In this document: one piece after another, positions 1 to 38,945 of the stretch
Position numbering within the stretch: the first letter of the stretch is position 1
Layout: each line of letters starts with the position of its first letter
DNA from: a virus
Reading direction: 5' to 3' (one strand)
Length of the DNA stretch: 38,945 nucleotides
IMG/VR virus record: IMGVR_UViG_3300035183_000236
Coordinates: 1 to 38,945 of that record
The notes under the pieces: model-generated
What the model was told of the DNA's origin: nothing
What the model saw: only the letters and a program-made list of their open reading frames with translations
The model's database searches: none
Translations under genes and position numbers: made by a program

Positions 1-13
1 AAGAGCCATACAT
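1..13 (-). CDS. 5' end of a gene cut by the window edge, coupled to the holin
   Basis: An ATG at 13-11 overlaps the holin stop codon as TGATG, the usual sign of translational coupling. Only four codons (M-Y-G-S) are inside the window. Its position directly after a holin suggests an endolysin or spanin, but nothing in the visible residues proves this. Confidence 0.35.
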
Positions 14-438
14 CACTCTTTTTTATTCTTAATCGCTTCAGCAATTGAAGGAACAACTTTCTCAACACTACGGCCAATAACATACCCACCAAGACCAAGC
101 TCGATGATTTCAAATAGCTTGTTGATTACATCAGGAGTGGCATTTGGAGGCATGATGCCGAACCAGTACATCCCAACAATGGAACAAAAGAAAATCATTA
201 CCAATGGTCTCCAATTTTTGGTTAGCCATGAATCCGACTTTGCTTCTGCTTGAATGATACTAGCTTTTGCCTCCATCGCAGCTTTCTCGTATTCTAGTGC
301 CTGAAGATAAATACCAGCCTGTAGCTTGAATTGTTCCTGTTGTAGCTTCGCCTTTTCCTCTGGAGAAAGGGTAAGGTTATCTATCAGTTTTGAAATAGGA
401 TCGAATAAAGTAATTAATGCACTAAGTATCGGTGCCAT
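13..438 (-). CDS. Holin of the GTA/3-TM type
   Basis: The 141-residue protein has a charged coiled N-terminal half (about residues 25-70, rich in E, K, Q, A). Then comes the motif SWLTKNWRPLVMIFF, a membrane segment at about 76-97, and a second hydrophobic Gly-rich stretch at about 108-121. The 'W-x-x-x-x-WRPL' entry into the membrane segment is characteristic of the holin family first named for gene transfer agent release. Such proteins sit in the inner membrane and time lysis. It is the last complete gene of the leftward operon, and the next gene is coupled to it by TGATG. Alternative: a tail-anchored membrane protein of other function. Confidence 0.8.
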   Translation of the reverse strand: MAPILSALITLFDPISKLIDNLTLSPEEKAKLQQEQFKLQAGIYLQALEYEKAAMEAKASIIQAEAKSDSWLTKNWRPLVMIFFCSIVGMYWFGIMPPNATPDVINKLFEIIELGLGGYVIGRSVEKVVPSIAEAIKNKKE

Positions 439-439
439 A

Positions 440-973
440 TCAACGTACTCCTAACTCTTTCGCTCTCTCCATAAACAGTTCAATCGACTCCTTTGGATTG
501 AGCATCTTTGGTTTTATTCCATCAACACAATTATCTGGAAAATGCCAGTCCTTTCCTTTATTAGGCAATAGATAAAACGATTCTATTTTCAATTGAGAAG
601 TATCTGCAAGTTTTACGTCCTTGTCTTCCCAAAAGAAGATAGGCAAATTAAATCTATTTGCTATTCGACTCATGGTGGTTTGCTCAAAAAGCTTGTATGA
701 TGGAATCAGAAGTTTAAGTGGAGAAGACATATCTCCTAAGTAAGCTTCTGCTGCGTCGTGTAACAATCCCCATACAGCTTTTTCTTTTGGAACAAGATAA
801 GAAACATTTACTGAATGTTGAGCAACACTATAAAAGTGTTGGCAATGCCCTGTGTACCTACATAGGTTACCAAGAGAGTGCCCAATATCTTCAATACTTA
901 TCTTACTTATATCATGCAAGTGAGTAAAATTAAATTTATTTCCAGTATACGTTTCTATCCACGGTTCCATCAT
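440..973 (-). CDS. HD-domain phosphohydrolase (YfbR-like 5'-nucleotidase type)
   Basis: The sequence has the pattern WIETYTGNKFNF near the N-terminus, then CRYTGHCQHFYSVAQHSVNVS and LLHDAAEAYLGDM. The His of the second motif, the HD pair and the later Asp are the metal ligands of HD hydrolases. Phage members are thought to act on nucleotides or nucleotide-like metabolites. An upstream in-frame ATG exists at 1003. I chose 973 (or the next ATG at 970) because the homologous N-terminus usually begins at MEPWI, and this ATGATG overlaps the stop of the upstream small membrane gene. Substrate is unknown. Confidence 0.8.
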   Translation of the reverse strand: MMEPWIETYTGNKFNFTHLHDISKISIEDIGHSLGNLCRYTGHCQHFYSVAQHSVNVSYLVPKEKAVWGLLHDAAEAYLGDMSSPLKLLIPSYKLFEQTTMSRIANRFNLPIFFWEDKDVKLADTSQLKIESFYLLPNKGKDWHFPDNCVDGIKPKMLNPKESIELFMERAKELGVR

Positions 974-1131
974 TCCGTTTTTATTGTTTGCAAATTCAAC
1001 CATATAAATCCAAGATTCGACAGTCCGTAACAGAAGAATACCAAGGCTAACGGATAGTTTCTCTCCCTGATGTAGGATATTCCTACCAAGGTATAGATCG
1101 AAGAAACTGTCAACAAAAGTGTGTTACCCAT
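970..1131 (-). CDS. Small two-span membrane protein, 53 aa
   Basis: This short ORF begins MGNTLLLTVSS and ends LQTIKTE. Two hydrophobic stretches (about residues 4-21 and 28-46) are separated by the charged turn RERNY, so it should be a membrane hairpin. It fills the space between two genes exactly: its start lies 1 base after the previous stop, and its TGA overlaps the start of the HD gene. The packing and hydrophobic pattern support a real gene. It could be a second holin, an antiholin or another phage membrane peptide; sequence alone does not decide. Confidence 0.6.
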   Translation of the reverse strand: MGNTLLLTVSSIYTLVGISYIRERNYPLALVFFCYGLSNLGFIWLNLQTIKTE

Positions 1132-1132
1132 T

Positions 1133-1282
1133 TTATTCAAATGGTATGCTTAGTTGAACACCAGGTTCAGGATCCTTATTATCTTCCGGGTATCCTTCGT
1201 CAAGACCAAAGTCTTTCTTTTTTGGCTCTTCAAGTTTAACAGAGCCGCCTTTCTTGTCGAAGAACATTGATTTGCCAATCAT
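1133..1282 (-). CDS. Hypothetical acidic small protein, 49 aa
   Basis: The protein begins MIGKSMFFDKKGG and has an acidic, Pro-rich C-terminal half (FGLDEGYPEDNKDPEPGVQLSIPFE in two parts). I chose the ATG at 1282 because it overlaps the phosphoesterase stop as ATGA; a longer reading from 1360 would overlap that gene by 80 bases. It has no recognised domain and is probably disordered. Confidence 0.5.
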   Translation of the reverse strand: MIGKSMFFDKKGGSVKLEEPKKKDFGLDEGYPEDNKDPEPGVQLSIPFE

Positions 1283-2040
1283 CCAAATTTCCTTTCTAGA
1301 TATGACATACTCACAGGCATGATATCGAAGTCCCCATCCTTGACGTTGTGCAACATCCAAATACCCCTCCAGTGCTGGTTACCCTGTGGCCCAAGATAGT
1401 CTTCATCGTGCAGGTAGAAAGCACCGGCAAAGATACCTGTGATCCTCTTACCATCAACCCGATATTCCGTATGTATGCCCTCTTTCTGTACGTGCCCCAT
1501 AACACAGGACATGTGTGTCTTTCTACACAAAGCAGCGGGGGTAGTTACTGGCCTACCCATAATGCCTGTCGTAAAGTAATGACTGAATGCAATCCCTTCG
1601 ATGATTACTACCTGAAGGAATGGATATACTTCCCATCCATGTTCCTTGTAAGGAAGATCACTCAGATCAATGATACCTTCATACTCCGGGCTGCTTTCTA
1701 CTGCACGGACTATACGGTTTTCATGATTACCTAGCGTGATGATCTTTCGTGGATTGTATCTTTTTTTGTGCTGCTTGGCCAGTTCATCATTCAAATCATT
1801 GATAGGCTTCTCGAACATCGTTACTGCTTTCTTTATGGAATCAATGTCCTTTTTATATCTTCGCCCTTCAAAGGATTTCTTCCCTTTGTCGTATGAAGAC
1901 AATGATTCCATATCAGCCCAATCACCAAGATTCACAATGATGTCTGGCCTCTTCAATGCTGCGTATTTACCTGCCCATGTCCAGTGAGACATAGGAACAC
2001 CGGACTTGACTTGTCCGTCAGGTATTACCATTATTTTCAT
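1279..2040 (-). CDS. Calcineurin-like metallophosphoesterase
   Basis: The ordered metal-binding motifs of the calcineurin superfamily are visible in 253 residues: D-G-Q at residue 8, NLGDWADM near 38, TLGNHENR near 101, SHYF near 153, and MGHVQ near 181. These supply the Asp, Asn and His ligands of a dinuclear metal centre, so hydrolysis of a phosphoester (nucleic acid, nucleotide or protein) is expected. Phage members are common in replication/nucleotide operons, but the substrate cannot be told here. It is coupled to both neighbours by ATGA overlaps. Confidence 0.85.
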   Translation of the reverse strand: MKIMVIPDGQVKSGVPMSHWTWAGKYAALKRPDIIVNLGDWADMESLSSYDKGKKSFEGRRYKKDIDSIKKAVTMFEKPINDLNDELAKQHKKRYNPRKIITLGNHENRIVRAVESSPEYEGIIDLSDLPYKEHGWEVYPFLQVVIIEGIAFSHYFTTGIMGRPVTTPAALCRKTHMSCVMGHVQKEGIHTEYRVDGKRITGIFAGAFYLHDEDYLGPQGNQHWRGIWMLHNVKDGDFDIMPVSMSYLERKFG

Positions 2041-2231
2041 TGCTTTTTATCCGGAGAATTAAGTATCACTGCTTTATTTTCGTGACGCTGTTCTGTTAGG
2101 AAAGGAAGAGCACCCGCCCTTAGCAGAGTGTTTAGTCCAACTGTAATGACTACTTCCAGTTCCTCCCCACTAAGTTCTGCTGAAAATTCAACAGCACCGT
2201 GCTCAGTTTCGATTAGTCTTTTTATGTGCAT
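2037..2231 (-). CDS. Hypothetical protein, 64 aa
   Basis: A short mixed-charge protein begins MHIKRLIETEHG. Its start overlaps the end of the endonuclease gene by 10 bases, and its stop overlaps the phosphoesterase ATG. The tight packing inside the operon is the main evidence that it is real. No domain was recognised. Confidence 0.55.
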   Translation of the reverse strand: MHIKRLIETEHGAVEFSAELSGEELEVVITVGLNTLLRAGALPFLTEQRHENKAVILNSPDKKQ

Positions 2232-2569
2232 TTATTTTTTATCAACTCGAAAAAATGATCCAAGCTCATAACTACAAGCGGCTCGGATCTGTTCTGCTTT
2301 ATGACAAGCAGAGGTGTTTCGTCATTTTTTACATGCGTGATTGCCTGTTTATAATCGTTGTAGATGGCGATCCTGGCTTTGTTCTTGCACTCCACTGCAT
2401 AGTTGAAATAACCAAGCGCCCTCTGAGATAGCTGTATGTCCCGTCCCCTCGTACCAGATGATGTACTCCTTACATCATTCTCCGTCAGATCCGGGAACGC
2501 CTCCAGTATTCTCTCCACCATCAGATTCTGCAACAGCCTCCCTTTGTTTTTCGCGCTTTTCGGTTTCAT
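2222..2569 (-). CDS. Putative PD-(D/E)XK endonuclease
   Basis: In 115 residues there is a basic start (MKPKSAKNKGR), then a core with SGTRGRDIQLS (Asp), YAVECKNK (Glu-Cys-Lys, matching the E-x-K step of PD-(D/E)XK nucleases) and a downstream helix YNDYKQAITHV. Order and spacing fit small phage nucleases of the Holliday-junction-resolvase/VRR-like kind, which would fit the replication module. The start lies inside the 3' end of the exonuclease gene (95-base overlap) with an upstream GAGG as ribosome site. Function as resolvase versus simple nuclease is not settled. Confidence 0.55.
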   Translation of the reverse strand: MKPKSAKNKGRLLQNLMVERILEAFPDLTENDVRSTSSGTRGRDIQLSQRALGYFNYAVECKNKARIAIYNDYKQAITHVKNDETPLLVIKQNRSEPLVVMSLDHFFELIKNKCT

Positions 2570-3242
2570 CCAATACCTCTTTTAATTCTTCTTCAGATCT
2601 GATCACACGATATAGACGATAAAACAAAGAGAAGTCGAGCCCGGCTTCTCCATAGCTGCTGCGAACAAAGGCTTCCATTTCTTTGGGATTAAGGCCACTA
2701 AGGGCTTTTCTTGCTCTTGCTGGTCCGATGGATGGAATTCCTCGCAGGTTATCCGCAGAGTCCCCAATGAGCATCGAAGACCAAAAAGCCAGCGCAGAAT
2801 CGCGCTCATCCATTTCAAAAAACTCGCCTTTGATAAAATTGTAATGTTGTCCTGGGATTTGTAGAAGATCTTTGTCGATGGTGCAGATGATAAAATCGCC
2901 TTTAGCCGCGATTCCAATTCCGTCGTCAGCCTCAATTCCGGAAGTGACTTCACTTTTCCATTCTTCAACCAGAAATTTACGAAGTTCGTCAAGCCATACT
3001 GGTCGTGGTAAATGTTCACGATTAGCTTTGTACTGCGGATAGAGCTTTTTTCTAAAATTTCCAGTGCCTGATATAAAGAGCCGATATTCAGTAGATTGAG
3101 TGTCACTAACGATGCGGTATAAGAGGGAATCTGCTCTTGCAATTGCGATGTCAAGGGGATCTCGCTCATGTTTTTCTTTCGTTGGTTCGCAGGAAGCTGC
3201 GCATCTGTAAGCTACAATGTCGCCATCAATAAGGCACAACAT
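2475..3242 (-). CDS. 5'-3' exonuclease / flap endonuclease (T7 gp6-like role)
   Basis: The protein opens with MLCLIDGDIVAYR (Asp ligands of the FEN active site). It continues with GIEADDGIG, CTIDKDLLQIPG and the helix-3-turn-helix LIGDSADNLRGIPSIGPARA, all hallmark motifs of the PolI-type 5' nuclease family. It would remove RNA primers and process flaps beside the phage polymerase. An in-frame start at 3287 is possible, but the ATG at 3242 has a good AAGGA site and places the catalytic Asp at residue 6. The C-terminal 40 residues are hydrophilic (E/K/G-rich) and overlap the next gene in another frame. Confidence 0.87.
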   Translation of the reverse strand: MLCLIDGDIVAYRCAASCEPTKEKHERDPLDIAIARADSLLYRIVSDTQSTEYRLFISGTGNFRKKLYPQYKANREHLPRPVWLDELRKFLVEEWKSEVTSGIEADDGIGIAAKGDFIICTIDKDLLQIPGQHYNFIKGEFFEMDERDSALAFWSSMLIGDSADNLRGIPSIGPARARKALSGLNPKEMEAFVRSSYGEAGLDFSLFYRLYRVIRSEEELKEVLDETEKREKQREAVAESDGGENTGGVPGSDGE

Positions 3243-3264
3243 CTGTAATTCCTTGTCAGGAAAA

Positions 3265-3284
3265 GCCTCCCCTTGCGGGGAGGC
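3265..3284 (-). terminator. Rho-independent terminator or attenuator
   Basis: A perfect 8-bp GC stem (GCCTCCCC / GGGGAGGC, 4-base loop) is followed on the minus strand by TTTTCC. It lies between the 59-aa gene stop and the exonuclease ribosome site, so it would reduce transcription passing from the SSB/repeat-protein unit into the nuclease genes. Confidence 0.65.
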
Positions 3285-3295
3285 CATGTCATCTA

Positions 3296-3475
3296 TTATT
3301 TGTCAACTCGAACGATTTCGTAGCCGAAAAGGAAAGCAGAAAGCGGGTCTGGCTGACGGTTCACACGAATCGGATCTTTCTTACGTAGAAGTTTACGCAA
3401 GAATTGACGTGCCTTCTCGTAGTTAGAAAACCCCTTTGCTACAGTTACTCCATTACGAACTACTTTATAGTACAT
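3296..3475 (-). CDS. Hypothetical basic protein, 59 aa
   Basis: The protein begins MYYKVVRNGVTVAKGF and contains a strongly basic stretch (RQFLRKLLRKKDPIRVNR) before a hydrophobic end (AFLFGYEIVRVDK). An AGGAGG ribosome site 6 bases before the ATG makes this a confident gene although it is short. It overlaps the 3' end of the repeat-protein gene by 16 bases. It could bind nucleic acid, but no family was recognised. Confidence 0.65.
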   Translation of the reverse strand: MYYKVVRNGVTVAKGFSNYEKARQFLRKLLRKKDPIRVNRQPDPLSAFLFGYEIVRVDK

Positions 3476-4251
3476 ACAAACCTCCTTTTTTTGAAATAAA
3501 ATTTGCCGAGTACTTTAGGCAAGTAAAGATGAAAATTCTCAATAGAGATTAAGTTAGGACAACCATACAAATAAACATCCTCAACAATATAACGTGGGCC
3601 TCCTTCAAGTGAAGTAAGAAGTTTATTTTTTTCACAGTATAAACTACCGCCAATGGTACGAGGACAACCTTCTAACGAAGATAGCTTGTTTTGTCTACAA
3701 TAAAAATTGTAGCCAACTACCCGTGGTGCACCCTTAAGAGAGATTAACTTATTATTGCTACAGCTATAAGTAGCTCCTACCTTAACAGGTCCTCCATCCA
3801 GCGTTTCGAGCTTATTGTAGTCGCAAATAAAGTAGGTACCTACTTCCTGTGGTCCGCCTTTCAATGTTTGAAGGTTGTTGCGAGAACAGTCAAAACTACC
3901 AACTTTTGGTGGCGCACCTTCAAGTGTTTTTAGCCTGTTGTCACTGCAATCGTACCTGTATTCTACTTTTCGAGGTCCGCCTTCAAGAGAAATTAAGTCG
4001 TTGAAGCTGCAATCAAAACTACCAACTTTTTGTGGTGACCCTTCTAATGTTTTTAACTCATTACCTGAACAGTTAAATTCACCACCAACATATTTTGGGC
4101 AACCAAGAAGAGAAGTTAATCCCAAATTTTTAAGTGAAAGGTTGCCACGAACAATAAGATTTCTTCCATCTAGCGTGAACTTACCATTCCTGATAGAGGC
4201 AAGTAGCTCTTTTACGGATTTGGCATTTCTCTTGAAGGATTCACACTTCAT
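3460..4251 (-). CDS. Phage leucine-rich-like repeat protein
   Basis: The 263-residue protein is made of about nine repeats of 20-21 residues with the pattern L-x-G-x-P-x-x-V-G-x-x-F-x-C-S-x-N-x-L-x-S-L-E. The repeats span about residues 48-235, after a lead-in containing FTLDGRNLIVRG. The regular hydrophobic spacing predicts a solenoid with a Cys/Asn ladder. Related repeat proteins occur in other phages with unknown function; a binding or scaffold role is only a guess. It is the second gene downstream of the SSB promoter. Confidence 0.65.
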   Translation of the reverse strand: MKCESFKRNAKSVKELLASIRNGKFTLDGRNLIVRGNLSLKNLGLTSLLGCPKYVGGEFNCSGNELKTLEGSPQKVGSFDCSFNDLISLEGGPRKVEYRYDCSDNRLKTLEGAPPKVGSFDCSRNNLQTLKGGPQEVGTYFICDYNKLETLDGGPVKVGATYSCSNNKLISLKGAPRVVGYNFYCRQNKLSSLEGCPRTIGGSLYCEKNKLLTSLEGGPRYIVEDVYLYGCPNLISIENFHLYLPKVLGKFYFKKRRFVCTIK

Positions 4252-4275
4252 TTGAGTTTGCCTAAGATGACTTTA

Positions 4276-4803
4276 TTATTTAATCTCCGCTTCATCAGCA
4301 ACTTCCCAAGTATCCTTGGGAGTTACCTCATTATTGTCGTCTTCCGACATCACATAGTTCTCGAATACCTTGGCAAGAGCCAGAACTTCTTCTACTTTAG
4401 GTCGCTTGCCTTGGTCTTTATAATACTCGATTGCAGATGCAATAGAGCTTTGACGGATAATATAAACCTGCCTACGGGCACGTTCATCAGCCGTCTCATA
4501 GTTTGGACGTGTCGATACAGGAATAGGCTTTCCTTGAACCATCTGGTTAGTTTCCTCCTTGACTGCTTCTACCCAGTCCCAAAACCCTTTGTCGTTTTTC
4601 TGTGCTTTTACCTTGTATACTTCACCCTGTTTTGCATTTGAAAGGGCATTCCATGTAGCCTGCTCAGTAGTAAATGACATCAAGGATTTTTTACCCTCTT
4701 CCCGGTTTTTGTCCAGGTTGTGGTAACTTACATCCATTTGGGTGTATTTGTTTCTACCTTTGACTACATTCTTCGTAGATACCTGTTTGATCTCGATTAA
4801 CAT
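4276..4803 (-). CDS. Probable single-stranded DNA-binding protein
   Basis: The first 85 residues look like an OB-fold: alternating hydrophobic strands and YKVKAQKNDKGFWDWVEAV. The middle has ERARRQVYIIRQSSIASAIEYY, a pattern I associate with phage SSB-like proteins. The C-terminal tail is acidic (about residues 152-175, SEDDNNEV and EVADEAEIK), as in SSBs that recruit partners. It lies next to the polymerase and has its own perfect promoter, as expected for a protein needed in high amounts. The call is by pattern, not by a strong catalytic signature. Confidence 0.6.
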   Translation of the reverse strand: MLIEIKQVSTKNVVKGRNKYTQMDVSYHNLDKNREEGKKSLMSFTTEQATWNALSNAKQGEVYKVKAQKNDKGFWDWVEAVKEETNQMVQGKPIPVSTRPNYETADERARRQVYIIRQSSIASAIEYYKDQGKRPKVEEVLALAKVFENYVMSEDDNNEVTPKDTWEVADEAEIK

Positions 4804-4822
4804 CTCTATCCTCTTTGTCTAT

Positions 4823-4851
4823 ATTATATCCAATTCAGTCCTGCCTGTCAA
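4823..4851 (-). promoter_or_regulatory. Perfect sigma-70 promoter for the SSB-like gene
   Basis: On the minus strand TTGACA (4851-4846) and TATAAT (4828-4823) are separated by exactly 17 bases. Transcription would start near 4816, giving a very short leader with the AGAGG ribosome site. The promoter lies inside the last codons of the polymerase C-half gene. Confidence 0.85.
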
Positions 4852-5563
4852 TACCCTGTTTTTGGTATTTATCCATGTCCTTGAGGTTAGGACCAATTTT
4901 AACCTCGCATGGAAACTTGCATGGCAAGTCTATATTCCAGATAGCCTTCACATTCTTCGGAAGGTAAATGTCAAATACATCGTACATGAGGTTGGCTACA
5001 TCTTTTGCTTCCTCCTCAGGGCAATCAGCAACGATCGAATCGTGGACAGTAGATACCAGAAGGGACCGCATCTTTTTTTCATTCATGTTCTTTCTTAGGC
5101 TTATTCTTGTTATTGCCAGAAGATCATTTCCAGTACCCTGCACTGGATAATTAGTCAAGACTGTCCACGGAATCATTCCGTTCTCTTTTAGTCCAACTAG
5201 CCATTCACGGCCAAGTGGTGAGCAAATAGGCTTGTTTCTTATAACCAGATCTGCAAGGTTTCTATGGTACTTGTCAATTCCTTTGTACTTGTCATAGAAC
5301 TTCCTGTTTATTTCATCCCAAAAGTCAGGATCATCAGAAACGCCCATAAAATCAGGATCATTAGCGAAACTCCAGCCAGAGCCGCGGTAAATAGTACGAA
5401 ATAGGTACTTTTTGGAGATAAGTCTCGTTGGTAGATTAAATGCCTTTTGATTCGCCGAATGAACATCTATTTCCTCATTAAGCTCACGAAGACCTACTGG
5501 ATCATTAGCCAGCCAGTTAAGAACTCGCCATTCCAATTGAGATGCATCACATTGCACATACAT
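4835..5563 (-). CDS. Family A DNA polymerase, C-terminal part (motifs A, B, C)
   Basis: The ORF starts right at motif A (MYVQCDASQLEWRV; catalytic Asp 6). It contains motif B/O-helix (RLISKKYLFRTIYRG, Arg47, Lys51, Phe55, Tyr59) and motif C (VSTVHDSIVAD, His174-Asp175). It therefore holds the catalytic fingers and palm halves but no exonuclease and no N-terminal palm. Those lie in the ORF at 5747-6868. The two parts should assemble into one enzyme or be joined by an unseen mechanism. The start ATG lies one base after the stop of the 62-codon ORF, so translation is probably coupled. Confidence 0.9.
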   Translation of the reverse strand: MYVQCDASQLEWRVLNWLANDPVGLRELNEEIDVHSANQKAFNLPTRLISKKYLFRTIYRGSGWSFANDPDFMGVSDDPDFWDEINRKFYDKYKGIDKYHRNLADLVIRNKPICSPLGREWLVGLKENGMIPWTVLTNYPVQGTGNDLLAITRISLRKNMNEKKMRSLLVSTVHDSIVADCPEEEAKDVANLMYDVFDIYLPKNVKAIWNIDLPCKFPCEVKIGPNLKDMDKYQKQGIDRQD

Positions 5564-5564
5564 C

Positions 5565-5753
5565 TTATTGCTTTTTCAAAAGAGCAGGGATCTGTCTTGA
5601 CATCTGCTTGAACGTAATCTTCTTTCTTAGCTCCTCGAATAGATCAGGATAAACTGATTCCATCTCCGAGATAAGATGAGAAAGCTCATCGTTATCCATG
5701 TGATCTTTCAGTCTCAGAATGGTGTAGTATATCGAATCGGTTTGTTTTACCAT
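5565..5753 (-). CDS. 62-aa ORF that splits the DNA polymerase
   Basis: A small, mostly helical, charged protein begins MVKQTDSIYYTILRL and ends PALLKKQ. It starts inside the last codons of the polymerase N-half (AAGATGGTAA: its ATG precedes that gene's TAA) and ends just before the C-half ATG. It has no homing endonuclease, intein or reverse transcriptase motif. It may be a selfish insertion, a polymerase subunit or linker, or a passenger. Its location exactly at the split makes it worth testing. Confidence 0.6.
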   Translation of the reverse strand: MVKQTDSIYYTILRLKDHMDNDELSHLISEMESVYPDLFEELRKKITFKQMSRQIPALLKKQ

Positions 5754-6868
5754 CTTGTCGTAATAAGCTGTTGTGCTTCATCTGAAAGATTTTGTATGTT
5801 CGGGGATTTGCTTGAAAGCCTACCTGTCCTTGCCACTACCTGAGTAAAAGTCGTATGCAAAAGGTTATCTTTCCAGTTCATTTCCTCATACAGCTTTCGA
5901 AATCCCTCATAGTAGGTTGTCTTTAGCTTGGTCAATTCCTTTATCTTAAGGATACTGTCAATGAGTTCTCGATCCCCTCCTTTGAGTTTCAAAAGATAAG
6001 TTTCATCTACTGACCAGAAACCTGGCTTTTTGAGTTCTGATCCTTTGACTGGAGTGAATTTCCTTGGAAGTGTATAAGTTACTTCCTCATTCCTAAGCTT
6101 AAGTTGTCCTTTTTTCTGTCCTGACTTATACACCCCATCAGGAACTTTAACGGTGAAAGTAAGATCGCCACCATAAAGTAAAGCAGAAAGGTGCTCGTTA
6201 GAATTCCAATTGAAGTTGGGAATGTTGTGATGAATAGAAAGCTTGTCCTGTATCTCCTTAATCTTGTCATCAACTTCTTTTTCTTTTTCTTTTGCTTTTT
6301 CTATGTCAAAGTGAATTCCATTCCATTCCATTTCAGCAAGTACTTTCAGATCTGCCATTGAGATCATCATCAGCTTTGCCTGATGTGGTCGCATTACACT
6401 CATTTGTTTCTTGTAAAGCTCATAAGTAAGTCTCACATCATGTAAAGCATACTCTGCCAGAACTTCCTTGGGAATCTTGTCAGTATTTATCCCATTGTTC
6501 CAATACTCTTTTTCGATGACATCGATCTTTGAGCCAAGTCCATACTTTTCGCACACACCATCTAGTGACGGATATGGGTTCTGCATCCTATTGTGGATAA
6601 ACTCGAACAGTTGACAGCACCAGATGGGTTTGTTCTTGATGTCTATATCCAGTTTCCTAAGCCAATGAAGATCGTACTTTGCGTTAAAAAATACAAGAAG
6701 ATCTGCCTTGTTTATTTTTTCTTCCAATGACTTCTTGTCATGAAACAATACACCCTCATCATCATCGAATTTATATGCAACACATACATTGATGTTTCTG
6801 GTATCGAATGGATTCCCTTTGTTGTAGATGGTGTTTTCAGTATCTATTGTAAGAATTTTCTTAGTCAT
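5747..6868 (-). CDS. Family A DNA polymerase, N-terminal part (3'-5' exonuclease and palm start)
   Basis: The exonuclease motifs are intact: Exo I TIDTEN (Asp9, Glu11), Exo II FFNAKYDLHWL (Asp66) and Exo III YALHDVRLTYE (Asp144). The thumb-like middle is Lys-rich. The C-terminus reaches the palm motif ARTGRLSSKSPNIQNLS and stops at QLITTRW. In ordinary family A enzymes that is only a few residues before motif A, which is where the ORF at 4835-5563 begins. The gene starts within the stop region of the 55-aa ORF (8-base overlap). Confidence 0.9.
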   Translation of the reverse strand: MTKKILTIDTENTIYNKGNPFDTRNINVCVAYKFDDDEGVLFHDKKSLEEKINKADLLVFFNAKYDLHWLRKLDIDIKNKPIWCCQLFEFIHNRMQNPYPSLDGVCEKYGLGSKIDVIEKEYWNNGINTDKIPKEVLAEYALHDVRLTYELYKKQMSVMRPHQAKLMMISMADLKVLAEMEWNGIHFDIEKAKEKEKEVDDKIKEIQDKLSIHHNIPNFNWNSNEHLSALLYGGDLTFTVKVPDGVYKSGQKKGQLKLRNEEVTYTLPRKFTPVKGSELKKPGFWSVDETYLLKLKGGDRELIDSILKIKELTKLKTTYYEGFRKLYEEMNWKDNLLHTTFTQVVARTGRLSSKSPNIQNLSDEAQQLITTRW

Positions 6869-7028
6869 CTACAGTCTCAAGTTCCGGCTTAGGTCTCTGA
6901 TACTGAGGTTGAATCTTAAGTATAAATATGTTGTATCTCAATATCTCCAACTGGTCTTTTCTCAATTGTGGTTCAAGTTTATCTACAAGTTTCTCGAAGT
7001 TATGGACTGCATTTGTATAATGATTCAT
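6861..7028 (-). CDS. Hypothetical protein, 55 aa
   Basis: The ORF begins MNHYTNAVHNFEKLVDKL and ends KPELETVDD. It fills the gap between the 157-aa gene and the polymerase N-half and overlaps the polymerase ATG by 8 bases. Helical heptad-like spacing of hydrophobics is visible. The ribosome site is weak, so expression may depend on coupling. Confidence 0.5.
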   Translation of the reverse strand: MNHYTNAVHNFEKLVDKLEPQLRKDQLEILRYNIFILKIQPQYQRPKPELETVDD

Positions 7029-7038
7029 TAGTTATTTT

Positions 7039-7512
7039 TTATTTGCCTACATATATCTTTTTCCCAATAAATCCGCCTCCGCTAGTAGGACTGCTGCTTC
7101 TGACGTGTGAGGCTGTATACATTACAGGATACGAAGTATCCCCTATTTCAGATGACTCATTCGTCATCTTACTCTCAGCAATGGCTCTGTCAACTATCTT
7201 AGAGAGGGTATTGTCCAATGAGTTTAATACTTTCAGTCTTACTATGGCGTTACAAGACGGAGGACCGGTAAAGCCAATGCTGGCGTTACGCTCTAGATAG
7301 CGCCACCGTTGTGCGTCCTTATTCAGCGTGCTAACCTCTGCGCGGAGACGCTCTATTTCATCTGCCATCGCCCTTAGCAGTCCAGCAGCGGGCGAAGTCG
7401 GGTCATCGCAGCTAGCATTCCAGCCGTAGATGACCGACGTGCTCCCGTAGTCGTACGTATCGCCACTTTCCAGAGCGTCAGCAAGACGGTTGACCTCTTT
7501 CCTAAAGTCCAT
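7039..7512 (-). CDS. Hypothetical phage protein with DAQRWRYLE motif
   Basis: The 157-residue protein has a helical N-terminal half with AMADEIERLRAEVSTLNKDAQRWRYLERNASIGF. 'DAxRWRxL' followed by a short domain is common in phage accessory proteins of Proteobacteria, but no activity is known. The C-terminal part is Ser/Gly-rich. It is slightly richer in GC than the replication genes and, with the next two ORFs, forms a patch of small coiled-coil proteins between polymerase and helicase. Confidence 0.6.
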   Translation of the reverse strand: MDFRKEVNRLADALESGDTYDYGSTSVIYGWNASCDDPTSPAAGLLRAMADEIERLRAEVSTLNKDAQRWRYLERNASIGFTGPPSCNAIVRLKVLNSLDNTLSKIVDRAIAESKMTNESSEIGDTSYPVMYTASHVRSSSPTSGGGFIGKKIYVGK

Positions 7513-7535
7513 CAGTACCTCCTGTGTGTTCCTTT

Positions 7536-7889
7536 CTATAAGTCCATCTTGGCTCGGAGTCGCTCGATCTCGTCGTGCGCGATCCTGAGTTCTTTCCTAA
7601 GCTCATCCAATTCATCCAAAGTGAGCTTTTCGCAAGCCAACGATTCATCACGCGCATCCTTCCAACGCTTTAATTCAGCCTTCAGGCGACTGATTTCTTC
7701 CTTATATTCCTCGTTTGCATTCAGTGCGTCGCACACCCTCTCAGCAACCGTTCTGCTGGAGCACTCACACATAGCTTCGTAAATGGGCAGTCCGTTTAAC
7801 ACAGTAATTAATCTCATCGTGTCAACAACCGTTGCCTCAAAGCAGCAGTTCTTTGACTGTGAGCCATCACGGATTTCGTAGCGTTTCAT
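7536..7889 (-). CDS. Hypothetical coiled-coil protein, 117 aa
   Basis: The N-terminal half (MKRYEIRDGSQSKNCCFEATV...CECSSRTVAERVCDALNAN in parts) resembles a small mixed fold containing several Cys. The C-terminal half, from about residue 60 on, is a charged coiled coil ending DEIERLRAKMDL. It shares the 'DEIERLRA' ending with a segment of its downstream neighbour, which suggests exchange of coiled-coil modules. Function unknown. Confidence 0.55.
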   Translation of the reverse strand: MKRYEIRDGSQSKNCCFEATVVDTMRLITVLNGLPIYEAMCECSSRTVAERVCDALNANEEYKEEISRLKAELKRWKDARDESLACEKLTLDELDELRKELRIAHDEIERLRAKMDL

Positions 7890-8074
7890 TTTTTTTCAGC
7901 TTTCCTCAATGCCTTCACTTCATCCTGAAGATAACGTATCTCCGCAGCGGCCTCTTCGCATAGTTTTCCTGCACCTGTCCTAATCTCTAGAATTGACCAT
8001 CGTCCAGTCCTATAGGCAAATGCAGCGTCCTTTGGAACTGATTCAAGCTTTTCAAGTAACTCTGCTTGATTCAT
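7886..8074 (-). CDS. Hypothetical protein, 62 aa
   Basis: A short helical protein (MNQAELLEKLESVPKDAAF start, EIRYLQDEVKALRKAEKK end) overlaps the next gene by ATGA. It is likely a coiled-coil partner or remnant; no domain recognised. Confidence 0.5.
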   Translation of the reverse strand: MNQAELLEKLESVPKDAAFAYRTGRWSILEIRTGAGKLCEEAAAEIRYLQDEVKALRKAEKK

Positions 8075-8075
8075 A

Positions 8076-9308
8076 TCATTCCTCTTGTTGATTTATATCT
8101 TCGTACCTTGCTATCTCTGGTACTATTCTTACCTGAAAAGTTCCGTGCCTCAGTGTAGGATCACTGTCACCATCACCGAATCCTTTATTTTTAAGTACTG
8201 AAATGAAACGGATATAATCCCATCCGGGTTGATTGTCTTTACCGATTCCTATGATGAAATCTGCCTCCGCTGCCTTGGATGTCTTGGAGTTGGCTACATG
8301 GGCCATCGTCAAGTATCGCACACCCTCTGCCGTTCCATCAGCCTGACATACACCAATGACTGGACAGTGCTTTTTTGCAAGTTCCCTTGCCCAACGGTAG
8401 ATATCACCAAGCTCCAGATCCTTACGGTCTGCGGAGAATCCCTCCACTTTGTCAAGCTGGTCTATGACTATCAAGCTTGGTCTCTGCTGCTCGGCAATAC
8501 TTTCCACTTTCTGCTTGGTGAGGATAGCCTCATCGATAAGTTTCAGCTTACCTTTAGTTTTCTCCATGAAAGCAGCCTTGGCCCTTTCAGGGTACTTTTT
8601 TAGCTGGTCGATCCTCGCACCAAGTACCGCCTGATATTGCCTTAGCTTTACGTTGTGCCCATGCTCCTCATTGTTGAACCACAGGACCGGCCCCTGCTCT
8701 TCCCCAAGTTGACCGACCATGTGACCTACCTCTGACGCAAGGAAGGTCGTCTTTCCCGTTTCTGGTCTAGCGAACAGGAAAAGAAAATTTCCCTTTCGCA
8801 GACTACCGATGGATTTGTTAAGGCAGTCTAATCTCCACCGTAGACCTGGTTGCAGTACATCGTGCTTGATTATCTCCGTGATATCGTCAGTCACGAAGTC
8901 GTCGAACACCGTTGGGGGAACTTTTAGCTCTTCAGCTAGTTCTACTATCTTGTTCAGATCCCCCTGCCCTTCGGAGTAGTTTGCTGCCAGCACTGCCAGC
9001 CTTCTGCTTGTAGCAAGACGTTTATGCTTCTCCAGCAGGGACTGGACAGTTTCCTGTCCTGAATCTGACACCATTTGGTCAAGGATAGCCTTGATTAGTG
9101 GCTCATTTCGTTTAGGAAACTGCTTGGCAAGGGCAGTGTTCGCTACGTCTTCGAGGTGCAGGTCTCCTTCTTTTTGTTTGTGTAATTCGTCTATTGCGTG
9201 TAGAACAGGGTGTGCTTCCTTTGGGAACTCTTCGAAGGAAAGAAAGCTCCTGTACTTGTTATAGTTATCCTTCTTTAGGAGTGCTTTCAGCAAGGAACTC
9301 TGCACCAT
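8076..9308 (-). CDS. Replicative DNA helicase, DnaB / T7 gp4 helicase type
   Basis: The 410-residue protein has a helical N-terminal part and a RecA-like core from about residue 155. The core has Walker A ARPETGKTT (180-188), Walker B SLIVIDQLD (about 278-286), and a later segment with VIGVCQADG and EADFIIGI that fits DnaB motifs. This is a hexameric helicase that unwinds the fork ahead of the phage polymerase. No primase domain is fused to it; the primase is the separate gene at 9832-10551. The start lies 44 bases inside the upstream small ORF. Confidence 0.85.
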   Translation of the reverse strand: MVQSSLLKALLKKDNYNKYRSFLSFEEFPKEAHPVLHAIDELHKQKEGDLHLEDVANTALAKQFPKRNEPLIKAILDQMVSDSGQETVQSLLEKHKRLATSRRLAVLAANYSEGQGDLNKIVELAEELKVPPTVFDDFVTDDITEIIKHDVLQPGLRWRLDCLNKSIGSLRKGNFLFLFARPETGKTTFLASEVGHMVGQLGEEQGPVLWFNNEEHGHNVKLRQYQAVLGARIDQLKKYPERAKAAFMEKTKGKLKLIDEAILTKQKVESIAEQQRPSLIVIDQLDKVEGFSADRKDLELGDIYRWARELAKKHCPVIGVCQADGTAEGVRYLTMAHVANSKTSKAAEADFIIGIGKDNQPGWDYIRFISVLKNKGFGDGDSDPTLRHGTFQVRIVPEIARYEDINQQEE

Positions 9309-9456
9309 ATAGTTCTTTTATCTCTTCTTTGGTGAGAGACCGGCATTTGCCGGGTTTCATCGCATCACGCCACGCCTTGGCACGGCGGCGAGGATATCTC
9401 ACTCGTGGATCATATTCGTCGATAATAACTTCGTGGAATCCGTATGGTAGTTTCAT
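9265..9456 (-). CDS. Hypothetical basic protein, 63 aa
   Basis: The protein begins MKLPYGFHEVIIDEYDPRVRYPRRRAK when read in two pieces and continues with KCRSLTKEEIKELYG. It is Arg-rich in the middle. A TTG at 9480 would extend it by 8 residues, but the ATG at 9456 has a GGAG upstream and looks better. It overlaps the helicase start by 44 bases in another frame. It could be a helicase accessory protein; nothing proves that. Confidence 0.5.
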   Translation of the reverse strand: MKLPYGFHEVIIDEYDPRVRYPRRRAKAWRDAMKPGKCRSLTKEEIKELYGAEFLAESTPKEG

Positions 9457-9544
9457 TTTGGTTATATCTCCATTAGACAAGAGATTTTTCTAAAAGTTCA
9501 ATTTTTTCTTGACTTATGACATAAGAATTCATAAAGTTCCTGCC

Positions 9545-9792
9545 AAAACCTCCCCCTACCCCACGACAGGGTATAAGGAGAGGTAGGTTCCTGCCCCGAG
9601 TTAACGGGATCGGCATGCTAGGGCATGGCACTCCCTAGTCCCCCGACTTGCCGATTCAACCAGTCGGACGGCTCACCATGCGGAGTTGCACCGGTGCCTT
9701 TCGGCTAGTGTCCGTCTACCGCTGTCCTGGGTACCCCCGCGGTCCGGGTATTAGCTAACGCGCCCTGACGCAAAACTTTTTCCAGTTTTGAA
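9545..9792 (-). ncRNA. Structured RNA of about 250 nt, family not recognised
   Basis: A gene-free stretch of about 375 bases, much more GC-rich than its surroundings, lies behind a perfect promoter. On the minus strand the RNA would begin near 9792 with a 7-bp hairpin (9771-9777/9784-9790). It continues with a TACCC/GGGTA hairpin (9732-9736/9746-9750) and a GCC-GAAA-GGC tetraloop hairpin (9696-9705). An H-type pseudoknot follows: stems 9609-9615/9649-9655 and 9643-9648/9662-9667, with a 6-bp hairpin (9618-9623/9633-9638) in one loop. A strong hairpin ending in TTTT closes it. It does not match tRNA, tmRNA, RNase P or 6S RNA that I can recognise. Confidence 0.75.
9549..9583 (-). terminator. 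Hairpin terminator of the 9.6-kb RNA
   Basis: On the minus strand CCTCTCC pairs with GGGGAGG (one G-U) around an inner TACCC/GGGTA stem, followed by TTTTGG. The nonamer GGCAGGAAC occurs just before the hairpin and again just after its T-run. Confidence 0.6.
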
Positions 9793-9798
9793 GTGCGT

Positions 9799-9827
9799 AT
9801 TATACCACAAAACGGGAATTTTGTCAA
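9799..9827 (-). promoter_or_regulatory. Perfect sigma-70 promoter for the 9.6-kb RNA
   Basis: On the minus strand TTGACA (9827-9822), a 17-base spacer and TATAAT (9804-9799) form an exact consensus. It sits immediately after the primase stop codon. The expected start is near 9792, at the foot of the first hairpin. Confidence 0.88.
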
Positions 9828-9831
9828 TACC

Positions 9832-10551
9832 TTATTTTTGGTATAGGATCTTTTTGATGGTAAAGATGTCGTAGCATTTGGGATCCCTTTCCGAGGGTAT
9901 GACTCGGGAACTTTTCCCTATGTTCGACAGTCTAAAGACCATACGCACCGCTTCGGTTAGCTTGTCTGGATCAAGCCAAACAAGGACCGACTTGCCCTTA
10001 GACTGAAAAATCCAGTTAAAGTTCCGTTGGGGGATCACGGAACCGAACAAGGGCATGGCATACGTAATAATACTTACCTTCAAGGCGGAAACAAGGTCTT
10101 CGACAAGTACCAATTCATCCCATTCGTTAAAATGCCCGCAAACGCCATTTTTAGCCACTAGGAGCGGTTTTTTTCCAAGGGATAATACCTTGGGCTTATC
10201 CGACAGAGATCGTGCCTCTACGAACGTTTCTTGGGTTTCTGGATCGGTGTAGGTAAATACCGATCTATTGAGCTTGGGGCTATACGTAAAATTACGTACG
10301 ATAATGTCCCTAGGTAGAAACCCTAAGTAGTAGTTCATGTAATCACTAGGGAGGGCCTTTGTAGGACCAATGTCGTAATTTCTCCGTTCGGTTCTTTCAC
10401 TAATATGAAACCAGCTATCGGGAGGCTGGTATTTGCCACAAGCAAAACAGTAGGAGCTTCCGTCTGAGTAGACGGCTTTGTTGTCTCCTGATCGGTCATT
10501 TCCGATTTCGGCGCACCGTTCGCATCTTTCATGTCTTACAAAATGGGCCAT
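9832..10551 (-). CDS. DNA primase (zinc finger plus TOPRIM-like core)
   Basis: An N-terminal zinc finger has Cys10-x2-Cys13 and Cys35-x2-Cys38 with the T7-like phrase YSDGSSYCFACGKY between and after. The TOPRIM-like signature is LVLVEDLVSALKV (Glu151) followed by LVWLDPDK (Asp194, Asp196). At 239 residues it matches the primase half of T7 gp4 without the helicase. It would lay RNA primers for the polymerase. The start overlaps the preceding stop as TAATG. Confidence 0.8.
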   Translation of the reverse strand: MAHFVRHERCERCAEIGNDRSGDNKAVYSDGSSYCFACGKYQPPDSWFHISERTERRNYDIGPTKALPSDYMNYYLGFLPRDIIVRNFTYSPKLNRSVFTYTDPETQETFVEARSLSDKPKVLSLGKKPLLVAKNGVCGHFNEWDELVLVEDLVSALKVSIITYAMPLFGSVIPQRNFNWIFQSKGKSVLVWLDPDKLTEAVRMVFRLSNIGKSSRVIPSERDPKCYDIFTIKKILYQK

Positions 10552-10820
10552 TAATCTTCTTCTACAGGATCGACGTTTGCTTTGGCGGAAAGGATCACTG
10601 AACAGAACACGTTCAGTAGTTCAGCCGCTTTTTCTGATTTTTTACGTTTGATTATTCTCTTGGGAATATATGACGTATCTACTCCCATTGCAGTTGCTGC
10701 CTTATTCAGCAGCATAAGAACTTCGTTTAAATTCACTCCTTTTGTATTTTCCTTCTGTTCTTTAATTTTCTGGAGATGTTGATAATGTTTTTCGCTGATG
10801 TATACCATTCTTGGTTGCAT
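10551..10820 (-). CDS. Hypothetical protein, possible ribbon-helix-helix fold
   Basis: The 89-residue protein starts MQPRMVYISEKHYQHLQKI, and 'VYISEKxYxxLxKI...LNEVLMLL' resembles a ribbon-helix-helix DNA-binding strand and helices. A basic patch IPKRIIKRKKSEK follows. It lies directly upstream of the primase. DNA binding is plausible but unproved. Confidence 0.5.
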   Translation of the reverse strand: MQPRMVYISEKHYQHLQKIKEQKENTKGVNLNEVLMLLNKAATAMGVDTSYIPKRIIKRKKSEKAAELLNVFCSVILSAKANVDPVEED

Positions 10821-10823
10821 AGC

Positions 10824-11555
10824 TTACTCCGCAAAGTGAGGATGGTTTTTGAACATTTCTACATATTTAAGAAGGGTAGTCCCTTCCAGACCCGGCGCAG
10901 TATTTACTTCCAGCACCTTTAACTTTTTTGCATCCAGATCATAGATTATATCTACTGCACCAAAATCAAGCTCTAGTGCTTTAATTGTTTTAAGTGCCAG
11001 ATCCTCAATATTGTTAGGGATCTTTAGATCTTGTCTGGCAAAGATCCATCCATTCTTTCTGTTTCTAATGAATTCATTTTGTTTTTCATCCCGCTTTCGC
11101 TTCTTCTGGGTTATATCGAACACGTCGAATTTAGTGCAATGGATCCTAAACTCTTTTCTCTTTTGGATATATTTTGTATAGAAGTCTGCTTCGGGTACTT
11201 CATCTCCTTGATGTAAGATTTTGATTCCTTTGCCTTTTGACAATCCGTCTTTTCTTGCAAATACGATGTTGTCTTCGTCAAGCCATCTTTTTGCTACTTC
11301 TTTGTCGTCTGTGCTTTCTACGGCAGGAATACCATTCTGTTCTAGAATGGAATATAACTTTTTCTTAAACACTGCGCGTTCAACTGCATAATCCTTATTT
11401 AGCACCAGACCTGGGTTTTCAATCCATAATTTGCTACATCCCCAATTGATTCCTTTTTCGGTAACCATTTCTTTTCTGGATACTAGCCAGAAATTCAGCT
11501 CTTCTGCCAGTTTCCATACAGACTTGGAATGCCAACTATATGGTACGATAATCAT
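10824..11555 (-). CDS. ATP-grasp ligase (RimK-like fold)
   Basis: The ATP-grasp landmarks are in order in 243 residues: nucleotide-binding VFARKDGLSKGKG (98-110), KYIQKRKEFRIH (128-139), DFGAVDIIYD (197-206) and the metal-binding VLEVNTAPGLEGTT (214-227, with Glu216 and Asn218). The family joins a carboxylate, activated as acyl phosphate, to an amine or thiol. The gene overlaps the class II amidotransferase gene by ATGA, so the two are probably made together. It starts the ligase cluster that runs to 15447; the substrate is unknown. Confidence 0.8.
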   Translation of the reverse strand: MIIVPYSWHSKSVWKLAEELNFWLVSRKEMVTEKGINWGCSKLWIENPGLVLNKDYAVERAVFKKKLYSILEQNGIPAVESTDDKEVAKRWLDEDNIVFARKDGLSKGKGIKILHQGDEVPEADFYTKYIQKRKEFRIHCTKFDVFDITQKKRKRDEKQNEFIRNRKNGWIFARQDLKIPNNIEDLALKTIKALELDFGAVDIIYDLDAKKLKVLEVNTAPGLEGTTLLKYVEMFKNHPHFAE

Positions 11556-12781
11556 GTGAATACCCTTTCGTTACTTGCAACTGGAGTGCTACGATTATAA
11601 CAATCTCCGCAAAGGAGATGCCATTTCCCTTTTACATCTTCCCAAACCATCGTGTTGTAATGCTCATCAAGGAGAATTGACCTATTGCAGCCAGAGCATT
11701 CTTCTTTCTTGACTAGCTCAAGCCACTGTTTTCTTGGAATTAATTCATCCAGAGTGACTACTTCATCTTCATCGTCGTCTGGTTTTTCATCATCCCATTT
11801 GATGGTCCGGTATTTTACTTGATACATGAAGCTGTTGTTATGTTTTACTACGCTGCAACATTCTCCTGTTCCAATCTTACCTAGTAATGAATCAATCTTC
11901 TTGTCTGTCTTAAAGAAAATACGCCTGTTATCTTCATCGCTGCACATATAGACATATTGTCCTTTCTGTGAACTTTCAAACAAGCTTTCAACGATGAAGT
12001 TTATTTCTCCACCTTCCTTGTAATGAGGGGAAAGGTCATTCCAAAAACCTTTTCCAAAAACTGGAAAAAAATTTGTATGGCTTTCCCTTCTTGTTACAGA
12101 GACATAAAGATCATCACCTTTTTCTATTCCAGCAGCAGGATTATTAATATCCAAATGATATAAAGTATAACCATCGAAGTCAGATTTATCATCGAATCTG
12201 ATATTATTTCTGGTAAACAGATACTCTAAAGCAGACCTTTCTGACATTACATAAATAAAGTTTTGTGTGTTTGCATACGATAATGGCCTTTGATAATTCC
12301 TGTAGAAAGTAACTTTCTTGTCATTCAAGTCATACGTAACGATTGCCATAGAACCTGCGGTAGATTTTACGGCATCCTTCACTCCCATTTCCTTTATTTT
12401 CTTACAGAAAACAGTAGAGTCTGATTCTCCTTTTTCTGTTTTGACTGCTGTAAGTGTTCCGTTATGCAATAGAATCAGGTTGCCATTTACAAGAGGCTGT
12501 GCATTCTTTTTATCTACATCTCCGACGGTGGCATAACGGCAGTGACCAAACACTGCTACTGCATCTTTAAATTCTTCTTCGAATTTTTTCCAGCCCTTTT
12601 CATAATACAGGTTCATTACAGGGCCAATAGTTTTGATGATTCGAGCATCACCATTCTTTTTGATTAGGCATAGCCCGGTGCTGTCAGTGCCCCGTAATGC
12701 AGAAAGAAGCCCCATTTGATATAGGGCATCTTTGTTGATCTCCGTTCCGTTCTTTGAAATGATTCCGTAAATTCCGCACAT
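11552..12781 (-). CDS. Class II glutamine amidotransferase (Ntn hydrolase) with C-terminal zinc ribbon
   Basis: It starts MCGIYGII, so Cys2 becomes the N-terminal nucleophile. LLSALRGTDSTG (about 25-36), FGHCRYATVGD (78-88), LLHNGTL (104-110), ESDSTVF (119-125), GSMAIV and RNYQRPLSY match the glutaminase domain of GlmS/PurF-type enzymes. That domain hydrolyses glutamine and releases ammonia. No synthase or isomerase domain follows. Instead a 170-residue region ends in a CSGC...CGDC zinc-ribbon pair (about 367-396). The ammonia acceptor is therefore probably another protein of the cluster, such as the ligases next door. Confidence 0.82.
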   Translation of the reverse strand: MCGIYGIISKNGTEINKDALYQMGLLSALRGTDSTGLCLIKKNGDARIIKTIGPVMNLYYEKGWKKFEEEFKDAVAVFGHCRYATVGDVDKKNAQPLVNGNLILLHNGTLTAVKTEKGESDSTVFCKKIKEMGVKDAVKSTAGSMAIVTYDLNDKKVTFYRNYQRPLSYANTQNFIYVMSERSALEYLFTRNNIRFDDKSDFDGYTLYHLDINNPAAGIEKGDDLYVSVTRRESHTNFFPVFGKGFWNDLSPHYKEGGEINFIVESLFESSQKGQYVYMCSDEDNRRIFFKTDKKIDSLLGKIGTGECCSVVKHNNSFMYQVKYRTIKWDDEKPDDDEDEVVTLDELIPRKQWLELVKKEECSGCNRSILLDEHYNTMVWEDVKGKWHLLCGDCYNRSTPVASNERVFT

Positions 12782-12788
12782 TTTTGTC

Positions 12789-13601
12789 TCAGCGGGAGAG
12801 TTTATATGCTATGAACCTAGCATAAAACAGATTGTCTGGGCAGAGAGTTTTTTTCAAGAAGCTGGCTGTTTTACCGAAGACTTTGTCTAAAAGCTTTTCA
12901 TATTCTGATTGATCTTCAATCGAGTTCAAAATGTTTATAAGCTTTTTAACTTCATTGATATGAATGAACCTATGCAGCTTTGTTACAAGTTGTAAAAACC
13001 TCCGTATTTTCCTTACATCATGGGTTGTTTCCAAATGACGGAATTCTACTGTCCTGTAGTTATTTAGTGATTCCATCATGTCAAAAGCAAAGTATTTCTT
13101 CGGGGAGATTCCTACATCAAGTCCAATTACAGGAACACAATAAGGATTTGCTTTTCTTAAAGGATCTACGAATCCAAAGAATTCTTCTTCAAAAAGAATA
13201 TAATATGCAAACAGAAGATAAAGTTTTTCTTTTGTTAGCCTTGAAACATTATTGTGAACGTGAATCCCGGTTCTGTGAGAAACTCTGCATTGGGCAAGGA
13301 ATGGCTCGATTTCTGCCAATGCATAATCAATTCCGCTGCTGACAAGGGGAATCGAGCAGAACTCTATTCCATCCCTTAAAGAACCATCCTTTATCGTCTT
13401 CCAGTAGAAGAGTGGTTCATTTTTCAGCATTGGGTCAATGAATTTGTATCCCTCTATTTCAATTTCAATACCTATTGGGTTAGACACCCACCCCATATAG
13501 GTTTTCAATCCGGGAAATTTTTTCCTTCCATATTCGATCTGAGGATACAATTTTGTTTCTACATCCTCAGCGTGGCTATAAATTTCATAAACTATGGGCA
13601 T
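12789..13601 (-). CDS. Putative amidoligase (glutamine-synthetase-like COOH-NH2 ligase)
   Basis: The 270-residue protein has GIEIEIEG (44-51), KDGSLRDGIEF (71-81), HRTGIHVH (109-116) and YRTVEFRHLE (182-191). These Glu, Asp, His and Arg residues are the expected metal/ATP-binding set of amidoligase-2 type enzymes, which form amide bonds. A GTG at 13613 could extend it by 4 residues, but the ATG at 13601 has a GGGG ribosome site at proper distance. It lies between the amidotransferase and an unknown cluster protein. Confidence 0.75.
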   Translation of the reverse strand: MPIVYEIYSHAEDVETKLYPQIEYGRKKFPGLKTYMGWVSNPIGIEIEIEGYKFIDPMLKNEPLFYWKTIKDGSLRDGIEFCSIPLVSSGIDYALAEIEPFLAQCRVSHRTGIHVHNNVSRLTKEKLYLLFAYYILFEEEFFGFVDPLRKANPYCVPVIGLDVGISPKKYFAFDMMESLNNYRTVEFRHLETTHDVRKIRRFLQLVTKLHRFIHINEVKKLINILNSIEDQSEYEKLLDKVFGKTASFLKKTLCPDNLFYARFIAYKLSR

Positions 13602-14143
13602 TTTAGTCCCCACTTGTTGAGAATGAATTTAGGAACTAAATGAAATAGTCTAGGGGAAACTTCATCATTTTTATAGAAAAGTTTTCCGTCAATATAACAG
13701 AAATTACCACATATGTTTTCATGCTCCATTCCGCTAGTGATGAATGAAGCATAACTGAATAATGCGGGATTACCTTCTACCGAATCATATAGAAATTTCT
13801 TTTCTCTTTTATCGTAATAAAAGAGATTATAGTTTAATGAACTGATTCCTACTTTGAATACATTTTCGTTTTTCCTTTGTAGGAAATATATGTAGTTACT
13901 GTGTGGAAATAAACACGATGGAAAATAGAAATAAGTTGGTTTTGCCTTTGTTGATAAAAACTTTCCGCCATCCTTTTTCCACAAATTTACTATTAAATCA
14001 TCTAAAGATGAGATGAATCCGAATAGAAATTCTTTATCGGTATAAACACAAGAAAAAGAGTCTCCCCATTTTCTTACGAGATCATTAATTGAATCTCCAT
14101 TCACTGGGAGATTAAACTGAGGTTTATAGGGATGAGTATACAT
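13592..14143 (-). CDS. Unknown protein of the amidoligase cluster
   Basis: The 183-residue protein is rich in Phe, Tyr and Lys and begins MYTHPYKPQFNLPVNGDS. I recognise no family and no obvious catalytic motif. It overlaps the COOH-NH2 ligase gene by 20 bases and the amidoligase gene by 10, so it belongs to the same transcript. It could be the acceptor protein, a substrate-binding subunit or an unrelated passenger. Confidence 0.6.
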   Translation of the reverse strand: MYTHPYKPQFNLPVNGDSINDLVRKWGDSFSCVYTDKEFLFGFISSLDDLIVNLWKKDGGKFLSTKAKPTYFYFPSCLFPHSNYIYFLQRKNENVFKVGISSLNYNLFYYDKREKKFLYDSVEGNPALFSYASFITSGMEHENICGNFCYIDGKLFYKNDEVSPRLFHLVPKFILNKWGLKCP

Positions 14144-14912
14144 ATTTATTTACCATCTCAGAGATTTCTTCGTCATTTCCTCGCAGGAGAATCTGCTGAA
14201 CTTCATCAGGAACTTCTAACTTGTAGAAGTTTTCCCAAGCCGTCATGACGCAGTTGTATACCATCTCCATTGTCTGCAAACTCTGCGTCCAGAAATTACT
14301 TGGCGTCCTGTATTCTAGACCATACGGCTTGAATCGGAACGCACCCGGTCTACCGTAAAGCTCCTGCCTGCGCCGATCCTTATCCATTAGCATCAAAGGT
14401 GCATCTAGGAAAAGGTCCAGTAGTTTCACGAACCGTATCTTGTCCTCTTTGTTTCCCTTGAATCCAATGTGGATATGTCCTCCAGCAGACCTAAGGAACT
14501 TGTTTTGTGATGCTGGATTAGGATTTGGTTTACGTGTCCATGCGTTGTAATCAGGATCGCACCCAAATACCCAAGCGAACGGATTATTCATCTCCTCTTT
14601 TGGCATGATATAAGAAGGAACGATGAGTGGCTTAAGCCCCTGTTTTTGAAGTTCCTCTTTAATCTTGCTTTGGATTAGCAGATTGAAATCGAGCCACTCA
14701 CTTTTGCATGTAGCTGGTGGGATGTTGTATTCAAGCAGGACGTTGTCTTCCTGAACGCAAAAAGGGAATTCTTTTCCTCGGATTTTCTCAGTAAACAAAA
14801 CACGAGGTTCTTGCTTGGTGCCTCCGATCTTTCCAATTGCTGAGACTACTTTTCCATCTTCGGTTTGAAGGAACCATTCCGGATCACAGCCAAGGGAGGG
14901 ATACTTCACCAT
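14124..14912 (-). CDS. Phage COOH-NH2 ligase
   Basis: It contains LGCDPEWF (7-14), VQEDNVLLEYNIPPA (53-67), FGCDPDYNAW (116-125), GGHIHIGF (144-151) and PYGLEYRTPSNFW (196-208). These are the conserved blocks of the phage-type COOH-NH2 ligase family, a second branch of the glutamine-synthetase-like fold distinct from its neighbour at 12789. The family is proposed to make amide bonds with ATP. Having two different ligases in one operon suggests two successive condensation steps or two substrates. Confidence 0.8.
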   Translation of the reverse strand: MVKYPSLGCDPEWFLQTEDGKVVSAIGKIGGTKQEPRVLFTEKIRGKEFPFCVQEDNVLLEYNIPPATCKSEWLDFNLLIQSKIKEELQKQGLKPLIVPSYIMPKEEMNNPFAWVFGCDPDYNAWTRKPNPNPASQNKFLRSAGGHIHIGFKGNKEDKIRFVKLLDLFLDAPLMLMDKDRRRQELYGRPGAFRFKPYGLEYRTPSNFWTQSLQTMEMVYNCVMTAWENFYKLEVPDEVQQILLRGNDEEISEMVNKYVYSSL

Positions 14913-15447
14913 TGAATTTCTCCTCTACAAGTTGACGAAGCATTTGGTTGAATTTGCAATTCTTTGGCATCCATTCTGGATGTGCCTGAATTGCAAGCGC
15001 GTTTAGTCTAGGTAGATACAGAATTTCGACATCTTTATCCACTACCTTTACAGGATTTTTGTCTTCACTCCATCGGTAAGGATACAAAGGTTCTGTAGTA
15101 GTAGCGATGATTTCTGCATCCTCGTCAGGGATCATCATCTGATGATGTGTGGAGTTAGAATAAACTTTTTCTACTCCATCTTTTAGCTTTAATTCTAGTT
15201 CATGCGGAACAGTGCCGGCATGCTTTTCTACATGCTGCCAAAGTTTTCCGCCGTGAATTACACAAAGAAGTTGAGCGCCACGACAGATGCCGATAATAGG
15301 ACGTTGACTTTTTACAGCTTCATTGATTAGCTTGATCTCTTTTAAGTCACGTTGAGAAGGTTTAGCCGGTGCATTGGTATGCACAGGTTTTTGTCCGTAT
15401 AGGGATGGGGAAATGTCTTCACCTCCCCATAAAAACAGTGCAGACAT
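14884..15447 (-). CDS. Class I glutamine amidotransferase-like hydrolase (peptidase C26 / PuuD type)
   Basis: The catalytic triad is visible: Cys55 in IIGICRGAQ, and His156 and Glu158 in QAHPEW. WGGEDISPSLYG at the N-terminus and STHHQ (99-103) are typical of gamma-glutamyl hydrolases such as PuuD. It may cleave a gamma-glutamyl bond or supply ammonia. An in-frame start at 15480 exists, but the ATG at 15447 has an AAAGGA site. The 3' end overlaps the ligase gene by 29 bases. Confidence 0.82.
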   Translation of the reverse strand: MSALFLWGGEDISPSLYGQKPVHTNAPAKPSQRDLKEIKLINEAVKSQRPIIGICRGAQLLCVIHGGKLWQHVEKHAGTVPHELELKLKDGVEKVYSNSTHHQMMIPDEDAEIIATTTEPLYPYRWSEDKNPVKVVDKDVEILYLPRLNALAIQAHPEWMPKNCKFNQMLRQLVEEKFNGEVSLPWL

Positions 15448-15448
15448 T

Positions 15449-16099
15449 TTATTGTCCTTTTCTTGGAGAATAACCGGCAAAAATTACACCCAAATTTGCT
15501 GCATCATTTATAAGCATATCCGTTTTATTCCTAAGATCTTCGATCGCTTTATCAAGCTTGAATGAGTGTAAACTGTATCCTTTTGCACTTCTTGCGAAGT
15601 TAAAGAGTGATAATCCGTGTACAGCAGCACGATAAAACAATCCTTTGTTTGTCAGGACAAGAAATTTACCTAAAGGATCTTTAGGTTTTTCTCCTGTAAG
15701 TCTCAGTGGATTTTTGACATTATTTTCGTTTTTTATTCCTACACTGGATTCATTTTCCACTGGCTGTCTGGCTAACAGCACAGCCAAGTGCATAATGTTC
15801 CATTTGTAGTTATGTTCAGGAAATTCCCATACATAACCATTGAATTTTTTCTTTTTCACGTCTTCAAATTCAGGTTCTTCGTCGGCTTGTTCTATTTTTA
15901 TAACTTTTATTTCAAATGCTTTTTCTATTGTTTCGAGCCAATCGACAATGACATTATGCCTTTCCGAGATAAATTTGTTCTTGAAACCTACATACTTTAA
16001 TTTCTTTTCTTTCACCAAATTCCCAAAGACACCTCCAGCACAGATACGCTCAACGAAGTGCATAGGTTTATCTTTTGTGGATGTATACAGGTAGCACAT
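15449..16099 (-). CDS. Hypothetical protein, 216 aa
   Basis: The protein begins MCYLYTSTKDKPMHF and contains two Trp/His patches (YVWEFPEHNYKWNIMHL) and a Lys-rich middle. It lies 1 base from each neighbour, so it is part of the same operon as the ligase cluster. No family recognised; it may be a further component of the pathway. Confidence 0.55.
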   Translation of the reverse strand: MCYLYTSTKDKPMHFVERICAGGVFGNLVKEKKLKYVGFKNKFISERHNVIVDWLETIEKAFEIKVIKIEQADEEPEFEDVKKKKFNGYVWEFPEHNYKWNIMHLAVLLARQPVENESSVGIKNENNVKNPLRLTGEKPKDPLGKFLVLTNKGLFYRAAVHGLSLFNFARSAKGYSLHSFKLDKAIEDLRNKTDMLINDAANLGVIFAGYSPRKGQ

Positions 16100-16100
16100 A

Positions 16101-16292
16101 TTACATATTCTTCATGAAGTTTTTCACGACATGGTACTCATTTTTGGTCACGGGAAGGCCACCAATAAGTTTTGGACCTTCCTTGGTCCATTTGAAACGT
16201 GACCAATGATCCCATCCGGTTTTCGTGAATACATCCACGATTCCCCTGCTGACAACAAAAAACTCAACTCCTTCCACATTGATTCCTGGCAT
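16101..16292 (-). CDS. Hypothetical protein, 63 aa
   Basis: A small compact protein (MPGINVEGVEFFVVSRG start) carries aromatic residues (WDHWSRFKW). A clear TAGGAG ribosome site supports the start. No domain recognised. Confidence 0.55.
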   Translation of the reverse strand: MPGINVEGVEFFVVSRGIVDVFTKTGWDHWSRFKWTKEGPKLIGGLPVTKNEYHVVKNFMKNM

Positions 16293-16301
16293 TTTTTGCT
16301 C

Positions 16302-16676
16302 CTATGAATGGATGACACACTTAACTTTGGAAGCCTTAATAGCTTCCATGCAAACAGGACAGGGTTTCGCGTTGCGTAATTCTCCTTTCTTGGAAAACCG
16401 GAGCACGATAAGAGTGTCCGCATCTGCTCCGCGAATCAATGCGTCCACTTCTGCATGGAGAAATTGCCTTTTGTCTTGGCCTGCTAACTTTGCAAAATAA
16501 GCTTGCTTGGGATGCGTTTTTACATACGAGTTCATCCCAACCGAGATTATCTTGTTCTTTTTTAACGCGATGGCCACGTGCCTTTGTTGACCGACCATTT
16601 TTTGCGTTATTTTCCTGCCCATCCTAAGAATGTCATCAAAAATATCACGATCAACCAAAAGGCTAAAGTTAGCCAT
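16302..16676 (-). CDS. Zinc-dependent cytidine/deoxycytidylate deaminase-fold protein
   Basis: The zinc signature is present in 124 residues: His-Ala-Glu in FLHAEVDAL (about 73-81), and Pro-Cys-x-x-Cys in AKPCPVCMEA (about 103-112). RHVAIALKKNKIISVGMNSY is the usual N-terminal strand pair. It probably deaminates a cytosine-containing nucleotide, although nucleotide specificity is not readable. It follows the ligase cluster on the same strand and could feed dUMP synthesis or a modified-base route. Confidence 0.75.
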   Translation of the reverse strand: MANFSLLVDRDIFDDILRMGRKITQKMVGQQRHVAIALKKNKIISVGMNSYVKTHPKQAYFAKLAGQDKRQFLHAEVDALIRGADADTLIVLRFSKKGELRNAKPCPVCMEAIKASKVKCVIHS

Positions 16677-16693
16677 AGCGCTAATCCCACTTT

Positions 16694-16981
16694 TTATTTT
16701 ACACCAACTAATCCTTTAACTCGTCCTGCATTACCGAAGCCTCTACCTGAGCCATCGTAGTAGCATCCACCATGACAGTTGGCGAAGCCAGTACCATCGC
16801 CGTGTCCGTTTCCGTATCCATCACCATCTCCGTATCCGCTGCCATTTCTGACACCATAGCCATAGCCGTAGCCGTCCCCGCAACTGTAACCACATCCAAA
16901 ACCCATGCCGTCGTAGTAGCCATAGCCGTACCCGTCACCACGGCCTCCAACATCTTCATCATTATCACCAACTGGTAGCAT
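16694..16981 (-). CDS. Gly/Tyr/Asp-rich low-complexity protein
   Basis: Nearly the whole 95 residues are GYG, DGYG and GDG steps (for example GDGYGYGYYDG and GYGDGDGYGNGHGDG), with scattered Cys and His (GFGCGYSCGDG, NCHGGCYYDG). I chose the ATG at 16981 because it overlaps the previous TAA as TAATG with GGGGG upstream; an ATG 12 bases earlier is possible. Such proteins could bind metal or phase-separate, but no function is known. Confidence 0.6.
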   Translation of the reverse strand: MLPVGDNDEDVGGRGDGYGYGYYDGMGFGCGYSCGDGYGYGYGVRNGSGYGDGDGYGNGHGDGTGFANCHGGCYYDGSGRGFGNAGRVKGLVGVK

Positions 16982-17283
16982 TAAAGCCCCCATTTGTCGT
17001 GAACTGGAACGGAAAACACTTCGCTGTGAGCGGGAATGTCTACATCATCTATTTTTCGAATTTCTGCGTCTTTTGGATTTCGAATCACTCCGTCGAACCC
17101 TACAGAAGACCAACGGAACACCCACACAGCGTTTGACAAGTAGATACGTCCATCCTTTCGTGTTACATCCCCTGCAAAAATCCAACCACGGTCTACAACC
17201 ACAACAGCACGGTTGCCGGATGGCTTTGAATCAGCACGCACATATTCAACACCATTGATTGTGATTTTGTTTTCCTGAGTCAT
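16981..17283 (-). CDS. Conserved small phage protein (DUF6948-like)
   Basis: The protein carries RAVVVVDRGWIFAGDV, GRIYLSNAVWVFRWSSVGFDGVI and NPKDAEIRKIDDVDIPA. I associate this arrangement with a small family widespread in phages, probably DUF6948, of unknown function. An AAGGAGTAAATC site precedes the ATG. The stop overlaps the next start. Confidence 0.6.
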   Translation of the reverse strand: MTQENKITINGVEYVRADSKPSGNRAVVVVDRGWIFAGDVTRKDGRIYLSNAVWVFRWSSVGFDGVIRNPKDAEIRKIDDVDIPAHSEVFSVPVHDKWGL

Positions 17284-17296
17284 GATTTACTCCTTT

Positions 17297-17368
17297 CTAA
17301 AAAGTCATTAAGAACAAAATTACAAACCAAACGGCTAAAGTTAGCAACAGTACAAGCCCCGTTTTCAT
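17297..17368 (-). CDS. 23-aa single-span membrane peptide
   Basis: The peptide MKTGLVLLLT...AVWFVILFLMTF is almost entirely hydrophobic after a Lys. A perfect ribosome site (AAGGAGACAATC-ATG) precedes it, and the next gene follows closely. Very short phage membrane peptides are known but rarely annotated. Its role (lysis timing, superinfection exclusion, host membrane protein control) is open. Confidence 0.55.
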   Translation of the reverse strand: MKTGLVLLLTLAVWFVILFLMTF

Positions 17369-17386
17369 GATTGTCTCCTTGGTGAA

Positions 17387-17463
17387 TGGTGGGCCGTACA
17401 GGATTCGAACCTGTAACCCGCCGATTATGAGTCGGCTGCTCTAACCGATTAAGCTAACGGCCC
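17387..17463 (-). tRNA. tRNA-Ile2 (anticodon CAU)
   Basis: On the minus strand the 77-nt cloverleaf has a 7-bp acceptor stem GGGCCGT/ACGGCCC, discriminator A, and an encoded CCA end. The T-loop is GGTTCGAATCC, and the anticodon arm GCCGACTCATAATCGGC has loop CTCATAA. The arm matches bacterial tRNA-Ile2 (as in ileX) rather than Met tRNAs. The CAU anticodon would be changed to lysidine-AU by host TilS and read AUA codons, which are common in AT-rich phage genes. Confidence 0.9.
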
Positions 17464-17471
17464 TCTTGTTC

Positions 17472-17762
17472 CTAAATGCGTCCTACCAGAACATCCCACA
17501 AAACTGTACTTTCCCCTCCGTAAGTAGTAATAGGGAGACGATGTAATATCCAGAGTAGGTCATCAGGAAGGTATTCTATTTTTCTACCTTCCATCAAATC
17601 TTTTGTGGCATGTGAAAAGAATTCCAGCCTTCTCGCTGAGTTATCTATTCCTCTACCTATTGCTTCAGCTACCCTGATAGATTCCATGAATTCAGGGAGA
17701 TCCTGTAATCCTTGTTGACAAACGAGCCAGAGAAATTCTCTGAAGTATTTTGTAACACTCAT
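17472..17762 (-). CDS. Hypothetical protein, 96 aa
   Basis: A helical protein starts MSVTKYFREFLWLVCQQG and ends DVLVGRI, preceded by a GGGAG ribosome site. It lies 8 bases upstream of the tRNA on the same transcript. No family recognised. Confidence 0.55.
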   Translation of the reverse strand: MSVTKYFREFLWLVCQQGLQDLPEFMESIRVAEAIGRGIDNSARRLEFFSHATKDLMEGRKIEYLPDDLLWILHRLPITTYGGESTVLWDVLVGRI

Positions 17763-17780
17763 TTTTTGCTACTCCCTTCT

Positions 17781-17981
17781 TCAAATTTCTTTTTTGAAAA
17801 TCACAGTGCCTCCTGAAAGTACGAGAACTATTTTTCTATTCTCATCTGTGATGTATCCATTTACTGTTTTCTTTTTCAGTACAGATTCTGCCCGTTTCAG
17901 GTGGGGAGTGCCTCCGAGAAATAAGTTCCTTTCTAGGAACTTATTGCCGTTCTGGATCATTTCGATTGGGAAGTATCTCAT
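17781..17981 (-). CDS. Hypothetical protein, 66 aa
   Basis: The protein begins MRYFPIEMIQNG and ends IVLVLSGGTVIFKKEI, with a basic middle (LKRAESVLKKKTV). An AAAGGAAAAAGCAAA-ATG start context supports expression. No domain recognised. Confidence 0.55.
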   Translation of the reverse strand: MRYFPIEMIQNGNKFLERNLFLGGTPHLKRAESVLKKKTVNGYITDENRKIVLVLSGGTVIFKKEI

Positions 17982-18002
17982 TTTGCTTTTTCCTTTCTGG
18001 TT

Positions 18003-18221
18003 TTAGGAATCAAATTCGTCTTCGTCAGACGTTTGGAGTATTTCGAGAATTGCGTCGCTCGAAATTTCTCCTAAAGCTGCCAGAGACGCACTGGCATAGG
18101 CCCTAGCTACTGCTCTATGGTGAGGGTCCGAACTAGACTTCGCCATCGAGGATGCTAATTGTCGGAGCTTATTAAGGGCCTGTGCTGCTACGTCACGTTG
18201 TTCACGAATCGCTTTGATCAT
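18003..18221 (-). CDS. Hypothetical helical protein, 72 aa
   Basis: An Ala-rich helical protein (QRDVAAQALNKLRQLA, ARAYASASLAALGE) ends in an acidic tail QTSDEDEFDS. The start context is weak, but spacing to both neighbours fits the operon. Function unknown. Confidence 0.5.
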   Translation of the reverse strand: MIKAIREQRDVAAQALNKLRQLASSMAKSSSDPHHRAVARAYASASLAALGEISSDAILEILQTSDEDEFDS

Positions 18222-18226
18222 TTGGA

Positions 18227-18646
18227 TTACGAAATAAGAGCACGTCCCATGATGAATGTTTTTCCGGTGATATGTGCATCACCGGATACTTGTACCTCAT
18301 CAAGTAAAAAACATTTTCCAGATATTTTTGCGTTTCCGAATACCCTTACATTATTTTTCAAATACACATTTCCAAAAATTTTTGCGTTTTCAAAAACGTG
18401 AGCAAATTCCTTGATGTTCGCTTTATCACTAACCTGAGCATCGTCTGATACGGTTGCTCTATCATATACACATGCATCATCAGCGATCCAGCAGTTTCCT
18501 AGTTGTGATAGGTTCAATTCATTCTCAACCCATCCACCTAATTGCCCTGCCTTGACGTTACCGAAATCACGCAACGCTTTAATGCGGTACAAGGTTTTTC
18601 CTTCGACAATCCGTGTTTCGTCAGTGAGCACGTATTTCTTTTCCAT
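18227..18646 (-). CDS. Left-handed beta-helix repeat protein of phage type
   Basis: The N-terminal part LTDETRIVEGKTLYRIKALRDFG and AGQLGGWVENELNLSQLGNCW is the conserved lead-in of a common phage protein. It is followed by about ten short repeats such as ATVSDDAQVSDKAN and VFENAKIFGNVYLKNNV. The 5-6 residue hydrophobic period predicts a left-handed beta-helix as in hexapeptide acyltransferases, but no catalytic His is evident. Ribosome site AAAGGAG. Function unknown. Confidence 0.7.
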   Translation of the reverse strand: MEKKYVLTDETRIVEGKTLYRIKALRDFGNVKAGQLGGWVENELNLSQLGNCWIADDACVYDRATVSDDAQVSDKANIKEFAHVFENAKIFGNVYLKNNVRVFGNAKISGKCFLLDEVQVSGDAHITGKTFIMGRALIS

Positions 18647-18668
18647 TGGAAATCTCCTTTCTTTGGAG

Positions 18669-18695
18669 AAAAAAAAAGTCCACCGATTGGTGGAC
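18669..18695 (-). terminator. Strong rho-independent terminator after the AcrIII-1-like gene
   Basis: On the minus strand GTCCACC-AATC-GGTGGAC (7 bp, tetraloop) is followed by nine T. It closes the transcript carrying the structured RNA and the anti-CRISPR-like gene. Confidence 0.88.
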
Positions 18696-18714
18696 TACAG
18701 AAAAGAGAGGTTAA

Positions 18715-19059
18715 TTATATTAGCCACCACTCGATGGTTGCCCCCTCTGGGAGGGCAGTAGCACCTTTGGGAATCTTTGGTCCTACATACAGGCCTACGA
18801 TAGCTTTATCGTCACGGTAGAGCTTAACACTCACCCGGTTTGCCTCGATTTGGTAACCTAGGATGACAGAGAAGATTCTGGCAGTGTCGGCGTGCCTTAC
18901 CGCCGATATAATCGGCGTCCACACAGTATTCAACATTAGGCGCACCGTGTCTGCGCTGATAGGTATGGGAGCACGCCCGCACCCTTCTCGTGTTTCCTCA
19001 AGCTGGGTTTCTCTGTCCAACATAGACAGAGAGAATTCGTTACAAATATAGATAGCCAT
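18715..19059 (-). CDS. DUF1874 protein, AcrIII-1-like anti-CRISPR ring nuclease
   Basis: At 114 residues it has the length of STIV B116/AcrIII-1. It shows MAIYICNEFSLSML, then SAVRHADTARIFSVILG, IEANRVSVKL, DKAIVGLYVGPKIPKGA and the typical ending EGATIEWWLI. The His in VRHADTA aligns by position with the catalytic His47 of AcrIII-1. Known members cut cyclic tetra-adenylate (cA4) and so switch off type III CRISPR effectors in the host cytoplasm. An upstream TTG would add 5 residues; I chose the ATG at 19059 with AAAGGAG before it. It is the only protein gene downstream of the perfect promoter at 19727. Confidence 0.82.
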   Translation of the reverse strand: MAIYICNEFSLSMLDRETQLEETREGCGRAPIPISADTVRLMLNTVWTPIISAVRHADTARIFSVILGYQIEANRVSVKLYRDDKAIVGLYVGPKIPKGATALPEGATIEWWLI

Positions 19060-19086
19060 TTTGGCTCCTTTCAAGGGACTGATGAC

Positions 19087-19720
19087 AAGGCTACCTCTTC
19101 GATAGCCTTGCTCTCAATTCCTTTCAGTGCTTTCGCCGTACAGGGAATCGAAGGGCACGCCGAGGATTCGAGTGAAATCCTATTCAGGCTGCGTGCAGGA
19201 TTCTCCGGCCTGTTTGGGTCAAGCACCGGGAATAGAGTCGAGGGGTTCATTTTCTATAGCGATTCTGGCCAACCGTGCGGTGACCCTCTATCGGATTTCC
19301 CGATTCCGCACTACCAGATTGTCCTACCGCGCACGGACCATCCCTTTTGGGGACTTTATGCTAGTCGCTTCGCCAACAGTGCCACGGATGCCAACCCGCA
19401 GCACTGCTGACTCGAAGGCAGGTTTCGCACTACATCGCTGGCTCTCCGACCAGCTTTCCATAGTCGCGTCTATGTCGTTCGGCACTGAATCTCGGTTTGT
19501 CTGTGGGGCATTGCTTTTATTAACTGCACCCTACCTTACGCCGTTCCAGTCCAATTGCACTAAAAATAATTTTTATACAGCGCAACTGCTTTTGCCTTTT
19601 CCCGCACCCATATGGGCAGGATCATGCGCGCCTTGCCTTCTAGTTTTTTTCTAAAAGCTTTTTCTAAAACTTTTAGAATTTTTGCATTGTGAAAGAACGA
19701 TGACTGTTTTCTCAGTCTAT
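19087..19720 (-). ncRNA. Long structured RNA (~630 nt) upstream of the anti-CRISPR gene
   Basis: No convincing ORF covers this stretch, but a perfect promoter faces it and the sequence is full of compensating stems on the minus strand. A GACTG/CAGTC hairpin lies at the 5' end, and a palindrome CTAAAAGTTTTAG follows. GTGCGG...CCGCAC (6 bp) encloses an ATCGG/CCGAT hairpin. AATCCT/AGGATT overlaps GCACGC/GCGTGC as a possible pseudoknot. An 8-bp hairpin CAAGGCTA/TAGCCTTG ends it. The last hairpin lacks a T-run, so the RNA may read into the AcrIII-1-like gene. Size, phage setting and a nearby tRNA recall large ornate RNAs such as GOLLD or ROOL, but I cannot confirm either. Confidence 0.7.
19662..19678. 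repeat. 17-bp palindrome, copy 1
   Basis: TTCTAAAACTTTTAGAA lies near the 5' end of the long RNA. Its reverse complement occurs exactly at 20916-20932. It may be an operator or an RNA hairpin. Confidence 0.6.
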
Positions 19721-19726
19721 GTTGTT

Positions 19727-19755
19727 ATTATACAACACTTCCAAGGCTATGTCAA
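19727..19755 (-). promoter_or_regulatory. Perfect sigma-70 promoter for the long RNA and AcrIII-1-like gene
   Basis: On the minus strand TTGACA (19755-19750), 17 bases, and TATAAT (19732-19727) match consensus exactly. The start is expected near 19720. About 100 bases separate it from the tandem terminators upstream, so this is an independent transcription unit. Confidence 0.9.
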
Positions 19756-19851
19756 ATTGACGCGCCGCAGCGGTTTTGCAGCTTTGGGCTTGTCGCCGCT
19801 TTTTGTTGACCGACCTTTTTCGGCGCAGTCACAGTGCGAGGAACTGGGCAT

Positions 19852-19880
19852 AAAAAAAAACCGCACCTATGCTGGCGCGG
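19852..19880 (-). terminator. Second of two tandem terminators
   Basis: On the minus strand CCGCGCC-AGCATA-GGTGCGG (7 bp with one G-U) is followed by nine T. It backs up the terminator 18 bases upstream. Confidence 0.8.
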
Positions 19881-19897
19881 CTGTAGGATCAAAGGAC

Positions 19898-19924
19898 AAA
19901 AAAAAAGCCCGCGGTTAAGCGGGC
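19898..19924 (-). terminator. First of two tandem terminators, after the 213-aa gene
   Basis: On the minus strand GCCCGC-TTAACC-GCGGGC is followed by nine T. It lies 15 bases after the stop of the GC-rich gene. Confidence 0.9.
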
Positions 19925-19939
19925 TTTCTGAGTTCCACG

Positions 19940-20581
19940 TTATGCCGTGGCGGTTTGGGCTTCGGCCTTGGCCTTGCGAACCTTGGCTTTGGCGGGTGCG
20001 GGCTTGGTGACCGTGACGGGACCCGGCTGCCGCGACTCTGCGCCGATCGTGCGGGGCTGCGCGAGTGCTACATCGATCCTTTCGGCTTGCTTGTCGGCCT
20101 TAGCAGCCCGCAATGCGGCCAAGTCGGCGGTAGCTTGGGCATCGCCCTTTTCTGCGAAGCGGGCGATAGTCTTGATGATCAGGGTACGCTTTTCAGCGTA
20201 AGCAATCTTGCGCCGGGGGCCACGTTCAGCGCCCTCATTATAATGTTGGGCACGATACTTGGCCATAAGCGACATGGCCACGGATGCCACGGTCAGGGCT
20301 TGTGCGCGTCCCGCACGCGCCGAGTTAGCAGCATCCGAGTTATCCCCCCTTTCGGGAGCTTCCCGCCAAGCGGGATGCATGGATGCCACGAAGCGGTGCA
20401 CTGCCTTATATTCAGGCGTGCCGCGCGTGAAAGCGTTATCGCCAAAGGTGTCTTCAACCTTCGGCCACAAATCCCGCCATTTGGCGGTAGATCCTTCGGT
20501 AGTCTTAACCGCCGATTGCACTTCGGCGGCCAGCTTGTCAGGAACGTTCACCGCGCCTTTGCCTTCGATTTCGACTTGCAT
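19940..20581 (-). CDS. GC-rich basic-tailed protein, 213 aa, function unknown
   Basis: The protein begins MQVEIEGKGAVNVPDKLAAEV, has Ala/Arg-rich helices in the middle (ARAGRAQALTVASVAMSLMAKYRAQ), and ends in a Lys/Ala/Pro tail (TKPAPAKAKVRKAKAEAQ). The tail recalls histone-H1-like or other nucleoid-binding proteins, so DNA binding is possible. Base composition is clearly higher in GC than flanking phage genes, which suggests recent transfer. A GTG/ATG further upstream adds 5 residues; the ATG at 20581 has GGGAG 8 bases before it. It is second in a two-gene cassette bounded by a promoter and two terminators. Confidence 0.7.
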   Translation of the reverse strand: MQVEIEGKGAVNVPDKLAAEVQSAVKTTEGSTAKWRDLWPKVEDTFGDNAFTRGTPEYKAVHRFVASMHPAWREAPERGDNSDAANSARAGRAQALTVASVAMSLMAKYRAQHYNEGAERGPRRKIAYAEKRTLIIKTIARFAEKGDAQATADLAALRAAKADKQAERIDVALAQPRTIGAESRQPGPVTVTKPAPAKAKVRKAKAEAQTATA

Positions 20582-20601
20582 GGTGCATTCTCCCAAGTAA
20601 G

Positions 20602-20796
20602 TTATGCCAGAACGTCGAAAAGGTAATCCGGTTCCAGACCGAATTCCTCGCAGAAAACCGCTTCGACGTCATCACCATCGAGCAATGCCCGATGCACTGC
20701 CTTCATTCCTTCGTTGTACTGCGCGAAAGCTTCCATATATGAAAGCTTGTCGCGTTTCATAAGAATGCGGATGATTTCCTCACGTCCAGACTTCAT
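20602..20796 (-). CDS. Conserved small phage protein, 64 aa
   Basis: The protein begins MKSGREEIIRILMKRDKLSY and ends in EEFGLEPDYLFDVLA, an acidic 'FGLEPDYxFDLL'-type ending that I have seen in many short phage/prophage proteins of unknown function. I chose the ATG at 20796, with GGGAG 6 bases before it, over an in-frame start at 20856 that lies upstream of the predicted transcription start. First gene of the GC-rich cassette. Confidence 0.6.
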   Translation of the reverse strand: MKSGREEIIRILMKRDKLSYMEAFAQYNEGMKAVHRALLDGDDVEAVFCEEFGLEPDYLFDVLA

Positions 20797-20815
20797 AGTC
20801 AATCTCCCAAGTGAT

Positions 20816-20838
20816 GATTGTGAGCCAACCTCACAATC
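20816..20838. promoter_or_regulatory. Inverted repeat at the cassette transcription start (operator or leader hairpin)
   Basis: GATTGTGAG and CTCACAATC form a perfect 9-bp inverted repeat with a 5-base centre. It lies where transcription from the 20847-20875 promoter should start, so it is either an operator or a 5' stabilising hairpin. Confidence 0.55.
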
Positions 20839-20846
20839 TAAGAAGC

Positions 20847-20875
20847 ATTGTAGCACGGCTTAGGCAATAACGCAA
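20847..20875 (-). promoter_or_regulatory. Probable sigma-70 promoter for the 64-aa/213-aa cassette
   Basis: On the minus strand TTGCGT (20875-20870), 17 bases, TACAAT (20852-20847). The -10 matches 5 of 6, the -35 only 3 of 6. The position and spacing fit the downstream genes. Confidence 0.5.
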
Positions 20876-20915
20876 GCTCGCGCTATACCGCGTTTAAGGT
20901 ACTGCGCGCAGCACG

Positions 20916-20932
20916 TTCTAAAAGTTTTAGAA
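20916..20932. repeat. 17-bp palindrome, copy 2
   Basis: TTCTAAAAGTTTTAGAA is the exact reverse complement of the copy at 19662-19678. It is followed by a TTTCAC-AAG-GTGAAA hairpin. Confidence 0.6.
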
Positions 20933-21040
20933 ATTTCACAAGGTGAAAAGTTTGCCGATATCGCACGGTGTCGGCGCTGCTAAGTCTATGTATGGAAAAG
21001 ATGTACTAGAAATCCCTTTTAAATCAATAAGATAGATCAA

Positions 21041-21295
21041 GCATCCATCTTTAACCTAAAAGATGGATGCAGAATACATCTTTACACAGTAAAGATGTAT
21101 CAAGCATGCGCTTTTATATGATCAAGCGCATGCATCTACGCGAGCACTGCTCGCATGCTTTCAGTAGTGCCCGCGATGCAATCGGCAACGCCGAGAGCGG
21201 GCACGATCAATGCGGCAGCGATGATTAGACCCCCCGGTGGGGGGAAAAGCGGCAGCTATGAGTGGAGCGTAAGGCATCATTTCACGCTGCCGCAT
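21041..21295. repeat. Array of six consecutive long-stem hairpins
   Basis: Perfect stems follow one another: 12 bp (21041-21052/21059-21070), 12 bp (21074-21085/21089-21100) and 10 bp (21104-21113/21124-21133). Then come 6 bp (21140-21145/21149-21154), and 8 bp (21167-21174/21197-21204) enclosing a 5-bp stem. The last is 11 bp (21210-21220/21285-21295) enclosing CCCCCC-GGT-GGGGGG. The heptamer ATCAAGC recurs between the first stems. No protein-coding ORF is convincing here. It could be a structured RNA, a replication origin or a packaging site; the transcribed strand is unknown. Confidence 0.75.
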
Positions 21296-21314
21296 ATTTT
21301 CAAAAAAAGCATGT

Positions 21315-21395
21315 ATACCATAAAAATGGTATAGTATAACTATAAAAAAAGATATATTATACCATAAATATGGTATTATACCATATTTATGGGAT
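21315..21395. promoter_or_regulatory. Three copies of an 18-bp palindromic operator
   Basis: ATACCAT-N4-ATGGTAT occurs perfectly at 21315-21332 and 21359-21376, and with one mismatch (ATGGGAT) at 21378-21395. The last two are 19 bp apart start to start, about two helical turns. The array lies just upstream of the rightward promoter and includes two minus-strand TATAAT sequences without a good -35, so a dimeric repressor or activator of both directions is likely. Confidence 0.7.
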
Positions 21396-21398
21396 ACC

Positions 21399-21432
21399 TT
21401 TTTCGAATTTTGACTTGACAAAATTCGAAAAA
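21399..21432. promoter_or_regulatory. 14-bp perfect inverted repeat covering the -35 of the late promoter
   Basis: TTTTTCGAATTTTG (21399-21412) and CAAAATTCGAAAAA (21419-21432) are exact inverted copies around ACTTGA. The second arm includes the end of the -35 hexamer and most of the spacer. A protein bound here would block or remodel polymerase binding. Confidence 0.7.
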
Positions 21433-21443
21433 TATGCTATAAT
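21415..21443 (+). promoter_or_regulatory. Perfect sigma-70 promoter for the rightward (packaging/virion) operon
   Basis: TTGACA (21415-21420), 17 bases, TATAAT (21438-21443). Transcription should start near 21450 and give a leader of about 250 bases before the first gene. It is the only consensus promoter seen for the whole right arm. Confidence 0.9.
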
Positions 21444-21459
21444 AACGTTTTATAAAAAA

Positions 21460-21686
21460 ATAAGGCTTCGCCTTATAGCGAAGCCAAAGGACTTAATAAC
21501 TATTAAGTCCATTGGCTTCGCATTGAGCGAAGCCTGCTTACCCCGAAAGGTTTTTGGGACCTTTCGGGAGCAGGCTTCGCAATACAAGTCATTAGGAAGG
21601 TACTTCAGTACCTTCCTGATGACTTGGTAAAGAGCCAAAGAAGTTGCTGTAATCCTCCGCAACTTCTTTGGCTTGATAAGAGGATT
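21460..21686 (+). promoter_or_regulatory. Five-hairpin mRNA leader with a loop complementary to the ribosome site
   Basis: H1 is ATAAGGC/GCCTTAT at 21460-21476. H2 (21478-21521) has 10-bp outer and 10-bp inner stems. H3 (21527-21580) has 12-bp outer and 10-bp inner stems. H4 (21585-21626) has 20 bp with one G-U. H5 (21633-21673) has 15 bp. The loop of H5 contains AATCCTC (21651-21657), an exact complement of GAGGATT (21680-21686), the Shine-Dalgarno region of the first gene. H1, H2 and H3 share GGCTTCGC/GCGAAGCC arms, so alternative pairings are possible. This looks like an RNA switch or a strongly protected leader. Confidence 0.75.
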
Positions 21687-21698
21687 TTTAGAAAAAAA

Positions 21699-22274
21699 AT
21701 GTTAAGTGATTCAGAAAATCTTAAAAAACTTCCTAGTCCAAAAAAGAAAAGGAAGGCAGAAAAAGGTGTCAAACACTGGTACTCCGATGCAGAGAAGCTC
21801 GAAGCTGTGAAGCTCTGGATGGTAGTAGGTAACCTTCCTACCGTAGCTGCTTCCCTTGGTATCCCATTCGATACCGTCAAGACATGGAGATACTCCAAGT
21901 GGTGGAACGATCTTGTAATCGAACTCCGTACCGAAAACACTATCAAGCTGTCCAACAGGCTTAAGAAGATTGCCGAGAAGGCACTGGACGTCACCATGGA
22001 CAGGCTGGAGAATGGTGACTGGATCTATGACCAGAAAACAGGGGAAATGAAACGTAAACCAGTAGTCATGAGAGACGCCATGAACGTTGCTGCTGGATTA
22101 CTAGATAGGCAAGCCAAGCTTGATGACAAACCACAAGACGAAGCTGCAAAGCAGCAGATTCAGGACCGCTTGACTGCTCTTGCTGATGCCTTCGCCAAAA
22201 TGGCTAACAAGACCAGGGTGTTAGAAGTAACTGACGTAACCCCAAAGATGTTAGAACATACTAAACAGGAGTAA
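21699..22274 (+). CDS. Probable terminase small subunit (HTH protein)
   Basis: The 191-residue protein begins MLSDSENLKKLPSPKKKRK. It has a helix-turn-helix NLPTVAASLGIPFDTVKTW (about residues 47-65), then a helical region and the phrase RDAMNVAAGLLDRQAKL. The DNA-binding N-terminus, the helical C-terminus and the place 1.2 kb before the large terminase fit a DNA-recognition subunit that picks the packaging site. A TTG at 21624 would extend it through the H5 hairpin; I prefer the ATG at 21699, though its AGAGGA site is about 14 bases away. The small-terminase call rests on context. Confidence 0.65.
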   Translation: MLSDSENLKKLPSPKKKRKAEKGVKHWYSDAEKLEAVKLWMVVGNLPTVAASLGIPFDTVKTWRYSKWWNDLVIELRTENTIKLSNRLKKIAEKALDVTMDRLENGDWIYDQKTGEMKRKPVVMRDAMNVAAGLLDRQAKLDDKPQDEAAKQQIQDRLTALADAFAKMANKTRVLEVTDVTPKMLEHTKQE

Positions 22275-22283
22275 TTCTTAAAA

Positions 22284-22559
22284 ATGCCATTCCAGAAAAA
22301 CGGTAAGCGTGATTATAAGCGTGAACATGAATGGGAATTGAAGAAAGCCAAACACCGGCTCAAGGACCGGGTGCAGCGTGTCCTTGCTCGCAGGGAAATG
22401 GAAAAAGCCGGGAAAGTACGCAAAGGAGACAACAAACAGGTTGATCATATCCTGCCTATCATCTATGGTGGCGGTAATTCTATGTCCAATCTACGGGCAG
22501 TGTCTGATAAAACAAACCTTCGTAAAGAAGCATTAAGGAAACAGAGAGCTAGCCGATGA
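22284..22559 (+). CDS. HNH endonuclease-type protein
   Basis: A basic 91-residue protein has the HNH core QVDHILPIIYGGGNSMSNLRAVSDKTNLRK read in two pieces (Asp-His, Asn-Leu, Asn). Small HNH proteins next to terminase genes often help packaging-linked cleavage in phages, while free-standing ones can be homing nucleases. The ATGA overlap with the next gene suggests it is an integral member of the operon. Confidence 0.8.
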   Translation: MPFQKNGKRDYKREHEWELKKAKHRLKDRVQRVLARREMEKAGKVRKGDNKQVDHILPIIYGGGNSMSNLRAVSDKTNLRKEALRKQRASR

Positions 22560-23347
22560 GCCCCCTTGAAATACTGGCAAGGCGTTATGATGCCCAAATG
22601 GCAATGCCCCGTGAGGAAGAATTACGTTTCCTCAACGATCCCAAATATAAGGCACAGAAAATCTACAACGTCTATGCCAGGGAGTTTGTAGATCCTGCTG
22701 GCCGTATTCCGATGTATGGTTCAGTTCCTGCAACCGGGAATCCTTTCGTGCAGGGATTTACCAAAACCTATTACTACAAGCCACCCACTGGTAATCCATA
22801 TGAGGATAGGGCTGCTGCCTTCGTAAATCCACTGGAAAAGGGTGCAGAAACCATGTTCATCAATCTTGGAGATGATTCAATGGATCCGGGATTGAGGGAT
22901 CTGCATGAAGCTGATCACCTTTGGAACGTTCGTGGGCAGCGCGCTGGTGTACAGAGAGACCGGGAATTTGCCAAGCGTGCTGGAATTCCTACTGGAGAAT
23001 TCGTAGCCAGGTATCTTAAGGTACTCCCATATCTAAGGCAGAAATACCCTGAACTGAATACTATTGGATATGGACATGAGAATACGATAAAAAGCAAGGA
23101 ACTGGAAAACGATCCATATACGCAATTCAATGAAATCATGGCTACCCTTGTAGGACTGGAAATGAAAAATGGGGTTGATCTTACGAAAGATCCTGTTTTA
23201 CAGGAAACATTGTTCAATCCTCGTACAGCAGAAGCATACAAATCACTCACAGGTTGGAGATCAACCAGATGGGATGCAAGAGATCCTGAACCTATGAAAT
23301 GGAGACCTGAATTGGTTTCCGATATTTACAAAAGTTTGGTGAAATAA
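22556..23347 (+). CDS. Unknown protein with HEADH (HEXXH) motif
   Basis: The protein has 263 residues. The motif LRDLHEADHLWNV around residue 120 fits the zinc metallopeptidase signature HEXXH. Aromatic and Pro-rich loops precede it, and a helical C-terminus follows with FNEIMATLVGLEM, where a third ligand (Glu) could sit. No peptidase family is recognised with confidence. A role in capsid maturation or host protein cleavage is possible. It lies between the HNH gene and a 45-aa gene ahead of the large terminase. Confidence 0.55.
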   Translation: MSPLEILARRYDAQMAMPREEELRFLNDPKYKAQKIYNVYAREFVDPAGRIPMYGSVPATGNPFVQGFTKTYYYKPPTGNPYEDRAAAFVNPLEKGAETMFINLGDDSMDPGLRDLHEADHLWNVRGQRAGVQRDREFAKRAGIPTGEFVARYLKVLPYLRQKYPELNTIGYGHENTIKSKELENDPYTQFNEIMATLVGLEMKNGVDLTKDPVLQETLFNPRTAEAYKSLTGWRSTRWDARDPEPMKWRPELVSDIYKSLVK

Positions 23348-23348
23348 T

Positions 23349-23486
23349 ATGCCAAAAGCAATGGAAGAAAAACTCAAGAAAGAAGCAAAGAAAAAGGGAC
23401 TCAAAGGAGAAAGAGCCGACGCATACGTGTATGGCACTTTGCGTAAAACTGGTTGGAAGCCACAAAGAGAGCGTAAGTCCCGGTGA
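23349..23486 (+). CDS. Small basic phage protein, 45 aa
   Basis: MPKAMEEKLKKEAKKKGLKG is followed by ADAYVYGTLRKTGWKPQRE. The pattern 'AYVYGTLRKTGWKP' is common in tiny phage proteins near packaging genes. It overlaps the large terminase start (GTGA). Function unknown. Confidence 0.7.
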   Translation: MPKAMEEKLKKEAKKKGLKGERADAYVYGTLRKTGWKPQRERKSR

Positions 23487-25012
23487 AACTTACTGCTGAC
23501 ATAGTCGCAGGTTTCGTAGGCTCTGTACTATCAAAACGATTCGATAATGCAACCGCAATCCCTGAATTTCATCGTGAAATCTGGGAAATGGCTTGCTCGG
23601 AGCACAAGAACGTAGCTATTGGTGCTCCACGAGGCCATGCAAAAAGTACTGCTGGAACTTTGTCGTATGGCCTTGCTGAACTCCTTTTCAGGTCTTCCAA
23701 ATTTTGTCTAATCGTTTCCGACACTGAGGCACAGGCAGCGATGTTCCTCGGTGCTATGAAGGCAGAGATAACCGAAAACGAAGATCTGATCGAGTTGTTC
23801 GGAATCAAGAAGAACGAGAAAGGAGAAGTAAAACTAGTAAAAGACACGGAAACAGACATGATCGTGGAAATGAGCGATGGATACATGTTCCGTGTCATTG
23901 CAAAGGGTGCTGAACAGAAACTCCGTGGTCTGAACTGGAACGGCACCCGCCCTGATTTGATAATTGTGGACGATCTTGAGAACGACGAACTGGTAATGAA
24001 CCAGGATCGCCGTGAAAAACTCCGTAGATGGTTCATGGGTGCTCTGATGCCCTGCCGCTCTCCAACAGGGAAACTTAGAATGTGGGGAACGGTTCTTCAT
24101 CATGATAGCCAATTGAACCGCCTATTGCCACGTGACAGTGATAAATTCGTCAAACATTCTCCACTAAAGACCTGGATAGAGTGGCCAGATAAGCGCGTGA
24201 GAGGCTGGTATTCGGTGAAATACCGTGCCCATGATGAAGAAATGAAGCATTTCCTTTGGGAGGAGCGTTTTCCAAAGGAATACTGGGTAGCAGAGAAAGA
24301 GAAATATGCCAGTGATGGTGCTCTTGATCTGTATTCTCAGGAGTATCTGAACAATCCAATTGATGAATCTGTTGCATATTTCAAGCGTGGAGACCTTCTT
24401 CCGATGACGGAAGAGGATTACAAGAAGCCGGTAGTCTATTATTGCACGGTGGACTTGGCAATTTCTACTGAAACAAGAGCTGACTGGACCGTATTTTGTA
24501 TTGCTGGCGTTGATGAAAACAAAATTCTGCACATCAAAAACATCATACGCGAGCGGATGGATGGCAGAGAGATCGTAGATACGCTGCTTAATCTGCATAA
24601 AATCTACGATTTTGCGGCAGTTGGCATAGAAGAAATGATGATCTCCAAGGCAATTGGTCCATTTCTTCGTGAAGAGATGCAGCGTCAAGGCATCTATCCA
24701 CCAATAGTCCAGCTTAAACACAAAGGGAAAGACAAAGTTCAGCGTGCTCGTGTGATTCAGGCACGGATGCGAGCCAAGACAGTCAAATTCGACAAGAAAT
24801 CTGACTGGTATAACTTATTGGAAGAAGAACTTGTCATTTTTCCAAGGGGAAGACATGATGACCAGGTGGACGCATTGGCGTGGCTTGGCATGCTTCTTGA
24901 CTACATTACTGAAGCACCGACACAGGAAGAAATAGAGGAAGAAGAATATAACGATGAACTACAGCGATCAGGTCTCACCATATCAGGAAGGTCAGCAATC
25001 ACAGGATATTAA
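23483..25012 (+). CDS. Terminase large subunit
   Basis: The 509-residue protein has an ATPase domain with Walker A GAPRGHAKST (47-56) and Walker B LIIVDDLEND (about 154-163). Its RNase-H-like nuclease domain begins at VDLAISTETRADW, with later acidic residues GIEEMM and HDDQVDALAWL. It pumps DNA into the prohead and cuts the concatemer. The start is GTG at 23483, overlapping the previous stop. The 3' end overlaps the portal start by 59 bases. Confidence 0.93.
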   Translation: MKLTADIVAGFVGSVLSKRFDNATAIPEFHREIWEMACSEHKNVAIGAPRGHAKSTAGTLSYGLAELLFRSSKFCLIVSDTEAQAAMFLGAMKAEITENEDLIELFGIKKNEKGEVKLVKDTETDMIVEMSDGYMFRVIAKGAEQKLRGLNWNGTRPDLIIVDDLENDELVMNQDRREKLRRWFMGALMPCRSPTGKLRMWGTVLHHDSQLNRLLPRDSDKFVKHSPLKTWIEWPDKRVRGWYSVKYRAHDEEMKHFLWEERFPKEYWVAEKEKYASDGALDLYSQEYLNNPIDESVAYFKRGDLLPMTEEDYKKPVVYYCTVDLAISTETRADWTVFCIAGVDENKILHIKNIIRERMDGREIVDTLLNLHKIYDFAAVGIEEMMISKAIGPFLREEMQRQGIYPPIVQLKHKGKDKVQRARVIQARMRAKTVKFDKKSDWYNLLEEELVIFPRGRHDDQVDALAWLGMLLDYITEAPTQEEIEEEEYNDELQRSGLTISGRSAITGY

Positions 25013-27017
25013 GCTTCTTTCTCTTATCGAGGAAGACAACCTCGCAGAAAAAATTGACGAGGATAAGCTAAGAAAGATTGGCATGGATGCCAAATTGGGC
25101 TTTGATGCTGATGAAACCTCACGTAAACTGTGGCTGGATGAGACACAGGAATGGATGACACTGGCAAAACAGACTCGGGAAGAGAAAACATGGCCTTGGG
25201 TTGGTGCCTCTAACGTCAAATATCCCTTGATTTCCACTGCTTCAATGCAGTTTTCTGCCAGGGCTTATCCATCCTTGGTGCCCAGCGACGGTAACATTGT
25301 CAAAGTCAAAATCATCGGTAAAGATCCTGATGGACAAAAAGCAGCAAAAGCAGACCGTGTCTCCAAATACATGTCTTGGCAGTTGATGTATGATATGCCA
25401 AGGTGGGAAGAAGACATGGACCGGCTTCTCATGATGCTTGCCATCACTGGTGTTGTATTCAAAAAGATCTACTATAGCAAGGAAAAAGACAAAATTGTCT
25501 CTGAACTCGTGTATCCAGAGAACTTTGTGGTAGATTACTGGGCACAGGATCTGGAAACTGCTGAACGGTTCTCCGAAATCCTATACATTCATGAACGAGT
25601 TCTCAAGGAAAAACAGAAATCTGGCGAATATCTGGACATTGATCTTGGATCTCCACCAGTCACAGAGAAACCTCTGAACAAACCAGATGGTGTTATGCCA
25701 GAATCTCTGGTTCCTTACAAGATCATTCAGCAGGGAACTTGGCTTGATCTTGATGATGATGGAATTAAGGAGCCTTATACAGTAACTTTCCACTATGAAT
25801 CCAGCAAAGTTCTGCGAATAGTTCCTCGATTCCTTCCAAAGGATATCGTTACTAATGATAAAGGGGAAATTGTACGCATTAATGCCATGTGCAATTACAT
25901 AAAATTCCCCTTTATCCCGAATCCAGATGGAAGTTTCTATGATCTTGGATTTGGACACCTTCTTGGTCCACTGAATGAGTCAGTAAATACCCTAATCAAC
26001 CAGCTTGTAGACTCTGGTACACTGGCAAACCTGCAAGCTGGTTTCGTTGGCAAGGGACTAAGGCTCAAAATGGGGTCTTCTCCTTTGCAGCCGGGGGAAT
26101 GGCGGGCAGTAAATGCTGCTGCCGATGACCTTCGTAAGCAGATGGTCCCAATTCCATCAAAAGAGCCTTCAAGTGTGCTATACCAACTTCTTGGTATGCT
26201 TATAACTAGTGGGAAGGAACTGGCATCCGTGGCAGAAATCTTCGTAGGCAAGATGCCAGGGCAGAATACTCCTGCAACCACTACGATGGCATCTATCGAG
26301 CAGGGTATGAAGGTATTTACTGCCATCTACAAGAGGATTTATCGGGCTCTTGACAAGGAATTCAAGAAGATTTTCTACCTGAATAGCGAGTATCTGGACG
26401 AGAAAACATATATTGCCGTTCTGGATGATCCAGTAAATCCAGACGATTTCAACAAGGATCTGTATGATATCTGTCCTGCGGCAGATCCAAATGCTTCTTC
26501 ACAACAGGAGAAACTACAGAAAGCAGTTGCTCTACTCGATCTGCTGCCAATTGGTACCATTGATCCTGTTGAGGTAACTAAAAGGATCTTGCAGGCTCAG
26601 GAGCAGCCAAATTGGGAAAAACTTATCCCTGGTCTGGCAGAGACTGGCTCTCCACAAATTCAGCAAAAACCTGATCCAAAGATGCTTGAGATGCAGATGA
26701 AGATGCAGGCAGAACAGGCCAAGAGCCAGATGGATATCGCTGCAAAACAGAAGCAGGCGGAACTCGATCAAAGAAGTAAAGAAGCCGAATTGGCAATGAA
26801 GCGACAAGAACATGCCATCGATCTACAGAAGAAGATCATGGATGCAAGACTTCAGGCAGAGGCTGCAAGACATAAACAGTTAATATTCATGAGAGATGCC
26901 CAAAACAAGATGGCTCTAAAAGATGCACAGCATCAACAGCAACTGCAACAACTTAAGGAGAAATCAACATTAGCACCGAAAAAACCGAGTGGCTCGAATG
27001 GGAAAGGCACCCAATAA
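24954..27017 (+). CDS. Portal protein
   Basis: In 687 residues it has the typical portal core. This includes AFSARAYPSLVPSDG-like wing strands, a long central region (LGPLNESVNTLINQLVDSGTLAN), and the stem/clip helix region AEIFVGKMPGQNTPATTTMASIEQGMKVFTAIYKRIYRAL when read in parts. A Gln/Lys/Met-rich coiled coil (about 570-670) forms the end. Twelve copies form the DNA gate of the head. Position after the large terminase supports the call. Confidence 0.88.
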   Translation: MNYSDQVSPYQEGQQSQDIKLLSLIEEDNLAEKIDEDKLRKIGMDAKLGFDADETSRKLWLDETQEWMTLAKQTREEKTWPWVGASNVKYPLISTASMQFSARAYPSLVPSDGNIVKVKIIGKDPDGQKAAKADRVSKYMSWQLMYDMPRWEEDMDRLLMMLAITGVVFKKIYYSKEKDKIVSELVYPENFVVDYWAQDLETAERFSEILYIHERVLKEKQKSGEYLDIDLGSPPVTEKPLNKPDGVMPESLVPYKIIQQGTWLDLDDDGIKEPYTVTFHYESSKVLRIVPRFLPKDIVTNDKGEIVRINAMCNYIKFPFIPNPDGSFYDLGFGHLLGPLNESVNTLINQLVDSGTLANLQAGFVGKGLRLKMGSSPLQPGEWRAVNAAADDLRKQMVPIPSKEPSSVLYQLLGMLITSGKELASVAEIFVGKMPGQNTPATTTMASIEQGMKVFTAIYKRIYRALDKEFKKIFYLNSEYLDEKTYIAVLDDPVNPDDFNKDLYDICPAADPNASSQQEKLQKAVALLDLLPIGTIDPVEVTKRILQAQEQPNWEKLIPGLAETGSPQIQQKPDPKMLEMQMKMQAEQAKSQMDIAAKQKQAELDQRSKEAELAMKRQEHAIDLQKKIMDARLQAEAARHKQLIFMRDAQNKMALKDAQHQQQLQQLKEKSTLAPKKPSGSNGKGTQ

Positions 27018-27184
27018 CAGCAGCAATAAAAAAAGAATTCCTATCAAGAATTGAGTTATTTACTCAACGATTGATAGAAGAGGCAGGAAAAGATCCTGCA
27101 ACTGATGCAAGAATAGCTGGGCTTATTCAAGGATATAAAGACTTTGTTTATGCTCAGTTGGAAGATATAGAAACGGAGGTATGA
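26969..27184 (+). CDS. 71-aa protein with a probable ATT start codon
   Basis: An open frame without any ATG encodes (M)STEKTEWLEWERHPITAA and then a helical region ending QLEDIETEV. The ribosome site AAGGAG lies 8 bases before ATT at 26969 and fits no other gene start. GTG is absent and the only TTG is late and without a site. The frame overlaps the portal end by 49 bases and fills the gap to the GroES-like gene. ATT starts are rare but known (for example infC). Function unknown, probably virion or assembly. Confidence 0.6.
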   Translation: MSTEKTEWLEWERHPITAAIKKEFLSRIELFTQRLIEEAGKDPATDARIAGLIQGYKDFVYAQLEDIETEV

Positions 27185-27519
27185 TGCTAGAACCTTGTGG
27201 ATATAGAATCCTTGTAAAAACCAAGAGTATTACAGAAGTAGATCCAGTCTTCAGTAAAGCAAAAAAATCAGGTATCGTAATTCCGGAAGAGCATGGAGAT
27301 ATCATGAAACAGCAGCTTGCAATTGATCGTGGAGAAGTTCTGGCAATTGGACCTTATGCTTTCCATGATCTTGGCGGTGCAGAAGCGAATAAAGTCAAAG
27401 TTGGATCTACAGTAATTTTTGCAAAGTATGCAGGAAAAGTTGTAGAACATAATGGCCAACGTTATGTGTTACTAAATGACGAAGACGTTGTGGCAGTAAT
27501 CAATGGAGAGCAACAATGA
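27184..27519 (+). CDS. GroES-like co-chaperonin
   Basis: It begins MLEPCGYRILVKTKS and has SGIVIPEE, GEVLAIGPYAF, VKVGSTVIFAKYAGKVVEHNG and YVLLNDEDVVAVI. This is the beta-barrel pattern of Cpn10 with a mobile-loop region (residues about 18-35). T4 gp31 and similar phage proteins pair with host GroEL to fold the capsid protein. Its place between portal and scaffold genes fits that role. The first ATG at 27181 has only 1 base after GGAGG, so the second ATG is chosen. Confidence 0.87.
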   Translation: MLEPCGYRILVKTKSITEVDPVFSKAKKSGIVIPEEHGDIMKQQLAIDRGEVLAIGPYAFHDLGGAEANKVKVGSTVIFAKYAGKVVEHNGQRYVLLNDEDVVAVINGEQQ

Positions 27520-28373
27520 GTGAAGAACTAAAAGTTGAAGTACAACCAGAAGTAAAAGAAGAAGTAAAGCAGGAACCTGAAGCAGAACAAACTCAACAAT
27601 CAGAATCTGACATTCCTGATGTTGAGTCTCAGGCACGAGAGCTTGGATGGAAACCTAAAGAAGAATTCTATGCCGATCCGAAGAATAAAAATAAACCTTG
27701 GCGAACGGCAGAGGATTTTCTTGATAGGAAATCTTTCTTTGACAAAATCGAAAGTCAAGCTCATAAAATTGACAGCCAGGCAAGAGAAATTCGTGAACTC
27801 AAAAAGGGAATGCAGGCAATGGCGGAGCATAACCGCCGCATTGGTCAACTGGCTTATGAAAAGGCTTTGCGTGAACTAAAAGAAGAACGAGATCGCGCCA
27901 TTGAGGAACAGGATCTCAAGAAAGTCGAGGAAATCCGAGACAAGATGGAGAACCTGAAAGAGAATCAGCGGCGAATCGAGTTGGAGGCTCTTAAAGAACA
28001 ACAAACAAAACAAGAGCCAAATGAACAATTTGCCAAATGGGTAGAGCAGAATAAATGGTATACCCAGGACAATGACATGAGAGTGTTTGCCGATGGTTAT
28101 GCAATGCACCTTTGGAATTCTGGTATCCGTGATCCAGAGGAAGCACTGCCAATGGTAGAGAAAAAGGTCAAAGAAATGTTTCCTAACAAATTCAGGAATC
28201 CAAACAAAGATCGTGCTCCTACTATCGAGGGCGGTTCCAGAAAAGATGTAAAGAAATCAGATAACTTTACCTTAACAGAAGAAGAGGAAAAGATCCTCAA
28301 TACAATGCTCCGAGCAGGAGCCCCAATTACTCGGGAAGAGTATATCAAGCAGTTAAAAACATATAGGGGATAA
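27516..28373 (+). CDS. Capsid scaffolding protein (probable)
   Basis: A 285-residue acidic, Glu/Lys/Gln-rich protein has a long coiled coil (about residues 70-175, QAREIRELKKGM through RRIELEALKEQ). The disordered N-terminus is EVQPEVKEEVKQE, and the C-terminus is basic-acidic. Its size, composition and place just before the capsid genes are those of a scaffold. It overlaps the co-chaperonin stop by ATGA. Confidence 0.75.
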   Translation: MSEELKVEVQPEVKEEVKQEPEAEQTQQSESDIPDVESQARELGWKPKEEFYADPKNKNKPWRTAEDFLDRKSFFDKIESQAHKIDSQAREIRELKKGMQAMAEHNRRIGQLAYEKALRELKEERDRAIEEQDLKKVEEIRDKMENLKENQRRIELEALKEQQTKQEPNEQFAKWVEQNKWYTQDNDMRVFADGYAMHLWNSGIRDPEEALPMVEKKVKEMFPNKFRNPNKDRAPTIEGGSRKDVKKSDNFTLTEEEEKILNTMLRAGAPITREEYIKQLKTYRG

Positions 28374-28374
28374 T

Positions 28375-28776
28375 ATGGAAAAAGATATTGCGCCCAAAGA
28401 GCCAAGAGGCCGAAAAGTTCGTCAACGAGTTGGAGTCAAAGATCGACTCATGATTATTAATAAAGATCCTAGTAAGGTATATCGGTTAGTAAATGCAGAT
28501 CCTGCTCGCATTTATCAAATGCAACAGCTTGGTTATGAAATCGAGCAGATCGCAAACCATGTACCTCAAGGATTACGTGCTTCACTTTCTACGACTACTG
28601 ATAATTCTATTCCTGTTGGTGGGGGGCAGACCCAAGTCCTCATGAGCACACCAAAAGAGCTATATGAAGAGGGCCAGCAGGAAAAGGAACAGACAGTTAA
28701 GGAAATTGAGGCCGGACTTAAGCCAAAAGCTTCAGAAGGCCAATATGGTTCCATTAAAATTGAAAACAAGGGATGA
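28375..28776 (+). CDS. Hypothetical virion-module protein, 133 aa
   Basis: The protein begins MEKDIAPKEPRGRKVRQRVG, contains VKDRLMIINKDPSKVYRLVNAD and YEIEQIANHVPQG, and ends in a Lys/Glu-rich tail. It lies between scaffold and capsid genes, so a minor capsid or assembly role is likely. No family recognised by motif. Confidence 0.6.
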   Translation: MEKDIAPKEPRGRKVRQRVGVKDRLMIINKDPSKVYRLVNADPARIYQMQQLGYEIEQIANHVPQGLRASLSTTTDNSIPVGGGQTQVLMSTPKELYEEGQQEKEQTVKEIEAGLKPKASEGQYGSIKIENKG

Positions 28777-28816
28777 GCTATTGGCCGAGAAGCTTCCATG
28801 ATTTTAGGAGGTTTTA

Positions 28817-29434
28817 ATGGCAAACGTAAGTCGTCCAACTGGGTTTCGCCCAGTTCGATTCCTTTCTGGTGCGCCTTATAATGGTAAAGTAAATCTATAC
28901 TTCATTCCAGCATCAGATTCAACTGCTATGGCAGTTGGTGATCTTGTTGATCTGGCAGGAAGTGCAGATTCTAACGGCGTTCCAACCATTGCACGCGCAA
29001 CAGCGGTCAATGGCCCATTCCTTGGTGCTATTGTAGGTTTTCTTCCTTCAGGCACTAACCCTGTAGACGGTGTTCTTGGTACAGGAACGGCAGATCTTTC
29101 TCTGTCCGGTTTCCGTCAAGCTTCTACTGCTCGTTATGCACTTGTTGCCGATGATCCAGATCTTATCTTTGTGGCTCAGGCAAGTGGTGCCTTCGCTGTA
29201 GCAGATACCGGTCTAAATGCCAGTGTTTCACTTGGCACTGCTGCTTCAAATGGCGGCGCTGGCATGTCTAACATGCAAGTAGATATGTCAACGAAAGCAA
29301 CAACTGCCACACTTGGTCTGCATATTCTTGGTGCAGTTCGTAGTGTCGAAAACGATCTGAATGACACTTCAAACCTAAAACTTGAAGTCATGATCAATCA
29401 GCATCGTCTAGGCAAGGGTGTTGCCGGTGTATAA
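28817..29434 (+). CDS. Structural protein, probable head decoration
   Basis: The 205-residue protein starts MANVSRPTGFRPVRFLSGAPYNGKV and is rich in Gly, Ala, Ser and Thr with many short beta strands. This profile is common in head decoration proteins encoded immediately upstream of the capsid gene. TAGGAGG precedes the ATG, a strong ribosome site fitting high expression. Confidence 0.7.
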   Translation: MANVSRPTGFRPVRFLSGAPYNGKVNLYFIPASDSTAMAVGDLVDLAGSADSNGVPTIARATAVNGPFLGAIVGFLPSGTNPVDGVLGTGTADLSLSGFRQASTARYALVADDPDLIFVAQASGAFAVADTGLNASVSLGTAASNGGAGMSNMQVDMSTKATTATLGLHILGAVRSVENDLNDTSNLKLEVMINQHRLGKGVAGV

Positions 29435-29447
29435 TGGAGGATAACCT

Positions 29448-30356
29448 ATGGCTCTAATTACTACTGGCAATTTTGCAAAAGCGCTATGGCCTGGTGTAAA
29501 TGCCTGGTACGGAAAAGCGTATAATGAATACCCTGTCGAGTATGATAAACTCTTCGATAAATTTACGTCTCGGCGTAATTTTGAAGAAGATGTTGGTGTA
29601 TCGTCATTTGGTCTGGCTATCCAGAAAGCCGAAGGTGCACCAGTATCATATGACTCAGAGCGTCAGGGATTCATTACTCGGTATACGCATGTCGTGTATG
29701 CCCTTGGCTTCTCGGTTTCTCGTGAGGCTATGGAAGATGACATGTATGACATCATTGCACAGCGGCGTGCTCAAGGTCTTGCATTCTCAATGCGCCAGAC
29801 CAAGGAAGTTGTTGGTGCAAATGTCTATAACCGTGCATTCAATCCATCTTATCCTGGCGGCGATGGCGTTTCTCTGATCAACACCGCACATCCAAATGTG
29901 GCGGGCGGCACTCAATCAAACCGTCTCTCAGTTGACTCGGATCTTTCCGAGGCAGCTCTTGAGCAAGCTTGCATTGATATTCAGGGATTCCGTAATGACC
30001 GTGGTCTACTGATCGCTCTTCGCCCGACGTCACTTATCATTCCCTATACCCTAGAGTTCGAGGCTCATCGTATTCTAAAATCAGTTGGCCGTACTGGTAC
30101 TGATCTGAACGATCCCAATGCTCTGAAAGAGATGGGGATGATCAAGAATATCGTGGTAAGCCACTTCCTGACTGACACGGACGCCTGGTTCCTTCGTACC
30201 AATGCCCCGCATGGTATGAAGTACTTCGAGCGTCGTGCCGATGAATTTACTACCGACAATGACTTTGATACTGAGAATGCCAAGTTCAAAGCCACGGCTC
30301 GTTATTCATTCGGCTGGTCAGACTGGCGCGGTCTATACGGCTCACCAGGTGCGTAA
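29448..30356 (+). CDS. Major capsid protein
   Basis: The 302-residue protein MALITTGNFAKALWPGVNAWYG has the order of a capsid subunit of the Mu gpT-like type. It includes YTHVVYALGFSVSREAMEDDMYD, NTAHPNVAGG, LIIPYTLEFEAHRIL, and a C-terminal FKATARYSFGWSDWRGLYGS. It forms the head shell. AATGGAGG is a strong ribosome site. A terminator follows directly. Confidence 0.87.
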   Translation: MALITTGNFAKALWPGVNAWYGKAYNEYPVEYDKLFDKFTSRRNFEEDVGVSSFGLAIQKAEGAPVSYDSERQGFITRYTHVVYALGFSVSREAMEDDMYDIIAQRRAQGLAFSMRQTKEVVGANVYNRAFNPSYPGGDGVSLINTAHPNVAGGTQSNRLSVDSDLSEAALEQACIDIQGFRNDRGLLIALRPTSLIIPYTLEFEAHRILKSVGRTGTDLNDPNALKEMGMIKNIVVSHFLTDTDAWFLRTNAPHGMKYFERRADEFTTDNDFDTENAKFKATARYSFGWSDWRGLYGSPGA

Positions 30357-30357
30357 T

Positions 30358-30386
30358 AAAACAGGGGGATAACTTCCCCCTGTTTT
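30358..30386 (+). terminator. Hairpin terminator after the capsid gene
   Basis: AAAACAGGGGG and CCCCCTGTTTT form an 11-bp stem with a 7-base loop, ending in a short T-run. It would limit transcription after the capsid gene, making capsid protein more abundant than downstream products. Confidence 0.75.
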
Positions 30387-30397
30387 GAGGAGTCGAT

Positions 30398-30805
30398 ATG
30401 CCACTCACAGTTAATATCTCATATCCAAAAGTTAGAGATGTTTATACCAAGGTAATACCAATCCTACGTACTGATAACGCGACAGTAAAATGCGTATTGC
30501 CAAAAAATGCGGTTATTACTCAAGTAATGGTAAACCAGACATCAAACGCAGTTACTGGAGCGGGCTCATTCAGTCTAGGATGGAGTGGTAGTGCAAATGC
30601 ACTGATTAATGCATTTTCTATGGCAACTACCAAAGTTGGTTTGGTTGCTCCGGGAACTGCGGTTGGTGCGTCTGTTGGTACCCAACTTACCGAAGATAAA
30701 CAGATCATTTCAACCTATACGGTTGGAACATCCACCGCTGGCGGCGAGGGCTATGTACTCATCGAGTACTTCGTCCCAGGCTCTGGCGAAGGTATGTATG
30801 ACTAA
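30398..30805 (+). CDS. Hypothetical structural protein, 135 aa
   Basis: MPLTVNISYPKVRDVYTKVIP is followed by Ser/Thr/Ala-rich beta-strand sequence (GSFSLGWSGSANALINAF) and an end VLIEYFVPGSGEG. It is probably a beta-sandwich virion protein. GAGGAG precedes the ATG. Confidence 0.6.
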   Translation: MPLTVNISYPKVRDVYTKVIPILRTDNATVKCVLPKNAVITQVMVNQTSNAVTGAGSFSLGWSGSANALINAFSMATTKVGLVAPGTAVGASVGTQLTEDKQIISTYTVGTSTAGGEGYVLIEYFVPGSGEGMYD

Positions 30806-30813
30806 TTAGGGAT

Positions 30814-30831
30814 GGGGGGATTATTCCCCCC
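30814..30831 (+). terminator. Weak GC hairpin
   Basis: GGGGGG-ATTATT-CCCCCC is followed by TCTCTT rather than a clean T-run. It could be an attenuator or an RNA stability element between two structural genes. Confidence 0.4.
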
Positions 30832-30851
30832 TCTCTTCCAAAGGAAGATAA

Positions 30852-31385
30852 ATGCGTTCTAAATCAGTCACATTATCTGCTGTTGGTGTTTCCAACTGGA
30901 TTCCAGTCAATTGGAAACAGCGACCAGTGAATATTGGTGTAGCTGTTGATTTCAGTTCCGGTGCATCTGGAATTACTTACGAAGTACAGCATACATTCGA
31001 TGATCTTGGAAAAAAGACCCCAATTACAAGTATTTCAAGATCTGGAAATACTGTTACTGTCGTTTTTGCCAGTGACCATCTTGTAAATGCAAATGATTCC
31101 ATTGTAGTAGAGGGATCAGGAATTAGTGGAGCAGATGGAGTATTTCCTGTTGCTTCTGTTGTAAACAGCACCACTCTTACTTATACTACGTCAACTTCAG
31201 GAACTGCTACTGGCAATACAGACACACGAGTAACTTTACTTCGTGTATTCCCACATGAATTTCTCACAAATAAAACAGTAACAGATGACGGTAACTATGC
31301 TTTTCCTATTACTGCGGTTAGACTGTCTGTTTCAGCATTAACTGCTGGCGCAGCCACACTAACTGTAATTCAAAGCGGAGCTTAA
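30852..31385 (+). CDS. Hypothetical structural protein, 177 aa
   Basis: A beta-rich protein with MRSKSVTLSAVGVSNWIPVNW opens, then ITSISRSGNTVTVVFASDHL and SGISGADGVFPVASVVNSTTLTY. The latter is a small immunoglobulin-like or ubiquitin-like virion repeat of the 'GxxxV...VxFxSDHxLxxGDSI' type. Likely a virion or tail surface protein. No catalytic motif. Confidence 0.6.
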   Translation: MRSKSVTLSAVGVSNWIPVNWKQRPVNIGVAVDFSSGASGITYEVQHTFDDLGKKTPITSISRSGNTVTVVFASDHLVNANDSIVVEGSGISGADGVFPVASVVNSTTLTYTTSTSGTATGNTDTRVTLLRVFPHEFLTNKTVTDDGNYAFPITAVRLSVSALTAGAATLTVIQSGA

Positions 31386-31386
31386 T

Positions 31387-31821
31387 ATGCTATTGAAACG
31401 AGTCTATGAAGACGGCCGTTGCACCAAAGTAGAGATTAAACATACTGGTTTCGATAGAGAACAGAATTTCTCTACCAGACTTGTTTCTGGTGCAATGGCC
31501 GAAGGCTGGATGCGAATGGATGATAAGCACATTTATATAAAAACTACGGAAGAGGAACTTGTTTACAAAATAAACAAGCGTCCTGGCTACTATTGTTGCT
31601 TTGATGATAAATATTTTGAATCTGTAGATATGGTCAAAGCATGGGTTGAATCTAATTATAAAGGTAAAGAATCTCCAGATCCACAGAACCCGCTTGGGTA
31701 TAAGAAACTAAATCATTATGAGTGTGTTCTTGAAGCGCACCAGCATGAAAAATATAAAGCAAACAAAAAGGACAATTCTCCCGGATTTATGAAAAAACTG
31801 AAGGAAATGATTTATGGCTAA
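31387..31821 (+). CDS. Hypothetical protein, 144 aa
   Basis: MLLKRVYEDGRCTKVEIKHTG and a middle with YKINKRPGYYCCFDDKYF. The C-terminus is basic (KANKKDNSPGFMKKLKEMIYG). The ATG follows the previous stop by 2 bases. Possibly a structural adaptor; no family recognised. Confidence 0.55.
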   Translation: MLLKRVYEDGRCTKVEIKHTGFDREQNFSTRLVSGAMAEGWMRMDDKHIYIKTTEEELVYKINKRPGYYCCFDDKYFESVDMVKAWVESNYKGKESPDPQNPLGYKKLNHYECVLEAHQHEKYKANKKDNSPGFMKKLKEMIYG

Positions 31822-32284
31822 CATGGTCATGAATATTGCCCTTGGGCGTGTAGCGGAACTGTATAATCGTGTGGATACAAATGATCCTGCAAACTCAGTA
31901 TTAGTAGTTATTGCATGGAACGCATCTGCATCTGATGCTACTATTAAAGACGTGGATACTGTAGCTGCGTTGGAAGCAACATCAGGAGTGGATGAAGTTA
32001 CTAATACCGGTTATGCGCGCAAAATCTTATCTGATGCAGATCTTGTTGCATTTGCTCCAGATGATGTTAATGATCGTGTCGATCTTGATATTCCAGATCA
32101 GACTTGGACAGGAGTAGCAGCAGGAACAAACTGGACAGATCTTGCAATTTGTTACGATAATGATTCTACTTCTGGAACAGATGCCAACATCATTCCTCTG
32201 ACCTGGCATGATTTCGTAGTCACACCTGACGGATCGGATATTACAGCACAAATTGCCGCTGCCGGTTTCTACAGGGCACAATAA
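31814..32284 (+). CDS. Hypothetical structural protein, 156 aa
   Basis: The protein starts MANMVMNIALGRVAELYNRVD. It contains ANSVLVVIAWNASASDATI and a C-terminal WHDFVVTPDGSDITAQIAAAGFYRAQ. The last pattern is shared by tail-tip or fibre-associated proteins that I have seen in other phages. The stop is immediately used by the next ATG (TAATG). Confidence 0.6.
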   Translation: MANMVMNIALGRVAELYNRVDTNDPANSVLVVIAWNASASDATIKDVDTVAALEATSGVDEVTNTGYARKILSDADLVAFAPDDVNDRVDLDIPDQTWTGVAAGTNWTDLAICYDNDSTSGTDANIIPLTWHDFVVTPDGSDITAQIAAAGFYRAQ

Positions 32285-32649
32285 TGAAAAAAACCATTTT
32301 GGTAATCCATAATTTAGTTTCGTTATCTATATTTGTAATTTTATTAACATCGTTCTCAGTTGCGTTTGCTGGAGATGTACGAGCATGTCATGTAAATCCT
32401 GATGACATTATGAGGAACGCTGATGGAACTATCAAAAGGAGTCAAACAGCAAAGCACAAGTTCATGAAGGAGCACCCATGTCCATCTACTGGCCTTACTA
32501 CTGGCTCGTGTACAGGGTGGTATATTGACCACGTCATCCCTCTGGCTTGCGGCGGGTGTGACGACACTGTCAACATGCAGTGGCTCCCTGAGGCCATGTG
32601 GAAGGACAAGAGCAAGTGGGAACGCAAAGTCTACTGTGGAGGGTTATGA
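32284..32649 (+). CDS. Secreted HNH endonuclease-like protein
   Basis: The N-terminus MKKTILVIHNLVSLSIFVILL...SVAFAGD is a signal peptide (basic start, about 20 hydrophobic residues, AFA cleavage site). The mature part has four or more Cys (ACHVNPDD, HPCPSTGLTTGSCTGWY, ACGGCDD, VYCGGL), and the HNH core YIDHVIPLACGGCDDTVNMQWL. Export would put a nuclease in the periplasm, where it could cut incoming DNA. Base composition changes within the gene at about 32455, AT-rich before and GC-rich after. Confidence 0.75.
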   Translation: MKKTILVIHNLVSLSIFVILLTSFSVAFAGDVRACHVNPDDIMRNADGTIKRSQTAKHKFMKEHPCPSTGLTTGSCTGWYIDHVIPLACGGCDDTVNMQWLPEAMWKDKSKWERKVYCGGL

Positions 32650-32652
32650 ACC

Positions 32653-33222
32653 ATGAAGAAGTCTCTCCTGATTCTGAATGACTTGGTGATCGCAATCGTA
32701 GTCGAGATTATCTCGTGGCCTCTGGCGCTCTTGGTTCCAATCGTGGCACTCTTTGCCAAGTGGGACGACAAGCCGACGACTTGGACCGGAGGTGCGGACG
32801 ACTACGAACACCCTGCTATCCGTGGCGACCTGCCTCGGTGGGCATACATCTGGGGGACTCCTGACGAGCGGCTGCCAGGTGACGTTCGTATGCCGCAGAC
32901 GCGCGAAGTGCTCGAATGGGCAACCAACAAGTTCGGAGACAAGGTTGGCCGCTACCTGACGAGCGTCTGGTGGCTTTGGCGCAACCGCATGTATGGCCTC
33001 TCGTGGGTCACCAGCGCACGACCGAGCGACGGAGAGTTTGACAAGCCGCAGACGCCCGGGCTTGTGTGGCGCGAGAGCGAAGGCATCTGGCGGTGGTGGA
33101 ACAGGTTCGGTCCTGTTGAACTTCAGGCTGGGTGGAAGCCACATAGGGCAGACGAGAAGGCGCACACGCAATATGGCCCGTTCGTGGTGATCAGGTACGT
33201 ATCGGTAAGGAAGGCAAAGTAA
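32653..33222 (+). CDS. Conserved phage membrane-anchored protein, 189 aa
   Basis: An N-terminal membrane segment (VIAIVVEIISWPLALLVPIVALFA, about 12-35) precedes a soluble Trp-rich part. The soluble part has WDDKPTTWTGG, HPAIRGDLPRWAYIWGTPDERLPGD and WWLWRNRMYGLSW. I know this 'DLPRW...TPDERLPG' pattern from other phages (DUF7338-like), function unknown. GC-rich unlike the genes to the left. A GGAGGG site precedes the ATG. Confidence 0.65.
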   Translation: MKKSLLILNDLVIAIVVEIISWPLALLVPIVALFAKWDDKPTTWTGGADDYEHPAIRGDLPRWAYIWGTPDERLPGDVRMPQTREVLEWATNKFGDKVGRYLTSVWWLWRNRMYGLSWVTSARPSDGEFDKPQTPGLVWRESEGIWRWWNRFGPVELQAGWKPHRADEKAHTQYGPFVVIRYVSVRKAK

Positions 33223-33225
33223 ATA

Positions 33226-33321
33226 ATGGCTCTCAACGTAGACATACCGTTCGCCACCCGCCACACTGGAACTTATGATCTGCAAATCATTGATGACAAG
33301 TATCTTGATAATATCGTATGA
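33226..33321 (+). CDS. 31-aa ORF
   Basis: MALNVDIPFATRHTGTYDLQ and a short end KYLDNIV. It exactly fills the gap and overlaps the next ATG as ATGA. The packing supports a real small gene; function unknown. Confidence 0.45.
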   Translation: MALNVDIPFATRHTGTYDLQIIDDKYLDNIV

Positions 33322-34085
33322 CAACACGAACTGACAATTTTAATCGTGCGAACGAAACACCACTGGCTTCTCCGTGGAGCACTTGCTTCGGGGGTGGTGT
33401 GCGTCTGGTGTCAAACGCCGTCACCAATGTAGCTAATACTGAATCTGGAAGCTACTACTCCGACACGTGGGGCGCAGATCAGGAGTCGATGGCTACCGTC
33501 GGCAACCTGTCGCCTAACACCAACTATGCGGAACTTCTTGTCCGCGCCGACGGAAGCGGGAACGCATTCGCGCTGACCACTGACGGACAGTCCGGGGCGG
33601 GACACACAGAATTCGCCCGGTGGAATGCAGGGACTTACACATCCCTTGGTGGAGTAGCAACGACCTTCGCAAACGGCGACAAGATGCGCCTCACTGTCAG
33701 CGGGTCGTCTGGCTCGATCACGCTGACCGCATATAAGGACTCAGGCAGCGGGTGGGTGCAGGTCGGCCAGATCACAGGCCAGACTGGGCCAAACAGCGGA
33801 GCGCCCGGCGTCGGCGCTTACGGACTCGCCACGGTGGACGACTGGACCGGCACGGATGGCGCGGCCTCCACGACACTCGACCAGAAGGTCTACCGCTACT
33901 TCAATGACGACGGCAGCGAGAGCGGGAGCACGGCGATGGCCTCACAGAATACAGATGTAACCGTGTCTCCAGGAGGCGTCTTCCGAATCCGTTTTGGAAT
34001 TCAGGCAACTGGTGACCCAACTGGAAAACAATTCCGCCTCGAATACGACAACGTGGGCGGATCGAACTGGAGACAGGTACCCTAA
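33318..34085 (+). CDS. Probable tail/fibre protein with concanavalin-like (LamG-type) fold
   Basis: FNRANETPLASPWSTCFGGGVRLVSN, YSDTWGADQESMATVG, YAELLVRADGSGNAF and ITLTAYKDSGSGWVQVGQ follow the strand order of LamG/concanavalin-type sugar-binding domains. The Gly/Ser/Thr-rich end is beta-structured. It probably binds host surface glycans. The gene is GC-rich (part of the 32455-35385 block). Confidence 0.6.
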   Translation: MTTRTDNFNRANETPLASPWSTCFGGGVRLVSNAVTNVANTESGSYYSDTWGADQESMATVGNLSPNTNYAELLVRADGSGNAFALTTDGQSGAGHTEFARWNAGTYTSLGGVATTFANGDKMRLTVSGSSGSITLTAYKDSGSGWVQVGQITGQTGPNSGAPGVGAYGLATVDDWTGTDGAASTTLDQKVYRYFNDDGSESGSTAMASQNTDVTVSPGGVFRIRFGIQATGDPTGKQFRLEYDNVGGSNWRQVP

Positions 34086-35068
34086 TGTTTCATACAGTTT
34101 CACGGGTAGCAGAAAGCTCGACTAGTACAGGCACCGGCGACTTCACGCTCGCTGGAGCGCTGGCTGGGCACATCCGCGCGAACCAGATTCCGAATATCAC
34201 GGTCAACGACTTCTTCGACTACCTGATCGAGTCAGTCGATGCAAACGGTGTTCCGAACGGTGCTTGGGAAGTTGGTATCGGCACCTATAGCGCAGCGAAC
34301 ACACTCTCTCGCACCATTGTCACCGAGTCGAGCAACAGCGGATCGCTTGTCAACTTCGGCGCGGGCACGAAGTACGTTTACCTGAGCCCCATCGCTCTGC
34401 GGTTCGGCCTAAACCGTAGCAGGTGGGCGTTTTACGAGACGGATTTCCTCGGTCCGGCAGGCGCGGCTACGCTAGAAGCGGCGTCGATGATCTGGGACGT
34501 GGCACTCATCGGCGCTGGCACTCAGGTCAAGGTCGCTGGCACCGCAGGGCACCCCGGACAGTGGAGACCTTCATCTTCCACGACTGCGAACAGCGGCGCA
34601 TACGTGCTTACTGATACGACCGCTTTCTCCATCGAGGGTGGAGAGGTCAGCGAATTCATCATCAACCCGCAAACGAACACAAATACCACGATCCGTGCGG
34701 GGCACCACAACGCGACAACCGCGACCGCGCCGACCAACGGCGTGTTCTTCGAGATCGTTGCTGGAGCGGTTACAGGAATCTGCCGCAATGCTGGCACTCA
34801 GACAGCGACAGCGACGCTCGCAACGCTATCGACTGCGACGTGGTACAGGCTGAGATACCGCGTCAACCTTGCCAAGACAGAAGCTCTGTTCCAAGTCTTC
34901 AGTGAGTCTGGAACGCTGCTCGGCTCCGGCACCGTGACGACGAACATACCTACGGCTGCCAACACAATGGGTCATGGGTTGATCGCCACTAACAGCGGCA
35001 CGACCGCCGTTGCGCTCGTGATCGTGGACTATATGTCCCTCGCGTCTCTCCGTCGCCTGACGAGGTAA
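34085..35068 (+). CDS. Probable tail fibre / receptor-binding protein
   Basis: The N-terminal part MFHTVSRVAESSTSTGTGDFTLAGAL...GNWEVGIGTYS is the 'virion-attached' segment seen in many phage fibres (here AWEVGIGTYSAANTLSRTIV). The C-terminal 180 residues (AFYETDFLGPAGAATLEAAS onward) form a beta-rich LamG-like or fibre domain. Starts on the last base of the preceding stop. GC-rich block. Confidence 0.65.
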   Translation: MFHTVSRVAESSTSTGTGDFTLAGALAGHIRANQIPNITVNDFFDYLIESVDANGVPNGAWEVGIGTYSAANTLSRTIVTESSNSGSLVNFGAGTKYVYLSPIALRFGLNRSRWAFYETDFLGPAGAATLEAASMIWDVALIGAGTQVKVAGTAGHPGQWRPSSSTTANSGAYVLTDTTAFSIEGGEVSEFIINPQTNTNTTIRAGHHNATTATAPTNGVFFEIVAGAVTGICRNAGTQTATATLATLSTATWYRLRYRVNLAKTEALFQVFSESGTLLGSGTVTTNIPTAANTMGHGLIATNSGTTAVALVIVDYMSLASLRRLTR

Positions 35069-35072
35069 TAGA

Positions 35073-36080
35073 ATGCAGTGGCGCGTATACGGGCGGCTTC
35101 CGTATGCGCCCGGCCTGAAACCTCCATTAGAGGCGGAGGTTCACCTCGTCGATTCGACGTTCATCGCTGCTGGTGCTTCGACGAGCACGACGCAGCGGCT
35201 GACGGGGCTCACCGGCACCTTCACCGCTGGCCGGATCAGTGACGACACGAATCCGCTACCAAGCATCGACATCGGCAACAACGGCAACACCGAGGTCGAG
35301 TTCTGTGTCAAAATCTCAACCTCGGTAGCCAATGGCACCCAGTTTAAGTTCCGCATTACGGACAATGGGACGCCACTAGATACCTATACTGTTACACCTA
35401 ACGTTACAGTTAATACAGGTGGAGGTCATATAGTATCGGTAGGGCAAGTAACAGAAACAGATTCTGTTTTTGCCATATCGAAAATAAAGACAAAAGCAGT
35501 AAATCAGGCTTCAGAGACAGATACTGCTCAGTCAATAACAAGATTAAAAACAAGAGTAGTAGGTCAAGTTTCAGAAACGGATGCAGCATTTGCTGTATCC
35601 AAAATCAAGACAAAACTTGTAGGACAAACTTCAGAAGCAGATCTTGCCCAACCAATTTCTTTTGGTGGAGCAAAGATAATAACAGTAAATCAAGTAACAG
35701 AAACTGATACTGCATTTGCTGTATCAAAGATAAAGTTAAAATCCATTTCTCAAACTAATGAGACTGATACTGCAAATGCAATTACAGTTCATAGTGTAAA
35801 AATCAGAATAGTAAACCAAGTTACTGAAACGGATACTGCAAATTCAGTATTCAAATTAAAGTTAAAAGTACTAACACAGATTACAGAAGTAGATACAGCA
35901 AATCCAATCAATTGGAATCCAAAGAAAAGATTGGTATTGTCTGTAACAGAAATTGATACAGCTAATCCTATTTCTACAGGATTAATAGAAAGTAAAAGTG
36001 GGGTTTCTGTAAAATTTATTGACGGTGTGTCACTACCAGATGGGGTAACACAAGGAAAACATGTCAGTTTGGATGATTAA
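35073..36080 (+). CDS. Tail protein with nine ETDTA repeats (mosaic gene)
   Basis: Residues 1-110 are a GC-rich N-terminal domain with beta strands (FTAGRISDDTNPLPSIDIG, VANGTQFKFRITDNG). From about residue 118 on, nine repeats of 20-22 residues follow the pattern V-x-Q-V-T-E-T-D-T-A-x-A-x-S-K-I-K-x-K, coded by AT-rich DNA. The repeats could form a stalk or spacer in a fibre. The last 20 residues (SVKFIDGVSLPDGVTQGKH) are different. The gene looks like a fusion of modules from two sources. Confidence 0.65.
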   Translation: MQWRVYGRLPYAPGLKPPLEAEVHLVDSTFIAAGASTSTTQRLTGLTGTFTAGRISDDTNPLPSIDIGNNGNTEVEFCVKISTSVANGTQFKFRITDNGTPLDTYTVTPNVTVNTGGGHIVSVGQVTETDSVFAISKIKTKAVNQASETDTAQSITRLKTRVVGQVSETDAAFAVSKIKTKLVGQTSEADLAQPISFGGAKIITVNQVTETDTAFAVSKIKLKSISQTNETDTANAITVHSVKIRIVNQVTETDTANSVFKLKLKVLTQITEVDTANPINWNPKKRLVLSVTEIDTANPISTGLIESKSGVSVKFIDGVSLPDGVTQGKHVSLDD

Positions 36081-36332
36081 ATGGACTTTACAAATATAAT
36101 AATCTTGGGACTAACTACAGGACTTGGTGTTCTTGGGTTTCTGGTCAAATCTCTTTATTACAATATGAGAGAAAATATGGTAGAACAACGAAATGAACTT
36201 AAAAAAATTGAGAATGAACTTCAACAAGTAAAAGTAGATTATGTTCATAAATCTGATTTAATTGCTATAAAAAATGAAATTATGGCAAGATTCGATAAAT
36301 TTGAGGATAGACTTGAAGCCTTAAGAAAATGA
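36081..36332 (+). CDS. Small membrane protein with coiled coil
   Basis: MDFTNIIILGLTTGLGVLGFLVKSLYYN has one membrane span, then a charged coiled coil of 45 residues (RNELKKIENELQQVKVDY...FEDRLEALRK). It resembles i-spanin or holin-associated proteins but also many other phage membrane proteins. It overlaps the next gene by ATGA. Confidence 0.6.
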   Translation: MDFTNIIILGLTTGLGVLGFLVKSLYYNMRENMVEQRNELKKIENELQQVKVDYVHKSDLIAIKNEIMARFDKFEDRLEALRK

Positions 36333-36601
36333 AAGATTACTATAAACCTGGTACATGGAATGTAGTTTGTCCAGTCTGTGGGCAGAGATTCAAATCTGAT
36401 GAAATGAAGAAAAGATGGGATGGTTTATGGGTATGCCGCTACGACTGGGAACCACGTCATCCGCAGGATTTGATAAAAATCAAAGCAGAAGAAACGAACA
36501 AAGTTGCGTTTTCTTATCATGAAACTGAAGCAGATGTTTCTCCATCATGGTCTATTCCATTTGAATCAGTTCCACCTGGTACATTTGACAACGGATTGTA
36601 A
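36329..36601 (+). CDS. Small zinc-ribbon protein, 90 aa
   Basis: VVCPVCGQRFKSDEMKKRWDGLWVC carries a Cys-x2-Cys...Cys zinc-ribbon-like motif, followed by RYDWEPRHPQDLIKI. This family sits among tail genes in several phages. Nucleic acid or protein binding is possible; function unknown. Confidence 0.65.
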   Translation: MKDYYKPGTWNVVCPVCGQRFKSDEMKKRWDGLWVCRYDWEPRHPQDLIKIKAEETNKVAFSYHETEADVSPSWSIPFESVPPGTFDNGL

Positions 36602-36604
36602 AAT

Positions 36605-37714
36605 ATGGCAACACTAACTCTTAGGCTTATAAAAGGAAGTACACTAACCTTCAGTGAAACTGACAATAACTTCACTGCTTTGAACAATGAAAAAATAGAA
36701 AGGGACGGCTCCATTCCCTTTACTGGAGCACAACCTTTTGTTGCAGGTACTGTTTCTGCACCTGGAATTACAATAGTTGGTGATACCAATACTGGTGTCT
36801 ATTCTCCAGCAGCAGATCAGCTTGCAATTACTTGTGGCGGCACACAAAGAGGTCTTTTCTCCTCTTCAGGTCTAACAGTAACGGGTACTATCTCTGGAAC
36901 TCTTTCTGGAGATGGATCTGCAATAACTAATCTTAATGCTAGCAACATTTCATCTGGAACGCTATCAGATGCTCGCCTAAGCAGCAATGTACCTCTAAAA
37001 AACGCTGCAAACACGTTCACTGCAAGCCAGTCTATCACCGGAAGCAGCGGAATTGCGCTTACAGTCAGCGGAGTAGCCACACAATACGCAGCATCGTTTA
37101 ACGGTGGAACTGCTGGCTCTGGTAATCTTAGTGGCATAGATGTATACGGTTCAACAAATGGATACATAGTTAGCTCGTTCAGAAATACGCACGCGAGCGG
37201 ATTCACTGCTATTGAAGTACATGGGGCGAATGGGGCCTCAAGTGCATTCGTTGCGGCCCACCCAACAAAGGCCGTCTTCGGGTCAAACACGAATACCCCG
37301 ACTGAAATCTGGACAAACAACACGCCACGTGTTGCGGTTTCACAGAACGGTAACGTCACGATTGCTGCGCCAGTATCAGGCACAGCACTAGCAGCTAATG
37401 GACGGGCTCTCACTACTCCAGTAAACGTTGCATTTAGTGCTACACCGACATTTGATAGCAGCCAGTCGAACACGATCTACTTCGGTACGATGACTGCCAA
37501 TGTCACTTCGATGACGATCACGAACGCTGTGGATGGTGCCCAGTTGCAGATCCGGTTTGTGCAGGATGCTACCGGTGGGCGTACTGTGACACTGCCAAGC
37601 AACGTACAGGTCAGTGGCTCTCTCAACACCGCTGCAAATGCAGTAACGTGGCTTGTGTTGACTTATGTGTCTTCCGCATCGCGTTGGGAAGGCACTTGGA
37701 CTCGGGTGAGCTAA
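36605..37714 (+). CDS. Tail fibre protein
   Basis: The 369-residue protein has the fibre lead-in KGSTLTFSETDNNFTALN, the repeat module PGITIVGDTNTGVYSPAADQL, the shaft LSGDGSAITNLNASNISSGTLSDARL, and a C-terminal part with FDSSQSNTIYFGTMTANVTSMTI. All are common in phage fibres. Receptor binding is expected near the C-terminus. Codon and base composition shift to GC-rich in about the second half. Confidence 0.75.
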   Translation: MATLTLRLIKGSTLTFSETDNNFTALNNEKIERDGSIPFTGAQPFVAGTVSAPGITIVGDTNTGVYSPAADQLAITCGGTQRGLFSSSGLTVTGTISGTLSGDGSAITNLNASNISSGTLSDARLSSNVPLKNAANTFTASQSITGSSGIALTVSGVATQYAASFNGGTAGSGNLSGIDVYGSTNGYIVSSFRNTHASGFTAIEVHGANGASSAFVAAHPTKAVFGSNTNTPTEIWTNNTPRVAVSQNGNVTIAAPVSGTALAANGRALTTPVNVAFSATPTFDSSQSNTIYFGTMTANVTSMTITNAVDGAQLQIRFVQDATGGRTVTLPSNVQVSGSLNTAANAVTWLVLTYVSSASRWEGTWTRVS

Positions 37715-37715
37715 G

Positions 37716-38123
37716 ATGTTTAGTAGGCCGATGTTCATGAGTGGAGGAATCGTGAATCCACTTCCAGGAGTGACTTTAAGTTATATTCACAGTCCGACGG
37801 CCTCGTCAAGACTTCGGATCAGCACTGACGGATGGGTCCGGCACGCCACCACTACAGGCACTACTCAGGTACATCAGTGGCATACTGGCGGTGGAGACAC
37901 GTCTCTTTTTGTCCGCTTCACTCTCATTAGTGGAGATACTCCAAACGTCGGAACCCTGAATACGTGGCAACAACTAAATGCAGACCGAGATATTGGATAT
38001 TCGGTCTCATCTACCGGAATTGCAAGTGGTGTCATTAAAGTAGAAATAGCTACGGATTCGGGAGGAACTAATATCATCTCGACAAGTTCACCAAACTACA
38101 CTGTTTCGGCTGAGGTACCATAA
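37716..38123 (+). CDS. Small virion/fibre-associated protein, 135 aa
   Basis: MFSRPMFMSGGIVNPLPGVTLSYIHS and a beta-rich remainder (DTSLFVRFTLISGDTPNVGTLNTWQQL, SGVIKVEIATDSGGTNIIS). Likely a small structural protein of the tail; the start follows the fibre stop by 1 base. No catalytic motif. Confidence 0.6.
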   Translation: MFSRPMFMSGGIVNPLPGVTLSYIHSPTASSRLRISTDGWVRHATTTGTTQVHQWHTGGGDTSLFVRFTLISGDTPNVGTLNTWQQLNADRDIGYSVSSTGIASGVIKVEIATDSGGTNIISTSSPNYTVSAEVP

Positions 38124-38854
38124 TGCCTACTTCCAATTCTTATGACTGGACGTCATCAAGAGATTCAATAATCTCTGCTGCCTTTAGAAAAATAGGGGCA
38201 TTAGGAGATTATGAAACAATTGATAGTACCAGATTGAATATAGGTATTGCCGCACTGAATCCCATGATAAAGGCATTAGCAGCACAAGGAATGCCTCTTT
38301 GGGCAATTTCTGAAAAATACATTGCAATGTCTAACTGGGCTTCAAATCCATCAGTAACCATTGGTCCCGGAGCCACGATAAATCAGGTAGATAAACCTCT
38401 AAAAATTCTACAGGCAGTTCGTAGGGATAACTCTGTCACTAGTCAACCATTGGATGTTCCTCTTGAGATCACTACTTATGAGGATTATCAGGCACTGTCA
38501 TCAAAGAGAGCGTCTGGGGCACCGATAAAACTATTCTATCTTCCTGGTGCATATAGTGGGACAATTTCTCTATGGCCGATGCCAGACTATTTCTGGCAAA
38601 CGAACGGGCAATTATATATCAGGTATCATCGTCAATTTCAGGACTTCGATTCCAGCAGCGATGAGCCAGACTTTCCTGTTGAATGGCACGAAGCACTTAT
38701 TTATCAACTTGCATCGAGGCTTGCTCCAGAATATGGATTGTCATTGAATGAACGAATTGTTCTGAAAAAAGAAGCAGATTCTATTCTAGAGGCTGCATTA
38801 TCTTTTGGAACGGAAGAGGGATCATTTTTCATTACTCCTGCACGACGTAGGTAA
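38123..38854 (+). CDS. Head-tail connector / tail accessory factor (P22 gp4-like)
   Basis: The 243-residue protein has SSRDSIISAAFRKIGALGDYE, LNPMIKALAAQGMPLWAISEKY, APIKLFYLPGA...ISLWPMP and ALIYQLASRLAPEYGLS. This is the order of the tail accessory factor/packaged-DNA-stabilisation protein of P22-like podoviruses. It sits under the portal and closes the channel. This is the best evidence for a short-tailed virion in the window. It overlaps its neighbour by one base. Confidence 0.75.
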   Translation: MPTSNSYDWTSSRDSIISAAFRKIGALGDYETIDSTRLNIGIAALNPMIKALAAQGMPLWAISEKYIAMSNWASNPSVTIGPGATINQVDKPLKILQAVRRDNSVTSQPLDVPLEITTYEDYQALSSKRASGAPIKLFYLPGAYSGTISLWPMPDYFWQTNGQLYIRYHRQFQDFDSSSDEPDFPVEWHEALIYQLASRLAPEYGLSLNERIVLKKEADSILEAALSFGTEEGSFFITPARRR

Positions 38855-38856
38855 GC

Positions 38857-38945
38857 ATGGCTTTTACTGATACTCCAGAATCTTCCACACACCATGTCAA
38901 AGCTCTGCCAATCATTGGCGGGCAAACTATTGCTGGAGATGTTGG
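38857..38945 (+). CDS. 5' end of next tail gene (truncated by window)
   Basis: MAFTDTPESSTHHVKALPII followed by GGQTIAGDV, open to the window end. It starts 2 bases after the connector stop. Likely the next tail-hub/needle-type protein of the same module, but too short to identify. Confidence 0.6.
   Translation, partial: MAFTDTPESSTHHVKALPIIGGQTIAGDV

Follow-up and report, generated by a model that had tools for sequence, protein, structure and literature searches.

The window analysed here is a stretch of 38,945 nucleotides of viral DNA (IMG/VR record IMGVR_UViG_3300035183_000236), which belongs to a tailed phage, as its terminase, portal, head, DNA polymerase and helicase genes indicate. 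The ORF listing of the window contains seven adjacent ORFs between positions 10824 and 16099, all on the minus strand and at the coordinates that the original prediction gave, and these were assigned to families with Pfam, PHROG and NCBIfam profiles. At the low-coordinate end lies a 243-residue ATP-grasp ligase similar to RimK and the alpha-L-glutamate ligases (10824..11555; PF08443, 1.7e-5; phrog_2599, 1.5e-54), followed by GAT2 (11552..12781; GATase_6, 1.2e-12), a class II (Ntn, Cys2) glutamine amidotransferase that begins with MCG and carries no synthetase domain. AL2 (12789..13613; phrog_7469, 3e-19; PF12224, 7.8e-4) is an Amidoligase_2 protein and putative glutamine synthetase (GS)-like COOH-NH2 ligase; its most likely start is the ATG at 13601, not 13613. 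A 183-residue protein, here termed X183 (13592..14143), stands between AL2 and CNL (14124..14912; PF14395, 1.2e-12; phrog_3815, 2.6e-65), a phiEco32-type COOH-NH2 ligase with a predicted GS fold. The last two genes encode GAT1 (14884..15447; PF07722, 4.9e-22), a class I glutamine-amidotransferase-like protein of the Peptidase C26 family in the group of PuuD-like gamma-glutamyl hydrolases, and, directly 5' of it, a 216-residue protein (15449..16099) with no Pfam, PHROG or NCBIfam match. The GAT1 ORF is open to 15480 and its most likely start is the ATG at 15447, which lies behind an AAGGAC; thus GAT1 and the 216-residue gene do not overlap, and the gene overlap first described does not extend to this pair.

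Primase and DnaB helicase genes directly adjoin the cluster, both in the window and in most other loci, and a deaminase gene lies near it in the window. The CNL sequence also occurs at 100% identity on a 54-kb contig. Two perfect sigma-70-like sites on the minus strand, 19755-19727 and 9827-9799, were considered as a promoter for the cluster; since a terminator-like hairpin (18696-18677) separates the site at 19755-19727 from the genes, no promoter was assigned.

Profile matches bear out the ATP-grasp ligase, the Cys2 class II and class I amidotransferases and the two COOH-NH2 ligases of the original prediction, with a modelled GS fold in addition for CNL. When homologues from phage and IMG/VR loci were aligned (60-89 per family), the window proved to keep every catalytic residue that was counted, and these positions are nearly invariant, the opposite of the poor conservation that would have spoken against the prediction. 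Lys64, Asp202 and Glu216 of the ATP-grasp ligase are found in 75/75 homologues and Asn218 in 73/75; Cys2 of GAT2 is present in 74/75, and its Arg82, Asn107, Gly108 and Asp121 in 80/80. All 89 AL2 homologues retain Glu52, Asp76, Glu84, His118, His120, Glu190 and Arg192, and all 88 CNL homologues Asp10, Glu12, Asp56, Glu61, Arg141, His146, Glu200 and Arg202, while the GAT1 triad of Cys66, His167 and Glu169 (numbered from the 15480 start) is seen in 60/60. The C-terminus of GAT2 has a CxxC...CxxC arrangement, a CxxC pair that is shared by 29 of the 69 long members of the family.

The match of CNL to PF14395 lies above the Pfam cut-off; that of AL2 to Amidoligase_2 falls slightly below it (19.8 against 22), and a sequence search of the PDB with AL2 gave no match. 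An AlphaFold model of the window CNL (mean pLDDT 95.6) was compared with known structures using Foldseek. Its matches were to glutamine synthetases, with a best E of 1.7e-5, to YbdK at E 1.5e-4 (TMq 0.53-0.55; 4e-5 for a Salmonella relative) and also to gamma-glutamylmethylamide synthetase. These matches support the GS-like assignment and fit the view of CNL as a small enzyme with the GS fold, similar to YbdK and gamma-glutamylmethylamide synthetase. GAT1 scores 79 bits against PF07722 (Peptidase_C26; cut-off 20.5), and two gamma-glutamyl hydrolases are among its best curated matches; the best of all, gamma-glutamyl-GABA hydrolase (2.7e-10), is below cut-off, and the PuuD equivalog level is not reached (40 bits, cut-off 266). 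The ATP-grasp ligase is above cut-off for the PF08443 domain and below it for its best NCBIfam matches, MptN (3e-12) and rimK_fam (1.6e-10), with 40.9 bits against a cut-off of 143.4 for the curated RimK subfamily; among PDB entries and curated families its closest relatives are alpha-L-glutamate ligases, for instance S6--glutamate ligase. As GAT1, the ATP-grasp ligase and GAT2 are all far below equivalog cut-offs, their exact reactions cannot be read from sequence.

Two of the seven proteins had been taken to be of unknown family, and this holds for only one of them. An HMM built from X183 relatives with the window left out detects the 183-residue protein at E=3.1e-5, which places it in a conserved family as a divergent member; it is thus no orphan. 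The relatives match PHROG 11055/4877, which carry no functional annotation, and no Pfam family; 82 of about 96 loci have a family member between CNL and AL2, and in two loci scored as X183-negative (L011 and L014) this slot is filled by an ORF of 231-234 residues. Most relatives share an RxPxRQWxRG motif, which is degenerate in the window and reads RKNENVFKVG. Because GAT1 is short at its N-terminus compared with its relatives and the 183-residue protein lacks the main motif of its family, the window copy of the cluster may be altered. A model of an X183 relative (pLDDT 95.6) had no significant match in the PDB (best E 0.026, with weak SH3/Tudor-like matches) and matched only uncharacterised phage proteins in BFVD, so that we claim no function for the family. 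Among the IMG/VR loci searched, the identical contig alone contained a relative of the 216-residue protein, which may or may not belong to the cluster. Kinship with the fast-evolving CC[G/F]-motif proteins found near GAT1 and CNL elsewhere was considered and dropped, with no HMM support.

Phages such as phiEco32 and LUZ24 have already been described as carrying this cluster, so that it cannot be called undescribed. In the LUZ24-like Pseudomonas phages tf, UFV-P2 and PaP3, CNL, a protein of about 190 residues, AL2, GAT2 and the ATP-grasp ligase are followed by primase and helicase genes as in the window. These phages carry GGCT and MazG-like genes and lack the C26 GAT1, whereas in the window GAT1 is present and GGCT (AIG2/YtfP; PF06094 was not found in the record) absent, and the corresponding proteins are only about 25-42% identical. 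Phages of the phiEco32 type (Gordonclarkvirinae, for example EP335) have the order and families of the window, but with GGCT in place of GAT1, additional small genes interspersed and an unusual start to the GAT2 reading frame. A group I intron was considered as the reason why EP335 and BUCT695 lack a GAT2 start; an Rfam search found none. The Zobellviridae-like phage KZY1 resembles the window in its C26 GAT1, CNL, X183-family protein, AL2 and ATP-grasp ligase, and has the closest ATP-grasp (39%) and GAT1 (35%) proteins among the annotated relatives compared; it differs in that GAT2 precedes CNL, where in the window it comes after AL2.

Searches with CNL found homologues in 311 of 50,697 GenBank phage records (E<=1e-5) and on 580 IMG/VR contigs, and the ATP-grasp ligase in 310 phage records, with a host spread nearly that of CNL. 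The common order, [GAT1] - CNL - ~190-residue protein - AL2 - GAT2 - ATP-grasp - primase - DnaB, was seen in 80 IMG/VR loci as well as in the named phages. This recurrence of gene set and order in about 100 phage loci argues against a chance assembly. With CNL as bait, AL2, GAT2 and the ATP-grasp ligase were present in 62/62 complete loci, that is, those with enough flanking sequence; with the ATP-grasp ligase as bait, AL2 and GAT2 were present in 45/45 and CNL in 40. Independent occurrence of the genes, which would have told against a joint pathway, is thus not what is seen for AL2, GAT2 and the ATP-grasp ligase, which form a constant trio in the loci examined.

The other genes behave differently. 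Five loci of the ATP-grasp set have the trio but not CNL; X183, C26 and GGCT are missing from them too, and none of these turned up anywhere in the whole 41-67 kb records of the five loci. When the loci were pooled into 94 non-identical ones, which are mutually related, possibly fragments and picked by similarity to the bait, CNL occurred together with a gamma-glutamyl-cleaving enzyme in 89 and neither in 5, and never one alone. CNL and C26 or GGCT, usually with X183, form a block whose members occur together or not at all. We regard this pairing as suggestive and not as statistically established, since it reflects at most three to four independent changes, only one of them on well-supported branches. 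The 62 complete CNL loci comprise 38 with GAT1 only, 18 with GGCT only, 6 with both and none with neither. Despite these striking raw counts, mutual exclusion of GAT1 and GGCT was dropped as an independent statistical result, because only about four changes occur on the CNL tree. As C26 GAT1 replaces GGCT in 38 of the 62, GGCT does not define the wider group of clusters.

Two known pathways offer a precedent for such an arrangement. In bacterial putrescine breakdown the GS-fold ligase PuuA is paired with the C26 hydrolase PuuD, which removes the gamma-glutamyl group after PuuA has acted; this pathway differs from the phage cluster in having no ATP-grasp ligase, AL2 or class II amidotransferase, and the window GAT1 is below the PuuD cut-off. 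In the assembly of the butirosin side chain, the ATP-grasp ligase BtrJ acts together with BtrG, a GGCT that removes a gamma-glutamyl group. Butirosin synthesis, however, uses an acyl carrier protein, of which none is seen in the phage cluster, and the window lacks GGCT; the GGCT of phage tf is annotated as BtrG-like. That the unrelated C26 and GGCT enzymes, both able to cleave a gamma-glutamyl group, alternate beside a GS-fold ligase suggests that CNL adds the group and C26 or GGCT removes it, a reading that combines knowledge of the Puu and butirosin pathways with the observed co-occurrence.

We therefore propose, with a probability of roughly 0.5, that the window carries a divergent LUZ24/phiEco32-type amidoligase cluster whose enzymes would yield an amide-linked, peptide-like product by way of adding and removing a gamma-glutamyl group. 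From the families, catalytic residues, CNL fold, gene order and co-occurrence described above we infer its substrates, order of steps and product as follows. GAT2, AL2 and the ATP-grasp ligase would act together: GAT2 may release ammonia from glutamine or act on a gamma-glutamyl amide, while the ATP-grasp ligase and AL2 would use ATP to activate carboxylates for coupling to amines. CNL would place a gamma-glutamyl amide, or one like it, on an intermediate, from which it would later be taken off by GAT1, or by GGCT in other phages, with the 183-residue protein as a conserved partner. The target would most likely be a small compound of peptide-like nature, or else a component of the envelope, produced in the course of infection, and not bulk DNA bases. 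A cell-wall modification directed against superinfection has been put forward for phiEco32, with Iyer et al. (2009) cited for it (PMC10580990, PMC11318856); these citing papers report no test of such a role, and in the literature, where Iyer et al. (2009) is represented here by the papers that cite it, we found no demonstrated product of the cluster. Virion preparations of phage SU10 hold ATP-grasp, GATase and YtfP-type proteins (PMC4281155), so that cluster genes are expressed there. The cluster is real and conserved, and it is probably active.

The original prediction had called the nearby deaminase compatible with a modified-base or nucleotide-linked product, and had named a peptide-like tag on protein or cell wall as the alternative. 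An amide- or aminoacyl-linked modification of DNA bases or nucleotides that shields phage DNA from restriction would fit the position of the cluster directly beside primase and DnaB helicase genes, as well as the deaminase close by in the window. Yet within the stretches fetched, just 10 of about 96 CNL loci had a deaminase homologue, which makes the deaminase a minority neighbour and no core partner, and the DNA of phage tf, whose cluster is syntenic, is cut by RsaI, HpaI, EcoRV, SmaI and HaeIII (PMC3517423); digestion by these five enzymes disfavours a dense base modification. Restriction profiling likewise served to map the ends of phiEco32 (PMC9965538). What keeps a DNA-linked role in play is that the cluster-bearing Gordonclarkvirinae are remarkably restriction-resistant with no known modification pathway, although for them a dCTP deaminase/nucleotidyltransferase route has been put forward instead by the BASEL authors (PMC11990801). 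On balance we consider base modification unlikely. A little less probable still is a variant in which the product is a so far undescribed amide-linked compound or DNA adduct that protects phages during infection against restriction and other defences, with X183 as a new component for its transfer; if true, it would account for the restriction resistance of the Gordonclarkvirinae.

The nearness of the ATP-grasp ligase to alpha-L-glutamate ligases such as S6--glutamate ligase could also point to protein tagging, in which this RimK-like enzyme would attach a glutamate or short peptide to some protein of host or phage, a ribosomal protein for instance, and the other enzymes would make or trim the tag. 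The ligase scores at least equally well, however, against the small-molecule ligase MptN (3e-12), and the cluster conserves no substrate protein with the possible exception of X183, which has no tag-like tail; we rate tagging as improbable, on a par with base modification. A contribution to host ammonium assimilation, as proposed for Phage-ZRK32, whose particles are reported to promote growth and for which these genes were named (PMC10945688), would leave three ligases unexplained. The ZRK32 record is 84% identical at the DNA level to phage SCYZ1, all its other matches are Pseudomonas-type phages, and it appears to be a fragment from a Pseudomonas podovirus, which makes its link to a Planctomycete doubtful; we hold the nitrogen reading to be very improbable.

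The new elements are thus the X183 family in the slot between CNL and AL2, the constant trio of AL2, GAT2 and the ATP-grasp ligase, and the tie between CNL and C26 or GGCT (89/89 loci). The pathway is carried by hundreds of sequenced phages, laboratory phages among them, and its modular pattern, together with an unnamed sixth family, leads to a concrete chemical hypothesis.

Fast-evolving proteins carrying a CCG (or CFA) motif recur beside the genes for the C26-type class I amidotransferase (GAT1) and the phiEco32-type COOH-NH2 ligase (CNL), lying no more than about 1.5 kb 5' of the latter. They are found at loci L011, L015, L021, L039, L041, L052, L074, L080 and L082 of the comparison set, among others; some loci encode them as tandem pairs, and at L094 a longer GAT1 ORF itself contains a CC motif. 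The class II amidotransferase (GAT2), as annotated in EP335 (L003:10400-10900) and BUCT695 (L004:10700-11250), lacks the MCG start, and in both phages a stop codon followed by KICGIVLAG is encoded immediately upstream. From the sequence, this arrangement would fit either an AUU start codon or a spliced or inserted exon; an Rfam search for introns gave no match in either phage.

The DNA polymerase of the window is divided between two ORFs (4835-5563 and 5747-6868), a split that would fit an intron or insertion of the kind described in LUZ24-like phages. A single tRNA-Met (CAT) gene (17387-17463, minus strand) lies upstream of the cluster, and a Gly/Tyr-rich low-complexity ORF of 99 aa with GYGYGYYDG repeats occupies 16694-16993. 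Three perfect TTGACA-17-TATAAT sites are present, at 19755-19727 and 9827-9799 on the minus strand and 21415-21443 on the plus strand, and terminator-like hairpins are commoner than in shuffled sequence (34 versus 14.4).

Record OP650935.1 is named for Poriferisphaera (Planctomycetes) phage ZRK32. Across the 15-kb stretch compared, Pseudomonas fluorescens phage SCYZ1 matches it with 84% DNA identity over 83%, and all remaining matches are to Pseudomonas-type phages. Both the Planctomycete assignment of ZRK32 and the auxiliary role in ammonium assimilation proposed for it (PMC10945688) deserve re-checking.
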